NCBI GenBank assembly: GCA_017937505.1
Contig: JAGBDL010000193.1
Location: 1 to 64,000, forward strand
From: Clostridia bacterium
Lineage (GTDB): Bacteria > Bacillota > Clostridia > Christensenellales > Aristaeellaceae
Direction: 5' to 3'
Length of the DNA stretch: 64,000 nucleotides
A model generated the notes under the pieces. That model made no database searches, had not been told where the DNA came from, and saw only the letters and a list, made by a program, of their open reading frames with translations. This document shows positions 1 to 64,000 of the stretch, piece after piece. Position 1 is the first letter of the stretch. Each line of letters starts with the position of its first letter. Made by a program: the position numbers and the translations under genes.

Positions 1-13
1 AAGTCACTAAAAA

Positions 14-89
14 TGGTGACCCATTGGGGATTCGAACCCCAGGCACCCTGATTAAAAGTCAGGTGCTCTACCAGCTGAGCTAATGGATC
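14..89 (-). tRNA. tRNA-Lys (TTT)
   Basis: A complete cloverleaf reads on the minus strand. The 7-bp acceptor is GATCCAT/ATGGGTC, the anticodon loop carries TTT, the T loop is GGTTCGAATCC, and CCA is encoded at 14-16. It is the last tRNA of a four-gene cluster transcribed leftwards from the promoter at 402-430. Confidence 0.97.
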
Positions 90-92
90 AAA

Positions 93-168
93 TGGCTGGG
101 GTGGCAGGATTCGAACCTTGCGAATGCGGGAGTCAAAGTCCCGTGCCTTGCCGCTTGGCGACACCCCA
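93..168 (-). tRNA. tRNA-Gln (TTG)
   Basis: The acceptor TGGGGTG pairs with CACCCCA-side bases. The anticodon stem-loop CGGGA-CTTTGAC-TCCCG gives anticodon TTG, and CCA is encoded at 93-95. The U at position 1 is typical of bacterial tRNA-Gln. It is third in the tRNA cluster. Confidence 0.97.
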
Positions 169-196
169 ACGGAACCTGCATCCTGCAGCGAAAAAG

Positions 197-274
197 TGGG
201 GTGAGTACTGGGAGTCGAACCCAGGACCTCCAGAGCCACAATCTGGCGCTCTAACCAACTGAGCTATACCCACC
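197..274 (-). tRNA. tRNA-His (GTG)
   Basis: The acceptor GTGGGTA pairs with TACTCAC, and the anticodon is GTG. An extra G at position -1 (complement of 274) faces discriminator C (complement of 200), the identity element for histidine. CCA is encoded at 197-199. Confidence 0.96.
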
Positions 275-277
275 ACA

Positions 278-354
278 TGGCGCGCCTTAAGGGATTCGAA
301 CCCCTGGCCCACGGCTTAGAAGGCCGTTGCTCTATCCAACTGAGCTAAAGGCGC
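278..354 (-). tRNA. tRNA-Arg (TCT)
   Basis: The acceptor GCGCCTT pairs with AAGGCGC, the anticodon loop CTTCTAA gives TCT, and CCA is encoded at 278-280. It is the first tRNA after the promoter, so the transcript order is Arg-His-Gln-Lys. Confidence 0.97.
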
Positions 355-401
355 CCGGTTCTACTTCTCTAGCGCTGCGGCGTTCCCGCTGACGAATACT
401 G

Positions 402-430
402 ATTATACAGGATGGTGTGCATTCTGTCAA
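402..430 (-). promoter_or_regulatory. Promoter of the tRNA cluster
   Basis: Read on the minus strand there is a perfect TTGACA (425-430), a 17-bp spacer and a perfect TATAAT (402-407). It lies about 48 bp upstream of tRNA-Arg, as expected for a strong stable-RNA promoter. Confidence 0.9.
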
Positions 431-479
431 GCGCTTTTTCCCACTTTTTTGAACTTTTTCTTCCCTGCCGCCTTCCACT

Positions 480-965
480 TCACAGCAGAAAATTGGTCAC
501 GCGGCAGCGTCCCCTGTCGATCTCCAGCACGCTCGCCCTTGCCCTTCCTCCGCGGCAAGAATTGCCCGCCGAGCCGGGATTGAGCAGCAGCACGCCCTGC
601 GCCGTCTCGCACAGCGCCTCGTGCGTGTGGCCAAAGAGCGCAACCTGCGCCCCGCATTCCTGCGCCTTGTAGGCAAGGCCCATCAGGCTCACCAGCCGAT
701 GGCCGTGCGTCATGTAGATGCGCACGCCGCCCAGCTCGATGAGCATCTCCCACGGCAGCGCGCACGACTGGAAATAGTCGTTGTTGCCGCGAACGGCGTA
801 AAGCGCAGGCTGATTGGGCATGGCCGCCAGGCGCTCCTGAAGATGCTCCACGTCGCGCGCGACATCCCCCAGGAAGCATACCGCGTCCAGAGCGCCCATC
901 CTGTCCAGCAGCTCGTCGAGCGCCTCATGGTCGCCGTGGCTGTCCGAAAACACGCCCACGCGCAT
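480..965 (-). CDS. YfcE/MJ0936-family metallophosphoesterase
   Basis: 161-residue cytosolic phosphodiesterase of the calcineurin-like superfamily. The metal ligands of the family are in order: DSH at residues 8-10, GD at 33-34, GNND at 60-63, a His pair at 87/89 and GHTH at 112-115. Length is normal for YfcE-type enzymes, which cleave model phosphodiesters; the natural substrate is unknown. The start is the ATG at 965, which overlaps the rdgB stop codon (TGATG), so the two are translationally coupled. The pairing rdgB-yfcE is common in Clostridia. A longer in-frame extension upstream to 1076 is rejected because it lies inside rdgB. Confidence 0.93.
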   Translation of the reverse strand: MRVGVFSDSHGDHEALDELLDRMGALDAVCFLGDVARDVEHLQERLAAMPNQPALYAVRGNNDYFQSCALPWEMLIELGGVRIYMTHGHRLVSLMGLAYKAQECGAQVALFGHTHEALCETAQGVLLLNPGSAGNSCRGGRARASVLEIDRGRCRVTNFLL

Positions 966-1567
966 CAGGTTTCCTCCCCCCGCGCCGCCAGCACCGCCAT
1001 GATGCCGCGCTTTCTGTGGCTGATGGCGTTCTTGGTCTCCATGGACACCTCTGCGAACGTCTCGCCCGTCTCGCACTGGAACAGCGGATCATAGCCAAAG
1101 CCGCCCTGCCCCCTGCGCTCAAAGAGGATTTCGCCGTCGCAGGTGCCACGGCGGACGATCGGCGCCTTGCCCGGGCGCACCAGGGCGATCGCCGCCACAT
1201 AGCGGGCCGTCCTTGGCGCGGGCACATCCCTGAGGTTGGTCAGCAGCAGGTCGTTGTTGGCCTCATCGTCGCCATGGCGGCCGCAGTAGCGCGCGCTGTA
1301 CACGCCCGGCGCGCCGCCCAACGCGTCGACCTCCAGCCCGCTGTCATCCGCGATCGCCGCGCAGCCGGTGGCGTTCATCACATAGTTCGCCTTGATCAGC
1401 GCGTTCTCCTCAAACGTCGTGCCGTCCTCCTCGATGTCCGCATCGACGCCCGCGTCGCGCATGGAGACAATCTCGTACAGATGGCCGAGGATCGCGTCAA
1501 ACTCCTTCAGCTTGTTCCTGTTGTTGCTGGCCACGATCAGGCGTTCAGGCTTCCGCTTCTCTTCCAT
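965..1567 (-). CDS. rdgB: dITP/XTP pyrophosphatase (RdgB/HAM1)
   Basis: 200-residue house-cleaning enzyme that hydrolyses dITP, ITP and XTP to monophosphates plus PPi, keeping deaminated purines out of nucleic acid. Visible family motifs are the N-terminal SNNRNK (residues 14-19), EENALIKA, the catalytic ADDSGLEVDAL, GFGYDPLF and the C-terminal SHRKR. The ATG at 1567 is chosen because AAAGGGG lies just upstream and the family motif begins about 12 residues later; an upstream in-frame ATG at 1678 has no ribosome-binding site and lies before the promoter. It is followed by the coupled phosphoesterase gene. Confidence 0.96.
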   Translation of the reverse strand: MEEKRKPERLIVASNNRNKLKEFDAILGHLYEIVSMRDAGVDADIEEDGTTFEENALIKANYVMNATGCAAIADDSGLEVDALGGAPGVYSARYCGRHGDDEANNDLLLTNLRDVPAPRTARYVAAIALVRPGKAPIVRRGTCDGEILFERRGQGGFGYDPLFQCETGETFAEVSMETKNAISHRKRGIMAVLAARGEET

Positions 1568-1606
1568 ATTCTGTGCCCCTTTTCTTTGCTGAATCCGTAT
1601 GCTGAC

Positions 1607-1635
1607 AGTATACCATGAATTGAATTCTCTGACAA
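1607..1635 (-). promoter_or_regulatory. Promoter of rdgB
   Basis: On the minus strand TTGTCA (1630-1635), 17-bp spacer, TATACT (1607-1612), about 40 bp upstream of the chosen rdgB ATG. It supports the shorter start. Confidence 0.75.
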
Positions 1636-1704
1636 CTTTGATTGTCTGTCTTTTGCCGCAGTCGCTTTTTTGTTCCATGATCGTTCATGCTCCGGGGGCT
1701 TCTA

Positions 1705-1733
1705 TTGACTTTTTCAGAATATAATTATATAAT
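1705..1733 (+). promoter_or_regulatory. Promoter of the 1782 gene
   Basis: TTGACT (1705-1710), 17-bp spacer, TATAAT (1728-1733) in an AT-rich stretch, about 49 bp upstream of the ATG at 1782. Confidence 0.85.
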
Positions 1734-1781
1734 ATATACAGGATTGTAGACTTCCGACCTGCTTTTGAAAGGAGATAGCTT

Positions 1782-2171
1782 ATGGACTGTACCAACCTGC
1801 CATTGCTCCTGTTGGACAACGATGCGTTGAGCGCTGCTCTTGGCGTAGGCACGTTCAAATGCGAGTATCTCGACTTTGAAGAAGCGAAGGGAATTATCGA
1901 GACCTATGATTCAGAAGATGTGCTCAAGTGCTTTTCCGGTGCGTCGCTGGAATCCGTAATCTTTGACTATCTGGGCATCGAAAACCGTCACTTTGAGTAC
2001 GCAGAACCAAGAGAAATGTCCATCAATCAACATGCCATCGCTTTCAAGCTGTACATCACTCCCTCCGGTACGCAACCCATCATCAAAATCAAAACATCGG
2101 AATACGAAGCCGAAGCCAAAAAGATCCAGAACATCTACATTCACTGCCAGTATATCCATAGAGAACTGTAA
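1782..2171 (+). CDS. Conserved-looking hypothetical protein, 129 aa
   Basis: No family recognised. The gene is well supported: it has its own sigma-A promoter, a strong AAAGGAG seven bases before the ATG, and two terminator hairpins after the stop. The protein is acidic and soluble-looking, with no signal peptide, membrane segment or cysteine motif. The N-terminal half is rich in Asp/Glu/Leu and the C-terminal third (KLYITPSG... IIKIKTSEYEAEAKKIQ) looks alpha/beta. It is monocistronic, between two leftward genes, and lower in GC than its neighbours, which could reflect later acquisition. Confidence 0.75.
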   Translation: MDCTNLPLLLLDNDALSAALGVGTFKCEYLDFEEAKGIIETYDSEDVLKCFSGASLESVIFDYLGIENRHFEYAEPREMSINQHAIAFKLYITPSGTQPIIKIKTSEYEAEAKKIQNIYIHCQYIHREL

Positions 2172-2181
2172 ACTCGTTCTT

Positions 2182-2210
2182 CCGCCGGCAATGCCGGCGG
2201 ATTTGCCTTT
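2182..2210 (+). terminator. Terminator after the 1782 gene
   Basis: Perfect 8-bp stem CCGCCGGC-AAT-GCCGGCGG (2182-2200) followed by ATTTGCCTTT. Confidence 0.8.
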
Positions 2211-2219
2211 GATACCTGA

Positions 2220-2263
2220 ATCGCCCTGCTTTCATCATCTGAAAACAGGGCGATTTCATCTTT
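2220..2263. terminator. Second hairpin between convergent genes
   Basis: Stem ATCGCCCTG (2220-2228) pairs with CAGGGCGAT (2246-2254), with an inner TTTC/GAAA helix and TTCATCTTT after it. It can act as a back-up terminator for the rightward gene, and as a 3' hairpin for the leftward GerMN gene. Confidence 0.6.
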
Positions 2264-2274
2264 CTGGCATAGGT

Positions 2275-3327
2275 TTATTCGATGAGCATAACCTCCGGAA
2301 AGCTGTTCTCCACGTCCGCCGCCACGTTGGCAAACGTGGGCACATCGCTGACCGGCATCTGATACGGCTCACCGTCCACCAGAATTTTGACCTTCCTGAT
2401 GCCCGGGTAGCGCGTGCAGGTCATCATCAGCCCGCGCATCGCCTGCACGCCGCCGTCGCTCCGCTCAGCGATTTTCGTGAACTCCTTGGAGAAGTTGATC
2501 GTCACCACGCCGCCGCTGACGCTCACGCCCAGCAGCTGCACGTCGGCATCCAGCGGGGTTTCCAGACCGCTGTCCGCCTTCGGCCCGCGCAGGAACTCAA
2601 ACACCGCGGTCGCCACGTCGTCGTCCGAATACACCGTGCGCGACACCGGCACGAGCAGCCGCCCGTCCTGCGCCGGGAAATACATCTGCACCTCGCTCGC
2701 CCCGGCGAACGTCGCCGCCGACGGTTCCTCCTGATTGAGGCCCACGCGCGTGTAGGAGCCGGAGATGTTCGTGCCATGCGTCAGCGTGTCGCGCTTTTGC
2801 CCATCCACCAGGAAGTTCACGTCCTTGACCGTGTCAAACTCCGTCAGCGCCCAGACAATGGCCGTGCGCATGTTCTCCTCCTGCTGCTTGCTGCTGGCGG
2901 AGAGCGCCTCGCGCCCTAGATCCACGCGCGCATGCCCGTCCGCGATGTCCAGATCAAACGTCGTTCCCTCCGGCACCACGGGCGAAAGGCCCAGCCGCGC
3001 CGCGTCCATGTCGTTCCTCGCGCTCTGCACCATCAGTTCCAGCGTCGCCTTGGCGATGCCGTCCTGACGCAGCACGTCGCGCTGGACGGGCACGAGGTAT
3101 CCGTCCCCATCCTCGTAGTAGACGACCGTCTGCTGCATATCCTGTGCCGAGACGGACACGGCTGCCTGCGCCTGCGGAATGTCCTCAAGCGGCTCCTCAT
3201 ACGGCTCCCGCTCTGCATTCCGGCTTTGAAGGGACAACAGCAGCACCAGCGCGGCGCTGCATCCAATGAGCGTACGCTCGACATGTACCCGTCTGAATCG
3301 GATCTCCGGCATTTTCGGCCACTTCAT
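2275..3327 (-). CDS. GerMN-domain protein, membrane-anchored
   Basis: 350-residue protein with one N-terminal membrane segment (about residues 20-34, TLIGCSAALVLLLSL) and two GerMN (sporulation/germination) domains. The first spans about residues 65-200 and the second about 210-335; each has the VTINFSKEF or HARVDLG strand pattern of the family. In Bacillus subtilis GerM is needed for sporulation and germination and is linked to the SpoIIIA-SpoIIQ complex, so a spore-envelope role is inferred. There is no lipobox. The ATG at 3327 has AAGGGGTG upstream, while the GGAGG directly abutting it is too close to act; ATG at residue 6 is an alternative. Confidence 0.85.
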   Translation of the reverse strand: MKWPKMPEIRFRRVHVERTLIGCSAALVLLLSLQSRNAEREPYEEPLEDIPQAQAAVSVSAQDMQQTVVYYEDGDGYLVPVQRDVLRQDGIAKATLELMVQSARNDMDAARLGLSPVVPEGTTFDLDIADGHARVDLGREALSASSKQQEENMRTAIVWALTEFDTVKDVNFLVDGQKRDTLTHGTNISGSYTRVGLNQEEPSAATFAGASEVQMYFPAQDGRLLVPVSRTVYSDDDVATAVFEFLRGPKADSGLETPLDADVQLLGVSVSGGVVTINFSKEFTKIAERSDGGVQAMRGLMMTCTRYPGIRKVKILVDGEPYQMPVSDVPTFANVAADVENSFPEVMLIE

Positions 3328-3481
3328 CCTCCATCACCCCTTGCCCTTTCTTCCGCTTGAGTGTATTCCTGCGCATGCGCCTGCATGCCATTTCCTGCGC
3401 GCGCTTTTGGGTTTGCTTCTCTCCGCGCGGCATGCTATAATGATGAAGCTGATTTTTGGAATTCCCAAGGAGGTTTTTCAT

Positions 3482-5224
3482 ATGCCCATGGACGGCGTGA
3501 TGCTCGGCTTTGTCGCGCGCGAGCTCGACCAGAAACTCAGGGACGGGCGCGTGGACCGCGTCATCCAGCCCGAGCGGGACGAAATTCACCTGCTCATCCG
3601 CGCGCAGGGCGCGAACCACCGTCTGGTGCTCAGCGCCTCAGCCAACGCCGCGCGCGTCCATCTGAGCGAGCACGCCAAAACCGGCCCGATGGAACCACCC
3701 ATGTTCTGCATGCTGCTGCGCAAATATCTCGCCTCCGGCCGCGTGCAGGCCGTGCGCCGCGTGGCGGGCGACCGCATTCTGGAGATTGAGATTCAGGCGC
3801 TCAGCGAGATGGGCGATCCGGTCACGCGCACGCTGGTCGTTGAGATCATGGGCCGCCATTCCAACATCATCCTGCGTGGCGGCGACGGGCGCATTCTGGA
3901 CGCGGCGCGCCACATCGGCGAGGACATTTCCCGCGTGCGCCAGGTGCTCCCCGGCCTGCACTACGCCTATCCGCCCGCCCAGGGCAAGCTGAATCCGGAG
4001 ACGGCGACGGCGCAGGAGATCGCCCGGCGCCTTGCCGAAACCGGCGGCAAGCTGGACAAGGCCATCGGCGCCTGCATTGCAGGCTTCTCCCCGCAGGCTT
4101 CCCGCGAGGCCTGCGCGCGCATCGGGCTGGACGCCTCCGCGCTCCTTCAGGATCTTGACATCGAGCGCACCGCTGCGCAGCTGCGCGCCTATCTCGAGGC
4201 CATGCCGCAGATGGGGCCGTGCGTGATCACCCTCGCGGAGGACGGTTCCCCGGCAGACGTATATCCCTTTGCCCAGCTGCATCTGCCGCTGGCAAAGACG
4301 GCGCAATTCGACGGTCCCAGCGCCGCGCTGGACGCGTACTTTTACGAGCGCGACCGGCGCGACCGCATGAACCAGCGCGCCAGCTCCCTCGCGCACACGC
4401 TCAAGAACCACATCGAGCGCTGCGAAAAGAAGATCGCGATTCAGAACGAGGCGCTGGAGAGCGCGGCGCGCATGGAGGAATACCGCCAGAAGGGCGAGCT
4501 GATTCAGGCGAACCTCTACCGGCTGAAGAAGGGCGAGCCCGTCGCGCGCGTGGAGAACTTCTACTCCGAGGCCTGCGAGCCGGTCGATATCCCCATGGAC
4601 GTGTCCCTCTCGCCCGCGCAGAATGCCCAGCGCTACTTCAAGCTCTACCAGAAGGCGCGGGGCGCGCGCACGCTGGCCGCTGAGCAGAAGGCCAAAACCG
4701 AGCAGGAGCTTGCGTATCTGGAGCAGATGGAGGATGATCTGCGCAAGTGCACGGACGCTGCAGGCCTTGCCGAGCTGCGGGGCATGCTGGAGCAGTCCGG
4801 TCATGTGCGCCGCGCGGTCTCCCGCGTAAAGCCGCGCAAGGAAGCGCCATCCCAGCCGATGAAGTTTGTCTCCAGCGACGGCATCGAGATCGAGGTCGGC
4901 AAGAACGCCCTGCAAAACGAGCGCCTGACCATGGGCGCCCGTGGCGACGAGCTCTGGCTGCACGCGCAGAAGATGCCCGGCTCGCATGTACTGGTGCACG
5001 CTGCCGATGTACCGGAATCAACGCTTGAGGAAGCCGCAATGCTGGCGGCGTATTACTCCAAGGGCGTACGCTCCGCGCAGGTACCCATCGATGCGACGCT
5101 GCGCCGCTACATCAAAAAGCCCGGCGGCACGCCCGCAGGCTTTGTCATCTACACGCACCAGCGAACGCTCTACATCACGCCAGACGAGTCGGCAGTAAAG
5201 AAGATCAAGTGTGTTCGGGAATAA
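3482..5224 (+). CDS. rqcH: Ribosome quality control protein RqcH (NFACT family)
   Basis: 580-residue Rqc2/NEMF homologue that binds stalled 50S subunits carrying peptidyl-tRNA and adds C-terminal alanine tails. The NFACT-N domain contains MLLRKYL (residues 77-83) and the Asp97-Arg98 pair (GDR), exactly where the alanine-tailing residues lie in B. subtilis RqcH. Next come a HhH-like segment, a long coiled coil (about 285-440) and the C-terminal NFACT-R domain with ELWLHAQKMPGSHV. The start is the ATG at 3482, preceded by AAGGAGG with good spacing; the frame stays open upstream but without a start signal. Older annotations call this a fibronectin-binding protein. Confidence 0.95.
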   Translation: MPMDGVMLGFVARELDQKLRDGRVDRVIQPERDEIHLLIRAQGANHRLVLSASANAARVHLSEHAKTGPMEPPMFCMLLRKYLASGRVQAVRRVAGDRILEIEIQALSEMGDPVTRTLVVEIMGRHSNIILRGGDGRILDAARHIGEDISRVRQVLPGLHYAYPPAQGKLNPETATAQEIARRLAETGGKLDKAIGACIAGFSPQASREACARIGLDASALLQDLDIERTAAQLRAYLEAMPQMGPCVITLAEDGSPADVYPFAQLHLPLAKTAQFDGPSAALDAYFYERDRRDRMNQRASSLAHTLKNHIERCEKKIAIQNEALESAARMEEYRQKGELIQANLYRLKKGEPVARVENFYSEACEPVDIPMDVSLSPAQNAQRYFKLYQKARGARTLAAEQKAKTEQELAYLEQMEDDLRKCTDAAGLAELRGMLEQSGHVRRAVSRVKPRKEAPSQPMKFVSSDGIEIEVGKNALQNERLTMGARGDELWLHAQKMPGSHVLVHAADVPESTLEEAAMLAAYYSKGVRSAQVPIDATLRRYIKKPGGTPAGFVIYTHQRTLYITPDESAVKKIKCVRE

Positions 5225-5233
5225 CTGCATCAG

Positions 5234-5270
5234 AAAGACGCACCGTGAAAAACAGTGCGTCTTTTGATTG
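5234..5270. terminator. Terminator between rqcH and the merR gene
   Basis: Stem AAAGACGCAC (5234-5243) pairs with GTGCGTCTTT (5255-5264), then a T-rich tail. It can serve both converging genes. Confidence 0.85.
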
Positions 5271-5292
5271 TTCCATTGACCAGAATGCGGGA

Positions 5293-6114
5293 TTATGCTT
5301 CCTTTCTCACCGGATAACAGACCTCGGTAACAAACTCGTTCGGGTCATCCGTCTCATGCGGGCTGACATAGTAGATGTTGAACGCCGGGCCGTCAAACGC
5401 GTATCCGTTGTCCGTCACCCAGCTGGCGACCGCCGTCATCACCACGTCCAGCTGGCTATATGGGCCTTTGCAGGTCGCCGAGGCAACCGTCACCGGCGGC
5501 AGCGTCCTGAATTTGACGTGCTCCGTATCCGGATAGCGCCCCTTCACCGTCTTCTGCGCCTCCACGTCGATGTCATATTCCCTGTATTCCTTGTCGTGAT
5601 AGACCACGCAGCAATAGCAGGGATCATCCGGCACGATGTTCAGCGGCGCCGTCTCGCGCACAAGGGTGCTCCAGAGCAGGCTTTCCGCGTCGTATGTCGG
5701 GATATTCATGCGCATCGTCGCCGCATAGCGTTCCGGAAAAGTCTTGAGGGTCACATCGTATTGCATGGTATCATCGTCCTTTCTTAGCCGTTCCAAGGCT
5801 GTTTCAAGGAGCCGTATCCGCCTCTCCATCTGCCGGAGCTCGTCCTGCAGTGCCGCCTTCTTGTCCATCAGCCGCGCTTCCAGCGCCGTCTTGTCGTCAT
5901 AGCCGTCAATCAGCGCGCGGATGTCCGCCAGGCCGAAGCCCATGTCCTTGAGCGACGCAATCCGGCCCGCCACGGGCAGCTGCTTTTCGCTGTAATAGCG
6001 ATAGCCGGTCAATGCGTCCGTCTCCGTCGGGCGAAGCAGACCGATCTCGTCGTAGTGACGAAGCATACGGATACTGACTCTGGTCAGCTTGGAGAATTCT
6101 CCGATTTTCAGCAT
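5293..6114 (-). CDS. MerR-family regulator with GyrI-like ligand domain
   Basis: 273-residue transcription factor of the BmrR/TipA type. Residues 1-70 form the winged helix (KIGEFSKLTRVSIRMLRHYDEIGLL then TGYRYYS); residues 75-115 form the dimer coiled coil (EARLMDKKAALQDELRQMERR); residues about 120-273 are a GyrI-like small-molecule domain ending in TEVCYPVRKE. Such proteins twist 19-bp-spaced promoters when bound to cationic drugs. Its own promoter has a 19-bp spacer, which suggests autoregulation. The ATG at 6114 is preferred over 6129 because GAGG lies seven bases upstream. No drug pump is adjacent, so the inducer is unknown. Confidence 0.88.
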   Translation of the reverse strand: MLKIGEFSKLTRVSIRMLRHYDEIGLLRPTETDALTGYRYYSEKQLPVAGRIASLKDMGFGLADIRALIDGYDDKTALEARLMDKKAALQDELRQMERRIRLLETALERLRKDDDTMQYDVTLKTFPERYAATMRMNIPTYDAESLLWSTLVRETAPLNIVPDDPCYCCVVYHDKEYREYDIDVEAQKTVKGRYPDTEHVKFRTLPPVTVASATCKGPYSQLDVVMTAVASWVTDNGYAFDGPAFNIYYVSPHETDDPNEFVTEVCYPVRKEA

Positions 6115-6154
6115 TAGGATCCCTCGCAAACCTGTTTTCTGAGCTCATGCGCCC

Positions 6155-6185
6155 ATTTTACGGCCTGCCACAATGAGAGAGTCAA
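6155..6185 (-). promoter_or_regulatory. Promoter of the merR gene, 19-bp spacer
   Basis: On the minus strand TTGACT (6180-6185), a 19-bp spacer and TAAAAT (6155-6160). An overlong spacer is the hallmark of MerR-controlled promoters. No clear dyad is visible in the spacer, so this is inference. Confidence 0.6.
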
Positions 6186-6204
6186 GCCCCTTTCGTCATG
6201 AACA

Positions 6205-6234
6205 TAAGAAAAACCTCCCCGAAAATCGGAGAGG
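6205..6234 (-). terminator. Terminator of the iron-type ABC operon
   Basis: Read leftwards, CCTCTCCGA pairs with TCGGGGAGG (one G-T pair), followed by TTTTTCTT (6205-6213). Confidence 0.85.
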
Positions 6235-6243
6235 CTTTGCTGT

Positions 6244-7905
6244 TTAAACGATCTTGACCTTGCCCTTCGTGGCCCTGAACACGATCAGCATCGAGATGAC
6301 CGTCGTCACCGAGAGGATCGTCGCCAGCGCCGCGGCGGTGCCGTCGCTCATGCGGACGACCTCCTGATAGATCGCGACCGCGATCGTCGAGGTCTTGCCC
6401 GAGTAGAGCATGATGGAGCTGGACAGCTCGTTGATGCAGGTGATCCAGCTGAGCACCGCGCCGGACATGATGCCCGGCAGCATCATGCGCGCCGTCATCG
6501 TGAAGAACGTCTTCATCGGCGATACGCCCAGGTTGATGGACGCCTCCTCCACCGACGGATCCATCTGGTACAGGAACGCGCTGCCCGAGCGCACGGTATA
6601 CGGCAGCTTGCGCACGATGTAGGAGATGATCATGATCGCCGCCGTGCCCACCAGGATCAGCGGCTTGCGGTTGAACGCCACGATGAGGCCGATACCCAGA
6701 ACAGAGCCCGGAATCACATACGGGAACATGATCAGCGTGTCGATGACGGTCGCCGCCTTGCCCTTCTTGCGCACCAGAACATAGGAAATCAGAATGCCCA
6801 GAATGACGATGAACACAATCGCCACCAGCGAGAACGCGTAGGTGTTGAAGATGTTCTGGCCCAGACGCTTGAGGATGGCGCGGTAGTTGTTGAGGTTGAC
6901 GCCCTGCACCACGCCCGAGAAGCTGCGCTCCACGAACGACTGGCACACCACCACGAGCTGCGGCAGCAGCGCGAAGAAGATGACCAGATACACCGGGAAG
7001 GACGCCAGGAAGCGCTTCGCGCCGTGCAGCTGCGTCTCCTGCGGCGGGCGCAGCGTGCTCATGGTGTAGTTCTTCTTCTCCACCACCAGCTTCTGAAGCG
7101 CCAGCATGACCATCGAGCAGGCCACGATGACGACCGACAGCGCGGAGGCCATGTACGGGTCCGTCGCGCTCTCGGACATGTACTCATTGTACACGAGCAC
7201 CGGCAGCACGGTATAGCCCTCGCCCAGCAGCATCGGCGTGCCGAAGTCCGCCAGACAGGTCATGAACACCATGATGCAGCCAGCCAGAATGGACGGCAGC
7301 ACGACCGGCAGCGTGATGGTCATGATGCGTTTGAGCTTGTTCATGCCCAGGTTCTCCGCCGCCTCCTCCAGCGAGGAGTCGATGCTGTTCATCGCGCCGG
7401 AAGTGTACAGATACACATACGGGAACAGGTGGAGCGTGAACACGAAGATGATGCCGTTTCGACCGTAGATCGTGGGCGCGGGCAAGCCCAGCGCCGAGAG
7501 TGCCTGCGTCACCAGGCCGTTGCGGCCCAGCAGCACGATCCAGGAATACGCGCCGATGAACGGCGGGCTCATCAGCGACAGGATGATGAACACGTGCAGG
7601 ACGTTCTTGCCCAGCACGTTGTAGCGCGTCATGACGTACGCGATGAACACGCCGATGACGCAGGCAAACAGCGTCGTGAACGAGCAGATGACCAGCGAGC
7701 GCAGCAGCGTGCGGTAATAGTATTTCTTGGTGAAGAAGCGCTGGAAGTTGTACAGCGTGACGCCCTCCACCTTGCTGGAAAAGACGCTCTTGGTCAGGAT
7801 GGTGTAGAACGGATAGACGATAAACAGACACAGCGCGAGGATGACGCCGGCCTTGACGAAAAACCAGAAGTCGAGCTTGATCTTCCGGCGCGGGCGATCC
7901 GTCAC
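6244..7905 (-). CDS. ABC transporter permease, two-domain FbpB type
   Basis: 553-residue inner-membrane permease with two BPD_transp_1 halves (about residues 15-270 and 300-550) and roughly twelve membrane segments. The EAA loops that contact the ATPase are EEAAENLGMNKLKRI near residue 180 and EEASINLGVSPMKTF near 455. Fused permeases of this size belong to ferric-iron (FbpB/SfuB) and 2-aminoethylphosphonate-type importers. It starts with GTG in a GTGA overlap with the stop of the ATPase gene, so the two are translationally coupled. Last gene of the operon. Confidence 0.9.
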   Translation of the reverse strand: MTDRPRRKIKLDFWFFVKAGVILALCLFIVYPFYTILTKSVFSSKVEGVTLYNFQRFFTKKYYYRTLLRSLVICSFTTLFACVIGVFIAYVMTRYNVLGKNVLHVFIILSLMSPPFIGAYSWIVLLGRNGLVTQALSALGLPAPTIYGRNGIIFVFTLHLFPYVYLYTSGAMNSIDSSLEEAAENLGMNKLKRIMTITLPVVLPSILAGCIMVFMTCLADFGTPMLLGEGYTVLPVLVYNEYMSESATDPYMASALSVVIVACSMVMLALQKLVVEKKNYTMSTLRPPQETQLHGAKRFLASFPVYLVIFFALLPQLVVVCQSFVERSFSGVVQGVNLNNYRAILKRLGQNIFNTYAFSLVAIVFIVILGILISYVLVRKKGKAATVIDTLIMFPYVIPGSVLGIGLIVAFNRKPLILVGTAAIMIISYIVRKLPYTVRSGSAFLYQMDPSVEEASINLGVSPMKTFFTMTARMMLPGIMSGAVLSWITCINELSSSIMLYSGKTSTIAVAIYQEVVRMSDGTAAALATILSVTTVISMLIVFRATKGKVKIV

Positions 7906-8975
7906 TTGGAAAGCACCTCCTCGGCCTCGTTATAGAGGCTGATGCGCGTGGCGTCGAAGCTGATGAACACCTTCTCGCCCACCTCATGCACCTTGGCGGT
8001 ATCCTTGGTGTACTCGTTGATGATGAGCGTCTGCCCGTCAAAAAGCTCCACCTCGTACTCGATGAAGTCGCCAAGGAACGTGGAGAACATCACCTTGCCC
8101 GGCATGCCCGCCTCGGAGAAGAAGAGCTGCTCCGGCCGCGCGGAAAGCTGGGCCTTGCCGGTGTAATCCTTCCTGACCGGCACGTCGATATCCAGCTCGC
8201 CCTTGATGGAGACCTTCGCCACGCCATTTTCGCACTTCGTCACGTCGCAGTTGAGGAAATTGCTCACGCCGATGAAGCCCGCGACGAACGGATTTTCCGG
8301 CTTGGCATAGATTTCGCTCGGCGTGCCGACCTGCATGACCCTGCCCTGGTTCATGACGGCGATGCGGTCGGAGATGGCCAGCGCCTCCTCCTGGTCGTGC
8401 GTCACGTAGATGGTGGTGATGCCCAGGCGGCGCTGGAGCTTCTTGATGATGGAGCGCATCTGCACGCGCAGCTTGGCGTCCAGGTTGGAGAGCGGCTCAT
8501 CCATCAGCAGCACACTCGGCTCGATGACGAACGCGCGGGCCAGCGCAACGCGCTGCTGCTGACCGCCGGAGAGCTCGCTGGGCTTGCGCGAGGCCAGCGG
8601 CGCGATCTGCACCAGCTCCAGCGCCTCCTTCACGCGGCGGTCGATCTCCTTCTTGTCGACCTTGCGGGCCTTGAGGCCGTAGGCCACGTTCTCCTCGACG
8701 GTCAGGTGCGGAAAGATCGCGTAATTCTGGAACACCATGCCGATGTCGCGCTTGTGCGCGGGCACATCGTTGATGCGGTTTTCGCCGAAATAGAAATCGC
8801 CGCCCTCGATGGAGTTAAAGCCGGCGATCATGCGCAGCAGCGTCGTCTTGCCGCAGCCGGACGGTCCCAGCAGGGTGAAGAACTCGCCCTTTTCGATGTT
8901 CAGGGACACGCCGTGCAGCGCGGTAAAATCGCCGTAGCGCTTGACAGCATTTTTGATGATGACTTCGTTGCTCAT
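7902..8975 (-). CDS. ABC transporter ATP-binding protein, FbpC/PotA type
   Basis: 357-residue importer ATPase. Walker A is GPSGCGKTT (about residues 37-45), the signature is LSGGQQQR, Walker B is VLLMDEPLSNLDA with the H-loop in YVTHDQEEA. A C-terminal TOBE regulatory region (about 240-350) places it with the iron, spermidine and sugar importers. The ATG at 8975 is chosen because GAGAGAGGT lies just upstream; the frame is open to 8993. It lies between the solute-binding protein and the permease and is separated from the former by a hairpin. Confidence 0.93.
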   Translation of the reverse strand: MSNEVIIKNAVKRYGDFTALHGVSLNIEKGEFFTLLGPSGCGKTTLLRMIAGFNSIEGGDFYFGENRINDVPAHKRDIGMVFQNYAIFPHLTVEENVAYGLKARKVDKKEIDRRVKEALELVQIAPLASRKPSELSGGQQQRVALARAFVIEPSVLLMDEPLSNLDAKLRVQMRSIIKKLQRRLGITTIYVTHDQEEALAISDRIAVMNQGRVMQVGTPSEIYAKPENPFVAGFIGVSNFLNCDVTKCENGVAKVSIKGELDIDVPVRKDYTGKAQLSARPEQLFFSEAGMPGKVMFSTFLGDFIEYEVELFDGQTLIINEYTKDTAKVHEVGEKVFISFDATRISLYNEAEEVLSK

Positions 8976-9051
8976 TTCAGTACCTCTCTCCATTGGGCGG
9001 GCGCGCCGCCAGAATCACCGGCAGGCTGCCGGCGGCAACATCGACCATATA

Positions 9052-9081
9052 GCAAAAGAAGGGGGACACCGTGTGTCCCCC
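9052..9081 (-). terminator. Intercistronic hairpin after the solute-binding gene
   Basis: Perfect 9-bp stem GGGGGACAC (9061-9069) with GTGTCCCCC (9073-9081). Read leftwards it is followed by TTCTTTTGC. It probably reduces read-through into the ATPase and permease genes and protects the upstream mRNA. Confidence 0.8.
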
Positions 9082-9099
9082 CATCCGTCGCAATACGGA

Positions 9100-10089
9100 T
9101 TACTCCTCGGCTTCGATGGTCAGGTCGTTCCACTTCTCCACGATCTCGGCCTTGTTCTTGGCGGCGTACGCAAAGTCGTAGTTGCCCAGGTCGAGGGTGT
9201 CCAGGCCAACCAGGCCAACCGGGGTCAGATCGCTGCGAACCGGGCGGCGGGCCCAGTCAGCGTTCTGCGCGGTCTGGCACTCAAGGCCGGTAACGAAGTC
9301 GATGAACAGCTTGGCGTTGTCCGGGTTCGGGCAGTTCTTGATGAGCGCCACGCCGTCCGGCACCGCGGAGTTCTTCTCCGGGTACACATAGGCGATGTCC
9401 GGGTTGTCGTTGTAAAGCACGGCGGACTTCTCGATGGTCACGCCCACGGCATATTCGCCGGAAGCAACGAGCTTATGGCAGTTGCCGGAGGAATCCTGCA
9501 CCTTGCCGTCCAGGTTCTTGATGAAGTTGAAGACCAGCTCCCAGCCCTCGTCGATGGTGTCCTTGGAGAAGAGCATGGTGCACAGCTGGGTGTACGCGGA
9601 GCCGGACTTCGCCGGGGAAGCGTACGCGATCTTGCCCTTGAGGGCCTCGTTGCACAGGTCGTCCCAGGTCTTGGGCACATCTTCCTCAGCGATGAGGTTC
9701 TTGTTGTAGATGAAGACCATCGGCAGCGGGGACTCGCCGATCCACATGTCGTCCGCGTCCTTGTACGCGTCGCCGATCACGTCGTCGTTCGCGCAGACAT
9801 ACGCGTCAAAGCAATCGACATAGCCGGCCAGGGTGTCCGCGCCGCCGCCCCAGAGGACGTCGCCCTGCGGATTCTCGCTCTCAGCGACGATGCGCTGGCA
9901 GAGCTCGCCGGTGCCGGCCGCGATGACCTGCACGTCGATGTCCGGATACGCGGCCTGGAACATCGCCACGCCGGCGTTGAGCGGATCCGCGTCATGCGGA
10001 GAATAGACGACGAGGCTGCCATCGGCCAGCGCCGCAGAAGCGGTCACCAGCAGCATCATCGCGAGGACGAGCGCAAAAAACTTTTTCAT
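9100..10089 (-). CDS. Extracellular solute-binding protein, ferric-iron/aminoethylphosphonate type
   Basis: 329-residue binding protein of the SBP_bac_6/FbpA-PhnS group. Residues 1-22 are a cleavable signal peptide ending ASAALA; the mature protein begins near ADGSLVVYSPHDADPLNAG. There is no lipobox cysteine, so it would be freely secreted or periplasmic. Conserved stretches are GELCQRIVAE, DVLWGGGAD, PMVFIYNKNL and TWDDL. The FbpA tyrosine pair for Fe3+ is not obvious, so iron, a phosphonate or another anion are all possible. It is the first gene of the operon, with a strong promoter and a 5' stem-loop. Confidence 0.88.
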   Translation of the reverse strand: MKKFFALVLAMMLLVTASAALADGSLVVYSPHDADPLNAGVAMFQAAYPDIDVQVIAAGTGELCQRIVAESENPQGDVLWGGGADTLAGYVDCFDAYVCANDDVIGDAYKDADDMWIGESPLPMVFIYNKNLIAEEDVPKTWDDLCNEALKGKIAYASPAKSGSAYTQLCTMLFSKDTIDEGWELVFNFIKNLDGKVQDSSGNCHKLVASGEYAVGVTIEKSAVLYNDNPDIAYVYPEKNSAVPDGVALIKNCPNPDNAKLFIDFVTGLECQTAQNADWARRPVRSDLTPVGLVGLDTLDLGNYDFAYAAKNKAEIVEKWNDLTIEAEE

Positions 10090-10114
10090 GATGAATACCC
10101 TCCTTTTGATTGAC

Positions 10115-10145
10115 GGACGCTTTCCTGTCGTTCATCAAAGCGTCC
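10115..10145 (-). promoter_or_regulatory. 5'-UTR stem-loop of the solute-binding mRNA
   Basis: GGACGCTTT (10115-10123) pairs perfectly with AAAGCGTCC (10137-10145) around a 13-nt loop. It starts about eight bases after the predicted transcription start. A stability hairpin is the simplest reading; a ligand-controlled leader is possible. Confidence 0.6.
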
Positions 10146-10160
10146 CTTGCGGTTATGCTT

Positions 10161-10190
10161 ATTGTACGCGCAGGAGCACAATGCTGTCAA
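10161..10190 (-). promoter_or_regulatory. Promoter of the iron-type ABC operon
   Basis: Minus strand TTGACA (10185-10190), 18-bp spacer, TACAAT (10161-10166). Confidence 0.85.
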
Positions 10191-10207
10191 GCAGATTTTA
10201 CGCACAA

Positions 10208-10237
10208 TTGACAATTTCTTTACAAATATGCTATCAT
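10208..10237 (+). promoter_or_regulatory. Promoter of the PAP2 gene
   Basis: TTGACA (10208-10213), 18-bp spacer, TATCAT (10232-10237) preceded by TGC (extended -10). It is divergent from the ABC operon promoter. Confidence 0.85.
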
Positions 10238-10278
10238 AATGTGGTGAGCTTCCACACCGCAAGCAAAGGAGGACTGCC

Positions 10279-11196
10279 ATGTCCCTGCTGTATTTCCTTG
10301 AGAATCTCCGCACGCCTGTTCTCAGCGGCTTCTTTTCCCTGATCACGCACTTCGGCGAGGAATCGCTGTTCATCGTCTTTGGCCTGCTGCTCTTCTGGTG
10401 CGTCGATAAGAAGGAGGGTTATTACCTCCTGTGCGTGGGGCTTCTGGGCACGGTGCTCAATCAGCTGCTCAAGCTGCTCTTCCGCATTCCCCGTCCCTGG
10501 GTGCGCGATCCGGATTTCACCATCGTGGAAAGCGCGCTCGCCGGCGCGACGGGCTACTCCTTCCCCAGCGGCCACACGCAGTCCAGCATCGGCGTGTACG
10601 GCGCAATCGCCCGGTGGACGAGCCGCAGGGCGGTGCGCATCCCCTGCATCGCGCTGTGCGTGCTCGTGCCGCTCTCGCGCATGTATCTGGGCGTGCACAC
10701 GCCTTGGGACGTGGGCGTATCGGCGCTCCTCGCGCTGGCGCTGGTCTTTGGGCTCTATCCCCTCCTGCACGGCGCATGCGACGATCCCCGGCGCATGCGT
10801 CCGCTGCTTTGCGGCATGGCGCTGCTCTCCGCCGTTTATCTCGTGTTCGTGCTGTGCTTTCCCTTTCCTGCCGACGTGGACGCGGACAACCTCGCGCACG
10901 GCACAAAGAACGCCTACACCCTGCTCAGCTGCACGCTGGGCCTGCTCATGACCTGGGAGTTCGACCACAGGATGATCCATTTTGACACCCGTGCGCCGCT
11001 GTCCGTTCAGGCGGTCAAGCTCATCGCCGGCCTCGTGCTTCTAATGGGCATCAAGGCGGGGATCAAAGCCCCGCTTCACGCGCTGTTTGGCGGTCATTAC
11101 CTGGCTGACGGCGTGCGCTATTTCCTCGTGGTCGCGTTTGCCGGCTGCATCTGGCCGCTGACGTTCCCGTGGCTGAACAAAGCGCTGTCCAAATAA
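10279..11196 (+). CDS. PAP2-family membrane phosphatase
   Basis: 305-residue integral membrane protein with about seven to eight segments. All three phosphatase motifs are present: KLLFRIPRPW (about residues 70-79), PSGHTQS (about 97-103) and SRMYLGVHTPWDV (about 132-144), whose His is the nucleophile. Such enzymes dephosphorylate undecaprenyl pyrophosphate, phosphatidylglycerol phosphate or lipid phosphates at the outer face of the membrane. The C-terminal extension with two or three more segments is longer than BcrC-type proteins. The ATG has AAAGGAGG seven bases before it. It is monocistronic. Confidence 0.92.
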   Translation: MSLLYFLENLRTPVLSGFFSLITHFGEESLFIVFGLLLFWCVDKKEGYYLLCVGLLGTVLNQLLKLLFRIPRPWVRDPDFTIVESALAGATGYSFPSGHTQSSIGVYGAIARWTSRRAVRIPCIALCVLVPLSRMYLGVHTPWDVGVSALLALALVFGLYPLLHGACDDPRRMRPLLCGMALLSAVYLVFVLCFPFPADVDADNLAHGTKNAYTLLSCTLGLLMTWEFDHRMIHFDTRAPLSVQAVKLIAGLVLLMGIKAGIKAPLHALFGGHYLADGVRYFLVVAFAGCIWPLTFPWLNKALSK

Positions 11197-11209
11197 CCGC
11201 ATATGACCA

Positions 11210-11250
11210 AAGAGGCGCCGCAGGTTCTTCCCGCAGCGCCTCTTGTTTTG
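11210..11250. terminator. Bidirectional terminator
   Basis: AAGAGGCGC (11210-11218) pairs with GCGCCTCTT (11236-11244), followed by GTTTTG rightwards and TTTGGTC leftwards. It ends both the PAP2 gene and the carbohydrate operon. Confidence 0.8.
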
Positions 11251-11252
11251 CG

Positions 11253-12215
11253 TCAGATATTTTCAAGGATTTCCACCACGTCGAGCACCCGCTTTTTGGG
11301 CACCAGCGTGGACGGCTCGCCGCGCTTCGCGCAGGCCAGCAGGTGCGAAAGCTCCCGGAGGAACCAGCCGCTCCTGCCCAGGTTGATGCCGCAGTCCACC
11401 TGAACCGGTTCGGAAATATCGAACCTCGTCACCTCGCCGTCGTCCGCGTAGCCGGTCACGCCGTTCGCGTCGCAGATCAGCATGCCGCGCTCGAAGTACA
11501 CGCGCCAGCGCGCGGTGAACGGAATCGCCGCGTTGAACCAGGCAGCCTCCGCGCAGACGTTCAGGCCGCTCTTGTAGGCATAGAGGAAACGGTACTGCTC
11601 CGCATACGCCTTGCCCCGGCCCGCGCATTCGGTGAAGGTCACCCCGTCCGGCTTGCCGAACAGGCTCACGATCACATCGAGATCGTGGATATGCAGGTCA
11701 AACGGCAGCAGGCCGCTCTTTTCCTTGTCCAGCAGCCATCCGCCCTGCGACCACTTCGGGCAGGCGGTCAGCCGCTCAAAGCAGCCGTCCAGCGGCTCGC
11801 CGTAGCGCTTGGTCTTGACGACCTCGCGCAGCGTCTCCACCTCGCGCGTGAACTGAAGCACCTGCGCAATGTACAGCTGCACGCCGTTTTCCTCAGCCGC
11901 TGCATACATGGCTTCTGCGTCCGCAAGGTGCAGCGCGACGGGCTTTTCGCAGATGATGTGCTTCCTCTGTGCCGCCGCCTCCAGCACGAGCGGCTTGTGC
12001 AGGTAGGTCGGTGCGCACACGTCGATCACATCGACCGGCTCTTTTGCGCAGGCCTCCGCGATGGACGCGTAGATCGGCAGGCCCCACGACGCGGCCGACG
12101 CCCGGTCGCTCTCGGATCTGCCCACGCACGCGACAACGCTCGCGTCCGCGATGTGCTTGTAATTCATGTAGTGGCAGGTGCCCATGCCGCCCAGGCCAAC
12201 GAGCAGAATGTTCAT
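11253..12215 (-). CDS. Gfo/Idh/MocA-family oxidoreductase
   Basis: 320-residue NAD(P)-dependent dehydrogenase acting on a sugar, inositol or amino-sugar. The Rossmann motif is the N-terminal VGLGGMGTCHYMNYK, the dinucleotide-binding lysine lies in CEKPVALH (about residue 96), and the catalytic His is in DLHIHDLDVI. The start has AAGGAGG just upstream. It is the last gene of the sugar cluster and 12 bp after the isomerase gene, so the two are co-translated. The particular sugar cannot be told from sequence. Confidence 0.9.
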   Translation of the reverse strand: MNILLVGLGGMGTCHYMNYKHIADASVVACVGRSESDRASAASWGLPIYASIAEACAKEPVDVIDVCAPTYLHKPLVLEAAAQRKHIICEKPVALHLADAEAMYAAAEENGVQLYIAQVLQFTREVETLREVVKTKRYGEPLDGCFERLTACPKWSQGGWLLDKEKSGLLPFDLHIHDLDVIVSLFGKPDGVTFTECAGRGKAYAEQYRFLYAYKSGLNVCAEAAWFNAAIPFTARWRVYFERGMLICDANGVTGYADDGEVTRFDISEPVQVDCGINLGRSGWFLRELSHLLACAKRGEPSTLVPKKRVLDVVEILENI

Positions 12216-12227
12216 GCTTTGCCCTCC

Positions 12228-13043
12228 TTAGAGCGTAAAGCCCTGCGCGAGCAGATACGCCGCGCTGTCCTTGACCGCCTGATTGACCTCGTCCAGATCC
12301 TTGGGGCCCTTCGCCGTGAACTCGATCTCGATGCTGAACGGGCTGTCATTCCCGGCTTCCTCGAGCTCCTTGAAAAATCTCGGGAAATCCACGCGGCCCT
12401 TGCCGACCGCCGGGAAGTCCCAGACGTCGTCCGCGCCGGCCTTGTCCTTGAGGTGGACATACGCCACGTCGCCGATGCAGGTCTTCAGATCCTCGCACGG
12501 ATCGACGCGGCCATAGAAGATCACGTTCGCCGTGTCGTAGTTGACCCTGACGCGCTCGCTGCCCACGAGCCTGACGATCTCGGAAAGCACCCTGCCGGTG
12601 CCGTGCTCCCTGCCGTGCGTCTCCAGCACGAGCGTAAGGCCATACTTTTCAAGATGCGGCACCAGCGCCGCGATATGCCGGGCCACGGTCTCGTTATCCG
12701 CCACGGCGTTGTCCTTCAGGTGGGCCTCGCCGATGGAGCTGACGATATAGTCGCAGCCGAAGAATGCCGCCAGACGGATGTTCTTCAGAAAGTCGCCGAT
12801 GCGCTCGGTATCCATCAGGTTGCAGTGGCCGCTCATGGCGAAGGGCTTGAGGCCATAGCGATCGAGCATGTCCTTCACGGCCAGCAGGCGTTCAAAGCTC
12901 TGATCCGGGAACACATGCTCCGTCCATCCCTTGGTCGCCGTCAATTCAATGTAGTGAAAGCCCGCCGCCGCGATGCCCTCGATCGCCTCTTCAATCGAAA
13001 AGCCGTGGTAGCAGTTGGAATTGACCGCAATGATTCTGTTCAT
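12228..13043 (-). CDS. Sugar phosphate isomerase/epimerase (xylose isomerase-like TIM barrel)
   Basis: 271-residue AP endonuclease-2/IolE-type TIM barrel. Metal-ligand strands are visible: YIELTATKG, LVLETHGREHGTG, VNYDTANV, YVHLKDK and FSIEIEF. Members interconvert keto-sugars or dehydrate inosose, often as partners of Gfo/Idh/MocA dehydrogenases, as here on both sides. The ATG at 13043 uses AGGGAG as ribosome-binding site, and this lies inside a 22-bp remnant of the dispersed intergenic repeat (13050-13071). Substrate unknown. Confidence 0.88.
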   Translation of the reverse strand: MNRIIAVNSNCYHGFSIEEAIEGIAAAGFHYIELTATKGWTEHVFPDQSFERLLAVKDMLDRYGLKPFAMSGHCNLMDTERIGDFLKNIRLAAFFGCDYIVSSIGEAHLKDNAVADNETVARHIAALVPHLEKYGLTLVLETHGREHGTGRVLSEIVRLVGSERVRVNYDTANVIFYGRVDPCEDLKTCIGDVAYVHLKDKAGADDVWDFPAVGKGRVDFPRFFKELEEAGNDSPFSIEIEFTAKGPKDLDEVNQAVKDSAAYLLAQGFTL

Positions 13044-13049
13044 GAGAAA

Positions 13050-13071
13050 GACTCCCTTCTTCGCTTCGCGC
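13050..13071 (+). repeat. Remnant (copy E) of the structured intergenic repeat
   Basis: The 22 bases match the tail shared by the larger copies (core CTCCCTTCTTCGCTTCGCGC). Only this tail is present. On the minus strand it supplies GAAGGGAG, the likely Shine-Dalgarno region of the gene starting at 13043. Confidence 0.75.
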
Positions 13072-13084
13072 TGACCAAAGCAGC

Positions 13085-14119
13085 TCAGCAGTTGACCGTA
13101 ATGGCGCAGCCCTTTTCGGAGGACTCGATCGCGGCGAACACCGCGCGCATTGCCGTCAGCGCGCTCTCGCCGGTGATGTACGGCACGCTTTCATCAAGGA
13201 TGGAATCGATGAACAGATCGATCACGCCGGATGCGGTCTGGTTGTCGTTGGTCTGGATCTGATCGACGTCAAAGTACTCGGTCTCGCCGCTTCTCTTGAC
13301 CAGCACGAGCGTATGCTCCGGATGATCGTAGATGCGCAGCACGCCCTCGGTGCCCCAGAGCACGGTGGAATTGTCCTCCGCGCCGTAGTCCGTCCAGGAG
13401 ACGGTCATGGTACCCATGGCGCCGCCGTTCAGCCGGTAGATACAGAAGGCGTTGTCGTCCACGGTGATCGGGGTACCGTCGGCAAACCTCTTGTCCAGCA
13501 CGCCCAGCTTTGCGCTGACCTCGACGATCGTCTGGCCGGTCAGGTACTGGATGAGGTCGGTCTTGTGCACGCCCAGATCGGCCATCGCGCCCATCGCGGC
13601 GCGCTTCTTGTCAAAGAACCAGGTGTTCAGGCCCGGATCGACGCTCCACGTTTCGGGGCCGGCATGGCAAAACGCGGTCTTGAACGTGAGCACCTTGCCG
13701 ATCGCGCCCGCGTCGATCAGCTCCTTCGCCTTCCTGTGTGCGCCGGCCAGCCGCTGATTCTGGCCGATCATCAGGTGCTTGCCCGCCGCCCTGGCCGCTT
13801 TCACCATGGCCTCGCAGTCCTCAAGCGTCGTGGCCATCGGCTTCTCGCACAGCACGTGCTTGCCCGCCTTGAGCGCCGCGATGGTGATCTCCGCGTGGCT
13901 GGTGTTGGAGGAGCATACGCTCACCGCGTCCACGTCGGAGGCCAGCAGCGCCTCGACGGACGGATAGGCCGTCGCGCCGTACTGCTCCGCCAGCGCCTTC
14001 GCGCGCTCGAGGTTGATGTCGTACAGCGCCGTAATGGTACAATTCGGGTTCGCCGCATACTCGGGCAGGTGACGCACCTGGCCGATCTTGCCGCAGCCGA
14101 TCAAACCGATTTTTATCAT
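13085..14119 (-). CDS. Gfo/Idh/MocA-family oxidoreductase
   Basis: 344-residue NAD(P)-dependent dehydrogenase, distinct from the one at 11253. Rossmann motif GLIGCGKIGQVRHL, nucleotide/substrate lysine in CEKPMATT (about residue 94), IGQNQRL, and the catalytic MADLGVHKTDL. The C-terminal sheet domain is typical. AAAGGAGAG lies upstream of the ATG. It sits between the repeat copy A and the isomerase gene in the leftward sugar operon. Presumably it oxidises the imported sugar or a derived keto-sugar. Confidence 0.92.
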   Translation of the reverse strand: MIKIGLIGCGKIGQVRHLPEYAANPNCTITALYDINLERAKALAEQYGATAYPSVEALLASDVDAVSVCSSNTSHAEITIAALKAGKHVLCEKPMATTLEDCEAMVKAARAAGKHLMIGQNQRLAGAHRKAKELIDAGAIGKVLTFKTAFCHAGPETWSVDPGLNTWFFDKKRAAMGAMADLGVHKTDLIQYLTGQTIVEVSAKLGVLDKRFADGTPITVDDNAFCIYRLNGGAMGTMTVSWTDYGAEDNSTVLWGTEGVLRIYDHPEHTLVLVKRSGETEYFDVDQIQTNDNQTASGVIDLFIDSILDESVPYITGESALTAMRAVFAAIESSEKGCAITVNC

Positions 14120-14159
14120 CAGAATCTCTCCTTTATTGACATACTTCGGGGACGTTAGG

Positions 14160-14313
14160 GCTGCCGATCCGGGAAGCCGGCATAGTCGCGCAAGCGCTCC
14201 TTGCCGTTTCCGACGCTCCGTCTGTCTTTATCCGCCACTGGCGGTGACAGACTCCGGTCCCAAACCCCGCCTGAGGGACCTCGTCCCTCAGACTCCCTTC
14301 TTTGCTTCGCGCG
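14160..14313 (+). repeat. Structured intergenic repeat, copy A
   Basis: Between permease and dehydrogenase genes. It contains stem GTCTGTC (14220-14226)/GACAGAC (14246-14252) with an inner CCGCC-ACT-GGCGG (14232-14244), then TGAGGGA (14272-14278)/TCCCTCA (14284-14290), then the family tail to 14312. Its left part (from 14181) is homologous to the reverse complement of 36591-36670 in copy C. Confidence 0.85.
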
Positions 14314-14359
14314 TACAGAAGCCATTGAGAATCAAATCAGCATGAGATGCAAAGATGGA

Positions 14360-15406
14360 TTAACTGTTCTTCTCCTTCTTCTGCAGCAGCACCGCCGCGA
14401 TGACGATGAAGCCCTTGAACGCCTCGCGCAGGAACGGCGGAACGCCCATCAGGTTGAGCAGGTTGTTCATGACGGCGATGATCAGCATGCCCAGCACGGT
14501 GCCCAAGATCGAGCCCTTGCCGCCCGACATGCTCGTGCCGCCGACGACGACCGCCGCGATGGCGTCCATCTCATAGCCGCTGCCCGCGTTGGCATAGTCC
14601 ATGGAGCCGATGCGCGCCACCTGGATGATCGCCGCGATGGAGACCATGATGCCGGAAAGCACGTACACCATCGCCGTCACCTTCTCCACGTTGATGCCGG
14701 AGAGGCGCGCTGTGCGCTCGTTGGAGCCGATGGCGTACACATGGCGGCCAAAGGTCGTCTTCTTGGAGACGATGTGCAGCAGCACTGCCAGCACCAGCCA
14801 GTAGATGATCGGCAGGATGACCTGACCGCCGATCTTGGTATTGGCGATCGCCAAGAACTGCGTGGGCACCTTCACGCTCGCGGTCTGCATCACCTGCTGC
14901 GTCACACTGCGGCAGATCTTCATCATGCCCAGCGTTGCGATGAACGCCGGCAGCTTCTGCTTGGCGATCAGGAAGCCGGACACGCCGCCCAGCGCGCAGC
15001 CCATCAGGATGCAGGCGATGATGCCGATGATGAACGCCGGCACGCCGGTGATGCCGATGCTCGTCAGCAGGCCCGTGGGATAGCTGTTCACGCAGACCAT
15101 CAGCACCGCGCCGACGGCGACCAGCGTGGAGCCAACCGCCAGGTCGATGCCGCCGGAGATGATGACGAACGTCATGCCCAGCGCGACGATGCCGACGCTG
15201 GCGTTGTTGCGCAGGATGTTGATCCAGTTGCGGGACCAGTGGGAGAACCACGCGCCGACGCTCTCGAAATCAAAGCCCAGCGCGAGCGTCTGCAGAATGA
15301 TCATCAGCACCAGCACGCACGCGGTGGAGAAGATCGGATTGGTTTTCCACTGCACAACCGCCTTGTGCAGAATCGTTTCATTTTTTGCGTTTGTCCGCTG
15401 TGTCAT
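14360..15406 (-). CDS. Ribose-type ABC transporter permease (RbsC family)
   Basis: 348-residue BPD_transp_2 permease with about ten hydrophobic segments. Diagnostic stretches are GMTFVIISGGIDLAVGS (about residues 78-94), IATLGMMKICRS, NERTARLSGINVEKV and the EAA-like AAVVVGGTSMSGGKGS. It imports a monosaccharide together with the ATPase at 15430 and the binding protein at 17007, its upstream operon partners. GAGGAGTT precedes the ATG. The N-terminus (TQRTNAKNE...) is a cytosolic tail of about 30 residues. Confidence 0.93.
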   Translation of the reverse strand: MTQRTNAKNETILHKAVVQWKTNPIFSTACVLVLMIILQTLALGFDFESVGAWFSHWSRNWINILRNNASVGIVALGMTFVIISGGIDLAVGSTLVAVGAVLMVCVNSYPTGLLTSIGITGVPAFIIGIIACILMGCALGGVSGFLIAKQKLPAFIATLGMMKICRSVTQQVMQTASVKVPTQFLAIANTKIGGQVILPIIYWLVLAVLLHIVSKKTTFGRHVYAIGSNERTARLSGINVEKVTAMVYVLSGIMVSIAAIIQVARIGSMDYANAGSGYEMDAIAAVVVGGTSMSGGKGSILGTVLGMLIIAVMNNLLNLMGVPPFLREAFKGFIVIAAVLLQKKEKNS

Positions 15407-15429
15407 GGTGATTAACTCCTCTCCACTTC

Positions 15430-16908
15430 TTAGCCGCCGGTTGCCAGGCGCATCATTTCATGCTCGTTCATCGTCTCGCCCGCAACCTGCGCGCGGACCG
15501 TGCCGTGGTACATCACCAGCGCGCGGTCGCAAAGCCGGATGATCTCCTGCGCCTCGCTGCAAAGCACCACGACCGCCACGCCCTGCGCTGCGAGCCGGAG
15601 GATGATCTCGTAGATCTCCTCCTTCGCGCCGACGTCCACGCCCTGCGTCGGGTTATCCAGAATCAGCAGGCTCGGGTTCGCGCTGAGCCACTTGGCCAGC
15701 ACCACCTTCTGCTGGTTGCCGCCGGACAGGCTGGTGATGGAGTCCGTCTCCTTCCCCATCTTGATGCGCAGCTCCTTTTTCTGCTTGCCAAACTGCGCCA
15801 GCTGCTCCTTTGTCTGAATGATGCCATGCCGGGTGAGTCTGGGCAGGGTGACGATGGAGCCGTTCTCCAGGATGTTCATGTCCTTGATGATGCCGTTTTC
15901 CTTGCGGTTGCGCGGCAGATAGCCGATGCCCAGCCCGAGCGCCTGCTGCGTGGAGGTAATCGTCACGGGCTTGCCGTGCATGTAGATCTGGCCCTGGTAT
16001 TTGCCCTGCGCGCCGAACACCGTGCGGAACAGCTCGCTCCGTCCGTCGCCCAGCAGGCCCGTCACGCCGAGCACTTCGCCCGCGCGGACGCTCAGGCTCA
16101 CGTCGCGGAAGTACGGCTCCTGCGTCAGCTTTTCGATGCGCAGCACCTCGTCGCCCAGCGGCGCGCAGCCCTCCTTCGCGCCGGTGCGCACCTCGTGGCC
16201 GACCATGTCGCGCGCGATCTCCGCGATGCTCGTGTCCTTCACATAGCCGTCGGCCACCATCACGCCGTCGCGCAGCACGGTATAGCGGTCGCAGATCTCC
16301 ATGACCTCGCGCAGCTTGTGCGAAATGAAGACCACGCCGACCTTCTGCGCCCTGAGCGTGCGCAGCATATCAAAAACGCGCTCGATCTCCGGATCGGTGA
16401 GCGACGTCGTCGGTTCATCCATGATGATGATCGACGCGTTCATCATCAGCGCGCGTGCAATTTCGACAATCTGTTTGAAGGACGCATCCAGCGTGGAAAC
16501 CATCGCGCCGGGATCGACGTCGATCTCCATCTTCTCAAAGAGCGCTTTCGTCTGCTGGTACATCGCCGCGTGATCGAGGAATCCGCTTCTCTTTTTCAGT
16601 TCGCGGCCGATGAACATGTTTTCATACACGGGAAGGTCGTTGATCAGGTTCAGCTCCTGATGGATGAACGCGATGCCCGCGTTCAGCGACTGGGCGGGAT
16701 TGGCAAAGGACACCTGTCTGCCGTCCAGCTCGATCGTGCCCCTGTCCGCAGGCAGCACACCGCCCAGGATGTTCATCAGCGTCGATTTGCCCGCGCCGTT
16801 TTCGCCCAGCAGCGCGCAGATTTCCCCCTCGTTCAGGTGAAAATCGACGCTCTTGAGCACGTCGTTCGCGCCGAAGGACTTGACAATCCCTTTCATGGTC
16901 AGATTCAT
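15430..16908 (-). CDS. Sugar ABC transporter ATP-binding protein (RbsA/MglA family)
   Basis: 492-residue tandem ATPase. The first half has Walker A GENGAGKST (about residues 35-43), and Walker B IIIMDEPTTSLTD. The second half is the degenerate type: LGVTGLLGDGRSE replaces a good Walker A, then LSGGNQQKVVLAKWL and LLILDNPTQGVDVGA. Length and layout match RbsA. A weak GGATGTG precedes the ATG at 16908. It lies between the binding protein (with an intervening hairpin) and the permease. Confidence 0.95.
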   Translation of the reverse strand: MNLTMKGIVKSFGANDVLKSVDFHLNEGEICALLGENGAGKSTLMNILGGVLPADRGTIELDGRQVSFANPAQSLNAGIAFIHQELNLINDLPVYENMFIGRELKKRSGFLDHAAMYQQTKALFEKMEIDVDPGAMVSTLDASFKQIVEIARALMMNASIIIMDEPTTSLTDPEIERVFDMLRTLRAQKVGVVFISHKLREVMEICDRYTVLRDGVMVADGYVKDTSIAEIARDMVGHEVRTGAKEGCAPLGDEVLRIEKLTQEPYFRDVSLSVRAGEVLGVTGLLGDGRSELFRTVFGAQGKYQGQIYMHGKPVTITSTQQALGLGIGYLPRNRKENGIIKDMNILENGSIVTLPRLTRHGIIQTKEQLAQFGKQKKELRIKMGKETDSITSLSGGNQQKVVLAKWLSANPSLLILDNPTQGVDVGAKEEIYEIILRLAAQGVAVVVLCSEAQEIIRLCDRALVMYHGTVRAQVAGETMNEHEMMRLATGG

Positions 16909-16956
16909 GCGTTCACATCCGTTCTGTGAAGTGTTTCACGTTGATCTCAGATTCTT

Positions 16957-16993
16957 CTAGAAAGAAAGGGCCATGGCAAAGCCACGGCCCTTT
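16957..16993 (-). terminator. Intercistronic hairpin after the sugar-binding gene
   Basis: AAAGGGCCATGGC and GCCACGGCCCTTT form a long stem with one mismatch around AAA. Read leftwards it is followed by CTTTCTAG. It probably limits transcription of the ATPase and permease genes relative to the binding protein. Confidence 0.8.
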
Positions 16994-17006
16994 TGGCAGT
17001 TACGGA

Positions 17007-17948
17007 TTAGTAGATGGTGTTGGCCGGGTCGAGGTACTCGTCAACATTCTCCGCGGACACGATCTGGGACGGGATCACCTTGACGGCTTCCACGGTCTCG
17101 CCGCCGACGACAGCGATGGCCACATCCATGCAGTCCTTGATCATCAGCGGGCTGTACAGCGCGGAGCAGGCGCCGATCTGGTCAGCCTTCTCCTTGATGA
17201 TGCCGAAGTACTCCTGGCATCCGCCGCCGCCGGTGATGGCCTTGATCTCGGTACGGCCGGCGTCGTCAATCGCCTGCAGCGCGCCGATGGAGGTCTCATC
17301 GTCCAGAGAGAAGACGGCGTCGATCTTCGCGTTGGCGGTCAGGATGTCCGCCATATCCTTGAGGCCGTCCTCGCGGGTGAACGCGGTGGCGTACTCGATG
17401 ATCTGAACGTTCGGGGCGATCTCGGCCATGGTCTCGGTGAAGCCCTTCATGCGGAGCTCGGAGACGGAGCCGGAGGACGGAACCGGCAGCGCCACGACGG
17501 TGCCCTCGGTGCCGATCTTCTCAACGATGTACTTCGCGCCGGCAACGCCCATGGACTCGTTGTCGCCGGTGACCTTGTAGATGCCCTCGGCCGGGATGTC
17601 CATGTCGAACGCCACGACGGTGATGCCCGCGTCAATCGCGGCCTGCGCGGCGACTTCCATGCCGGTCCACTGCGGCGCGATGACCAGCGCCTGCGCGCCC
17701 CAGAGCGTCGCCTCGTCGATCTGCGTGGTCATCTCTTCCGCGTTGGAGCTGGTGTAGAGCTTGTACTCGATGGTGCCCGCAGCCTCGAGCTCCTTGCAGT
17801 ACTGCTCGGCATTGTAGGTGATGCCGCCGACCCAGCCGTGCGTCACAGCGGGCACGAGCACGCCGATCTTCACGGTCTCAGCCTGCGCGAACGGGATCAG
17901 GCCCAGGCAAAGCACGAGCGCCACAACGATAGCAAGAATCTTCTTCAC
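17007..17948 (-). CDS. Ribose-type sugar-binding protein (Peripla_BP_4)
   Basis: 313-residue exported protein. Signal peptide VKKILAIVVALVLCLGLIPFAQA, cleaved before ETVKIG; the lone Cys is not in a lipobox. The mature part has the type-I periplasmic-binding fold: GVLVPAVTHGWVGG, AQALVIAPQW, AFDMDIPAEGIYKVTGDN, DAVFSLDDETSIGALQAI and YFGIIKEKADQIG. GTG at 17948 is the start, with AAGGAGG eight bases upstream; the open frame continues to 18083 without another good start. First gene of the sugar operon, divergent from lacI. Confidence 0.92.
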   Translation of the reverse strand: MKKILAIVVALVLCLGLIPFAQAETVKIGVLVPAVTHGWVGGITYNAEQYCKELEAAGTIEYKLYTSSNAEEMTTQIDEATLWGAQALVIAPQWTGMEVAAQAAIDAGITVVAFDMDIPAEGIYKVTGDNESMGVAGAKYIVEKIGTEGTVVALPVPSSGSVSELRMKGFTETMAEIAPNVQIIEYATAFTREDGLKDMADILTANAKIDAVFSLDDETSIGALQAIDDAGRTEIKAITGGGGCQEYFGIIKEKADQIGACSALYSPLMIKDCMDVAIAVVGGETVEAVKVIPSQIVSAENVDEYLDPANTIY

Positions 17949-18007
17949 AACAGTTTCCTCCTTAAAAAAGTTGTTTTCTTCCGGTATCCGCCCCGGAACG
18001 GCCTGCT

Positions 18008-18052
18008 GTGAGCAAACAAAATACACAGAGGAACCGTGTTTTGTTTGTTCAC
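18008..18052. promoter_or_regulatory. Large imperfect inverted repeat in the sugar-operon leader
   Basis: GTGAGCAAACAAAATACAC (18008-18026) faces GTGTTTTGTTTGTTCAC at 18036-18052 (mostly complementary, one G-T pair and a bulge). It begins about seven bases after the predicted transcription start of the 17948 gene. It could be an mRNA 5' hairpin or a regulator site. Confidence 0.6.
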
Positions 18053-18065
18053 TTGCGCTAAGGGT

Positions 18066-18094
18066 ATGATAGCATGCCGTCACCGCTTTGTCAA
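18066..18094 (-). promoter_or_regulatory. Promoter of the sugar ABC operon
   Basis: Minus strand TTGACA (18089-18094), 17-bp spacer ending TGC, TATCAT (18066-18071). A CG-centred TGATTCGTTTTCA (18101-18113) lies just upstream and is a weak candidate LacI-type site. The 333-bp gap 17949-18281 holds this promoter, the inverted repeat and the lacI promoter. Confidence 0.85.
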
Positions 18095-18219
18095 TTCGTG
18101 TGATTCGTTTTCATAAGTTTACATTTCCTTCAAGCGTTCACTTTTTTCGATTTTCCTCTCCGTCCCGCCGCATTCTCAAGCGCGCGCCATGAAAATTTAT
18201 CATTGTTGGTTTGACACGG

Positions 18220-18249
18220 TTTACATTCTCAATCGTTTGATGCTATAAT
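18220..18249 (+). promoter_or_regulatory. Promoter and candidate operator of the lacI-type gene
   Basis: TTTACA (18220-18225), 18-bp spacer, TGC then TATAAT (18244-18249). Within the spacer is TCAATCGTTTGA (18229-18240), a CG-centred dyad of the LacI-family operator style, suggesting autorepression. TTGACA at 18211 is too far from the -10. Confidence 0.65.
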
Positions 18250-18281
18250 GAACTCAGCTTATCGGAAGGGCGGGGGCGTCG

Positions 18282-19283
18282 ATGAAGAGAAAGGGAGCGG
18301 AACCGACGATCAAGGACGTCGCGCGCAGGGCCGGCGTCTCCATCGCCACCGTCTCCCGGGTGCTCAACGACAGCGCTACCGTGCGCCTGTCCACCGCGCA
18401 GAAGGTCGCCGAGGCGATGGATGCGCTGGGCTACCCGCGCGAGCTGCCCGCCGCCGGGCGCGTCAACCAGCTGGTCATCGCCGTGCTGCCCAATCTGTCC
18501 AATCCCTTCTATGCCGAGATCATCCTCGGGCTGCAGACCTCTGCCAAGTCCCACAATCTCGACGTGCTGCTCTATCCGGAGGGCAATGTCGAGCGCCACG
18601 CCTCGCAGCTGGCCGCACTGCTGCGCATGACCAACGCCTGCGGCCTCATCCTACTCTCCCCCGTGACGCAGCGCGCCGTGCTTGACGAGCTCAACCTGCT
18701 CGCCCCGCTGGTGCAGTGTGCCGAATACAACGAGGACAGCCCGCTGCCGTATGTGGGCGTCGACGATATCTCCGCCGCGCGCAACGCCACCGAAACGCTG
18801 CTGCGCGCCGGGCGCAGGCGCATCGCGCTCATCAACGGCCCAGAGAAATACAAATATGCGCGCCACCGCCGCCAGGGCTATGAGGAAGCGCTGCGCCAGG
18901 CCGGCTATCCCGTCGATCCGCTGCTGGAAGCCAACGTGACCGAGATGGGCTTTGACAGCTCCATGGCTGTCGCCCAGCAGATGCTGCTGGCCAAGGAGCG
19001 CCCCGACGCGATCCTCGCCGCCAGCGACATGTACGCCGCCGCCGTGGTCAAGGCCTCCGTGATGGCCGGCCTGCGCATCCCGCAGGATCTGGCGCTGATC
19101 AGCTTTGACAATACCTACATCTCACAGATGCACCATCCCAGCGTCACAAGCGTCAATCTTCCCCGCTTCCAGCTGGGCTACATGGCCATGGAGGTGCTCG
19201 CCGAGCGCATGGTCAGCACCGCGTCCGATGAGCCCAAGCAGTTCCTGCTCAAGACCGAGCTGGTGCTGCGCGATTCCGTGTAG
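18282..19283 (+). CDS. LacI-family transcriptional regulator
   Basis: 333-residue repressor. N-terminal helix-turn-helix TIKDVARRAGVSIATVSRVLN (about residues 9-29) with hinge region to about 60, then a sugar-binding core with VIAVLPNLSNPFYAEI, YVGVDDISAARNAT, LAALIN-like RRRIALINGP and ILAASDMYAAAVVKA. It is divergent from the sugar ABC operon and directly upstream of an isomerase gene, so it very probably controls both. The ribosome-binding site is weak (GGGCGGGGGCG). Stop codon is TAG, showing TAG is a normal stop here. Confidence 0.93.
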   Translation: MKRKGAEPTIKDVARRAGVSIATVSRVLNDSATVRLSTAQKVAEAMDALGYPRELPAAGRVNQLVIAVLPNLSNPFYAEIILGLQTSAKSHNLDVLLYPEGNVERHASQLAALLRMTNACGLILLSPVTQRAVLDELNLLAPLVQCAEYNEDSPLPYVGVDDISAARNATETLLRAGRRRIALINGPEKYKYARHRRQGYEEALRQAGYPVDPLLEANVTEMGFDSSMAVAQQMLLAKERPDAILAASDMYAAAVVKASVMAGLRIPQDLALISFDNTYISQMHHPSVTSVNLPRFQLGYMAMEVLAERMVSTASDEPKQFLLKTELVLRDSV

Positions 19284-19335
19284 TTTTGCAGACGGACACG
19301 CCTGCCGATGATAGAGTTCACAAGGAGGAATGAAC

Positions 19336-20250
19336 ATGAAACTCGGTTTTGTCAGCGCAATTCTGGACGGCTGGACGTTCGAGGAGATGATTGACACCGC
19401 CAGCGAGATGGGCTATGCCTGTGTGGAGGTCGCCTGCTGGCCCTGCGGCAAGGCGGAGCGCCGCTATGCGGGCGTGAGCCACATCAACGTGGACGAGCTT
19501 ACCGACGAGAAGGTCGCCTACATTCAGGATTACTGCGCAAAGAAGAATGTGGAGATCTCCTCTCTGGCGTTCTACCCCAACACCATGGACGGCAACCTGG
19601 AAAAGCGTGAGGCCGCCGTGGCGCATCTCAAGAAGGTCATCTGCGCCAGCGCGAAGCTCGGCGTGAACATGGTCACCACGTTTATCGGCCGCGACCAGAC
19701 GAAGTCCGTCGAGGAGAACCTCGAGCTTGTGAAGGAAATCTGGCCGCCGATCGTCGCCCTCGCCGAGGAAAAGGGCGTGAAGATCGCCATTGAAAACTGC
19801 CCGATGCTCTTTGGCCGCGATCAGTGGCCGGGCGGACAGAACCTGATGACCACCCCCGCCATCTGGCGCAAGGTGTTTGAGATTCTCCCCTCCCCGAACC
19901 TGGGCATCAACTACGATCCTTCCCACTTCGTCTGGCAGATGATCGATTACATCCACCCGCTCTACGAGTTCAAGGACAAGATCTTCCACGTCCACTACAA
20001 GGACATCAAGCTCTATCCGGACAAGCTGCGCGAGGTCGGCATCATGGCCTATCCGCTCGACTTCATGAGCCCGAAGCTGCCGGGTCTGGGCGACGTCGAC
20101 TGGGGCAGGTACGTCTCCGCCCTCACCGACATCGGCTACGACGGCTGCACCTGCATCGAGGTCGAGGACCGCGCGTTCGAGGGAAGCCGCGAGAAGGTGC
20201 TCGATTCCCTGCGCCTCTCCAAGCGCTACATGGAGCAGTTTGTGATTTAA
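19336..20250 (+). CDS. Sugar phosphate isomerase/epimerase (TIM barrel)
   Basis: 304-residue xylose-isomerase-like barrel, different from the one at 12228. Metal-site strands are visible: MGYACVEVACWP, MVTTFIGRD, KIAIENCPML, GINYDPSHFVWQ, FHVHYKDIK and CTCIEVEDR. ATG at 19336 is chosen over 19330 because GGAGG is seven bases upstream of the former and only one from the latter. It follows lacI by about 50 bp and ends at a bidirectional terminator. It likely feeds the sugar-acid route with uxuA. Confidence 0.9.
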   Translation: MKLGFVSAILDGWTFEEMIDTASEMGYACVEVACWPCGKAERRYAGVSHINVDELTDEKVAYIQDYCAKKNVEISSLAFYPNTMDGNLEKREAAVAHLKKVICASAKLGVNMVTTFIGRDQTKSVEENLELVKEIWPPIVALAEEKGVKIAIENCPMLFGRDQWPGGQNLMTTPAIWRKVFEILPSPNLGINYDPSHFVWQMIDYIHPLYEFKDKIFHVHYKDIKLYPDKLREVGIMAYPLDFMSPKLPGLGDVDWGRYVSALTDIGYDGCTCIEVEDRAFEGSREKVLDSLRLSKRYMEQFVI

Positions 20251-20273
20251 GCGCTCTTTCCATGTCATAAAGA

Positions 20274-20307
20274 CAAGACCATCGGCCTTCGCCGATGGTC
20301 TTGTTTG
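20274..20307. terminator. Bidirectional terminator
   Basis: Perfect 13-bp stem CAAGACCATCGGC (20274-20286) with GCCGATGGTCTTG (20291-20303) around CTTC, followed by TTTG. It separates the converging isomerase and uxuA genes. Confidence 0.9.
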
Positions 20308-20314
20308 ATGCAGT

Positions 20315-21403
20315 TTACTTGCCCTCGAGCTTGTCGAGCATGTCCCACACGCCCAGCATGTACATGATACCCAGTGCGCGGTCATACAGGCCGTAGCCCG
20401 GACGGCAGCTGCCCGGGCCCTCGCCCCAGAGCTGGCGGCCATGATCCGGACGGATATAGCCCTCGTAGCCGCAGTCATGGTAGGCCTTGAGGATATCCAG
20501 AATGCCGGTGTCGCCGTCGCAGTCGCGGTGGCTGGCCTCGGAGAAGTCGCCGTTCTCGAAGTGCTTGACGTTGCGGATGTGCGCAAAGGCAATGCGGTCG
20601 CAATGCTTGCGGACGATATCGGCGACGTTGTTCTTCGGATCCGCGTTCAGGGAACCGGAGCACAGCGTGAGGCAGTTGTACGGATTGTCGACCATCTTGA
20701 GGAAGCGGTCGATGTTCTCCGCGCTGGTCAGCAGGCGCGGCAGACCGAAGATATCCCACGGCGGATCGTCCATGTGGATGGCCATCTTGATGTCGCACTC
20801 CTCACAGGTGGGCATAATCGCCTCGAGGAAGTACTTCAGGTTCGCCCAGAGCTTCTCATGATCGACGTCGGCATAGGCCTTGAACAGCTCGTCCAGCTTC
20901 GCCATGCGCTCCGGCTCCCAGCCCGGGAAGGTCATGTTGTACTTCTCGGTGAAGCTCATGATATAATCCGCCATGGCCTTGTAGTCATTCTGGATCATAT
21001 CCTTCTGATAGAAGAGCGCAGTCGAGCCGTCGCCGACCGGGTGGAAGAGATCGGTGCGGGTCCAGTCAAAGATCGGCATGAAGTTGTAGCAGATCACCTT
21101 GACGCCAAACTTGGACAGGTTGCGGATGCACTGCTTGTAGTTCTCGATGTACTTGTCGCGGGTCGGCAGACCGATCTTGATATCGTCATGCACGTTGACG
21201 GATTCGACAACATCCATGTTGAAGCCGTACGGCTCCAGCTGCTTCTGCACTTCAGCGATTTCTTCGACGGTCCAGATTTCGCCGGGCATCTTGTTGTGAA
21301 GCGCCCACACGATGCTGGTGACGCCGGGAATCTGCTTGATATCGGCCAGGCTGATCTTGTCGTTGCCTTCGCCGTACCAACGGAAACCCATCTGCATCGG
21401 CAT
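20315..21403 (-). CDS. uxuA: Mannonate dehydratase
   Basis: 362-residue UxuA, which dehydrates D-mannonate to 2-keto-3-deoxygluconate in hexuronate catabolism. Clear family stretches: MQMGFRWYGEGNDKI, SIVWALHNKMPGEIW, VICYNFMPIFDWTRTD, MAIHMDDPPWDIFGLPRLL, HIRNVKHF and YIRPDHGRQLWGE, containing the His, Cys and Asp metal ligands. ATG at 21403 has AGGAGG seven bases upstream; a TTG at 21421 with a second AGGAGG is an alternative. It has its own promoter at 21470-21499. The context points to glucuronate or a related uronate as one substrate. Confidence 0.96.
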   Translation of the reverse strand: MPMQMGFRWYGEGNDKISLADIKQIPGVTSIVWALHNKMPGEIWTVEEIAEVQKQLEPYGFNMDVVESVNVHDDIKIGLPTRDKYIENYKQCIRNLSKFGVKVICYNFMPIFDWTRTDLFHPVGDGSTALFYQKDMIQNDYKAMADYIMSFTEKYNMTFPGWEPERMAKLDELFKAYADVDHEKLWANLKYFLEAIMPTCEECDIKMAIHMDDPPWDIFGLPRLLTSAENIDRFLKMVDNPYNCLTLCSGSLNADPKNNVADIVRKHCDRIAFAHIRNVKHFENGDFSEASHRDCDGDTGILDILKAYHDCGYEGYIRPDHGRQLWGEGPGSCRPGYGLYDRALGIMYMLGVWDMLDKLEGK

Positions 21404-21469
21404 AAGAATTCCTCCTATCAAATGAACTTGATCCTCCTAGAATCTAAGCGGATCATCGTAGTTACAGCA

Positions 21470-21499
21470 ATTATACCATAAAACCTTCTCCGCTGGCAA
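21470..21499 (-). promoter_or_regulatory. Promoter of uxuA
   Basis: Minus strand TTGCCA (21494-21499), 18-bp spacer, TATAAT (21470-21475). Confidence 0.75.
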
Positions 21500-21567
21500 T
21501 CCGCTGAAGCAAGTTCAGCAAAAATGCGCATCCAAAGCCAAAATACAACATGTTCCCTCACGACAGC

Positions 21568-21598
21568 AAAAAGAAACCCGGCAGATTTCTCTGTCGGG
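21568..21598 (-). terminator. Terminator of pckA
   Basis: CCCGACAG pairs with CTGCCGGG (one G-T) around AGAAAT, then TTTCTTTTT on the minus strand. Confidence 0.88.
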
Positions 21599-21618
21599 CT
21601 TCTCTAATGGTCTCTCTA

Positions 21619-23223
21619 TTACAGCTGCGGGCCGGCGGCGACCAGGGACTTGCCCTCGTCATTGCCGGTGTACTTCACGAAGTTCTTGATGAAGCGGCCA
21701 GCCAGATCCTTCGCCTTGGTCTCCCACTCGGAAGCGTCGGCGTAGGTGTCGCGCGGGTCGAGGATCGCCGGATTGACGCCCGGCAGGGAGGTCGGAACCT
21801 CGAGGTTGAACATCGGAATGGTCTTGGTCTCGGCCTTGAGGATATCGCCGCTCAGGATCGCATCGATGATGCCGCGGGTATCCTTGATGGTGATGCGCTT
21901 GCCGGTGCCGTTCCAGCCGGTGTTGACCAGATACGCCTTCGCGCCGTTGGCTTCCATCTTCTTGACGAGCTCCTCGCCGTACTTGGTCGGATGCAGCTCC
22001 AGGAACGCCTGGCCAAAGCACGCGGAGAAGGTCGGGGTCGGCTCGGTGATGCCGCGCTCGGTGCCGGCCAGCTTCGCGGTGAAGCCGGACAGGAAGTAGT
22101 ACTTCGCCTGCTCCGGGGTCAGGATGGAGACCGGCGGGAGGACGCCGAACGCGTCAGCAGACAGGAAGATGACGTTCTTCGCAGCCGGCGCCGCGGAGAT
22201 CGGACGGACGATGTTCTTGATGTGGCTGATCGGGTAGGACACGCGGGTGTTCTCGGTGACGGACTTGTCGTCGAAGTCGATCTTGCCCTCGGCATCCACG
22301 GTCACGTTCTCCAGCAGCGCGTTGCGCTTGATGGCGTTGTAGATGTCCGGCTCGGACTCCTTGTCAAGGCCGATGACCTTCGCGTAGCAGCCGCCCTCGA
22401 AGTTGAAGACGCCGTTGTCATCCCAGCCGTGCTCGTCGTCGCCGATCAGCAGGCGCTTCGGGTCGGTGGACAGGGTGGTCTTGCCGGTGCCGGAGAGGCC
22501 GAAGAACAGCGCGGTGTTCTCGCCGTTCATATCGGTGTTGGCGGAGCAGTGCATGGCCGCAATGCCCTTGAGCGGGAGATAGTAGTTCATCATGGAGAAC
22601 ATGCCCTTCTTCATCTCGCCGCCGTACCAGGTGTTGATGATGACCTGCTCACGGCTGGTGATGTTGAAGGCGACGCAGGTCTCGGAGTTGAGGCCCAGCT
22701 CCTTGTAGTTCTCCACCTTCGCCTTGGAGGCGTTGTAGACGACGAAGTCCGGCTCAAAGTTGGCGAGCTCTTCCTCGGTCGGCACGATGAACATGTTCTT
22801 CACGAAGTGAGCCTGCCAGGCAACCTCCATGATGAAGCGGATGGCCATGCGGGTGTCCTTGTTGGCGCCGCAGAAGGCATCCACGACGAACAGGCGCTTG
22901 CCGGTCAGCTGCTTGATTGCGAGATCCTTAACAGTCTTCCAGGTCTCCTGGGTCATCGGATGGTTGTCGTTCTTGAACGCATCGGAGGTCCACCACACGG
23001 TGTCCTTGGAGTTCTCGTCCATGACGATGAACTTATCCTTGGGGGAACGGCCGGTGTAGATACCGGTCATGACGTTCACGGTGTCCAGCTCGGTCACCTG
23101 GCCCTTGTCGTAGCCTTCCAGCTCCGGCTTGGTCTCCTCTTCGAAGAGCATCTCGTAAGACGGATTGTAGACAATCTCAGTCGCATCGGTGATGCCATAC
23201 TTGGTCAGATCAATCTTAGCCAT
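21619..23223 (-). CDS. pckA: Phosphoenolpyruvate carboxykinase (ATP)
   Basis: 534-residue ATP-type PEPCK, interconverting oxaloacetate plus ATP and PEP plus CO2 plus ADP. Diagnostic motifs: [35 protein letters not shown], the kinase-1a P-loop [13 protein letters not shown] (about residue 245), kinase-2 [24 protein letters not shown] and YPISHIKN. Full length. In anaerobes it often runs towards oxaloacetate from PEP, which would link to ppdK and the decarboxylase operon in this window. The ATG has AGAGGT upstream; it is monocistronic with its own promoter and terminator. Confidence 0.97.
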
Positions 23224-23336
23224 GTTGCACGCTACCTCTTTCCTTCAATACAATGGTCATCATGTCTGATGGTTCCACAGATACGGAATACAGGCTGCCT
23301 TTCTCCAAGCCCCTGTACCCTCATGATACAATTCAT

Positions 23337-23365
23337 ATGATACACCACTGTCCTGGCAAAATCAA
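23337..23365 (-). promoter_or_regulatory. Promoter of pckA
   Basis: Minus strand TTGATT (23360-23365), 17-bp spacer, TATCAT (23337-23342). It predicts a leader of about 105 bases. Confidence 0.7.
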
Positions 23366-23493
23366 GATATTCTACAAGAAATTCACATTTCTGTCACGAG
23401 TACGCAATCCCGCCCGATATTTTTTAAACAAAAGGCATAAGGCGAAACGTATGGGGGCCATTCGTTCCGTCAAAGACAGACTGCACCCCGCTT

Positions 23494-23556
23494 TTATCCC
23501 CAGCAAACGGGTTGGCTTGACCGCCGCATGATCCGCATTTGTTTTTTGGTAATCAT
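23494..23556 (-). CDS. Possible 20-residue small protein or leader peptide
   Basis: An ATG at 23556 is preceded by a near-ideal AAGGAGG with eight-base spacing, and the frame runs 20 codons to TAA: MITKKQMRIMRRSSQPVCWG. The peptide is basic, with one Cys and one Trp. The Shine-Dalgarno is as strong as any in the window, which is why it is listed; nothing else supports expression. It could be a leader for pckA, a microprotein, or the head of a lost gene. Confidence 0.3.
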   Translation of the reverse strand: MITKKQMRIMRRSSQPVCWG

Positions 23557-23682
23557 TGCGTTTTCCTCCTTATTTTCGCCTAAATCGGTTTAAATGTTAA
23601 GAGGAACACACGATTATCGGCAAAATCGTTTGACACGATTGGAATCCTTATCCCAGCACACGATTTTTTGCTTAGTTATAAG

Positions 23683-23717
23683 ATAAGAAAAAGGAACCTA
23701 GCAATAACTAGGTTCCT
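23683..23717 (-). terminator. Terminator of tRNA-Ser
   Basis: Perfect 10-bp stem AGGAACCTAG (23692-23701)/CTAGGTTCCT (23708-23717), followed on the minus strand by TTTTCTTATC, immediately after the CCA end. Confidence 0.92.
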
Positions 23718-23719
23718 CA

Positions 23720-23810
23720 TGGCGGAGAGTTTGGGATTTGAACCCAAGGACGGGTATCAGCCGTCACACGATTTCCAGTCGTGCGCCTTAGACCACTCAG
23801 CCAACTCTCC
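23720..23810 (-). tRNA. tRNA-Ser (GGA)
   Basis: 91-base class II tRNA. Acceptor GGAGAGT/ACTCTCC, anticodon stem CACGA-CTGGAAA-TCGTG giving GGA, long variable arm, T loop GGTTCAAATCC, and encoded CCA at 23720-23722. Confidence 0.97.
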
Positions 23811-23928
23811 ATCTGTTTGGCTGCTGCTCAATCAGCGAGATTTATTATACAACCAATCGTGCGATCTGTCAACAAGAAAATTGAAGAAAAAGTAAATTTC
23901 GCTGTTTCGCCGATAACCCTGTGTATGA

Positions 23929-23975
23929 AAAGCGCCGTCGGAGCGGATCCTTCGATCCATATCAAGCGGCGCTTT
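23929..23975 (-). terminator. Probable terminator of spoVAD-spoVAE
   Basis: AAAGCGCCG (23929-23937) pairs with CGGCGCTTT (23967-23975) with an inner GGATC/GATCC helix; the leftward tail is TTTTC only, so it is weaker than others. Confidence 0.6.
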
Positions 23976-24021
23976 CCTGCTGCCGGTTTTCCCATCCGGC
24001 CTGCCCGTGAAATAGGTTTTC

Positions 24022-24399
24022 TCAGCTCTTCATCTTTGGCTTGAAGATCAGCGCGGCGAAATAGCCGAAGAACACCGCCGCGGCAATGCCGCCCGCGCCC
24101 GCGATCACGCCGCCGGTGAACGCGCCGAGGAGGCCGTCGCTCTTGGCTCCCTCCATTGCGCCGTTGGCCAGGACATAGCCAAAGCCCGTCAGGGGCACGG
24201 TAGCTCCGGCTCCGGCAAAGTCGATCACGGGCTTGTACAGCCCCAGCGCGCCCAGAATGACACCCGCAGTCACATAGCCTACCAGAATCCGCGCGCTGGT
24301 CAGCTGCGTCTTCATAATCAGAATCTGGCCGAACGCGCAGATGAGCCCGCCGACAAAGAACGCCTTGACGTACATCAGCAGAATTTCAGAAATCTCCAT
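24022..24399 (-). CDS. spoVAE: Stage V sporulation protein AE
   Basis: 125-residue membrane protein of the SpoVA channel that moves dipicolinic acid into the forespore and out on germination. Hydrophobic segments lie near residues 8-28, 38-56, 62-82 and 95-118; FVGGLICAFGQILI, GYVTAGVILGALGLY and FGYVLANGAMEGAKSDGLLGAFTGG are typical. ATG at 24399 with GGGAGG upstream, four bases after the spoVAD stop, so co-translated. A long upstream in-frame extension belongs to an unrelated shadow frame. Confidence 0.93.
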   Translation of the reverse strand: MEISEILLMYVKAFFVGGLICAFGQILIMKTQLTSARILVGYVTAGVILGALGLYKPVIDFAGAGATVPLTGFGYVLANGAMEGAKSDGLLGAFTGGVIAGAGGIAAAVFFGYFAALIFKPKMKS

Positions 24400-24403
24400 G
24401 ACG

Positions 24404-25432
24404 TCATTCCTCCCTATGCTCCAGCACAATCGCGTGCGCCACGCCCGGAATGCTCTCTCCTTGCATGGTCGAGGTCGGGCTGAGCAGCGCACCTGTCGCC
24501 ATGAAGTACACCCGGCGCAGCTGCCCGCTGGCCAACTGCGGCAGGATGTGCGCGCAGAGCATGCTGGCCGCGCAGCCGCAGCCGCTTCCGCCGCAGTGCG
24601 TATCCTGCGACGGTGAAAAGATCTGGCAGCCGCAGTCAAAGAGCTTGTCCTCCTGCACATCAACGCCCTTCTGCTCCAGCAGCTCGATGAGCAGATCACG
24701 GCCCAGATGCCCCAGATCGCCCGTGACAACCAGATCAAAATCGTCAAAGCTGCGCTGCGTATCCTTAAAATGCGCCAGCAGGGTGTCCGCCGCCGCAGGC
24801 GCCATCGCCGCGCCCATGTTGTTCTGATCGGCAATGCCCAGATCAAGCACCTTGCCGCAGGTCGCGTGCGTCGCAACAATCTTCGCCTGTTGCGCTGCGG
24901 GTCCGCCGGAGAGCATGACCGCGCCCGAACCGGTCACCGTCCACTGTGCCGTGGGCGTGCGCTGGTTGCCCAGCTCCAGCGGCGCGCGGTACTGGCGCTC
25001 TGCCGTACAGAAGTGGCTGCACGTCGAACAAATGAGCCGATCCGCAAAGCCGCCGTCCGCGATCATGCTGCCAATGGAGAGCGACTCGGACATCGTCGAG
25101 CATGCGCCATAGAGCCCGTAGAACGGGATTTCAAGGTTTCTCGCGGCAAAGCCTGCCGAGATGATCTGGTTGAGCAGATCGCCCGCCAGGAGCATCTGGA
25201 CGTCTCCAAGTGTGCAGCCCGCGTGCTGCGCGCAGAGCTTCACTGCCGTCTCCAGGATGCTCCGCTCCGCCGCTTCAAACGATTGCTCGCCGTTGAGCTC
25301 ATTGGGGATCACCACGTCAAATTGCCCGCCATACGGGCCTTCCTTCTCCTTCTGTCCGACGACGCTCGCCCAGGCGATTACGCCGGGCCTGTTGGTCAGG
25401 CACACGGTACGCGTACCCATTCGCTTGCTCAC
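24404..25432 (-). CDS. spoVAD: Stage V sporulation protein AD
   Basis: About 342 residues, thiolase/KAS-III fold. SpoVAD binds dipicolinic acid at the forespore membrane. Family signatures are strong: GPYGGQFD, LLAGDLLNQIISAGFAARNLEIPFYGLYGACSTM (read in two parts), TVTGSGAVML, DLVVTGDLGHLG and GGSGCGCAAS. The start is uncertain: GTG at 25432 with GGTGGGAG before it gives an N-terminus matching B. subtilis SpoVAD length; ATG at 25420 or 25447 are alternatives. spoVAC is not adjacent, unlike the usual AC-AD-AE order. The region upstream is repeat copy B. Confidence 0.92.
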   Translation of the reverse strand: MSKRMGTRTVCLTNRPGVIAWASVVGQKEKEGPYGGQFDVVIPNELNGEQSFEAAERSILETAVKLCAQHAGCTLGDVQMLLAGDLLNQIISAGFAARNLEIPFYGLYGACSTMSESLSIGSMIADGGFADRLICSTCSHFCTAERQYRAPLELGNQRTPTAQWTVTGSGAVMLSGGPAAQQAKIVATHATCGKVLDLGIADQNNMGAAMAPAAADTLLAHFKDTQRSFDDFDLVVTGDLGHLGRDLLIELLEQKGVDVQEDKLFDCGCQIFSPSQDTHCGGSGCGCAASMLCAHILPQLASGQLRRVYFMATGALLSPTSTMQGESIPGVAHAIVLEHREE

Positions 25433-25504
25433 AGTTCTCCCACCCATCCGCGTTTTGACCGTAGGATGGCGTTTTTTCGCGGAAACTATGCGCCGCATGC
25501 CAAC

Positions 25505-25621
25505 AGGCAGCCTACGGATGCTTTCTCCGAAGGCTGCCTGTCTCATGTTATTGATGCGTTGGGCTGCCGCCCAAACCCGCTTGGGGATTTCATCCCCAAA
25601 CCCCTATTTTGCTTCGCGCGG
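25505..25621 (+). repeat. Structured intergenic repeat, copy B
   Basis: Three hairpins in the spoVAD-glmS gap: AGGCAGCCT/AGGCTGCCT (25505-25513, 25531-25539), TTGGGC-TGCC-GCCCAA (25559-25574) and TTGGGGAT-TTC-ATCCCCAA (25581-25599), then the tail TTTTGCTTCGCGC. The last stem differs from copy D by two paired changes that keep pairing. Read leftwards it lies just after glmS and could end its mRNA. Confidence 0.85.
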
Positions 25622-25640
25622 ATGAAAGGGACATGCTGGG

Positions 25641-27524
25641 TCACTCCACGGTCACGCTCTTGGCCAGGTTGCGCGGCTTATCCACATCCAAGCCCTTGGC
25701 GCAGCTGATGTAATACGCCAGCAACTGCAGCGGCACGACGGCCAGAGACGTGGCAAAGAGCGGATCCGTCCTGGGCACATAGACGGTGAAATTGACCGTG
25801 TCCTCGATGGCGTACTGTCCGTAGGTCGTCAGGCCGAAGAGATACGCGCCGCGGCTGCGCGCTTCTGTCATGTTGGAAACCACCTTTTCAAAGAGCTCCG
25901 GCTGGGTCGCCACACCGACAACCAGCACGCCGTCCTCGATCAGGCTGATGGTGCCATGCTTGAGCTCGCCCGCCGCATACGCCTCCGAGTGAATATAGCT
26001 GATCTCCTTGAGCTTGAGGCTGCCCTCCAGGCTGATCGCATAGTCCAGTCCTCTGCCGATGAAAAACACGTCCTTGCAGGCCGCCATCTTGTTGGCAAAC
26101 CACTGCACGCGCTCCTTGTCGGAGAGCACGCGCTCAATCTTGTCCGGCAGGGCCAGCATGTCGTCGATGAGCTGTGCCTGGCGCGCCTCGTCGATCTGCC
26201 CGCGCGCGGAAGCGAGCTTGACCACGATCAGATACAGCGCGCAAAGCTGCGTCGAATAGGCCTTGGTCGTCGCCACGGAAATCTCCGGCCCGGCCCAGGT
26301 GTACATGACCGCGTCCGCCTCGCGCGCAATCGAGGAGCCTACGACGTTCACCACCGCCAGCGTGCGCACGCCGCGCTCCCTGCACAGGCGCAGCGCCGCC
26401 AGGCTGTCCGCCGTTTCGCCGCTCTGGCTGATGAGGATCACCAGCCCATGCTCCTCCAGGATCGGATCGCGGTAGCGGAACTCGCTTGCCAGATCAACCT
26501 CGCAGGGCACATGCGCCAGCTGCTCCATGACGATCCGGCCCACGCAGGCCGCGTGATACGCCGAGCCGCAGCCAACCATGTAGACGCGTGAAATGCCGGC
26601 AAGGTCCTCGTCGGTCAGCCCGGTTTCGCTCAGGTCGATCCAGCGCTTTCCCTCCTCTTCCTTGATGCGCGGGGACAGCGTGTCGCGGACGGCGCGCGGC
26701 TGCTCGTGGATTTCCTTCATCATGAAATGCTCATAGCCGTCCTTTTCGGCGGCGGCGGCATCCCATTGGATCTCCGTGACCGGCTTTTCGATCTCCTCGC
26801 AGTCGATGTTGTAGATATGGCGCTCGTCCCTGGTGAGGCAGGCGATCTCGTCGTTGCCGATGTACACCACATTGCGCGTGAAGCCCAGCACCGCGGGTAC
26901 GTCGGAGGCGATCATGTGACCGTGCATCTCCTCCGAGCAGCAGCCCACGATCAGCGGACTGTCCTTTCGGGCGGCGTACAGCACGCCCGGCTGATCGCCG
27001 AAGAGAATGCCCAGCGCATAGCTGCCGCGTACGCGGATCATCAGGCGATGAATCGCCTCGAGCGCGCGTTCCCGCGGCGACAGTCCGCCGCCCATGCTCT
27101 CCGCGTAATAGCTGTCCAGCAGCAGGCAGGCGGCTTCCGTGTCGGTCTGCGTCTTGAAGACGTAGCCCCTGCGCTGCAGCGCCGTGCGGATTTCCTGATG
27201 GTTCTCGATGATGCCGTTGTGCACCAGCACGACGCGCTTGTCCTTTGAATCGTGCGGGTGCGCGTTAATGGTGCTCGGCTCGCCGTGCGTCGCCCAGCGC
27301 GTATGGCCCACGCCGCAGCAGCCCCGCACCGCGCGGCCGGAATCCGTCATCTCCATCAGGTTTTTGAGTCTTCCCTTGGCCTTGACCACCTCGATGCGCG
27401 GCGCACCCTCATCGCGCACCGCGATGCCCGCGCTGTCGTAGCCGCGGTATTCCAGACGAGTGAGTCCCTCAAGCAAGATGGGCGCGGCCTGACAGCAGCC
27501 GGTATACCCGACAATTCCACACAA
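25641..27524 (-). CDS. glmS: Glutamine-fructose-6-phosphate aminotransferase
   Basis: 627-residue enzyme making glucosamine-6-phosphate for peptidoglycan. The start is TTG at 27524 (GGAGG seven bases upstream), because this places the Ntn-hydrolase nucleophile Cys directly after Met: M-CGIVGYTG. The glutaminase domain fills about residues 1-230 with RWATHGEPS; two SIS domains follow (GCGSAYHAA, ISQSGETADSLAAL, FFIGRG), ending in the canonical DKPRNLAKSVTVE. The leader from the promoter is about 90 bases, too short for a glmS ribozyme. Confidence 0.97.
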   Translation of the reverse strand: MCGIVGYTGCCQAAPILLEGLTRLEYRGYDSAGIAVRDEGAPRIEVVKAKGRLKNLMEMTDSGRAVRGCCGVGHTRWATHGEPSTINAHPHDSKDKRVVLVHNGIIENHQEIRTALQRRGYVFKTQTDTEAACLLLDSYYAESMGGGLSPRERALEAIHRLMIRVRGSYALGILFGDQPGVLYAARKDSPLIVGCCSEEMHGHMIASDVPAVLGFTRNVVYIGNDEIACLTRDERHIYNIDCEEIEKPVTEIQWDAAAAEKDGYEHFMMKEIHEQPRAVRDTLSPRIKEEEGKRWIDLSETGLTDEDLAGISRVYMVGCGSAYHAACVGRIVMEQLAHVPCEVDLASEFRYRDPILEEHGLVILISQSGETADSLAALRLCRERGVRTLAVVNVVGSSIAREADAVMYTWAGPEISVATTKAYSTQLCALYLIVVKLASARGQIDEARQAQLIDDMLALPDKIERVLSDKERVQWFANKMAACKDVFFIGRGLDYAISLEGSLKLKEISYIHSEAYAAGELKHGTISLIEDGVLVVGVATQPELFEKVVSNMTEARSRGAYLFGLTTYGQYAIEDTVNFTVYVPRTDPLFATSLAVVPLQLLAYYISCAKGLDVDKPRNLAKSVTVE

Positions 27525-27621
27525 AATGCATCCTCCGTTCCGGTTCATCCCGAAGATGTCTCCACAAGTATATGCGCCGATGAAGCGCCGAATTCGCATC
27601 TTCACCGTCTTTGACTTGCAT

Positions 27622-27650
27622 ATCTTAACAGATTTAATTTATTCTGTCAA
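27622..27650 (-). promoter_or_regulatory. Promoter of glmS
   Basis: Minus strand TTGACA (27645-27650), 17-bp spacer, TAAGAT (27622-27627). Confidence 0.8.
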
Positions 27651-27823
27651 GTTCTTCGGTTTTGTGCAAGGAATCCAATTCATTTTGTGCCACAATTCCT
27701 GACGCGTACCCCGATCGGACGAAGCGCCGGAAATCCTGAGGACACACTGCGCTAGACCGACTTGCGTCCCCCACTGAGGCCGCTCGCCTGATCCGGGCGG
27801 TCGAAGCCGATGCTTGATTTACA
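27651..27823. other. Gap between rpsT terminator and glmS promoter
   Basis: About 170 bp of GC-rich sequence with no ORF carrying a ribosome-binding site and no RNA family I recognise. Nothing further can be supported. Confidence 0.4.
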
Positions 27824-27850
27824 CAACAAAAAACCCTCCCAATGGGAGGG
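27824..27850 (-). terminator. Terminator of rpsT
   Basis: CCCTCCC-ATT-GGGAGGG followed on the minus strand by TTTTTTGTTG. Confidence 0.93.
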
Positions 27851-27865
27851 GATCAAGCGTGAGAA

Positions 27866-28108
27866 TTACTCAGCCTTGGCCAGCACGCGCGCCATACGCG
27901 CCTTCTGACGGTTCGCGGCATTCTTAGAGATAACGCCCTTCGCAGCGGCCTTGTCAACGGCGGCGGAGGCGGAGCTCAGCATTTCAGCAGTCGCATTGGT
28001 ATTGAACTTCTTGAGCGCGGTCTTGGTCGCAGACTTGACCATCTTGTTGCGCATGGTCTTGTGCTCGGTCACGCTGACGCGCTTGATAGCAGACTTGATG
28101 TTCGGCAT
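27866..28108 (-). CDS. rpsT: 30S ribosomal protein S20
   Basis: 80-residue basic helical protein binding 16S rRNA. MPNIKSAIKRV at the N-terminus and the C-terminal KGVISKNAANRQKARMARVL are the family signatures. CGAGGAGGTG lies seven bases before the ATG. Monocistronic, with promoter (28154-28182) and strong terminator. Confidence 0.98.
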   Translation of the reverse strand: MPNIKSAIKRVSVTEHKTMRNKMVKSATKTALKKFNTNATAEMLSSASAAVDKAAAKGVISKNAANRQKARMARVLAKAE

Positions 28109-28153
28109 GGGGAATTCACCTCCTCGGGTGTATTCAGATAATCAGCATGGACT

Positions 28154-28182
28154 ATTGTATCACGTTTGCCCTTGAATTGCAA
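28154..28182 (-). promoter_or_regulatory. Promoter of rpsT
   Basis: Minus strand TTGCAA (28177-28182), 17-bp spacer, TACAAT (28154-28159). Confidence 0.8.
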
Positions 28183-28239
28183 GCAGAATTCTCAACTTTT
28201 TGCAACTTTTTAGAAGCGTGCGCATCCAGCACACGCCGC

Positions 28240-29010
28240 TCAGGAGAACATCCGCTCCAGCTCCTCGTATTTTTCATGTGTGATCAGCGCATCCTGATCC
28301 GTCCCGACCAGATGAACGACGTAGGTCCAGCGGCCATACGGCGTGATGCTGTCGATCACGTTGAGGTTGATGATGTAGGACTTGTGGCACCGGAAGAAGA
28401 TTCTGGGATCCAGCCTCTCCTCCACATCGCCCAGCGCCTCGCTGGTTTCAAAGCGCCGCCCGCCGGTGGCATAGAGCACGGTGGAGCGGTTCTCGCGCTG
28501 CACCAGCAGGATGTCCGACTGGCTGACAAAGTTCACGCCTTCCTTGTGATGGAGCATGATGCGGCCGCTGGGCGCAGTACGCGCCTTGGCGACGGCCGTC
28601 ACCGTCTCGCCCACATGCAGCTGTGCGGCCTGCCGGCCCAGCACGACCTCACGGATGCGCTCGAGCGTCTTCATCACGCGCTCCATCTTGAAGGGCTTCA
28701 CCATGTAGTCAAACGCGTACATCTCAAACGCTTGTGCCATGTAGCCCTCGTGCGCGGTGGCGAAGACGATGATCGTATGCGGATCCATGTCCTGAATGGC
28801 CTTTGCGCACTCGATGCCCGTCATGCCCGGCATCTCCACGTCCAGGAAGCAGACGTGCGGCTTAAACTGCTCCACCAGCGCGGGCACCTTGTCGCCGCTG
28901 TCGGCTTCTGCGCAGATCGTGAAGCCCTGCGCCTTGTCGATCATCTTGCGCAGGATCAGGCGCATGCCCTCCTGATCGTCCGCAATCACCACGCGAATCT
29001 CGTTATCCAT
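28240..29010 (-). CDS. LytTR-type response regulator
   Basis: 256-residue LytR/AgrA-family regulator. The receiver domain (residues 1-125) has the acidic pair Asp11-Asp12, the phospho-acceptor Asp57 in CFLDVEMPG and the Lys of VKPF. The LytTR DNA-binding domain covers about 148-254 (IMLHHKEGVNFVSQSDILLVQRE, FFRCHKSYIINLNVI). No histidine kinase lies next to it. It overlaps the end of the 29003 gene by eight bases, placing it last in the nfeD-floA operon, which is unusual. Targets are unknown; LytTR proteins often control envelope and virulence genes. Confidence 0.92.
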   Translation of the reverse strand: MDNEIRVVIADDQEGMRLILRKMIDKAQGFTICAEADSGDKVPALVEQFKPHVCFLDVEMPGMTGIECAKAIQDMDPHTIIVFATAHEGYMAQAFEMYAFDYMVKPFKMERVMKTLERIREVVLGRQAAQLHVGETVTAVAKARTAPSGRIMLHHKEGVNFVSQSDILLVQRENRSTVLYATGGRRFETSEALGDVEERLDPRIFFRCHKSYIINLNVIDSITPYGRWTYVVHLVGTDQDALITHEKYEELERMFS

Positions 29011-29404
29011 GATATCTCTTTCTTGCTCTCCGCTCGCACGGCCTTGTCAGAATCTCGCTCATGACGACGCCGCGCAGCACGTCCTGCGCCAGCGCGTCTG
29101 GCTCCGTCTCCTGCTCGGGCTCGTGCGCCTGTTCGGCTGTCTGCTCGCGCTTCGGCGCGGGGTGACAGGGATCCTCACCCTCGGGAACCGGTTGGCTCTG
29201 CGCCCGCGCAAACGCCGTGGAAAACCCCTGCGCCGTCTGCTCGGTACGCGTGCGGGCGCGCTCCTCGCGCGTCTGCGTCCGGGAGGCTGCGCGCGCAGGC
29301 CTTTGCCGCTGCCTGTTCTGCTTGCCCGTTTTCTTCTTCCTGCCGCCGGCAACGGCGATGACATACAGGATCAGCAGGATGGGCAGAATCGGAAAGTCTC
29401 TCAC
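29003..29404 (-). CDS. Small membrane-anchored protein, function unknown
   Basis: 133 residues. One N-terminal membrane segment (ILPILLILYVIAVAGG, about residues 6-21) is followed by an Arg/Lys/Gln-rich, then Glu-rich, apparently disordered cytosolic tail. No known domain. GTG start with AAGGAGG seven bases upstream, and an eight-base overlap with the next gene, support it as real. It lies 27 bp after floA in the same operon, so a role at FloA membrane domains or in signalling to the LytTR regulator is possible but unproven. Confidence 0.7.
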   Translation of the reverse strand: MRDFPILPILLILYVIAVAGGRKKKTGKQNRQRQRPARAASRTQTREERARTRTEQTAQGFSTAFARAQSQPVPEGEDPCHPAPKREQTAEQAHEPEQETEPDALAQDVLRGVVMSEILTRPCERRARKRYHG

Positions 29405-29431
29405 GCGCGTCCCTCCTTCCGCCTCTGCGCC

Positions 29432-30409
29432 TTACTTCTTGGGTGCGTTCTGTGCGCCGCCCATGCCCGCGATCGCGTCGCGCATGGAGGTATCGGCGAT
29501 GGTGTTCTGCATCTGGTAGTAGTCCATCACGCCCAGCTTGCCCTCGCGCAGCGCGGCGGCCATCGCCTTGGGCACCTCCGCTTCGGCCTCGATGACCTTG
29601 GCGCGCTGCTCCTGCGCGGCGGCTTTCATCTCCTGCTCGCGTGCGACGGCCATGGCGCGACGCTCCTCCGCCTTTGCCTGGGCGATGCGGCGATCCGCCT
29701 CCGCCTGATCCATCTGCAGCTGCGCGCCGACGTTGCGGCCCACATCCACATCCGCGATATCGATGGAGAGAATCTCAAACGCCGTGCCCGCGTCCAGGCC
29801 CTTGTCCAGCACCGTACGGGAAATCAGATCCGGATTCTCCAGAACCTCCTTGTGCGTCTGCGCGGAGCCGACGGTGGTGACAATGCCCTCGCCCACGCGC
29901 GCGACGATCGTCTCCTCGCCCGCGCCGCCGACCAGCCGCTCGATGTTCGCGCGGACGGTGACGCGCGCCCTGGCGCGCAGCTCGATGCCGTCCTTGGCGA
30001 TGGCGGCGATGACCGGCGTCTCGATGACGCGCGGGTTGACGCTCATCTGCACGGCCTGCAGCACGTCGCGGCCCGCCAGATCGATGGCGCATGCCTCCGG
30101 GAAATCCAGCTTGATGTTCGCGCCGCGCGCCGTGATGAGCGCTGTGATCACGCGGTCGAGGTTGCCGCCCGCCAGGTAATGCGCCTCCATCTTGCTGATT
30201 TCCATCGCCAGGCCCGCCTTTTCCGCCTTGATCAGCGGGCTGACAATCTTCGCCGGGGACACGCGGCGGATCTTCATGCCGATCAGCGTAAAGATCGAGA
30301 CATGCACGCCGGAGGCCAGCGCGGAAATCCACAGGTTCAGCGGCACAAAGCTCAAAAATACGATGACGATGACGACAATCGCAAAGACCAGAACGATGCT
30401 TTCAGCCAT
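29432..30409 (-). CDS. floA: Flotillin-like protein FloA
   Basis: 325-residue scaffold of bacterial functional membrane microdomains (B. subtilis YqfA). A membrane-inserted hydrophobic hairpin fills residues 4-27 and 30-45, a SPFH/PHB-type domain about 50-230 ([34 protein letters not shown]), and a Glu/Ala-rich coiled coil about 235-300 ([19 protein letters not shown]). Ends in a short MGG-rich tail. Upstream nfeD and downstream genes are in one operon; nfeD-floA pairing is the normal arrangement. Confidence 0.96.
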
Positions 30410-30447
30410 GACAATTCCCCTTTTCTCTTCCTCAGTCCATATCTGTG

Positions 30448-30945
30448 TCAGGCGCTCTGCCGCTCGCGTACGACGATGCGCGCCCCGTCCACATTCACGA
30501 TTTCAATCGGCTTATCCCGCTCGATGAAGCTGCCCTCCGTGACCACATTCAGCCTCACGCCGTCAAAGTCGGCGATGCCCGCCGGCCGCAGCACGCTTTT
30601 CGTGCGTCCCTGCTTCCCCAGCAGCACCTGCATATCCTCGCCGCTGTGCAGCTCCTCCTTCTCGCGCAGGAAAATCCTCGCGTGCGCGCCGCCCTCCGTC
30701 GCGCGGCGCATCATATAGGAAATCAGGATCGCCAGCAGGGCAATCACCACCAGCAGCGTCGCCAGCGCGGGCAGCGCGCCGGCCTTGAGCCAGATGATGG
30801 CCACACCCGCACCGATCAGCACGATGCCCGACACGCCCGGCAGACCAAAGCCCGGCAGAAATACCTCCACAATCATCAGCGCCGCGCCCAGCACCAGGCA
30901 CAGCAGGATGGGCAAATTCGCCATCAGGTTTGTAAGCATTCTCAT
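30448..30945 (-). CDS. NfeD-family membrane protein
   Basis: 165 residues, short (protease-less) NfeD as paired with FloA. Three to four membrane segments lie in residues 8-80 ([33 protein letters not shown]), and the C-terminal OB-fold domain covers about 100-160 ([31 protein letters not shown]). NfeD proteins partner flotillins in the membrane. The ATG at residue 3 has better spacing from GGGGG than the first ATG, so the true start could be six bases later. Confidence 0.93.
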
Positions 30946-31109
30946 TTTCCCCCATTCTTCTGTACGTCCAGCATATCACGTCCGTGGGATGAAGGAAAGA
31001 CATTTTGTCTCAAATGTCCGTTTTCGCGTCCGAAAGCGCGCCGTGCACGCGCCCTCCTACGAACCGCCTGAACTCCCCGGTACCCGCCGCAGCATGCGCC
31101 GCACAGCTT

Positions 31110-31688
31110 TTATGATTCAAGGAATGCCGCCAGCGCGCGCACGTCCTGCTCGTACACCGGCTCAAGCGCCCGGTTGTAAATCAGGCTCGCCGGATGATAC
31201 AGCGCAAAGAGCCGGCGTCCTGTCTCGCCCGCCTCCATCACCCTGCCGTGCGCCTCGCCAATGGTCAGCTTTCTGTCGCCCGTGACCGCAAACAGTGGGA
31301 CGTTGCCCAGCGTCGCAATCACCTGCGGCGCAACGAGATCGATCTCCCGCAGCAGCCAGGGACGAAACAGCGCGATTTCCTCCTTCGTCGGCGGACGGTT
31401 GGAGATGCGGCCCGTTTTGCTCGTCTTCGTCGGGCGGATCTTGACGGCGTTGGAAATGTAGATTTCCTCCCGGCGCATGCCGGCCAGCTCCAGGAAGCGG
31501 TCAAGGTTTTTTCCGGCCTTGCCCACAAACGGGCGGCCCATCAGCGTTTCCTGCTCGCCCGGCGCCTCGCCGATGAGCATCAGCTTCGGATGCAGCGGGC
31601 CTTCGCCGAAGACCAGCGCGTTTTCCCGTCCCGGCATCACGCCCGCCAAGAAATCCCGCAGCGCCTGCTTATATTTCTCCATGATCAA
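31110..31688 (-). CDS. Uracil-DNA glycosylase-like protein without Fe-S cysteines
   Basis: 192 residues, UDG superfamily (family 4-like). Motif 1 is LMLIGEAPGEQET, then GRPFVGKAGKNLDRFL, YISNAVKIRPTKTSK and the late LYHPASLIYN. The protein contains no cysteine at all, so it cannot bind the [4Fe-4S] cluster of family 4; the neighbouring paralogue has CEKCRLC and CNIVKCRPP where this has ISNAVKIRP. It may be an active clusterless glycosylase on a changed substrate. ATG at 31688 or residue 3. It follows the paralogue by 27 bp, so co-transcribed. Confidence 0.88.
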   Translation of the reverse strand: MIMEKYKQALRDFLAGVMPGRENALVFGEGPLHPKLMLIGEAPGEQETLMGRPFVGKAGKNLDRFLELAGMRREEIYISNAVKIRPTKTSKTGRISNRPPTKEEIALFRPWLLREIDLVAPQVIATLGNVPLFAVTGDRKLTIGEAHGRVMEAGETGRRLFALYHPASLIYNRALEPVYEQDVRALAAFLES

Positions 31689-31715
31689 GCCGCCTTTTCC
31701 TCTCCGACTTCTCCA

Positions 31716-32291
31716 TTATACCGTGCTCTCGTACACGCCCAGCTCGATCAGTTTATCCCGAATCGCCTTGAAATCCTCCCAGGCCGGGCGCTTTTTGTCC
31801 AGATCGCGCAGCAGCGCCGCCGGATGGTACGTCGGCATGAACCATACGCCCTTTTTCAGCTGCCACACGCCGCGATCCCGCGTGATGCGCATGTGATCGC
31901 CCAGCAGTGCGCGCGTGGGCGTGGAGCCCAGACACACGATCACCTTCGGGCGCACCAGCGCCACCTGCTGCCGCAGATACGGCATGCAGGCGCTGCGCTC
32001 GTCCGGCTCCGGCACGCGGTTCTGCGGCGGACGGCACTTGACGATGTTGCAGATGTACACCTGCTCACGCGTCATGCCGATGGCAGCGAGCATCCTGTCC
32101 AGCAGCTGCCCGGCCGCGCCCACGAACGGACGGCCCGACGCATCCTCCTGCGCGCCCGGGCCCTCGCCGATGAACATGAGCGCCGCGTGCAGATCGCCTT
32201 CGCCCAGCACGACGTTCTGACGTGTCTGGCAGAGCCTGCATTTTTCGCAGGAAAAGACCTCCTGCGACAGCGTCGGCCAGGATGTGTTCAT
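31716..32291 (-). CDS. Family 4 uracil-DNA glycosylase (Fe-S)
   Basis: 191-residue repair enzyme that removes uracil from DNA. The Fe-S ligands are seen: CEKCRLC (about residues 15-21), CNIVKCRPP (about 79-87) and a later Cys. Catalytic motif FIGEGPGAQEDASGRPFVG and the C-terminal MPTYHPAALLR complete the family. ATG at 32291 is chosen: AGGAGAGGGGG precedes it, and the Cys motif is at the normal distance. Upstream member of a two-gene glycosylase operon. Confidence 0.94.
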   Translation of the reverse strand: MNTSWPTLSQEVFSCEKCRLCQTRQNVVLGEGDLHAALMFIGEGPGAQEDASGRPFVGAAGQLLDRMLAAIGMTREQVYICNIVKCRPPQNRVPEPDERSACMPYLRQQVALVRPKVIVCLGSTPTRALLGDHMRITRDRGVWQLKKGVWFMPTYHPAALLRDLDKKRPAWEDFKAIRDKLIELGVYESTV

Positions 32292-32420
32292 GCCGTTTTC
32301 CCCCTCTCCTGAGAAAAGCGGGCCGTGCCCGTTTCCATGTCCGGCATCGCCCTGCTCAGCATTTCGGCGCACAGTTCTCCATAAGGCAAAAGAGCCTCGC
32401 CCGGATCAAGCGAAGCTGCA

Positions 32421-32636
32421 TCATTTTTTCGTGCCGTCTGTGATGATCACAGCATCCGTGATGTTGTCGGTGAGATCGGCGAAGGTAACGGCCAGATCCT
32501 GCCTCAGCCAGCTGAACAGGCTGCCCAGCATCAGCATCAGCACGACGATCGCCAGCGACGCTGCCGCCACGCCGAACACATCCATCACGCCCGCGGCCAC
32601 GCGATAGCCAATCCGGCTCTTTTTCTTCTTTTTCAC
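32421..32636 (-). CDS. Small single-pass membrane protein, unknown
   Basis: 71 residues. A Lys-rich N-terminus (MKKKKKSRIGYRV) is followed by one long hydrophobic segment (about residues 16-44) and a polar tail (LAVTFADLTDNITDAVIITDGTKK). GTG start with GGGCGGGG upstream. Not recognised. It lies between trmL and the glycosylase pair on the same strand. Its size and layout are those of a membrane microprotein; a chance ORF cannot be excluded. Confidence 0.6.
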   Translation of the reverse strand: MKKKKKSRIGYRVAAGVMDVFGVAAASLAIVVLMLMLGSLFSWLRQDLAVTFADLTDNITDAVIITDGTKK

Positions 32637-32698
32637 GCAGCCCCGCCCTTTCCCGGTTTTGCTTCATTGTACCCCATCAGGCAACGCGGTGTCAACCC

Positions 32699-33217
32699 TT
32701 ACAGATAATCCATCCACGCGCCGGGCGCTTCCTCCCGGCCGGTGAGCGCACCGTGATCGAGCAGGTGTTCAAAGCCGTGCTGCCTGAGCGCCTCGTAGGT
32801 GACGATCGCCACGGAGTTGGACAGGTTCAGGCTGCGCGCGCTTTCCACCATCGGGATACGGATGCAGCGGTCATACACGCGCATAAGCAGATTTTCCGGC
32901 AGACCGCGCGATTCCCGGCCGAAGACCAGGAACACGTCTTTGGGGTACTGTACCTGTGCATAGCTGCGCGGCGCTTTCGTGCTGGCGTAATAGAAGTCCG
33001 CGTCCGGATAGCGCGCGAGCACGTCGGCAAAGTCCTTGTGCACGTGCACCTTGACCAGCGGCCAGTAGTCAAGCCCTGCGCGCTTTAAATACTTGTCCTC
33101 GAGCTTGAAGCCCAGCGGCTCCACCAGGTGCAGCTCGCTGCCCGTGGCCGCGCAGGTGCGGGCGATGTTGCCCGTGTTCTGCGGAATCTCCGGCTCGATC
33201 AATACGATATGAATCAT
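32699..33217 (-). CDS. trmL: tRNA (cytidine/uridine-34 2'-O)-methyltransferase
   Basis: 172-residue SPOUT enzyme methylating the wobble ribose of tRNA-Leu. Motifs are MIHIVLIEPEIPQNTGNIARTCAATGSELHLVEPLGF at the N-terminus (read in parts), VFGRESRGLPENLL (motif 2) and the knot motif IPMVESARSLNLSNSVAIVTYE. Length matches TrmL dimers. Own promoter at 33250-33278. Start ATG at 33217 with AGAAGG upstream. Confidence 0.95.
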   Translation of the reverse strand: MIHIVLIEPEIPQNTGNIARTCAATGSELHLVEPLGFKLEDKYLKRAGLDYWPLVKVHVHKDFADVLARYPDADFYYASTKAPRSYAQVQYPKDVFLVFGRESRGLPENLLMRVYDRCIRIPMVESARSLNLSNSVAIVTYEALRQHGFEHLLDHGALTGREEAPGAWMDYL

Positions 33218-33249
33218 AGGCGTTCTTCCTTCTCGTGATGTTCATCCCC

Positions 33250-33278
33250 ATTGTACCGCAAAACGCCTTCATCCGCAA
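33250..33278 (-). promoter_or_regulatory. Promoter of trmL
   Basis: Minus strand TTGCGG (33273-33278), 17-bp spacer, TACAAT (33250-33255). Confidence 0.7.
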
Positions 33279-33285
33279 GGCGCGC

Positions 33286-33314
33286 TTGACATTGCCCGCC
33301 CGCTGATTTATCAT
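33286..33314 (+). promoter_or_regulatory. Promoter of the EamA transporter gene
   Basis: TTGACA (33286-33291), 17-bp spacer, TATCAT (33309-33314), divergent from the trmL promoter. Confidence 0.85.
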
Positions 33315-33342
33315 AGCATTATTGCGCAAAGGAGGAATTTTC

Positions 33343-34236
33343 TTGCACCAAAGCACGCAAAAAGCCCGGGGCATGGCCATGCTCGTGTTCGTCAACGTGA
33401 TGTGGGGCCTGTCCTTTATCTTTTCCAAGACCGCGCTGTCCGAGGGCATGCCGCCGATGACGCTCGCCTTCCTGCGCTATCTGATCACCGCCGCCCTCAT
33501 GCTGCCCCTGTGCCTGAAGCTCGAGCATGGCGTGCGCCTGGGCCGGTGGGCGCCGCGCGCGTTTGCCACCACGCTGCTGGGCATCACGGTGTACTTCTTC
33601 TTTGAGCACTCCGGCCTGCAGCGCACCACGGCCTCCGCCGCCTCGCTGATCGTCTCGCTCGTGCCGATGATGACGCTGCTCTTCCGTGTCCTCTTCTGCC
33701 GGGAGCGCATTTCGCTCACGCGCTGGCTGGCCGTCGCGCTGTCGCTCGTGGGCGCGTATCTGGTCATCGTCACCGGAAGCGAGACGGGCGGCAGCTCGCT
33801 GACCGGCAACCTGCTCATGGTCGGCGCAAGCCTGTGCTGGACGGGCTATATCCTGACGACGCCCAAGCTCCTCATGTCGTGCAGCTCCCTGCGCGTATCC
33901 ACCTGGCAGGCGCTCGCCGCAGTCATCACGCTCGCGCCGCTTGCGCTGGCGGAGCGCGGACAGTGGGTTTGCGTCTCGCCCGTCGCCTGGCTGTGCATCT
34001 TTCTGCTGGCGGCCGTCTGCTCCGCGCTGTGCTATGTGCTCTACAACCTCGCCATGCGCGCGGTCGATTCCCTCACCGTGTCCCTGTCCATCAACCTCAA
34101 CCCCATCACCGCCTGCGTGGCGGGTGCGCTGCTTCTGGGTGAGCAGCTCACAGGCATGCAGCTAGCAGGCGGCATCCTCATCGTGCTGTCCATGATCGTG
34201 GATACCCTCGCGACCCGCGATGCGAAAAGGCCTTGA
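33343..34236 (+). CDS. EamA/DMT-family transporter
   Basis: 297-residue permease with ten membrane segments in two EamA repeats (about residues 8-137 and 148-290). Typical stretches are MWGLSFIFSKTAL, PMTLAFLRYLI, FFFEHSGLQRTTASAASLIVSLVPM (in parts) and SINLNPITACVAGALLLGEQL. The start is TTG at 33343, seven bases after GGAGG; the ATG at residue 11 lacks a ribosome-binding site. Substrate unknown; members export amino acids or metabolites. Its stop codon overlaps the -35 box of the T-box promoter. Confidence 0.9.
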   Translation: MHQSTQKARGMAMLVFVNVMWGLSFIFSKTALSEGMPPMTLAFLRYLITAALMLPLCLKLEHGVRLGRWAPRAFATTLLGITVYFFFEHSGLQRTTASAASLIVSLVPMMTLLFRVLFCRERISLTRWLAVALSLVGAYLVIVTGSETGGSSLTGNLLMVGASLCWTGYILTTPKLLMSCSSLRVSTWQALAAVITLAPLALAERGQWVCVSPVAWLCIFLLAAVCSALCYVLYNLAMRAVDSLTVSLSINLNPITACVAGALLLGEQLTGMQLAGGILIVLSMIVDTLATRDAKRP

Positions 34237-34261
34237 CTTTCGCGCAGTCCCATCATATAAT
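34233..34261 (+). promoter_or_regulatory. Promoter of the tyrS T-box transcript
   Basis: TTGACT (34233-34238), 17-bp spacer, TATAAT (34256-34261). The -35 box contains the stop codon of the EamA gene. Confidence 0.9.
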
Positions 34262-34267
34262 ATCGCC

Positions 34268-34541
34268 AGTAGCGTTGATGGGAACAAGTACGCTGCCTTC
34301 CCCTGATGGAAGAGAGCCGCCGGTCGGTGCGAGGCGGCATCAGCGGGCACGCGGAATACATCCCGGAGCTCGGCCCCGAACCAAGCGATCCGCTTTCAGT
34401 AGGCAGCCGCCGGCGCGCCGGATACAGCGCAGAGCCCGTGTCAGCGGGCGGTGAGGAGGTCTGCCGCAAGGCGGCCTTAAACGGAAGTGGTACCGCGTAT
34501 TTCACGCCTTCCCTACTAAATTTCAGGGAAGGCGTTTTTTT
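34268..34541 (+). ncRNA. T-box leader specific for tRNA-Tyr
   Basis: Leader of tyrS. The specifier in the Stem I loop region is TAC (34357-34359, within GGAATACATC), a tyrosine codon. The conserved T-box AAGTGGTACCGCG lies at 34485-34497; its TGGT bulge pairs with the ACCA end of uncharged tRNA-Tyr. The competing terminator is CGCCTTCCCT/AGGGAAGGCG (34505-34534) followed by seven T. Low charged tRNA-Tyr is expected to cause read-through into tyrS. Confidence 0.93.
34505..34541 (+). terminator. Regulated terminator of the T-box
   Basis: Ten-bp stem CGCCTTCCCT/AGGGAAGGCG and a T7 tract; its left arm overlaps the antiterminator region. Confidence 0.93.
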
Positions 34542-34572
34542 CTGTCTTCCCCAAGGAACAGGAGGAATCCCC

Positions 34573-35805
34573 ATGGCACAGCACATTCTCGACGTCCTCA
34601 AGGAGCGCGGCTTCATCGCGCAGGTCACCTACGAGGAGGACCTCTACAAGCAGCTCGAGCAGCCAACGACGTTCTATGTCGGCTTCGACCCGACCGCCGA
34701 CTCCCTGCACATCGGCCACTACATCCCGATCATGGCGATGGCGCACATGCAGCGCGCCGGCCACAAGCCGATCGCCCTGATGGGCGGCGGCACCGCGATG
34801 ATCGGCGATCCGTCCGGCAAGACCGACATGCGCAAGATGATGACCGTCGAGACGATCGACAACAACGTCGCGCACATCAAGCAGCAGATGAGCCGCTTCC
34901 TCGACTTTGGCGAGGGCAAGGCCATCATCGCCAACAACGGCGACTGGCTCCGTCACCTCAACTTCATCGACTTCATGCGCGACATCGGCTCTACCTTCTC
35001 CGTCAACAAGATGCTGACCGCCGAGTGCTACAAGGCCCGCATGGCGACGGAAAACGGCCTCTCCTTCCTGGAGTTCACCTACATGCTCATGCAGAGCTAC
35101 GACTTCCTGGAGCTCTATCATCGCTACGGCTGCCGCCTGCAGATGGGCGGCAACGACCAGTGGAGCAACATGCTCGGCGGCGCGGACCTCATCCGCCGCA
35201 AGGAGCAGACCAGCGCCTATGCCTGCACCTTCCAGCTCCTGCTCACCCACGACGGCCGCAAGATGGGCAAGACCGAGAAGGGCGCGCTCTGGCTGGACGC
35301 GGCCAAGACCTCCCCGTACGACTTCTACCAGTACTGGCGCAACATCGACGACAAGGACGTCGAGAAGTGCCTCGGCCTTTTGACCTTCCTGCCGATGGAC
35401 GAGGTTCGCCGTCTGGGCGCGCTCGAGGGCAGCGAGATCAACGAGGCCAAGAAGGTGCTCGCCTACGAGGTCACCAAGCTGGTGCACGGCGAAGAGGAAG
35501 CCGTGAAGGCCCAGGAGGCCGCGGCGGCGCTGTTCGGCGGCGCGGGCATGGGCGGCTCCATCCCGACGACCGAACTCACCCGTGAGGACCTCGCCAAGGA
35601 CGCGCGCGTGACCACCCTGCTGGCCATGAGCAAGATCGCCCCGTCCAATTCCGCTGCTCGCCGTCTGATTCAGGGCGGCGGTGTGGCCGTGAACGACGAG
35701 AAGGTCGCCGACGTGAACGCTGTGGTGACCGAGGACATGTTCGCAGGCGACGGCCTGATGCTGCGCTCCGGCAAGAAAAAGTTCCATCGCTTCACGCTCA
35801 AGTAA
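34573..35805 (+). CDS. tyrS: Tyrosine-tRNA ligase
   Basis: 410-residue class I synthetase. The HIGH-like motif is HIGHY (about residues 46-50) in [16 protein letters not shown]; tyrosine-binding [10 protein letters not shown] and [12 protein letters not shown] follow; the KMSKS equivalent is KMGKT near residue 232; the C-terminal S4 domain has [23 protein letters not shown] at 34573 with AGGAGG seven bases upstream. Controlled by the T-box. Confidence 0.97.
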
Positions 35806-35900
35806 CTCTCGTGCTGCCGGGAGCCTTTCCTGCGCAGGACTGTGCTCCCCTCTGCCCGGGTTGACCGGGTACGAAAATCTGCCAAAGGAATCGAGTGGTC

Positions 35901-36545
35901 ATGGCCGCACAGCTCTCTTATAAAACCCTGCGGGCGGAGAATTCCGCGGAGTTCATCATCAACAAGTCCCGCTTCATCGGCTACGGCTGCCCCTGCCAGA
36001 CCGAGGAGGAGGCGCTCGCCTTCCTGGCCAGGATCCGACAGAAGCACAAGGACGCGACCCACAACTGCTACGCCTACATCATCGGCCTGAATTCAGGCAT
36101 CATGCGTTACAGCGACGATGGCGAGCCCGGCGGCACCGCCGGCATGCCGATCATCGAGGTGATGAAGGCGCGCGGCGTGGTCAACTGCGCCGTGGTCGTC
36201 ACGCGCTACTTCGGCGGCATTCTGCTGGGCGCGGGCGGCCTGGTGCGCGCCTATGCGCAGGGCAGCAAGACAGCGCTGGACGCGGCGGGCGTGGTCGTGA
36301 TGGAAAAAAGCGCGCGCTACCTGGTGGAGGTCGATTACTCCACCTGGCAGCGGCTGGAGTACTTCCTGCGCTCGGCGCCTGTGATCGTTGAGCACAACGA
36401 GTTCGGCGCGAGCGTCGTGTGCACGCTGATGGTGCGCGTGCGGGATGCAGAGCATCTGCTCGCCGAGATCACGCGCGTCACCGACGGCAGCGCGGAGATT
36501 CTGCCCGACGACAAGCTGTACTATCCGTGGCCGGACGAGGAATGA
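35901..36545 (+). CDS. YigZ/IMPACT-family protein
   Basis: 214 residues. The UPF0029 N-terminal domain has KSRFIGYGCPCQTEEEA, HNCYAYIIG, YSDDGEPGGTAGMPIIEV and VVVTRYFGGILLGAGGLVRAY, all signatures; a C-terminal ferredoxin-like DUF1949 domain covers about 140-205. Function in bacteria is uncertain; the eukaryotic relative IMPACT regulates GCN2. ATG at 35901 is chosen; an in-frame GTG at 35895 closer to AAAGGAA is equally possible. Follows tyrS by 95 bp. Confidence 0.93.
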   Translation: MAAQLSYKTLRAENSAEFIINKSRFIGYGCPCQTEEEALAFLARIRQKHKDATHNCYAYIIGLNSGIMRYSDDGEPGGTAGMPIIEVMKARGVVNCAVVVTRYFGGILLGAGGLVRAYAQGSKTALDAAGVVVMEKSARYLVEVDYSTWQRLEYFLRSAPVIVEHNEFGASVVCTLMVRVRDAEHLLAEITRVTDGSAEILPDDKLYYPWPDEE

Positions 36546-36555
36546 TGTTCTGCAC

Positions 36556-36745
36556 CGCACGAAGCGAAGAAGGGAGTCTGAGGGACCGAAGCCTGCCGCC
36601 CGCAGTGCGGGAAACAGGCAGGCGAAGCGTCGGGAATCGCAAGGAGCGCCAATGGGCGCGACTATGCGAGTTCCCCGGACGGAAATCCCTCAGGCAGGTT
36701 TGGGCGGCAGCCCAACGTTTTCCTCATACGCGAAGCGCATCCAGC
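36556..36745 (-). repeat. Structured intergenic repeat, copy C (composite, inverted)
   Basis: Largest copy, reading leftwards. It has TTGGGC/GCCCAA, then one arm TGAGGGA separated from its partner TCCCTCA by about 120 bp containing the module shared with copy A: GCCTGCC/GGCAGGC (36591-36597, 36617-36623) with inner stem around an AGT loop (36599-36611). It ends in the family tail near 36560. The 366-bp gap 36546-36911 holds this copy and two terminators. Confidence 0.8.
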
Positions 36746-36823
36746 AAGAATCGCAGCGGAGCCGAAGGCGACTATTGCGATTCCATCAACGCTACGAATT
36801 GAATATCTGCATCAACACAAAGA

Positions 36824-36866
36824 ACCGATCATCGGAACCGAAGCATTCCGACGATCGGTCTTTTTC
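36824..36866 (+). terminator. Rightward terminator after the yigZ region
   Basis: ACCGATCATCGGAA pairs with TTCCGACGATCGGT (one mismatch), followed by CTTTTTCTG. Confidence 0.85.
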
Positions 36867-36867
36867 T

Positions 36868-36900
36868 GTTGTGAAAGGGAGCTGCCCGAAGGCAGCTCCC
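36868..36900 (-). terminator. Terminator of the decarboxylase operon
   Basis: Perfect 10-bp stem GGGAGCTGCC/GGCAGCTCCC with a 4-base loop, followed leftwards by TTTCACAAC. Confidence 0.8.
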
Positions 36901-36911
36901 GTAAGTCCGGA

Positions 36912-38309
36912 TTACACCGGCATGGTCTTGTTCTCGGCGTTGAGCATCGTGTTGTCGATCTTCAACTGCTGTGCCTGACGGTACTGGAAGAACTTCGGCG
37001 CAACCTTCGGGAACAGCGCGTAGGACAGGACGTCCTCCTCCTGGGTGTAGTACTCGCGGATCTCCTCGCGGTACTTATCCATCTCCGGCTTGAGACGGTC
37101 AGCCGGACGGCAGGTGATGACCTCGTCGTTGCCGATCGCCATCCTGCGGACTTCCTCATTCACCTCAGCCGGCAGACGGCCGTACTCGCCGCGCAGCAGG
37201 CCCTTGGACTCGTTCGGGAAGGTCTTGTAGCGGCCGAACAGCACGTTCATGACCGCCTGGGTGCCGACGATCTGGGAGGTCGGCGTGACCAGCGGCGGAT
37301 AGCCGAAGTCCTTGCGGACGCGCGGGATCTCCGCCAGAACGTCATAGTACTTATCCATGGCGTTGAACTGCTTGAGCTGGCCGATCATGTTGGAGAGCAT
37401 GCCGCCCGGCACCTGATACTTCAGGGTGTTGGCGTCGACGCTCAGCACCTTCGCGGTGTCGCGCCAGCCGTCCTTGCTCAGGCGGTCGGCGACCTTGCGG
37501 AAGTGCACGGCGCACTCGCTCATCAGCTCCATATCCAGGCCCGGATCGTACTCGGTGCCCTTCAGGGTCGCGCACAGAGACTCGGTCGCCGGCTGAGAGG
37601 TGCCCTCGGCCAGCGGAGAGAGCGCGGTATCCACGATGTCGCAGCCCGCCTCGATGGCCTTGAGGATGGTCATCGCGCCGGTGCCGGCGGTGTTGTGGGT
37701 GTGCAGGTGGATCGGGAGCTTGGTGTTGGCCTTCAGCTTCTTGACGAGGCTGTACGCATCGTACGGCAGCAGCAGGTTCGCCATGTCCTTGATGCAGATG
37801 GAGTCCGCGCCCATCTGCTCGATCTCCTTGGCCAGCTTCACGAAGTACTCCTCGGTGTGCACCGGGCTGATGGTGTAGCTGATGGCGATCTCGCAGATGC
37901 CGCCGTACTTCTTGGTGGATTTGACCGCCTGCTCGAGGTTGCGCATGTCGTTGAGCGCGTCGAAGATACGGATGATGTCAATGCCGTTCTCGATCGCCTT
38001 CTGAACGAACGCGTCCACCACATCGTCCGCGTAGTGCTTGTAGCCCAGGATGTTCTGGCCGCGGAAGAGCATCTGCAGCTTCGTGTTGGGCATCGCCTTC
38101 TTGAGCGCGCGCAGACGCTCCCACGGATCTTCGTTCAGGAAGCGCAGGCAGCTGTCAAACGTCGCGCCGCCCCAGCACTCCAGAGAGTAATAGCCGATCT
38201 TGTCGAGCTTTTCAGCGACCGGAAGCATCTCGTCCAGGCGCATACGGGTCGCAGCCTGAGACTGATGCGCGTCGCGCAGAATGGTATCGGTGATAAGCAC
38301 CTTGCCCAT
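36912..38309 (-). CDS. OadA/5S-type carboxyltransferase subunit
   Basis: 465-residue TIM-barrel carboxyltransferase as in oxaloacetate decarboxylase alpha, pyruvate carboxylase B and the 5S subunit of transcarboxylase. Active-site stretches are ITDTILRDAHQSQAATRMR, LECWGGATFD, LFRGQNILGYKHY, the lysine in CIKDMANLL (which is carbamylated in homologues), HLHTHNTAGTGAM and the PYC_OADA domain GGMLSNM. It ends without a biotin domain; the carrier is separate (39881). Last gene of the five-gene operon. It moves CO2 between oxaloacetate/pyruvate and biotin. Confidence 0.95.
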   Translation of the reverse strand: MGKVLITDTILRDAHQSQAATRMRLDEMLPVAEKLDKIGYYSLECWGGATFDSCLRFLNEDPWERLRALKKAMPNTKLQMLFRGQNILGYKHYADDVVDAFVQKAIENGIDIIRIFDALNDMRNLEQAVKSTKKYGGICEIAISYTISPVHTEEYFVKLAKEIEQMGADSICIKDMANLLLPYDAYSLVKKLKANTKLPIHLHTHNTAGTGAMTILKAIEAGCDIVDTALSPLAEGTSQPATESLCATLKGTEYDPGLDMELMSECAVHFRKVADRLSKDGWRDTAKVLSVDANTLKYQVPGGMLSNMIGQLKQFNAMDKYYDVLAEIPRVRKDFGYPPLVTPTSQIVGTQAVMNVLFGRYKTFPNESKGLLRGEYGRLPAEVNEEVRRMAIGNDEVITCRPADRLKPEMDKYREEIREYYTQEEDVLSYALFPKVAPKFFQYRQAQQLKIDNTMLNAENKTMPV

Positions 38310-38397
38310 GTCTCATTTCCTCCTTTTTCACTCCGCCGCTCTGGCGGGATCGCTCCCCCTGCCGGGCAAACCGGCAGGGAAAGCGCAAAGCATGAAC

Positions 38398-39849
38398 TTA
38401 GCCGAACATGGAGATGAACACGCCGGCTGCAACAGCGGAACCGATGACGCCGGCGACGTTCGGGCCCATGGCGTGCATGAGCAGGAAGTTGGCCGGGTTC
38501 TCCTGCTGGCCGACCTTCTGGGAGACGCGGGCCGCCATCGGAACGGCGGAGACGCCGGCAGAGCCGATCAGCGGGTTGATCTTGCCATGGGTCAGTCTGC
38601 ACAGCAGGTTGCCCAGCAGCACGCCGCCCGCGGTGCCGCCGCCAAAGGCCGCGACGCCCAGCACGATGATCTTGATGGTCTCCACCTGCAGGAAGGTATC
38701 CGCCTTCGCGGTCGCGCCGACGGTGAAGCCCAGGAAGATGGTGACGATGTTCATCAGCTCGTTCTGCGCGGTCTTCGCCAGACGATCCGCCACGCCGGAC
38801 TCCTTGAACAGGTTGCCCAGCATCAGGGAGCCGACCAGCGGCGCGGCGCTCGGGAGCATCAGGGAGACGATCGTCGCCACGGCGATCGGGAAGATGATCT
38901 TCTCGGTCTTGGACACCGGACGCAGCTGGCCCATCATGATCTTGCGATCCTCCGGCTTGGTCAGCGCCTTCATGATCGGCGGCTGAATGACCGGAACGAG
39001 GGCCATGTAGGAATACGCAGCGATGGCAATCGGTCCCAGCAGGCCGGGAGCGAGCTTGGTGGTGACGTAGATGGCGGTCGGGCCGTCCGCACCGCCGATG
39101 ATGCCGATGGCGCCCGCCTCAGCCGGGGAGAAGCCCAGCAGCAGGGCGACCAGGAACGCGGCGAAGATGCCCAGCTGCGCGGCTGCGCCCAGCAGCAGGG
39201 AGATCGGGTTGGCGATCAGCGGAGCGAAGTCGGTCATCGCGCCGACGCCCATGAAGATGAGCGGCGGGAAGATGCCAAGCTTGACGCCCTGGTACAGGTA
39301 GTACAGCAGGCCGCCGTTCTGCTTGACGTACTGGTAGCCCACCAGCATCTCGCCGTTGTAGATCGGCACGCCGGCCTTGCCGTGGTAGGTCGGGTTGGAG
39401 ATGATCTCGTAGATCGGCTCATCCATGATGCCCGCCAGCGGCAGGTTGGTCATCAGCATGCCGAACGCGATGGGCATGAGCAGCAGCGGCTCAAACTGCT
39501 TGACGATGGCCAGGTACAGCAGCACAAAAGAAATCAGAATCATGACGCCGCTCTTCCAGTAGCCGTTGAACAGCGCGTAGATGCCGGAATCCTTGACGAT
39601 GCCGGAGACGGTGTCGCCGATGGTGAAATCATCCATCGCCTGCTCGAGGGAGCCGATGGCGCCCTCAGCCTCTTCGTCAACGTAGACCGGGATCAGTTCA
39701 TTCGCGTCGGAGACCAGCGTGGCATACGCGCGGGTCTCGGCGACTTCAGCGGCCGGCTCGGTGGCCGCCGCGTTCTCCTCCGCACAGACCGGCAGCATGA
39801 CGAGCATGCAGCACAAGGCCAGCGCGAGGGCACTCAGAATCTTTTTCAC
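38398..39849 (-). CDS. oadB: Na+-translocating decarboxylase beta subunit with extra exported N-terminus
   Basis: 483-residue membrane subunit that decarboxylates carboxybiotin and exports Na+. From about residue 95 it is ordinary OadB/MmdB/GcdB: LAIVKQFEPLLLMPIAFGMLMTNLP, YQGVKLGIFPPLIFMGVGAMTDF, and the Na+-site motif GGADGPTAIYV. Residues 1-23 form an additional signal peptide (LCCMLVMLPVCA) and residues 24-90 an acidic segment, absent from standard OadB. The ATG has AAGGGGTT upstream. It follows the biotin carrier by about 30 bp. Confidence 0.94.
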   Translation of the reverse strand: MKKILSALALALCCMLVMLPVCAEENAAATEPAAEVAETRAYATLVSDANELIPVYVDEEAEGAIGSLEQAMDDFTIGDTVSGIVKDSGIYALFNGYWKSGVMILISFVLLYLAIVKQFEPLLLMPIAFGMLMTNLPLAGIMDEPIYEIISNPTYHGKAGVPIYNGEMLVGYQYVKQNGGLLYYLYQGVKLGIFPPLIFMGVGAMTDFAPLIANPISLLLGAAAQLGIFAAFLVALLLGFSPAEAGAIGIIGGADGPTAIYVTTKLAPGLLGPIAIAAYSYMALVPVIQPPIMKALTKPEDRKIMMGQLRPVSKTEKIIFPIAVATIVSLMLPSAAPLVGSLMLGNLFKESGVADRLAKTAQNELMNIVTIFLGFTVGATAKADTFLQVETIKIIVLGVAAFGGGTAGGVLLGNLLCRLTHGKINPLIGSAGVSAVPMAARVSQKVGQQENPANFLLMHAMGPNVAGVIGSAVAAGVFISMFG

Positions 39850-39880
39850 AGCGTATAACCCCTTTGCATCAGCCGGTTGA

Positions 39881-40291
39881 TTACTCGATCACGACCAGCA
39901 CGTCGCCGGTGTTGACGGTCGCGCCCTTGGCGACGACGACCTGAGCGACCTTGCCCGCGCACGGCGCCGGGATCTCGTTCTCCATCTTCATGGCCTCGAG
40001 GATGACCAGGCAGTCGCCCTGCTTCACGGTCTGGCCGGCGGCAACCTTCACGTCGAGGATGTTGCCCGGCATCGGCGCGTTCACCTTCTGACCGCCGGCA
40101 ACCGGCGCGGCAGCCTTCGGGGCGGCGGGAGCAGCAGCCGGGGCCGGCGCGGGAGCCGGAGCCGGGGCAGCAACAGGGGCAGGAGCGGCAACCGGAGCCG
40201 GCGCGGCGACGACCGGAGCGGCGCCCGCGGCGACTTCTTCAACAGCAACCTGATACTGAGCACCGTTCACGGTGATGACAAAATTACGCAT
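39881..40291 (-). CDS. Biotin carboxyl carrier protein of the decarboxylase
   Basis: 136 residues. Residues 1-22 resemble the OadA/1.3S N-terminus ([20 protein letters not shown]) used to join the complex; about 23-64 is a Pro/Ala hinge of repeated VAAPAP; about 68-136 is the biotinyl domain with EAMKMEN, biotin on Lys102. ATG at 40291 has GAGGAGG upstream. It can serve both carboxyltransferases of the operon. Confidence 0.95.
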
Positions 40292-40355
40292 AATGGATAT
40301 CCTCCTCAACAGTCTTGTTGTATGTCTGTAATGAAGTTGAAGCGTTCAGAATCAA

Positions 40356-40733
40356 TCAAAGGCGGGAGTAGACCTGCTCCTCGCGGCCTGCGCGGTTCCA
40401 CGCCGGGATGCCCACGCGGCGGATGGAGCGGACGACGAAGGTGTTCTTGCCCTTCGCCGGATCAGCCTTTGCTTCCTCATCCAGGATGGTGGCAATCGCA
40501 GCGGAGATTGCAGCCACAATCGCATCGTCACCGACATTGGCGGTTTCGATTACGATGGACGGCGAATCGTTCTTAGGCGCGGGAGCCGTTTTTTTTTCAG
40601 CACCGCGGCCAGAGAGCTTCGGCAGCACCTTCTCCATGCCCTTGATGAAGCCGATCAGAATGATCAGGCCGCAGAAAACGGTCGCCATGCCGACGACGGC
40701 AACGGACAGGCCATAAGTCAGAATCGAAAACAT
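40356..40733 (-). CDS. OadG-family decarboxylase gamma subunit
   Basis: 125 residues. One N-terminal membrane helix (about residues 7-30, LSVAVVGMATVFCGLIILIGFI) is the OadG signature; then a charged linker and a C-terminal region IVAAISAAIATILDEE, ending in FVVRSIRRVGIPAWNRAGREEQVYSRL, which resembles the tail seen in clostridial OadG homologues. It anchors the soluble parts to the beta subunit. Lies between the acyl-CoA carboxyltransferase and the carrier genes. Confidence 0.88.
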   Translation of the reverse strand: MFSILTYGLSVAVVGMATVFCGLIILIGFIKGMEKVLPKLSGRGAEKKTAPAPKNDSPSIVIETANVGDDAIVAAISAAIATILDEEAKADPAKGKNTFVVRSIRRVGIPAWNRAGREEQVYSRL

Positions 40734-40751
40734 GTCTTTATCCTCCCCTGA

Positions 40752-42212
40752 TTACAGCGGCATGTTGCCGTGCTTCTTGGGCGGGTTGGAATCGCGCTTG
40801 CTGCTCATCAGCTCCAGCGCGGCGATCACCATCTTGCGGGTGTCGGCCGGATCGATGACGTCGTCGACCAAGCCATCGATAGCGGCGTTCACGCCGTCGG
40901 CAACCTCGGCCTCATACCTGGCAGCCAGCTCCTTGCGCGCGGCAACCGCATCGCCCGTGCTGTTCTTGATGTCGTCCTTGCCCCAGATCGCAATCGCGGC
41001 TTCGCCGGTCAGCGGGCTGATGCAGGTGCCCGGCCAGGCGTAGGTCGCGTCGGCGTTGGCGCTGCCGCCCATGGCGACATAGGCCGCGCCGATGGCGTTG
41101 CCGATCACCACGGACACCTTCACGGTGGTGGCCTCGCTGTACGCGTAGACCAGCTTGGAGGCGGCCTTGACGACGTTCAGCTGACGGTCGACGGTCTTGA
41201 AGAGCTCAAGGCCGGTGGAGTCGATCAGGGACACGACCGGGATGTTGTAGCAATCCGCAAAGCGGACGAAGCGGGCGATCTTCTGCATGCGCTTGTCGCA
41301 GGTGTCGCCCTTGCCGGTGTAGACGAACGCCACGGTACGGCCGGCCAGCTTGCCAAAGGCCGTCGCGGCGCCGGTGTAGCCCTTGCCGGCCTCGATCACG
41401 GAGCCGGCGTCGGCCATGGCATTGATGACGTCCATGCCGTCCGCGCCCGCGGCAAGACCGGTCAGCGCGCGGTTCATATCCTCCTCGGCGGAGAAGGGCG
41501 CGTCCTCAAGGTTGTTGGCCGGCAGCACGCCCAGCAGCTTCCTGGCGGTCGCCAGAGCCTCTTCCTCGGTGTCGCAGGCAAAATGCGCGGCGCCGTTCTC
41601 CACGGCGATCTTCGCGCCGCCCAGCTCGGTCGCCTTCATGACGTCCTTGCCCATGGTCGCGGAGAGAACCTGCGGGCCGGCGCACAGCAGCGCGCCCTCC
41701 TTGGCCACGATCACCAGGTCGGACAGCTCCGCCATCATCGCCGCAGCGCCGACGCACGGACCGAGAACCAGCGCGATCATCGGCACCACACCGGACAGGC
41801 GGGCCATGTGCGCGAAGATGTCGGTATACGCCTCAAGCGCCGCAGCGCCCTCGCCCACGCGCGCGCCGTTGCTGTCGGCCATCAGCACGACCGGAGTGCC
41901 GGTCTTGCGGGCCAGCTCGAGAACCTTGACGATCTTCTTCGCCTGCTTCGCGCCGACGGCGCCGTCCATCACGGCGAAATCCTGCGCGACCACGTACACC
42001 GGGCGGCCATCCACCGTGCCGGAGCCCGTCACGACGCCGGCTTCGCTCTGAAGCATCGCCTGCTCCATTAAGCTGCCGTCGTCCAGCAGCAGATTCACGC
42101 GCTCGCGCGCGGTGAGCTTGCCGCTCTTCTTGATCTTCTCAACGCCCGCAGCATTCTCAAGAATGTCCTGCTTGCGCGAGAGCACCTGATTGAGATCCTG
42201 AAGGGTGCTCAT
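40752..42212 (-). CDS. Acyl-CoA carboxyltransferase, MmdA/12S type
   Basis: 486-residue crotonase-fold carboxyltransferase of the PCCB/MmdA/12S family. It has TARERVNLLLDDGS, VTGSGTVDGRPVYVVAQDF, NGARVGEGAAAL with the oxyanion-hole stretch, a VVPMIALVLGPCVGAAA segment and the C-terminal half FVYTGKGDTCDKRMQKIARFVRFADCYNIPVVSLIDSTG (read in parts) and GNAIGAAYVAMGG. It transfers CO2 between an acyl-CoA such as methylmalonyl-CoA and biotin. First gene of the operon; ACGGAGG precedes the ATG. The exact acyl-CoA is not decided by sequence. Confidence 0.94.
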   Translation of the reverse strand: MSTLQDLNQVLSRKQDILENAAGVEKIKKSGKLTARERVNLLLDDGSLMEQAMLQSEAGVVTGSGTVDGRPVYVVAQDFAVMDGAVGAKQAKKIVKVLELARKTGTPVVLMADSNGARVGEGAAALEAYTDIFAHMARLSGVVPMIALVLGPCVGAAAMMAELSDLVIVAKEGALLCAGPQVLSATMGKDVMKATELGGAKIAVENGAAHFACDTEEEALATARKLLGVLPANNLEDAPFSAEEDMNRALTGLAAGADGMDVINAMADAGSVIEAGKGYTGAATAFGKLAGRTVAFVYTGKGDTCDKRMQKIARFVRFADCYNIPVVSLIDSTGLELFKTVDRQLNVVKAASKLVYAYSEATTVKVSVVIGNAIGAAYVAMGGSANADATYAWPGTCISPLTGEAAIAIWGKDDIKNSTGDAVAARKELAARYEAEVADGVNAAIDGLVDDVIDPADTRKMVIAALELMSSKRDSNPPKKHGNMPL

Positions 42213-42373
42213 TCAACTATCGCCTCCGTAATCATATGGGTCCAGCTTCTCGGGCCGGAGCCGTCGAAGTCAGATACAATTTTTCCCGTTTCCTTGATTC
42301 AACAGAATTCTCCCTATTCCTGCCTCTTTTTTCAAAAAACGTAAAAAAGTGAAAATCTTAACAAAAACTTTTG

Positions 42374-42961
42374 TCAGGATTTGTTTTTCTGGATGAGAAT
42401 CAGCTGAGGGGTCTGTAAAGAAGCGTTGACAAAGCTGTGATGCAGCACGTTGAACCTGCGCACGTCCAGCCCGGCGGCGAATTGCCGGAGCGCCGCCAGC
42501 TCGCGCGCGCCCTCCTCGTGGCCGGGGTACACGCACACCGTCACGATGCCGCCCGGCGCAATCAGCTCCGTCGCCGCCTGCACCGCTGTGAGCGTGGTGT
42601 CCGTCCGCGTGGTCACGGCGTGCTCCGCGCCCGGCAGCCAGCCCAGGTTGAACATGACCGCCTGCACCGGGCCGCTGACATGCTCCGCCATCGTCTCGTG
42701 GCCCGCCAGCAGCAGCGTCGCGCGCGCGGCATAGCCCGCCTCCGCAATCCGCTCCCGCGTGCGCGCCACGGCCTCCGCCTGCACGTCAAACGCGTACACA
42801 TGGCCACCTTCGCCGACCAGGCCGCACAGAAACAGCGTGTCCTTGCCGTTGCCCATCGTCGCGTCCACGACGACGTCGCCCGCCCGGACGGCGCGCGTGA
42901 TGTAGTCCGCCGCCAGACAGCGCGCATTGCGCAGCACAAACCGCTCGTCACCTGCCTGCAT
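42374..42961 (-). CDS. mnmM: MnmM/YtqB-family tRNA methyltransferase
   Basis: 195-residue class I SAM-dependent methyltransferase. Motif I is VVDATMGNGKDTLFL (about residues 31-45), followed by VYAFDVQAEAV, VMFNLGWLPGAEHAVTT and GGIVTVCVYPGHEEG; the NLGWLPG and YPGHEEG signatures are those of YtqB, shown in B. subtilis to make mnm5(s2)U at tRNA position 34. ATG at 42961 is one base after the stop of the upstream gene, whose end holds the ribosome-binding site GGGAGG. Confidence 0.92.
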   Translation of the reverse strand: MQAGDERFVLRNARCLAADYITRAVRAGDVVVDATMGNGKDTLFLCGLVGEGGHVYAFDVQAEAVARTRERIAEAGYAARATLLLAGHETMAEHVSGPVQAVMFNLGWLPGAEHAVTTRTDTTLTAVQAATELIAPGGIVTVCVYPGHEEGARELAALRQFAAGLDVRRFNVLHHSFVNASLQTPQLILIQKNKS

Positions 42962-42962
42962 G

Positions 42963-44123
42963 TCACATTCCTCCCTGTGCGTCCGCCTCATAGGACAGCG
43001 ACCAGTAGGCCACCGCGCCGTCCGTTATGCCCGCCTCCAGCAGCGCGACCTCTCCCCCGTCCGTCACGCAGGCGTAGCGCAGCAGCAGCTCGTTCCCCGA
43101 GGCGACCGCCTCGCCGTAGGGCGCTTCACCCTCGGCCTCGCCCGCCAGATACAGCGTGCCGCCGCGGGCGGTCACGTCCGCCTCGCAGGCAAACAGGCCC
43201 GTCGCCGTCTGCACCAGCATACCGACCGTCAGGCCGCGCGGGCCTGCAATGCCCGCGCTGCGCACGCTCACGCCCCGCACAATCTCCTCGCCGGTCGCCT
43301 CGTTGAACGCCAGGCGAACCGCCGCGCCGTCGTACAGCAGAAGGCGTCCCTGCGCCTGCGGCAGCGTCTGCACCTGCTGCGGCTCGCCCATGCGGGCGAT
43401 CAGGCTGGCAACGGGTACGCCGAGCGCCGCCCCGCCCTGCACCTGCAGATCGCTCTCGCTGAAAACCGGCTCTTCGCTTCGCAGCGCAATCCGTTCCCTG
43501 CTTTGCTTTTCCTGGATTTCCTGCGCCGTCTTCAAACCGTCCTGCGCCTGCGCCGGCGTCGCGTCGGCCGTCTTCATGCGGATGGCCGTGATCGCGCCGT
43601 CCCCGAGCACATACGTCAGCGTGTACTCCGTCATGCCGCGGCCGCTGTCGGCGTAGGCGATGTACTCCACACCGTACACGCCGCCTTCTCCGACATACGC
43701 CCAGCTCCAGCCGCAGTCCGCCTCCTGCGTGGAGAGCACGACCAGCGCCGAATCCGCCGCGCTGACCGGATGATCGCCCAGCGCCGCCTCCAGCCCCATG
43801 CCCACGCGCACGCCGCGGCAGTCTGTCACCTGGCCGGTCCGCACGTCGATCTCCAGAATCTCCTGCGCCACGGGCGTCTCCGGCACGCTCGCGAGCACCG
43901 TACCGAATTCGTATTCGATCAAATACTGCCCGGCCCGCGCGGGATCGCTTGTCTGCTCCGCGTCGTTCAGCGGGACAAACTGTTCAAGCGCCTGCGCAAA
44001 CTGCTCCATCCATCGCTGCGCCTCGTCTCCGTTGTAGGCCAGCGCCGGAGCGCACATGCACACAAGCAGTGCGGCCAGCACACCTATATGCGGGAACCGC
44101 CGCAAAATCATTCTTCTTTTCAT
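42963..44123 (-). CDS. Exported protein of unknown function
   Basis: 386 residues with a signal peptide (residues 1-29: MKRRMILRRFPHIGVLAALLV then CMCAPALA). The mature part begins YNGDEAQRWMEQFAQALEQF and is beta-rich, with a repeated pattern of short acidic strands (PVAQEILEIDVRTGQVTDCRGVRVGMGLEAALG; ADSALVVLSTQEADCGWSW). Parts resemble PepSY or DUF4309-type modules, but no family is assigned. It is stop-to-start coupled with mnmM, a surprising partner for an exported protein. Confidence 0.8.
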   Translation of the reverse strand: MKRRMILRRFPHIGVLAALLVCMCAPALAYNGDEAQRWMEQFAQALEQFVPLNDAEQTSDPARAGQYLIEYEFGTVLASVPETPVAQEILEIDVRTGQVTDCRGVRVGMGLEAALGDHPVSAADSALVVLSTQEADCGWSWAYVGEGGVYGVEYIAYADSGRGMTEYTLTYVLGDGAITAIRMKTADATPAQAQDGLKTAQEIQEKQSRERIALRSEEPVFSESDLQVQGGAALGVPVASLIARMGEPQQVQTLPQAQGRLLLYDGAAVRLAFNEATGEEIVRGVSVRSAGIAGPRGLTVGMLVQTATGLFACEADVTARGGTLYLAGEAEGEAPYGEAVASGNELLLRYACVTDGGEVALLEAGITDGAVAYWSLSYEADAQGGM

Positions 44124-44136
44124 TTTCCACGCACCC

Positions 44137-44164
44137 TTGCATTTTTCTCGAATCGTGCTATCAT
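44137..44164 (+). promoter_or_regulatory. Promoter of the Mrp-type gene
   Basis: TTGCAT (44137-44142), 16-bp spacer ending TGC, TATCAT (44159-44164). Confidence 0.7.
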
Positions 44165-44243
44165 ATTAGACGTATCTCACGGGCAAAACCCATTTCCTGA
44201 TCATTATAGCAGAGTTTGGGCCCGATCGAAAGGAGTAATTTCC

Positions 44244-45101
44244 GTGTCTGAGGAACTGAACCAGGGCTGCGCGCCCAGCGAGTGCGGCACCAAGCCCGCC
44301 TGCGCCGGATGCAGCCATAACAAAAACGCGGCGCCCGAAGAGGAAGCGCCCAAGCCCCAGCCGAAGGTGCGCAAGGTCATCGGCGTGGTCAGCGGCAAGG
44401 GCGGCGTGGGCAAGTCGCTGGTCGCCGGCGAGCTGGCCGTCATGCTCTCGCGCATGGGCTACCGCGTCGGCGTGCTGGACGCCGACATCACCGGCCCGTC
44501 CATCCCCAAGATGTTCGGCATCACGGAGAAGGCCATGGGCGACGGCGAGTACATCTATCCCGCCGAGACGGACACCGGCGTCAAGGTCATGAGCATCAAC
44601 CTGCTGCTGGAAAACGACGACTCCCCCGTCATCTGGCGCGGCCCGGTCATCGCCGGCGCGGTCAAGCAGTTCTGGGAGGAGGTCTTCTGGGGCGAGCTGG
44701 ACGTGATGGTGATCGACATGCCTCCGGGAACCGGCGACGTGCCGCTGACCGTGTTCCAGAGCATTCCGCTCAGCGGCGTGGTGGTCGTCTCCACCCCGCA
44801 GGATCTGGTCGGCATGATCGTGCGCAAGGCCGTCAACATGGCCGGCATGATGAACATCCCGGTGCTGGGCCTGGTGGAGAACATGGCCTACGCCGTCTGC
44901 CCGGACTGCGGCAAGAAGATCGAGATTTTCGGCAAGTCCCGCATCGCCGAGGAGGCCGCGCAGCTGGGCCTGCCGGTGCTCGCGCAGTTGCCGTTTGATC
45001 CCACTGCCGCCGCCCTGTGCGACGCGGGCCTGATCGAGACCGTGGACAATCCGCTGATGGCGGACGCCGCCGCGGCTGTCGCCGGTCAGGTGCAGCTCTG
45101 A
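44244..45101 (+). CDS. Mrp/ApbC/NBP35-type Fe-S cluster carrier ATPase
   Basis: 285-residue P-loop ATPase. The deviant Walker A is SGKGGVGKS (about residues 50-58), with DADITGPSIPKMFG, VIDMPPGTGD and the cluster-binding CPDC near residue 220. An N-terminal cysteine-rich extension (CAPSECGTKPACAGC) resembles NBP35-type proteins. It is expected to assemble or carry [4Fe-4S] clusters. GTG at 44244 is the start, with AAAGGAG six bases upstream; the in-frame open stretch further upstream is antisense to the 42963 gene. Confidence 0.95.
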   Translation: MSEELNQGCAPSECGTKPACAGCSHNKNAAPEEEAPKPQPKVRKVIGVVSGKGGVGKSLVAGELAVMLSRMGYRVGVLDADITGPSIPKMFGITEKAMGDGEYIYPAETDTGVKVMSINLLLENDDSPVIWRGPVIAGAVKQFWEEVFWGELDVMVIDMPPGTGDVPLTVFQSIPLSGVVVVSTPQDLVGMIVRKAVNMAGMMNIPVLGLVENMAYAVCPDCGKKIEIFGKSRIAEEAAQLGLPVLAQLPFDPTAAALCDAGLIETVDNPLMADAAAAVAGQVQL

Positions 45102-45118
45102 TCCGCCCATAAAGAAGC

Positions 45119-45157
45119 AAATCCCCTTGCAGACCATCGGTCTGCAAGGGGATTTAT
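45119..45157. terminator. Bidirectional terminator
   Basis: Perfect 17-bp stem AAATCCCCTTGCAGACC/GGTCTGCAAGGGGATTT (45119-45155) with an ATC loop. The central CAGACCATCGGTCTG recurs in the hairpin at 48666-48698. Confidence 0.88.
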
Positions 45158-45174
45158 GCTGCCGGTCGGTTTTG

Positions 45175-47307
45175 TCAGTCCTCCCCGACATAGTCCAGCG
45201 TCATCATCGACGGAATCTCGGGATTGGCGTAGAGCTCCGCCTTGTCCTGCGGCACCTTGTAGCCGTAGAAGTGCGCATACTTTTCCACCATGCTCATCTG
45301 ATAGACGTACAGGCGCTTGAGCGGCTTGTCCTCGCGGTAAGGCATGTAGTAGTGCTGGTCTGCAGAGGTTTCCTGCGCTTTTGCCATCCACTGTCTGGCT
45401 TCCTCCTGCGTGCGGGCCAGCGTGACCGACGCCACAATGTCCCGCAGATCTGTTGCGAACTGCCGGATTTCCGCATAGGACTGCGTGTAGTCCACCTTGA
45501 GCACGACGATGTCCTCGCTGTCCGCAAAGCCGCCGGACGCGTAGCGCACCACCTCTTCCATTTGTTCTCCGAAGAGCGCTCTCAGGAAATGCTCGTCGCC
45601 GGGATAAATGCTCACCTGCTCAAAGGATGCATTGGAATCCGGCAGATCAATTTGGAGATCAACCTCCAGAAGGGGCATTTCCTGTTTGTCGTCAAGCGTA
45701 CGGTCGAGGATGTCCTGCCTGAGCGCCTCCAGCAGCAGATCGATCACCACGCCGTCCTTCTGTCGTTCATAGCTTCTGTACAGCATGCGGATATTGAATT
45801 TCTCAAAGAAGGCATCCTGATCCAGGACAGCGTTCACGGTACTGATGTACATCTGCGAAACATATCCGGAATCGAGCTGGTATTGATCGATGATGCTCTG
45901 CCTGTAATCATCGCTCTCGATCACGCACTTCAGGCTGCCCTGCGCCTCAGTCCGCATGGCATTGTTGGGATAATGGCGGTACACCCTGCGGCTGCCCATC
46001 TGATAGGTCACGATTACATCGCTGCCGCTGTACATGCTGCTCGCGGGCGTGCCGCTGTCATAGCTGTCCACCTCGTCCCGCATCAGCGTGCACCAGTCGT
46101 ACGCCGCGTCCAGGGCCTCTTTGTTGGTCAGCGTGATGCGCTCGCCTGTATCATATCCCCTCGGGGTGTAGGAAATGGCGGTCAGCTGCCCGCGCGCCGG
46201 CAGATACCGGTCATAGCCCAGCGCGTCGGTGTACAGCAGCGCCCAGCCGAGCAGAAGCACCGCAGCAGACGCCGTGGGCAAAGCCCAATGCCTGAGGATG
46301 CCGCACAGGCGCTGAGCGAACACGATTTGGCAGACCCAGAAGGTCAGCACAGCGCCCAGCACCATGCCGACGATGAGGCTGATGTCCGTGGTGAAGGAGA
46401 GCAGGAGCACAATGCCCAGAATGGTGCCGCCCATCAGCGAAAGCACCACGCTCAGCACCGGCTGCAGGCCGTCAAAGGCCAGCGTCCGCTCGGCGCGTTC
46501 CGTCCTGCGGACTCGGTACAGCAGAAGGCTCAGCGCCAGCGCCAGCACCGCCGCGACGACGCCGGGCCAGCAGCCGAACTCCGCCGGACGGTAGAAGCCC
46601 TTGTACAGCGTGTACGCGGGCGACAGGCGGAGCAGCATGTCCGTAAAGCTCGTGCTGACCAGCGTGTGCAGGTACTTCCCTGCGACGCTGTACCACAGCC
46701 CGGCCAGCCCTTCCATGCCTACAATCAGCACGGCGCCCATCAGCATCGCCGCCCACCAGGTGCCCGTCAGCACGCTGGAGAGCATGCCCATCGCAAAGCC
46801 GTAGAAATTGATGAGCAGCAGCCTGCCGAACTTGGCCAGCAGCGTGTCCCACATCACATAGCTAAGCAAACCGTTTGCCGCCACCACCAGCAGGTACAGC
46901 AGGAAATTGATCACGATCGGCGCAAGGCACAGCACCGCATAACCGACGTAGCGGCGCAGGAAATCCGTCTCGCGCCTGTCGGGCAGCGCGGCCTGCAGCA
47001 TGCTCTGCCTGCGGCTGAACAGATGCCTCATGAGCATCATCGCCGTCATGAAGCCTAGCCAGCCGTACAGGATGACCATCATTTCCAGATTCAGCGGATC
47101 GGTCATCACCTGGGTGGAGACGGTCTTCGCGATCTCCGCCGCCATCATCTCCGATGCCAGGGGATCCTTCGCCAGCGTTCCGGCGTTCGGAATATGGGAA
47201 AGCCCCCACACGGGCATCATGTAAAACGCAATCAGAAAGACGATCACGCCGATAAACAGATTGCGCCTGAGCAGAAAACGTGTGGCATTGCCTTTAGTGC
47301 TGCGCAT
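45175..47307 (-). CDS. ABC-2-type transporter permease with large C-terminal domain
   Basis: 710 residues. The N-terminal 400 hold about eight to ten membrane segments (FLIAFYMMPVWGLS, YVGYAVLCLAPIVINFLLYLLVV, VLSLMGGTILGIVLLLS); residues about 415-710 form a soluble domain with an alpha/beta pattern (GERITLTNKEALDAAYDWC... ) facing one side. It pairs with the ATPase at 47294 (14-base overlap) and a YtrA-type GntR. B. subtilis YtrCD are smaller, so the extra domain is notable. ATG at 47307 has TGGAGG upstream. Substrate unknown; cell-wall antibiotics are the usual inducers of such modules. Confidence 0.85.
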   Translation of the reverse strand: MRSTKGNATRFLLRRNLFIGVIVFLIAFYMMPVWGLSHIPNAGTLAKDPLASEMMAAEIAKTVSTQVMTDPLNLEMMVILYGWLGFMTAMMLMRHLFSRRQSMLQAALPDRRETDFLRRYVGYAVLCLAPIVINFLLYLLVVAANGLLSYVMWDTLLAKFGRLLLINFYGFAMGMLSSVLTGTWWAAMLMGAVLIVGMEGLAGLWYSVAGKYLHTLVSTSFTDMLLRLSPAYTLYKGFYRPAEFGCWPGVVAAVLALALSLLLYRVRRTERAERTLAFDGLQPVLSVVLSLMGGTILGIVLLLSFTTDISLIVGMVLGAVLTFWVCQIVFAQRLCGILRHWALPTASAAVLLLGWALLYTDALGYDRYLPARGQLTAISYTPRGYDTGERITLTNKEALDAAYDWCTLMRDEVDSYDSGTPASSMYSGSDVIVTYQMGSRRVYRHYPNNAMRTEAQGSLKCVIESDDYRQSIIDQYQLDSGYVSQMYISTVNAVLDQDAFFEKFNIRMLYRSYERQKDGVVIDLLLEALRQDILDRTLDDKQEMPLLEVDLQIDLPDSNASFEQVSIYPGDEHFLRALFGEQMEEVVRYASGGFADSEDIVVLKVDYTQSYAEIRQFATDLRDIVASVTLARTQEEARQWMAKAQETSADQHYYMPYREDKPLKRLYVYQMSMVEKYAHFYGYKVPQDKAELYANPEIPSMMTLDYVGED

Positions 47308-48181
47308 ATCCACGATCCTCCATTTCCAGGATAAAGACTTCCTCCAGCGACAGCGGCAGGAATTCCATGAACAGCGGCTGGAGTGCTGAGAGCTTCTGCT
47401 CAAGCTGCTCCCGATCGCCCCTGAACGTCATCATGTAAAGCCTGCCCTGCCTCTGCATGCGAAGGGGCCCCAGGGCCGCGAGGACTTCGTCCGTGGTCTC
47501 GTCGGTCGGAATCATCTGCACGCGGTGAACGTCCCCCAGCAGCGCGTCCAGATCGCCGCTGCAAACCAGCCTGCCCTCGTGCAGGAAGCCCACGCTGTCG
47601 CAGATGTCCTCCATCTCCTGCTGGTTGTGTCCGGCCAGCACCGTAATCAGCCCCCGGTCCACGGTTTCCTCGCTGAGCACGCGCTTGAAGCTGTCGCGCA
47701 TCACCGGATCCAGTCCGTCAAAGGTCTCGTCGCACAGCAGAACGCGCGGATTGAGCGCCAGGCCGAGGCAGATCTGCGCGCGCTTCTGCGTGCCCTTGGA
47801 AAAGCTGGTGATCCGTTCATGCATCGGCAGCGCGAACCGTTCGCAGAGCGTCTTCAGCTTGCTCTCGCTGTATTCGGGATAATACGCCGCCTGCATCCGT
47901 CCCATTTCGGCCAGGCTGGCGCTTCCCAGAAAGGTCGGTTCGTCGCTCAGATAGCAGATTTTCCGCTTTGCCGCAGGGTTTTCATAGACGGACGCCTCAT
48001 CCAGGCATACGCTTCCCGTGTCAGCGCGCAGAATGCCGCCCATCACGCGCAGCAGCGTGGATTTTCCCGCTCCGTTTGTGCCCAGCAGCCCAAAGATATG
48101 TCCTTCCTCCAGCGTCAGAGAAAGATCGGCAATCGCCTGCTTCGTCCCGAAGCGCTTGCTGAGCGCCTTCACAATCAGCAT
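47294..48181 (-). CDS. ABC transporter ATP-binding protein, YtrB-like
   Basis: 295-residue ATPase. Walker A GTNGAGKST (about residues 36-44), a diverged signature SFSKGTQKRAQICLGL, Walker B VLLCDETFDGLD (Thr replaces the usual Pro), and an H-loop changed to LAGHNQQEM with the His kept. The C-terminal 80 residues are a dimer/regulatory part. ATG at 48181 overlaps the GntR stop by seven bases and the permease start overlaps its own end, so all three are co-translated. Confidence 0.92.
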   Translation of the reverse strand: MLIVKALSKRFGTKQAIADLSLTLEEGHIFGLLGTNGAGKSTLLRVMGGILRADTGSVCLDEASVYENPAAKRKICYLSDEPTFLGSASLAEMGRMQAAYYPEYSESKLKTLCERFALPMHERITSFSKGTQKRAQICLGLALNPRVLLCDETFDGLDPVMRDSFKRVLSEETVDRGLITVLAGHNQQEMEDICDSVGFLHEGRLVCSGDLDALLGDVHRVQMIPTDETTDEVLAALGPLRMQRQGRLYMMTFRGDREQLEQKLSALQPLFMEFLPLSLEEVFILEMEDRGYAQH

Positions 48182-48552
48182 GGGTCTCCCTCCCCGTAAA
48201 TTTCGTCTGTGAGCTTCTCAATCAGTTGTTTATCCAAACCCATGTCGCGGCAAGTTCTGATTTGCTTTCTGGTTTTTTCCAGCTGCTCGTCGCGCTGTTT
48301 CTTCAGCATGTCAGCCAGATCATCGCTGATAAAGCTGCCTTTTCCCGGTACTGAAATGATCATCCCTTCTGCTTCCATGCGGCGATACGCCTTCTGAATG
48401 GTATTGGGATTGATGCCCAGCTCGGTGGCCAGCTGCCGCACGGAGGGCAGCGCCTGCCCGGCCTGAACAACGCCCAGAAACAGCTGCTTGCGCAGCTGCT
48501 CCACCAACTGTTCATAGATCGGCTGCTTGCTCTTTGGATTCACAAGGAACAT
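48175..48552 (-). CDS. GntR-family regulator, YtrA type
   Basis: 125-residue repressor. The winged helix covers residues 8-75: KQPIYEQLVEQLRKQLFLG, ALPSVRQLATELGINPNTIQKAYRRMEAEGMI, VPGKGSFIS. A short C-terminal helical dimerisation tail (about 80-125) and the direct link to an ABC transporter are typical of the YtrA subfamily, which represses its own operon. ATG at 48552 with AAGGAGG upstream; a longer frame to 48666 lies across the promoter and is rejected. Confidence 0.94.
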   Translation of the reverse strand: MFLVNPKSKQPIYEQLVEQLRKQLFLGVVQAGQALPSVRQLATELGINPNTIQKAYRRMEAEGMIISVPGKGSFISDDLADMLKKQRDEQLEKTRKQIRTCRDMGLDKQLIEKLTDEIYGEGDPC

Positions 48553-48582
48553 CCGAATTCCTCCTTTCTGTTTTATCTGTAT

Positions 48583-48632
48583 TAGTACGTGTAGTACAGT
48601 TGGAGTATAGCGCGATTTCCAGCTTCTGTCAA
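48583..48632 (-). promoter_or_regulatory. Promoter and candidate operator of the GntR/ABC operon
   Basis: Minus strand TTGACA (48627-48632), 17-bp spacer, TATACT (48604-48609). Just downstream lies a double TAGTAC (48583-48588 and 48592-48597 on the plus strand), giving GTACTACACGTAC on the minus strand, a likely site for the GntR protein. Confidence 0.75.
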
Positions 48633-48665
48633 TACGGTTTGCAAAAATAAATGGTGATTGCAGCA

Positions 48666-48698
48666 AGCCCCATACAGACCATCGGTCTGTATGGGGCT
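48666..48698. terminator. Hairpin after the giant gene
   Basis: Perfect 15-bp stem AGCCCCATACAGACC/GGTCTGTATGGGGCT with an ATC loop, 18 bp after the giant gene's stop. The T tract is poor. Confidence 0.65.
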
Positions 48699-48715
48699 GT
48701 TTGGGTTCGCTTTTC

Positions 48716-51700
48716 TTATCTGGCGTAGTCCGTCAGGCCTACGTCGACGCTCAGAAGCGTCTGGCCGGACTTCAGCGCAATCGGCGCGCTCATACCCGTG
48801 TCCGGGTCAAGGTCGCTGTCGATCTCGCCCAGCGGCGCGCCGAAGCAGGAGGTCAGCGTGTCGCCCTCACGCGCGTCAAGCCGCAGCACATAGGTGCCCG
48901 GGCGCAGCGCGTCGAAGGCGTAGTAGCCATACCTGTCGCTCCTCGTCGTCGCAGCCTCCGTCATCGTGCCGTCCGCGTTCACGTACAGAAGCGTCAGCTG
49001 CACGTCCGGAATCAGCGGCTCCTTGTAATCCTGCAGGCCGTTGCCGTTTTTGTCGTGCCAGACCGTATCGCCGATCCTGCCGGGCAGGATGCCGCCCACG
49101 TTCAGGTTCTCTCTGGTCTCGCCCATGGCAAGCGTGATCGCGTTCGTCGCGCCCACGCTGCCGTCGACCACCGGCACGCAGGAGTCGCCGTCGCGGCCCG
49201 TGCAGTCGGTAAAGAGCATCTCGCTGCGAAGCGTGAAGCGCACGCCGTAGGTGCCCGCGCGCAGCCGTTCAAAGGCATAGCGGCCTTCGCTGTCCACCCG
49301 GGTTTCATCCAGCACCGTGCCGTCCGCGCTCAGCAGCTCGGCCTTCACGCCGGTCATCGCCGCTTCGCCCGCATCCATCGCGCCGTTCACGTTCGCGTCC
49401 TCAAACGCTCGTCCGGCGATCCGGCCTGCCAGCACCACGGGAACCGCGCCGGCCTGCTCAAACTCGCCCATCGCCAGCGTCACTTCGCCCGTCTCGCCCT
49501 CCAGGGCGTCCGCGTCCGTCATGTTCAGCGGCGCGCCGATCGCAAAGAACGCATCCTCGTCCAGCACATAGCGCAGACGGTAGGTGCCTGGGCGCAGCAT
49601 GTCAAAGCTGAACGCGCCCGTCCCGTCCGCGTGCGCCGTCGCCACGACGGTGCCGCCCTGCATGGCCGTCACCACCGCGCCCTCAAGGCCCGGCTCGTCC
49701 TCGCCGCATACACCGTCGCCGTTCTGGTCGATCGCCACGCGGCCCGCAATGCACGCCGGCACAATCGCGCCCACACAGAGGTTCTCCCTGCTCTCGCCCA
49801 TCGCCAGCGTGAACGCGCCGGTCTGCGCCGTATCGCTGTCCACATGGTCAATCGCGCTTTCGCCGCTGCGGGTGAAGATTCGTCCGCCCGGCAGCGTCAC
49901 GCGCAGCGCGTATTCGCCCTTGCGCACAAAGCCGATGGCATAGCCGCCGTCTTCGTCCGTCTCGGCGCTGGCCGCCGTCTCGCCGGTGGCGGCATTCACC
50001 AACTCCACCAGCGCGCCGCTCACGCCGTGTTCATTCTCATTCATGCGGCCGTCATAGGCGCTGTCCTCCCAGACCACGCCGCTCACCGTGCCCACGCCGA
50101 CCACGCCGACGTCGATGTCCGTTCGGCTGTCACCCGCGGCGACCGGCACAGAGGCCGTCGAGGCGGTGCGCGCGTTCTCCATCGGCACGCTGCTCACGCG
50201 GCGGGTTCCGACCGCCTGTCTGGCGAACGCATAGCCGTCCGGGAGCGCAAAGGTCAGCACCGCATCGCCCGGGGTCACGCCGTCAAAGCGGTACGCGCCC
50301 GTCTCATCGGTGACGGTGTCGAGCACGCGGCCCGCGTCGGCACCGCTCACCATCGTGAGCGTCGCCTGCACGTTCGCCATGCCCGTCTCCTCGTTGGCGC
50401 GCTTGCCGTCGTCGTCCTGATCGTACCACACCACGCCGCCCAGCGACGCCGTCTTCAGCGCGCCGATGCGCACATCCGTGATTGCGCCGCCCATCGCGAG
50501 CGTGCCCAGCGCGATCTCCGCGTCCGCCGCGCCGGTGCGCGCAGCCCGGGATTCGCCGCCCTCCGCCGTATACTGATAGCCGTCCGGGAGCGTCACGCGA
50601 AGTGCATAATCGCCCGGCATCAGCTGGTCAAACGTGAATTCGCCGCTGCGGATGGTCTGCCTGCCGGCGACCTCATCGCCGTTTTCGTCAATCAGCGTTA
50701 CCGTCGCGCCGCGCAGGCCGCTTTCCGACGCGCCCATCGCGCCGTCAAAGTCGCTGTCCTCCCAGACCAGACCGCTGATCGCACCCTGCGTCAGCAGGCC
50801 GTAGCCGATATTTTGCACCTGTACGCCGCCCAGCAGCGTGAACGCCTGCGAGTAGCCGCGGCCGTCGCGCTCGGTTTCAAGCGCCAGCGCGCCGCCCTCC
50901 TGTGCGCCGGAGAAGACATAGCCCTCCTGCGCGTCTACGCGCAGCTTGTAGGTGCCCGGCTTGAGGTGCTCAAAGGCGAAGCGGCCATCCACGCCCGTTT
51001 CCGTGCTCGCCAGGATATTCCTGCCCGCGCCGTCCATCAGGTGAACGCTCACGCCGCTCATCGGCGCCTCGCCCTCGTCCGGCAGTCTGTCGCCGCTGCG
51101 ATCCTCCCAGATCAGGCCGCTCAGGCTGCTCAGGCGCACCACGCCCGCGTTGGCCGTGGACGTCGCCTGGCCGCCGGTCACGGAGATCGTGCGCGTGCCG
51201 GAGACGTTTGTGTCGCTTTCCTGCACGCCGCCGCGCGTCGCCGTGCGCTCCGTGCCGGAGAAGCCGCAGCCCTCCTGCGCCGTGAAGCGGACGGTGTAGC
51301 GTCCGGGCGCAAGGCCCTCAAACGCGTAGCCGCCGTCCTCGCCCGGGCGCGTCTGCGCCGCGGTCTCGCCACTCTGATTCAGCAGCTCCACGAGCACATC
51401 CGGACAGGCCGACTCGCTCTCGTCGCGGTTCGCATCCGCATCGTCGTCGTAGAAGACCACGCCGGAGATGGAACCCGAGAGCATCGCGCCGATATAGCGC
51501 TCCTCATCGCCGCCCATGGTCAGCGTGAACGGCAGGCTGCGTCCGCTGGAGCTCGCGCTCTGGGGCACGCAGCTCACCGGATAATTCGTGCCGGCCGCAT
51601 TGATCTGTTTGGTTGCGCGCCACTGGCCCGGCAGCTGATAGGCGATCACATACTCGCCCGGGCTCACGCCCTCAAACACCGCCGTGCCCGCCGCATCCGT

Positions 51701-54700
51701 CGTATAGGCGATTTCCTCAGCATCCTCGCCGTTTTCCAGGCGGATCAGGGAAACCGTCGCGCCGGAGAGCAGTGCCTCGTACGCGCCCTTCTGGCCGTCG
51801 TACTGCGTGTCGCAGAAGACCGTCACCGTCAGCCTCGCCGGGATGGTCGCGCCCGCGTCGACCGACGCCACCGCCTCGCCCGGCTTGAGCGTGAACGTGC
51901 GCGTCGCACCGCTCTGCGACACCGCGCCGTACACGCTGGAATCCGCGCCATAGCGCGTGAACGCCCAGTCGCCGTCCAGCTCAAAGAGCACGCTGTATTC
52001 GCCTGCGCGCAGCGCCTCAAACGCATACGCGCCGTTTTCGTCCGTCACCGTCTCAGCAACGGTCCCGGTGTGTCCCTCGCTCGCCCTGAGCAGCGCTACG
52101 CGCACGCCGGAGAGCGCCCTGGCGCCCTCGGGAATCACGCCGTCGCCATCCTCATCCACGCGCACCGCGCCGTAGATCGCCGCGCTCTTTTCCAGCTCGA
52201 GCACGCCGAAGGCATGCGTGTCGCCCGCGCCCAGCTCGATCGTCCGGACGATCCTCCCGTCCTCCGCGTCCTGGCACAGGTATCCCTGCGGGATCTCGAT
52301 CGTCACCTCATAGGTGCCCGGCAGGATGCGGCTGAAGGCAAACTCGCCCATGCCGCCTGTCACCGCCACGATCGGCTCGTCGTCCGCGCCGGCGTTAAGC
52401 GCGCGCATCTCGACATTCAGGCCCGCAAAGCCGGTCATTTCGCCGCTCTCCACGCGCTCGAGCACTGCGCCGTCAATCTCCGCGGCGTAGATGCAGCCGA
52501 CATTCACGACGTAATCCGTGTGACTGCCGTCCATGCGCAGCACGCCGCTGGTGCCATAGCGCTTGTCCTCGACGGCGGAGATCCTGTGGCTGCTCTGCAG
52601 GCTGCCGCTGGAGAAGACCACGCTCTCGCCCGCGTCAAACTGCACGCGGTATTCGCCGCTGGAGATGGCGTCAAACGCATAGCGGCCGTCCGCGCCCGTG
52701 CGCGCCGTAGCGACCACGTCGCCGCCCAGCGTCAGCAGGGAGACCGTCATGCCCGCGTAGCGGCTCGTCTCCTGCGCGTCCATCACGCCGTTCGCGTTGC
52801 CATCGAAGAACGCCACGCCAGTAATCCGGCCGTCGCGGCCCGCGCTCACCGTCTCAAACAGGCCGTCGGCCTGCATGGTGAAGGCCTCCTCCGCCCGCGC
52901 GCTGCGCCTGAGCACCTGCGTCTGTCCGTCCGGCTCCGTCTGATAGACAAACATGCCCTCAAACACGCAGCTGGCGGCCATGTTCACGCTGCCCTGCGCG
53001 CTGGCCTGCACACTGAGCGTGACCTGGCCCGGCGTAAAGCCCGCGCCCGCCTCCTCTTTTCCGGTCGTATCGCTGATATACGTCACGCGAACCGCGCAGA
53101 TGTCGTCGCGCACATCATCCAGGCTGACCGCCGTCGGGCCGGAGAGCACGCCGGTCTCCCTCGCGTCGGAGGGCTGCCAGCCGCCGCCGTCCAGGCAGTA
53201 TTCCACACGCGCGCGGTATGCGCCGCCCGCCGCGTCGCCCGCGCCGGAGAGCACCACGCTGGCGATGTCGCTGCGCTCGCTGCCCGCCGCGCCGGCCTCA
53301 AGGGTCAGGGTCGGGGTCAGCAGCATCTCGGCGCCCTCGAGCGCACCGGTTTCCACGCTCAGCAGCGTCAGTCCCTGCTGCTGCGCGGCATAGAGCGCCT
53401 CGATCAGGTTCAGATCGCCGTCCTGCGGCACCTTCACCGCCGCCATCTGCACGGCCGTCACCTGACCGCCCTGCGTGAGATACGGCGCCACCTGCACCTC
53501 GCTTTGCGCCGGCACGCTCAGCGCATAGCCCGGCGCGGCCTTCGTCTGGCGCAGCACATACGCGCCCACCGGCACGGCCATCGGGTTCTGATACGCTTCC
53601 CCGCCCATCTCGAAGGCGAGCACGGTTTCGCCGGTGCTTTGGGAGACCAGCGCATAGGCGCCGCCCGGCACATGCGCGCCCGTGGCCGCGTCCACCGCGT
53701 CCAGCTTGAAGAAGCCCCTGTCGCTGGAGACCGCGCACTCAAGCGTCGTCATCTCTCCCGCGCGCAGCAGCACCTCATAGTAGGTTTCGTCCGCGGCAAA
53801 GCCCTCCGCGCTGCCCAGCTCGTGCAGATAATAGGTCGTGCCCTCGATCGCCGCAGGCAGCTTTGCGCTGGCGTTCCTGCCCTCGGCCATCTCCTGCGCC
53901 GTCACGTTCGCCCACAGCGTCGTCTGGCTGTCCGCGCTCGGATACGGCTTCATCTCGCCGTCTTCCATCGTGTACACGCCGTACTGGCCCGTCAGCGGCA
54001 CGACGTAGGTGCGCATCGCGCTGTCAAACGTCAGGCCCGTCTTGGCGACGGTCACCACCGCGTATTCCTCCAGCGGCACGCTGATCTCCGTCACCTCACC
54101 GCCCGTAACGTCTGCCGTGCGGCTCGCAGCGAGCGTATAGCCCTGCGGCATCTGCGTCTGGCGCAGCACATACGCGCCCGCTGCCAGACCGCCCGCGTAG
54201 AACGCGCCGTCCTGCATGGTCATCCCGATCACGGTGCCGTCCGCATCGGTCAGCTCAAAGCGGATCTGCGCCAAATCCTCGTCGCTCAGCCTGCCGCCCG
54301 TCAGGCGTACGCGCACGCCGCCCTTGTCATGAAGACAGGTCAGCGCCGCCTCGGTCTGCTTCGTGTTTTCCACGCTGAAGCGCACGGCCTCCGGCGCACG
54401 GCAGCCCAGCGCAAGCGTCTGCCCGTCGATCACAGCGGCATACTCACCCGCCGGCAGGCTCACGTCAGCCCTGCCGTTTTCATCCGTCGTCAGCATGACG
54501 CCCATATCCGTCAGCGAGCCGCTTTCCTCTGCGCGCTGTACGCTGACCTGCGCGCCCGCCACCGGCGCATAGACCGCGCCGCCGCTTTCATTCAGGCTCT
54601 GCATGCGCACGGTGAGCGACACGCTGCCATAGCGCTCGTGCACAACCGTCACACGCGCCGCCTCGCCGGCCTCTGCCGTCACGGACAGCTCCGCGGCCTT

Positions 54701-56491
54701 CGCGTGGCCCTGCGGCGCGTCGAGCGTCTCCACGATCACCTCGCCCGGGGTCAGCAGCGGGGAAACCGCCATGCCGTCCTCGTCGCAGGCCATTTCATAG
54801 CGCGCGCCGGCGCCGTCGGTCAGCTGATAGACCGCGCCCGCCGCAGGCGCGCCGTTTTCATCCACAGAAGAGAGCATCACGCGCGTGCGCTCGGAGGCAA
54901 ACACGATCGTCTCCTGCGCGGAGGGCAGCGTAAACACGCGCGATTCCGGCTGCACGCCAAGCCTTGCCGCATCGCCGTCCGTCATGCGCAGCGTGTATTC
55001 GCCGCTGAGCGCATCCACCGTGGCTGAGCCCAACGCCGACTCGATCTGCGCGACCGTCTCGCCGTCCGCGCGGCAAAGCGTCAGGCGGAGCGCGTCGTCC
55101 ATCGCCTCCTGTACGATTTCGCCCTGCTCGTCGAGGCGCTCAATCGCCAGGCCGAACGCCTGCTTTTCGCGCGTGAGCAGCTGAAGGCGCACCTGCGTCA
55201 CCTGACCCGCGCGCACCTCAAGCAGCAGATCGCCCGCCGCCTGCGCGTTCACCCCGCCGCATTCAACGCCGCCCAGCTGCACATCCTCATCAATCGTCAG
55301 CTCGGCCATGCGGTACACATCCTCCGGGAGCGCCTCGGAGACCGCCATGCCCTCCGCGTCGAGCGCGTACGGGCCGTAGCGCCTGCCCGTCGATTCGCTC
55401 ACGAGCGTCACGCTTCCGCCGTCCAGCGGCCGCTCGCAGTCCGCCGTCCATTCCACGCGGCCCGTCGCCTCCAGCGCGCTCAGCTCAATCACCGTCGTGG
55501 CGCCGCTCTCCACGATCATCTGGCCCTCGCTCACCGGCAGGATCACGTCCTCTGCGCCCTCATAGCTCAGGCGCACGCCGTAGGTTCCCTCCAGCAGAGA
55601 GGCCCTCGCCTGGCCCTGTGTGTCCGTCACCACGCTGATCACCGGATCGCTGAGGATCTCCATGCGCACGCCCTCGAGCGGACGCTCCCTGGTCTGCGCG
55701 TTTGCGTCGAGCACGGTCAGCTGCATGTTCAGCAGCACCGAGCCGGAGGCCGGGTGCTCAAAGGTGACGCGCGTGCGGCGCGCCGGGCTGACGGACACGA
55801 CCACGCCGTCCTGCGCCGCTTCGCCGCCGCTGACGCTGCGCGCTTCAAACGTGCCCTCGGGCAGCTCCACCTCGCGGACGGTATAGCGCTGCGCCTGCTC
55901 GCAGGTCAGCACCGCCTCGCCGTTTTCATCGGTTGTCATCGTGCGGCGCTCGCCGTCCTCGCCGGTCGCCTCCAGCACGACGCCCGCCACCGGCGTGCCC
56001 AGGGAATCCACGGCGCAGACCGCCAGCTGGCCGGCCATCGCGTTGCGCACCACGATCTCCCCGCCCGTCACCGGGATGAGCGTCTCGTCGTCAAAGAGAT
56101 ACCCCTGCGGCGCGCTCTCCTGACGCAGGTAGAATTCCGCGCCCTGCGGCAGCGTGAAGCGGGTCTCTCCCTCGCCCGTGCGGATGCGCATGGGCTCGCT
56201 GGGGTACAGCGGGTTTGCCCACGGGGTCAGCTCGCCCGTGCCGGAGAAGACATACACGCCAAACTCCGCGCCGGCCAGGGCGTTCACCTCCTGCACCTCG
56301 TCGCTGTCCGCGTCAAGGGCAAGGCCCTCCACACGCAGGCTGATGGTGCCCGCGACGCCCGACGCCTGCATGGCGGGAACGTAAATATAGTCGCCAAGGC
56401 GCTTTTCCTCCGCCGCGGCCGTCTGACCCTGGGCCAGCACAGCGCACAAAAGCAGCGCCGCGCCCTTTGCAATCGATCTCCTGTTCACCAT
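48716..56491 (-). CDS. Giant secreted protein with SpaA-like and SdrD_B-like repeats
   Basis: 2,591 residues. Residues 1-28 are a signal peptide (MVNRRSIAKGAALLLCAVLAQG then QTAAA). About 50-1220 contain many prealbumin-like/SpaA-type beta modules (TRFTLPQGAEFYLRQESAPQGYLFD; YVLRQTQMPQGYTLA; YVLRQTKAAPGYALS). About 1220-2591 are twelve SdrD_B-like modules of 105-120 residues, each with G-x-V-W/F-x-D-x-x-x-D-G, then YAFxxLxPGxYxLRV. The last ends GLTDYAR at the stop: there is no LPXTG, no membrane anchor and no SLH domain. The modules suggest a filamentous, Ca2+-rigid surface or matrix protein. ATG at 56491 after AAGGAG. It has its own promoter. Confidence 0.93.
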   Translation of the reverse strand: MVNRRSIAKGAALLLCAVLAQGQTAAAEEKRLGDYIYVPAMQASGVAGTISLRVEGLALDADSDEVQEVNALAGAEFGVYVFSGTGELTPWANPLYPSEPMRIRTGEGETRFTLPQGAEFYLRQESAPQGYLFDDETLIPVTGGEIVVRNAMAGQLAVCAVDSLGTPVAGVVLEATGEDGERRTMTTDENGEAVLTCEQAQRYTVREVELPEGTFEARSVSGGEAAQDGVVVSVSPARRTRVTFEHPASGSVLLNMQLTVLDANAQTRERPLEGVRMEILSDPVISVVTDTQGQARASLLEGTYGVRLSYEGAEDVILPVSEGQMIVESGATTVIELSALEATGRVEWTADCERPLDGGSVTLVSESTGRRYGPYALDAEGMAVSEALPEDVYRMAELTIDEDVQLGGVECGGVNAQAAGDLLLEVRAGQVTQVRLQLLTREKQAFGLAIERLDEQGEIVQEAMDDALRLTLCRADGETVAQIESALGSATVDALSGEYTLRMTDGDAARLGVQPESRVFTLPSAQETIVFASERTRVMLSSVDENGAPAAGAVYQLTDGAGARYEMACDEDGMAVSPLLTPGEVIVETLDAPQGHAKAAELSVTAEAGEAARVTVVHERYGSVSLTVRMQSLNESGGAVYAPVAGAQVSVQRAEESGSLTDMGVMLTTDENGRADVSLPAGEYAAVIDGQTLALGCRAPEAVRFSVENTKQTEAALTCLHDKGGVRVRLTGGRLSDEDLAQIRFELTDADGTVIGMTMQDGAFYAGGLAAGAYVLRQTQMPQGYTLAASRTADVTGGEVTEISVPLEEYAVVTVAKTGLTFDSAMRTYVVPLTGQYGVYTMEDGEMKPYPSADSQTTLWANVTAQEMAEGRNASAKLPAAIEGTTYYLHELGSAEGFAADETYYEVLLRAGEMTTLECAVSSDRGFFKLDAVDAATGAHVPGGAYALVSQSTGETVLAFEMGGEAYQNPMAVPVGAYVLRQTKAAPGYALSVPAQSEVQVAPYLTQGGQVTAVQMAAVKVPQDGDLNLIEALYAAQQQGLTLLSVETGALEGAEMLLTPTLTLEAGAAGSERSDIASVVLSGAGDAAGGAYRARVEYCLDGGGWQPSDARETGVLSGPTAVSLDDVRDDICAVRVTYISDTTGKEEAGAGFTPGQVTLSVQASAQGSVNMAASCVFEGMFVYQTEPDGQTQVLRRSARAEEAFTMQADGLFETVSAGRDGRITGVAFFDGNANGVMDAQETSRYAGMTVSLLTLGGDVVATARTGADGRYAFDAISSGEYRVQFDAGESVVFSSGSLQSSHRISAVEDKRYGTSGVLRMDGSHTDYVVNVGCIYAAEIDGAVLERVESGEMTGFAGLNVEMRALNAGADDEPIVAVTGGMGEFAFSRILPGTYEVTIEIPQGYLCQDAEDGRIVRTIELGAGDTHAFGVLELEKSAAIYGAVRVDEDGDGVIPEGARALSGVRVALLRASEGHTGTVAETVTDENGAYAFEALRAGEYSVLFELDGDWAFTRYGADSSVYGAVSQSGATRTFTLKPGEAVASVDAGATIPARLTVTVFCDTQYDGQKGAYEALLSGATVSLIRLENGEDAEEIAYTTDAAGTAVFEGVSPGEYVIAYQLPGQWRATKQINAAGTNYPVSCVPQSASSSGRSLPFTLTMGGDEERYIGAMLSGSISGVVFYDDDADANRDESESACPDVLVELLNQSGETAAQTRPGEDGGYAFEGLAPGRYTVRFTAQEGCGFSGTERTATRGGVQESDTNVSGTRTISVTGGQATSTANAGVVRLSSLSGLIWEDRSGDRLPDEGEAPMSGVSVHLMDGAGRNILASTETGVDGRFAFEHLKPGTYKLRVDAQEGYVFSGAQEGGALALETERDGRGYSQAFTLLGGVQVQNIGYGLLTQGAISGLVWEDSDFDGAMGASESGLRGATVTLIDENGDEVAGRQTIRSGEFTFDQLMPGDYALRVTLPDGYQYTAEGGESRAARTGAADAEIALGTLAMGGAITDVRIGALKTASLGGVVWYDQDDDGKRANEETGMANVQATLTMVSGADAGRVLDTVTDETGAYRFDGVTPGDAVLTFALPDGYAFARQAVGTRRVSSVPMENARTASTASVPVAAGDSRTDIDVGVVGVGTVSGVVWEDSAYDGRMNENEHGVSGALVELVNAATGETAASAETDEDGGYAIGFVRKGEYALRVTLPGGRIFTRSGESAIDHVDSDTAQTGAFTLAMGESRENLCVGAIVPACIAGRVAIDQNGDGVCGEDEPGLEGAVVTAMQGGTVVATAHADGTGAFSFDMLRPGTYRLRYVLDEDAFFAIGAPLNMTDADALEGETGEVTLAMGEFEQAGAVPVVLAGRIAGRAFEDANVNGAMDAGEAAMTGVKAELLSADGTVLDETRVDSEGRYAFERLRAGTYGVRFTLRSEMLFTDCTGRDGDSCVPVVDGSVGATNAITLAMGETRENLNVGGILPGRIGDTVWHDKNGNGLQDYKEPLIPDVQLTLLYVNADGTMTEAATTRSDRYGYYAFDALRPGTYVLRLDAREGDTLTSCFGAPLGEIDSDLDPDTGMSAPIALKSGQTLLSVDVGLTDYAR

Positions 56492-56550
56492 ATATCTCCT
56501 TCGCTGCAAAGCAGACTGCAAAATCAGCATAAGATTCCAGTATTCAATCA

Positions 56551-56579
56551 ATTTTAATCCATCTGGCGGGACTTGTCAA
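56551..56579 (-). promoter_or_regulatory. Promoter of the giant gene
   Basis: Minus strand TTGACA (56574-56579), 17-bp spacer, TAAAAT (56551-56556). Its -35 box overlaps that of the divergent promoter. Confidence 0.8.
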
Positions 56580-56601
56580 GAAAAGCGAATTGTGATATGC
56601 T
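56573..56601 (+). promoter_or_regulatory. Promoter of the thioesterase gene
   Basis: TTGTCA (56573-56578), 17-bp spacer, TATGCT (56596-56601). Confidence 0.7.
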
Positions 56602-56658
56602 TTCTTCGTTTAAGCCAGTTGAATTCCGTTCATTTTTCGCATTCCCGGAGGCAACCCC

Positions 56659-57396
56659 ATGAACAGGCAATACAGTGAAACCTTCGTCGTGCGCGCGACG
56701 GACTGCGACGTGCAGCGCCGCATGCGCCCGGCCGCGCTCTTTGTCGCCATGCAGGAGGGCGGCGAGCGCCACGCGATCACCCTGGGCGCGGGCTACGACG
56801 CGATGATGGCGCGCGGTCTTTTTTTCGCGCTGACGCGCATCCACGTCCGCTTCGTGCGCGCGCCCCGCTGCGGCGAGCGCGTCGTGCACACCACCTGGCC
56901 CGGCGTGAGCAACCGCTTCTTCTGTCCGCGCTATCACACCTTCGCCCTGGAGGACGGCACGCCGCTGGCCTCCGCCGGCGCGCTGTGGGTGATGCTGGAT
57001 GTGAACAGCCGCAAGATCGTCAGCCCCAGCACAGTGGAGCTAAACTTCCCGGACACGTCCGGCATTCCCTCGCCCATTGACCTGCCCACGCGCCTGCCGC
57101 ACCTGGGTGAGACGACCGAGCGCTTCATCCGCACGCCGATGTACTCCGATTATGACGTCAACGGCCATGTGAACAACACGCGCTACATCGGCTTTCTGTG
57201 CGACGCGCTGGGGCACGAGGCGCTTGACGGCCATTACCTCGGCGACCTGGTCGCAGGCTATGAAAAGGAAATCCGCGAGCCGCGCCCGCTTTCGCTCTCC
57301 CTTTCCCGCGAGGGCGATCGCTTCACCTTCCTCATCGCCTCCGAAAGCGGCGAAAAGCACTTCGTCGCCGGCGGCACGTTGCGAAAGGAGGAATAA
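56659..57396 (+). CDS. Acyl-ACP thioesterase (FatA/FatB-like, double hotdog)
   Basis: 245-residue enzyme releasing fatty acids from acyl-ACP. N-terminal hotdog: YSETFVVRATDCDVQRRMRPAALFVAMQEGGERHA; C-terminal hotdog: TPMYSDYDVNGHVNNTRYIGFLCDAL, whose Asp-x-Asn-x-His-x-x-Asn pattern holds the catalytic residues of bacterial members. Start ATG with GGAGG seven bases upstream. Four bases separate its stop from the Nif11-like gene, so the two are co-translated. Confidence 0.93.
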   Translation: MNRQYSETFVVRATDCDVQRRMRPAALFVAMQEGGERHAITLGAGYDAMMARGLFFALTRIHVRFVRAPRCGERVVHTTWPGVSNRFFCPRYHTFALEDGTPLASAGALWVMLDVNSRKIVSPSTVELNFPDTSGIPSPIDLPTRLPHLGETTERFIRTPMYSDYDVNGHVNNTRYIGFLCDALGHEALDGHYLGDLVAGYEKEIREPRPLSLSLSREGDRFTFLIASESGEKHFVAGGTLRKEE

Positions 57397-57399
57397 GCC

Positions 57400-57675
57400 A
57401 TGAACGAAACCCTGCGAAAGCTCCGTGAACGCGCGCTTGCCGATCCCGCATTCCGTGCCGCGCTACTCAAAACCCGAGAGGCGGAGGATCCGCTGCTGGC
57501 CCTGTGCGAGTTTTCCACCGCCCACGGCTTTCCCCTGACGCTGGGCGACGTGATCTCCGACGGCGAGGAATTCTGCTGCAACCAAATGAAATCCACCAAC
57601 GGCGGCAACCCGATGCCCTACGACTGCTTCGGCTTTGACGACGAGTACGAGATGTTCTTCCTGTCCATTCTGTAA
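57400..57675 (+). CDS. Nif11-like small protein, possible RiPP precursor
   Basis: 91 residues. Residues 1-52 follow the Nif11 leader pattern: MNETLRKLRERALADPAFRA, a Leu/Ala helix, then FSTAHGFPLTLGDV. Gly68-Gly69 could be a leader cleavage site, leaving a 22-residue core that begins NPMPYDCFGFDDEYEM and ends FFLSIL. Cysteines are at 36, 59, 60 and 76. No modifying enzyme is adjacent. AAAGGAGGAATAAGCC precedes the ATG, inside the thioesterase stop region. It could equally be a non-RiPP Nif11 protein. Confidence 0.6.
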   Translation: MNETLRKLRERALADPAFRAALLKTREAEDPLLALCEFSTAHGFPLTLGDVISDGEEFCCNQMKSTNGGNPMPYDCFGFDDEYEMFFLSIL

Positions 57676-57688
57676 ACCTCACCACGCA

Positions 57689-57720
57689 AAAAGCGCACCC
57701 GATGACGGATGCGCTTTTGA
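57689..57720 (+). terminator. Terminator after the Nif11-like gene
   Basis: AAAAGCGCA (57689-57697) pairs with TGCGCTTTT (57710-57718), with an inner CCG/CGG; the tail is T-rich (GATTTTG). Confidence 0.85.
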
Positions 57721-57784
57721 TTTTGTCGCCTTTTGCTGATCTGCTTCCAATATGCCATCCTGGCGGATTTCGCCCGTTTCAATC

Positions 57785-57906
57785 GTAGGCTGCTGCGCAG
57801 CCTGCTCTGAAGCTGCATTTTCTTGAGCGTATTGGATACGTTGGGCTGCCGCCCAAACCTGCCTGAGGGATTTCATCCCTCAAACTCCCTTCTTCGCTTC
57901 GCGCCT
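57785..57906 (+). repeat. Structured intergenic repeat, copy D
   Basis: Contains AGGCTGC-TGC-GCAGCCT (57787-57803), TTGGGC-TGCC-GCCCAA (57841-57856) and TGAGGGAT-TTC-ATCCCTCA (57864-57882), then the tail CTCCCTTCTTCGCTTCGCGC (to about 57904). It is the cleanest copy of the core, between converging genes. Confidence 0.87.
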
Positions 57907-57928
57907 GGGAAAGCAATGCAGATCAGTC

Positions 57929-59080
57929 TTACCTCGACGGCGCGCCGCACTTGGGACACGGCTGCAGCTTCGTGTACGGGCTCTTGTTCAGGTTGCCGTA
58001 GGTGAAGCTGGCCAGCGGCAGGAATTCCTTGGCGACGCTGTAGCACTCGGGATCGGCGTGGTAGTATTTTCCGCCGTCCTTGTTGTAATACAGCTTGGTC
58101 TTCGGGCCGGGCGTCGGGGTCGGCGTGGGCTCCGGCGTGGGCGCCGGCGTCGCGTCCGGATCGGGCGTCGGCGTGGAAGGAACCTGCAGGATGCCGCTGG
58201 AGAGCGAATCCGGGTCGATATACCAGCTGCCGTTCTCGCACAGCGCAATCGCGTCATAGGCGTAGGTGCGCACCTCGCCGCTGTAGCTGATATCCGCTTC
58301 CACGGAGATCGTGCGGGCCGTGCTGTCGTCCGTGCCGGTCGGCGCAGACATCTGCCGCCAGTCCTGCAGCGGCTTCTGCGCAAACTTCCAGAACAGCTGC
58401 TGCTGCGCAGAATCCGCCTGCGCCTCGCGCCAGCTCGGCGGCGTATGCGCCACCATGTCCGCGATAATGCCCTTGCGCCACTTTTCCATGAAGTTTTCCA
58501 GCGCAATTTCCGCGTCGGATTTCACGGTGGACACATAGCCGGTCGCGCCGGCGTCGGACAGCCCCAGATCCTGACCGGACTGATCCTCGCTTCCGCCGGC
58601 CATGCCGACCTGCTGAATATCGTTCAGGCTGTCGCTGTATCCGTTGTCTGTTGCAAGGCTGGCAGCGGGATCGTACACCTGCGAATAGATGGGCACCTGC
58701 GTCGGCGCGATGGTCGTCGTCACCTGTGCGAACGGACTGGCGGTCTTCGGCAGCTTACTGCTGCTCTGGGCATTGAGCGCGGTCACCAGCGTGAAGACCA
58801 TCAGCAGTCCGTACACCGCCGAAAGGATCATGCGGCCGGGGAACAGGAACGCGTGCACAAACCACATCAGCGCCAGACAGGCCACGGTCAGAATCATAAA
58901 GACCCAGCGAATCGGCTGGAAGAAGATCGCAAGCAGGCCAAACACCGGCAGCACCACGAAGAACAGCATCAGCAGCAGCTGATTCCATTCCTTTTTCGGG
59001 CGTTTGGGTCTGGGCTTTTGATCCAGCGCTCTTGAGGAACCGGCGGGCGCACTGGCGTAGCTCGGCCTGTTCGATCTCAT
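57929..59080 (-). CDS. Membrane protein with C-terminal zinc-binding-like module
   Basis: 383 residues. Residues 1-30 are a basic cytosolic tail; membrane segments follow near 34-53, 57-76 and 80-100 (LLMLFFVVLPVFGLLAIFF). The exported middle has a folded region (about 190-295) and a Pro/Thr linker (TPDPDATPAPTPEPTPTPTP). The end (KLYYNKDGGKYYHADPECYSVAKE and QPCPKCGAPSR) resembles the His/Cys module found at the end of many clostridial surface or nuclease proteins and may bind zinc. GGAGG precedes the ATG. Function unknown. Confidence 0.8.
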   Translation of the reverse strand: MRSNRPSYASAPAGSSRALDQKPRPKRPKKEWNQLLLMLFFVVLPVFGLLAIFFQPIRWVFMILTVACLALMWFVHAFLFPGRMILSAVYGLLMVFTLVTALNAQSSSKLPKTASPFAQVTTTIAPTQVPIYSQVYDPAASLATDNGYSDSLNDIQQVGMAGGSEDQSGQDLGLSDAGATGYVSTVKSDAEIALENFMEKWRKGIIADMVAHTPPSWREAQADSAQQQLFWKFAQKPLQDWRQMSAPTGTDDSTARTISVEADISYSGEVRTYAYDAIALCENGSWYIDPDSLSSGILQVPSTPTPDPDATPAPTPEPTPTPTPGPKTKLYYNKDGGKYYHADPECYSVAKEFLPLASFTYGNLNKSPYTKLQPCPKCGAPSR

Positions 59081-59273
59081 GATATCGCCTCCTCATACTC
59101 AATCATCGCTTCATAGAAAACAGACGAAACAGTCCGGCCATTTCTTGCAAAATGCGCGCCGTTTCGTCATTCGTTCTTCTTTGCATAAAATCGCAGAAGA
59201 CATTATATCACAAAATCCGTCAGAGAAAAAGGGGCAAACGCCAAAAAGCGGTCGCCGCGAGAATCGGAGGCTG

Positions 59274-60641
59274 TCACCGCCGCGCCGGCCTTCTCCAGCG
59301 CAGGAAGAAATAGGTCACCTCGATGATGCAGCAGGTCGTCCACCCCACAGGATAGCCAAAGCCCACCAGCAGCGGGGTGTTGGCAATCAAGCGGGTCACA
59401 ACGAACAGGTAAATCTGCCGGATGCCCACGAACGAGAGCAGCATGATGATCATCGGCCCCCGCGAATCTCCCCGTCCGCGGAGCGCGCCGGCGAGCACAT
59501 GGTTCACGCAGTTGCACAGCAGGAAGAAGCAATTGGCGCGGATAAAGAGCACGCCGTACGCGATGACGGATTCGTCCGGGGAAAACAGCCCCACCGCCGG
59601 CGCGGCAAACAGGCACAGCAGCGTCACAATGACGGCTGTCACGCCCACGGCCATGCTCACCGTGATCACCGTGCCCTGATTCGCCCGCTGCGCCTTGCCT
59701 GCGCCAATATTCTGGCTGACAAAGGTTGTGGCGGCCATCGCCATGCTCTGCATGGGCAGCATGACAAACTGATCCAGCTTGTTGTAGCAGCTCCAGCCCG
59801 CCATGCAGCTGGAACCGAAGAAATTGATGTAGGACTGAACGAACACATTGGAAAACGCCGTGATGACGGACTGAATGCCCGCCGGCAGGCCGATGGCAAA
59901 GATACTGCCCAGGATGGCGCGGTCGATCCGCAGATCGTGCCACGTCAGACGGTAGATGTCGTTTGAGCGGGTCAGCAGCGCCAGAATGAGCAGCGCGGAA
60001 ATGAGCTGGGAAATCACGGTGGCCCAGGCAACGCCCTCGATTCCGCAGTGGAAGCCCAGCACGAACAGCAAATCCAGCAGGATGTTCAGCACGCTGGTGA
60101 GCACCAGGAAATACAGCGGCCGCATGGTATCACCCACCGCCCGCAGGATGCCGCTGCCCATGTTGTAGATCAGCAGGCCGGAAATCCCGCCGATGTAGAT
60201 CCGCAGATAGGTCGTTGCCTCCCCGAAAACGTCCTCAGGCGTGGCCATGAAACGCAGCATGGGCCTGACCGCCGCCACGCCCGCCAGCGTAAACAGGATG
60301 CTCAGCACAAAGGTGGCCGCCATGGTGGTCTCGATGGCCTTGTGCAGCGCCTTCAGATTCCTGGCGCCGAAAGAATTGGCGATGACTACGCCTGCGCCGG
60401 TGGAGAAGCCGTTGAAAAAGAACACCATCATGTTGACGATCATGGTCGTGGAGCCCACCGCCGCCAGGGCCTAGGTGCCCACAAAGTTGCCTACAACGAT
60501 GGAGTCCACGGTGTTGTAGAGCATCTGGAAAACATTGCCCAGCATCAGCGGAAGGGCAAAGAGAATGATCTGCCGCGCAATGGAACCCTCCGTCATATTG
60601 CGGGCGGTTGTCTTTGCTGGAACGGCTGATGAACCTGCCAT
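59274..60641 (-). pseudogene. MATE efflux transporter interrupted by an in-frame TAG
   Basis: A full-length (456-codon) NorM/DinF-type MATE gene whose only fault is a TAG at 60471-60473. Before it the frame reads TEGSIARQIILFALPLMLGNVFQMLYNTVDSIVVGNFVGT (in parts); straight after it continues ALAAVGSTTMIVNMMVFFFNG. That is the standard MATE motif VGxFVGxxALAAVG with one residue (often E, Q or S) replaced by stop. All twelve membrane segments are otherwise present. GTG or ATG re-initiation downstream would lose the first helix. TAG serves as stop for the LacI gene, so recoding is unlikely; a recent nonsense mutation is likeliest. Confidence 0.87.
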
Positions 60642-60737
60642 GGTGCGCCTCGTCTCTTTCTTCCTGATGGTCACGTCCTGCGTATTGGAACCATTATAAA
60701 AAAACTTCCGGAAATTGTCAAATGCCGGGCGCAAACC

Positions 60738-60770
60738 CAAAACATCCCCGGTCCTTGCGGACCGGGGATG
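60738..60770 (-). terminator. Terminator of ppdK
   Basis: Perfect 12-bp stem CATCCCCGGTCC (60743-60754)/GGACCGGGGATG (60759-60770); leftward tail TTTTGGGTTTG. Confidence 0.85.
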
Positions 60771-60795
60771 GACTGGTTTTGACGGTTTGGACAGC

Positions 60796-63423
<2,628 letters not shown>

Positions 63424-63530
63424 GCTGCCTAGTCCTCCTTCAAAGTGAATAATTCCTGCAATTCCGCAGTGGGAAATGCAGGCTGATGTCTATTGGAGCG
63501 TCCCCGTTTTGTTAGGGTCGCACATCACTG

Positions 63531-63559
63531 ATTATACGGCTTTTCAAGTCATTTGGCAA
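63531..63559 (-). promoter_or_regulatory. Promoter of ppdK
   Basis: Minus strand TTGCCA (63554-63559), 17-bp spacer, TATAAT (63531-63536), about 107 bp upstream of the ATG. Confidence 0.85.
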
Positions 63560-63670
63560 TATTTTTCTGGAATTTTTGTGCATAGATTTCAACTTATTCC
63601 ACGCATTTGCAATTTCAATTCTCCATGCGCGCCGCGCGGCGCTGCATTTGTCTGATCATTGTCAATGTGC

Positions 63671-64000
63671 TCAATTTCTGGCAAAATATGCGCCGGATTT
63701 GTGAAATCTTTTTCCCGCCGCCTCCATGATCGCCCTTCGCTCTGCATAATATACAGGATTTTTGGACAATTCCAGAAAGGCATCGCGCGTGCGCGCCAGC
63801 AGACGCGCGTCGCTTTCGAGCATCAGCGCCGGCATCTGCGGCTCGCCGTGCTGCCGGGTGCCGAAGAATTCGCCCGCACCGCGGATTTCCAAATCCTTCT
63901 GCGCGATCACAAAGCCGTCGTTGGTGGAGACCAGCGTCTTCAGGCGCTCGTTCGGCTCGGCCATCAGGAAGCACCAGCTCTCCTGCGCGCCGCGGCCCAC
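63671..64000 (-). CDS. recG: ATP-dependent DNA helicase RecG, C-terminal fragment
   Basis: The last 109 residues of RecG; the gene continues beyond the right edge. Diagnostic are GRGAQESWCFL (helicase motif VI region), RLKTLVSTNDGFVIAQKDLEIRGAGEFFGTRQHGEPQMP (in parts) and the C-terminal helices with YYAERRAIMEAAGKRF. RecG reverses stalled forks and branch-migrates junctions. It ends about 110 bp before the ppdK promoter; the gap 63424-63670 otherwise holds nothing recognisable. Confidence 0.93.
   Translation of the reverse strand: MGRGAQESWCFLMAEPNERLKTLVSTNDGFVIAQKDLEIRGAGEFFGTRQHGEPQMPALMLESDARLLARTRDAFLELSKNPVYYAERRAIMEAAGKRFHKSGAYFARN

Follow-up and report, generated by a model that had tools for sequence, protein, structure and literature searches.

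A Nif11-related small protein family of Clostridia that probably functions as the full-length protein and is encoded with an acyl-ACP thioesterase in one genus

Proteins with Nif11 leaders are routinely read as RiPP precursors, and the best-defined group for the present comparison, N11P (TIGR03798), is a subset of the Nif11 family PF07862. There are also RiPPs with an invariant core, which are cofactor-like or signal-like. Table 3 of PMC2887384 gives N11P a leader of 69 residues and a suffix of 23, and a passage of the same paper places a ELSDEELEAVAGG-type motif ahead of the core. Hydrophobic residues at positions -12, -7, and -4 are given as the C39 recognition pattern in a section of PMC10885120. 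According to PMC7726476, Os1348 may be active in its full-length form.

The gene described here lies in a window of 64,000 nucleotides, by which we mean the whole stretch of DNA that was analysed. An open reading frame at 57400-57675 on the forward strand, supported by the ORF list, the sequence itself, orthologues, and the family alignment, starts with ATG and encodes a small Nif11-like protein of 91 amino acids. A GG at residues 68-69 is followed by a tail of 22 residues, acidic and aromatic, with a net charge of -5 and a single Cys (C76). The sequence contains a strong ribosome-binding site, AAAGGAGG, at 57384-57391 (+), within the 3' end of the upstream thioesterase gene. We propose that this gut-bacterial small protein probably functions as such, rather than serving as raw material for a peptide product, because its tail is nearly constant from species to species and none of the modifying enzymes sought accompanies it. 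Directly 3' of the gene, at ~57684-57720, an inverted repeat accompanied by runs of A and T resembles a terminator; it was seen by eye and is absent from the scan output.

The gene is present in 19 of 28 same-genus genomes; together with the window's own genome, this makes 20 of 29, including all nine of high quality (completeness ≥90%, contamination ≤5%). These 19 genomes, along with pN/pS below 1 throughout, ruled out a chance open reading frame. Among the 20 genus sequences, substitutions accumulate more slowly in the tail than in the leader: mean amino acid identity is 0.82 over residues 57-91 vs 0.60 over residues 1-56, and pN/pS, uncorrected and with pS near saturation, is 0.17 for the former and 0.43 for the latter, with 0.09 over residues 61-76. 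For a view across the class Clostridia, we used an alignment of 35 members (A3), made up of 18 of 20 class-wide hits, 15 of the 20 genus sequences, and both L032 and G136; the excluded rows include G479, a duplicate of G628, and G736, whose frame is interrupted by a stop close to its start. Five residues (C36, S65, N67, G68, and D81) are invariant in all 35 members, and thus in 20/20 outside the genus. The tail is acidic in all 35, G69 is present in 33, and NGG or NGS in 34. On the forward strand of the window, the Cys36 codon lies at 57505-57507, the [KR]SxNGG hinge (residues 64-69) at 57589-57606, the acidic aromatic tail (residues 70-91) at 57607-57672, and the Asp81 codon at 57640-57642. 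The C39 recognition pattern is kept unevenly: positions -12, -7, and -4 are hydrophobic in 32, 20, and 7 of the 35 family members vs 18, 18, and 15 of 18 N11Ps. The family no longer has the acidic run at -10 to -8, and its ELxxVAGG export motif is degenerate.

The relationship to Nif11 is visible because a family profile was used; the single sequence and a typed consensus gave no such match. The window protein alone had no match in Pfam, including PF07862, and in NCBIfam matched only NF038399 (E 0.058), not TIGR03798; the typed family consensus yielded no PF07862 match and no TIGR03798 match at E≤0.1. Within the genus alignment, PF07862 was matched by 7 of 21 members (best 6.1e-5), and within the class-wide alignment by 18 of 35 at E≤1 (best 4.1e-5). 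One genome hit, G021, reached the PF07862 cut-off (24.3 bits; cut-off 23.8 bits). TIGR03798 was matched by 15 of 35 class-wide members at E≤1 (best 2e-4). Among ten members viewed in detail, the best TIGR03798 score was 18.6 bits, below the curated cut-off of 32.3 bits, and in some members the alignment runs to the last positions of the model (residues 3-69 on 4-68 of 68 in L007). When the family profile A3 was compared by hhalign with N11P-type precursors (19 of 21 matches used, same class), the match reached 96.0% (E 3.9e-9, 63 columns, residues 3-69), and the family GG fell exactly on the N11P cleavage GG. The controls, which were shuffles and a reversal rather than unrelated helical families, gave at most 1.2% for 50 column shuffles and 0.45% for the reversed alignment. 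Taken by part, the leader alone scored 92.9% and the tail alone 3.5%. Among PDB sequences, the profile matches the Nif11 protein 9zn4 best (E 0.013, positions 3-57). Judged by these profile comparisons, the N-terminal domain of the family can be considered Nif11-related.

Two AlphaFold2 models (mean pLDDT 77.9 and 76.8) predict helices at residues 3-14, 16-27, 31-41, and 48-63 or 48-64, then a low-confidence loop after the GG (69-80 or 72-79) and a last helix at ~80-90, within the tail. Based on hhalign and these models, we place the Nif11-like helical domain at approximately residues 3-56 (57406-57567, +), comprising the first three helices and the start of the fourth. With Foldseek, no PDB entry matched at E≤0.001, and none of the seven chains compared by VIA-align had a convincingly similar fold. 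Much of what the initial annotation had read from this frame alone stands: it is a real gene with a GG and a one-Cys tail, the leader is Nif11-style and predicted to be helical, and the GG site is in register with that of N11Ps. Its proposed check against Nif11 models gave no match for the window protein and PF07862 matches at E≤1 for 18 of the 35 family members.

Across the order, profile A1 (genus sequences) hit 3 of 396 genomes; class-wide, profile A2 (A1 plus L032 and G136) found 21 of 391 at E≤1e-15, the window's own genome included and two weak hits left uncounted; and in a phylum sample, profile A3 found 4 of 398, all of them the own genome or of the same class. Each of the 21 strong class-wide hits has one copy per genome, and the own genome has one match at E≤10. 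With the window protein as query, plasmids gave no match. With another family member as query, phage records gave a single match, MT836210.1 (2427-2717, L153), deposited as 'Bacteriophage sp.'; this is probably a bacterial contig because the family member adjoins ORFs that by eye are glycosidase-like and RuvX/IreB-like. The best reading of this distribution is an undescribed, mostly single-copy family of the class Clostridia.

We then ask whether enzymes that could mature the protein accompany it. The search covered a minority of maturase families, namely LanM, YcaO, SPASM/radical-SAM, and SCIFF maturases. Around the gene in 21 class-wide loci (flanks of 0.7-8.3 kb per side), own-genome queries for LanM, YcaO, radical-SAM, and SCIFF-maturase homologs gave no hit at E≤1e-4. 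Neighbor gene calls were greedy longest ORFs, which missed the small gene in some loci, and the enzyme search was repeated on raw DNA. Two of these loci have transporter genes: a C39-type ABC transporter 5.6 kb from the small gene in G820 and an ABC-transporter-like gene 1.7 kb away in G668. Across the 29 genus genomes, YcaO occurs in 3, LanM (DUF4135) in 2, C39 in 12, and SPASM proteins in 26; the counts for the nine high-quality genomes are 1, 1, 3, and 9. Where the small gene is present (20 genus genomes), C39 accompanies it in 9, and 11 (several incomplete) are without YcaO, LanM, and C39. Six high-quality genus genomes have 11 SPASM proteins, of which the 10 examined comprise six SCIFF maturases, one ACGX-system enzyme, and three unmatched at 1e-40; no SPASM protein other than the SCIFF maturase was found in G019 and G027. 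Near the SCIFF maturase, an ORF for the six-Cys SCIFF peptide is seen in four genus genomes (L154, L157, L160, and L162).

The window's own genome does contain a genuine Nif11 RiPP cluster, on a contig (C88; L047: 2264-17489) separate from that of the small gene. It encodes a LanM that scores 460.7 bits against a TIGR03897 cut-off of 304, two YcaO proteins, a C39 transporter, and two radical-SAM maturases, one of which is nearest to TIGR04064 (rSAM_nif11) and below its cut-off. Its precursors are a Nif11 protein with a Cys-rich tail, a double-Nif11 protein with GG and a Cys-rich tail, and a third Nif11 precursor. At L047:8618-8923, a tandem pair of Nif11 leader copies precedes a single GG and Cys-rich core in one reading frame. 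Counterparts of the cluster in G003 are spread over several contigs. We rejected the cluster as the maturation system of the small protein: its precursors have different leaders and tails, and YcaO (3/29) and LanM (2/29) are far rarer in the genus than the small gene (20/29).

These data bear on the main rival to an intact working protein, namely that the small protein is a conserved-core RiPP precursor, with a Nif11 leader cut after the GG, the fixed tail as its core, and an enzyme encoded elsewhere and so far unseen, perhaps an orphan of another kind (ATP-grasp, GNAT, P450, prenyl- or methyltransferase, or non-SPASM radical SAM). The hhalign match to N11Ps with GG on GG, the TIGR03798 alignments that extend to the end of the model, the flexible loop predicted behind a GG that is NGG or NGS in nearly all members, and the presence of a full Nif11 RiPP cluster in the same genome are all what a precursor would lead us to expect. 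Weighing against it, more than half of the gene-carrying genus genomes have none of YcaO, LanM, and C39 (with the incompleteness noted above), two have the SCIFF maturase as their sole SPASM protein, and none of the enzymes sought is near the gene in the 21 loci. Furthermore, GG cleavage needs neither an invariant Cys in the leader nor an invariant S(-5) and N(-3), all of which the family has. We therefore regard a conserved-core precursor as somewhat unlikely. The genome does encode RiPP enzymes away from this locus, which is where the initial annotation placed the maturase if the protein is a precursor. The precursor reading itself is disfavored by a tail conserved in all orthologs seen and by the scarcity of YcaO and LanM relative to the gene. 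Paralogs with variable tails, which it suggested looking for, were absent from the own genome. It had also named a conserved tail combined with an absence of RiPP enzymes from any genome as telling against a precursor; the first is what we see, while YcaO and LanM do occur in a few genus genomes.

The gene directly upstream (56659-57396, +; 245 aa) encodes an acyl-ACP thioesterase, as identified by PF01643 (8e-16), PF20791 (3.6e-12), and PDB 4gak (3e-18). A promoter-like site precedes it at 56573-56601 (+), with 9/12 consensus matches in a promoter scan, and is a consensus match only. In 20/20 genus loci, the thioesterase is directly upstream of the small gene, with -8 to +3 bases between its stop and the small-gene start; therefore, the pair is almost certainly co-translated in the genus, in agreement with the initial annotation. 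The thioesterase is present in 22 of 29 genus genomes, in one (G022) as a fragment at a contig end; of the 21 with a complete copy, G020 is the sole genome without the small gene. Both genes are found in all nine high-quality genomes. The thioesterases of the 20 loci are as little as ~51% identical. Among papers on Nif11 with thioesterase, none appears from title and abstract beginning to be about this gene pair.

Two larger features flank the pair in the window. A MATE-family gene (named by eye) at 59274-60740 (-) is broken by one in-frame stop into ORFs of 394 and 89 codons, as the initial annotation noticed, and its counterpart in the relative L025 is open over 473 codons. On the other side, 48716-56551 (-) is a 2611-codon ORF that by eye resembles a repetitive surface protein with SdrD/SpaA-type repeats; an antisense frame there is also open, for 2108 codons.

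The link to the thioesterase is seen within this genus only, and outside it, the neighborhoods of the small gene vary. Beyond the family itself, no protein cluster occurs in more than four of the 21 loci, and those four belong to one genus (g199); two neighbor clusters span three loci each. In two other lineages, a family member stands beside fatty-acid enzymes: in G661, FabF immediately precedes it on that strand at a distance of 49 bases (L120:8044-9607, -), and in G820, a hot-dog (4HBT-type) thioesterase lies two genes downstream (L117:8000-9645, +). With two of ~20 loci, these neighbors may have arisen by chance. A connection between Nif11 leaders and fatty-acid metabolism would not be outlandish for a RiPP either, since nostolysamides, in a passage of PMC13060382, are N11P-type peptides lipidated by GNATs.

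The changing neighborhoods, together with the retention of the thioesterase without the small gene in G020, would fit a full-length housekeeping protein unrelated to the thioesterase, for which the genus operon is a convenient promoter only. We consider this improbable, because the (near-)overlap has been kept in every genus locus though the thioesterases have diverged so far, and FabF and the hot-dog thioesterase also count against it, unless they are there by chance. Least likely of all, and in our view very doubtful, is an unmodified double-glycine peptide whose tail a C39 transporter exports as a signal or bacteriocin-like peptide: the GG register, the mostly hydrophobic -12 position, C39 in 9 of the 20 gene-carrying genus genomes, and the C39-type transporter near the gene in G820 agree with it, but six of nine high-quality genus genomes are without C39, positions -7 and -4 are often not hydrophobic, and the tail is fixed, whereas signal peptides tend to diversify.

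Altogether, the explanation we tentatively prefer, as possible rather than established, is that of a previously undescribed Nif11-type family in Clostridia that works as a whole protein and, in this genus, is tied to the acyl-ACP thioesterase. A Nif11-type helical domain with the invariant C36 would be followed by the fixed [KR]SxNGG hinge and then by a C-terminal segment that is conserved, acidic, and amphipathic, and the protein would act intact, its tail neither cut off nor modified. In this genus, it would be made from the same message as the thioesterase and in near-fixed proportion to it, which makes a partner or modulator of the thioesterase its likeliest job; the hinge and acidic helix may be the element that contacts and binds the enzyme. 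Some observations run counter to an intact protein: the GG that falls on the N11P cleavage GG and the flexible loop predicted after it resemble a cleavable leader-core boundary, and the near-universal NGG/NGS, the transporter genes in G820 and G668, and the SPASM proteins in all high-quality genomes point the same way. The thioesterase partnership is likewise challenged by its confinement to this genus and by G020. A more specific version, to which we give low credence, is that a RiPP leader and its double-glycine boundary were frozen class-wide into a permanent protein with the SxNGG hinge and acidic tail helix as the working part, and that in this genus, the protein, being small and acidic, imitates acyl carrier protein, docking on the co-translated thioesterase and setting its activity. 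On this version, the FabF and hot-dog thioesterase neighbors in G661 and G820 would hint at a broader role in fatty-acid enzymes.

If leaders have indeed become ordinary proteins, a widespread fixed-tail family without a recurring maturase would keep producing false positives in RiPP mining. Alternatively, the family may mark a conserved-core peptide system with an unseen enzyme.

Among known systems, N11P resembles the small protein in its architecture, a Nif11-like helical leader of ~69 residues that ends in GG and is followed by a tail of 20-30 residues. The small protein's tail is fixed, whereas the N11P core varies within paralogous families; the small gene is also without the ELSDEELEAVAGG-type motif and without a maturase/transporter cluster, is present in one copy per genome, and scores below the TIGR03798 cut-off. 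SCIFF (TIGR03974) is comparable as a conserved-core Clostridial peptide, whose maturase and six-Cys peptide ORF are found in this genus too. SCIFF, however, has an adjacent radical-SAM/SPASM maturase, and none adjoins the small gene in the 21 loci searched with own-genome queries. Os1348 of Pseudomonas sp. Os17 (NHLP clan, NF038399) is likewise a small, helical, precursor-like protein, with a weak match over helix 1 (E 0.021-0.058; best score 14.9 bits among ten members viewed in detail, cut-off 40 bits), but it has adjacent GNAT and other modification genes. Finally, the Nif11 domain proteins (PF07862; PDB 9zn4) are like the N-terminal domain of the small protein, which adds to it a conserved hinge, an acidic tail, and an invariant Cys.
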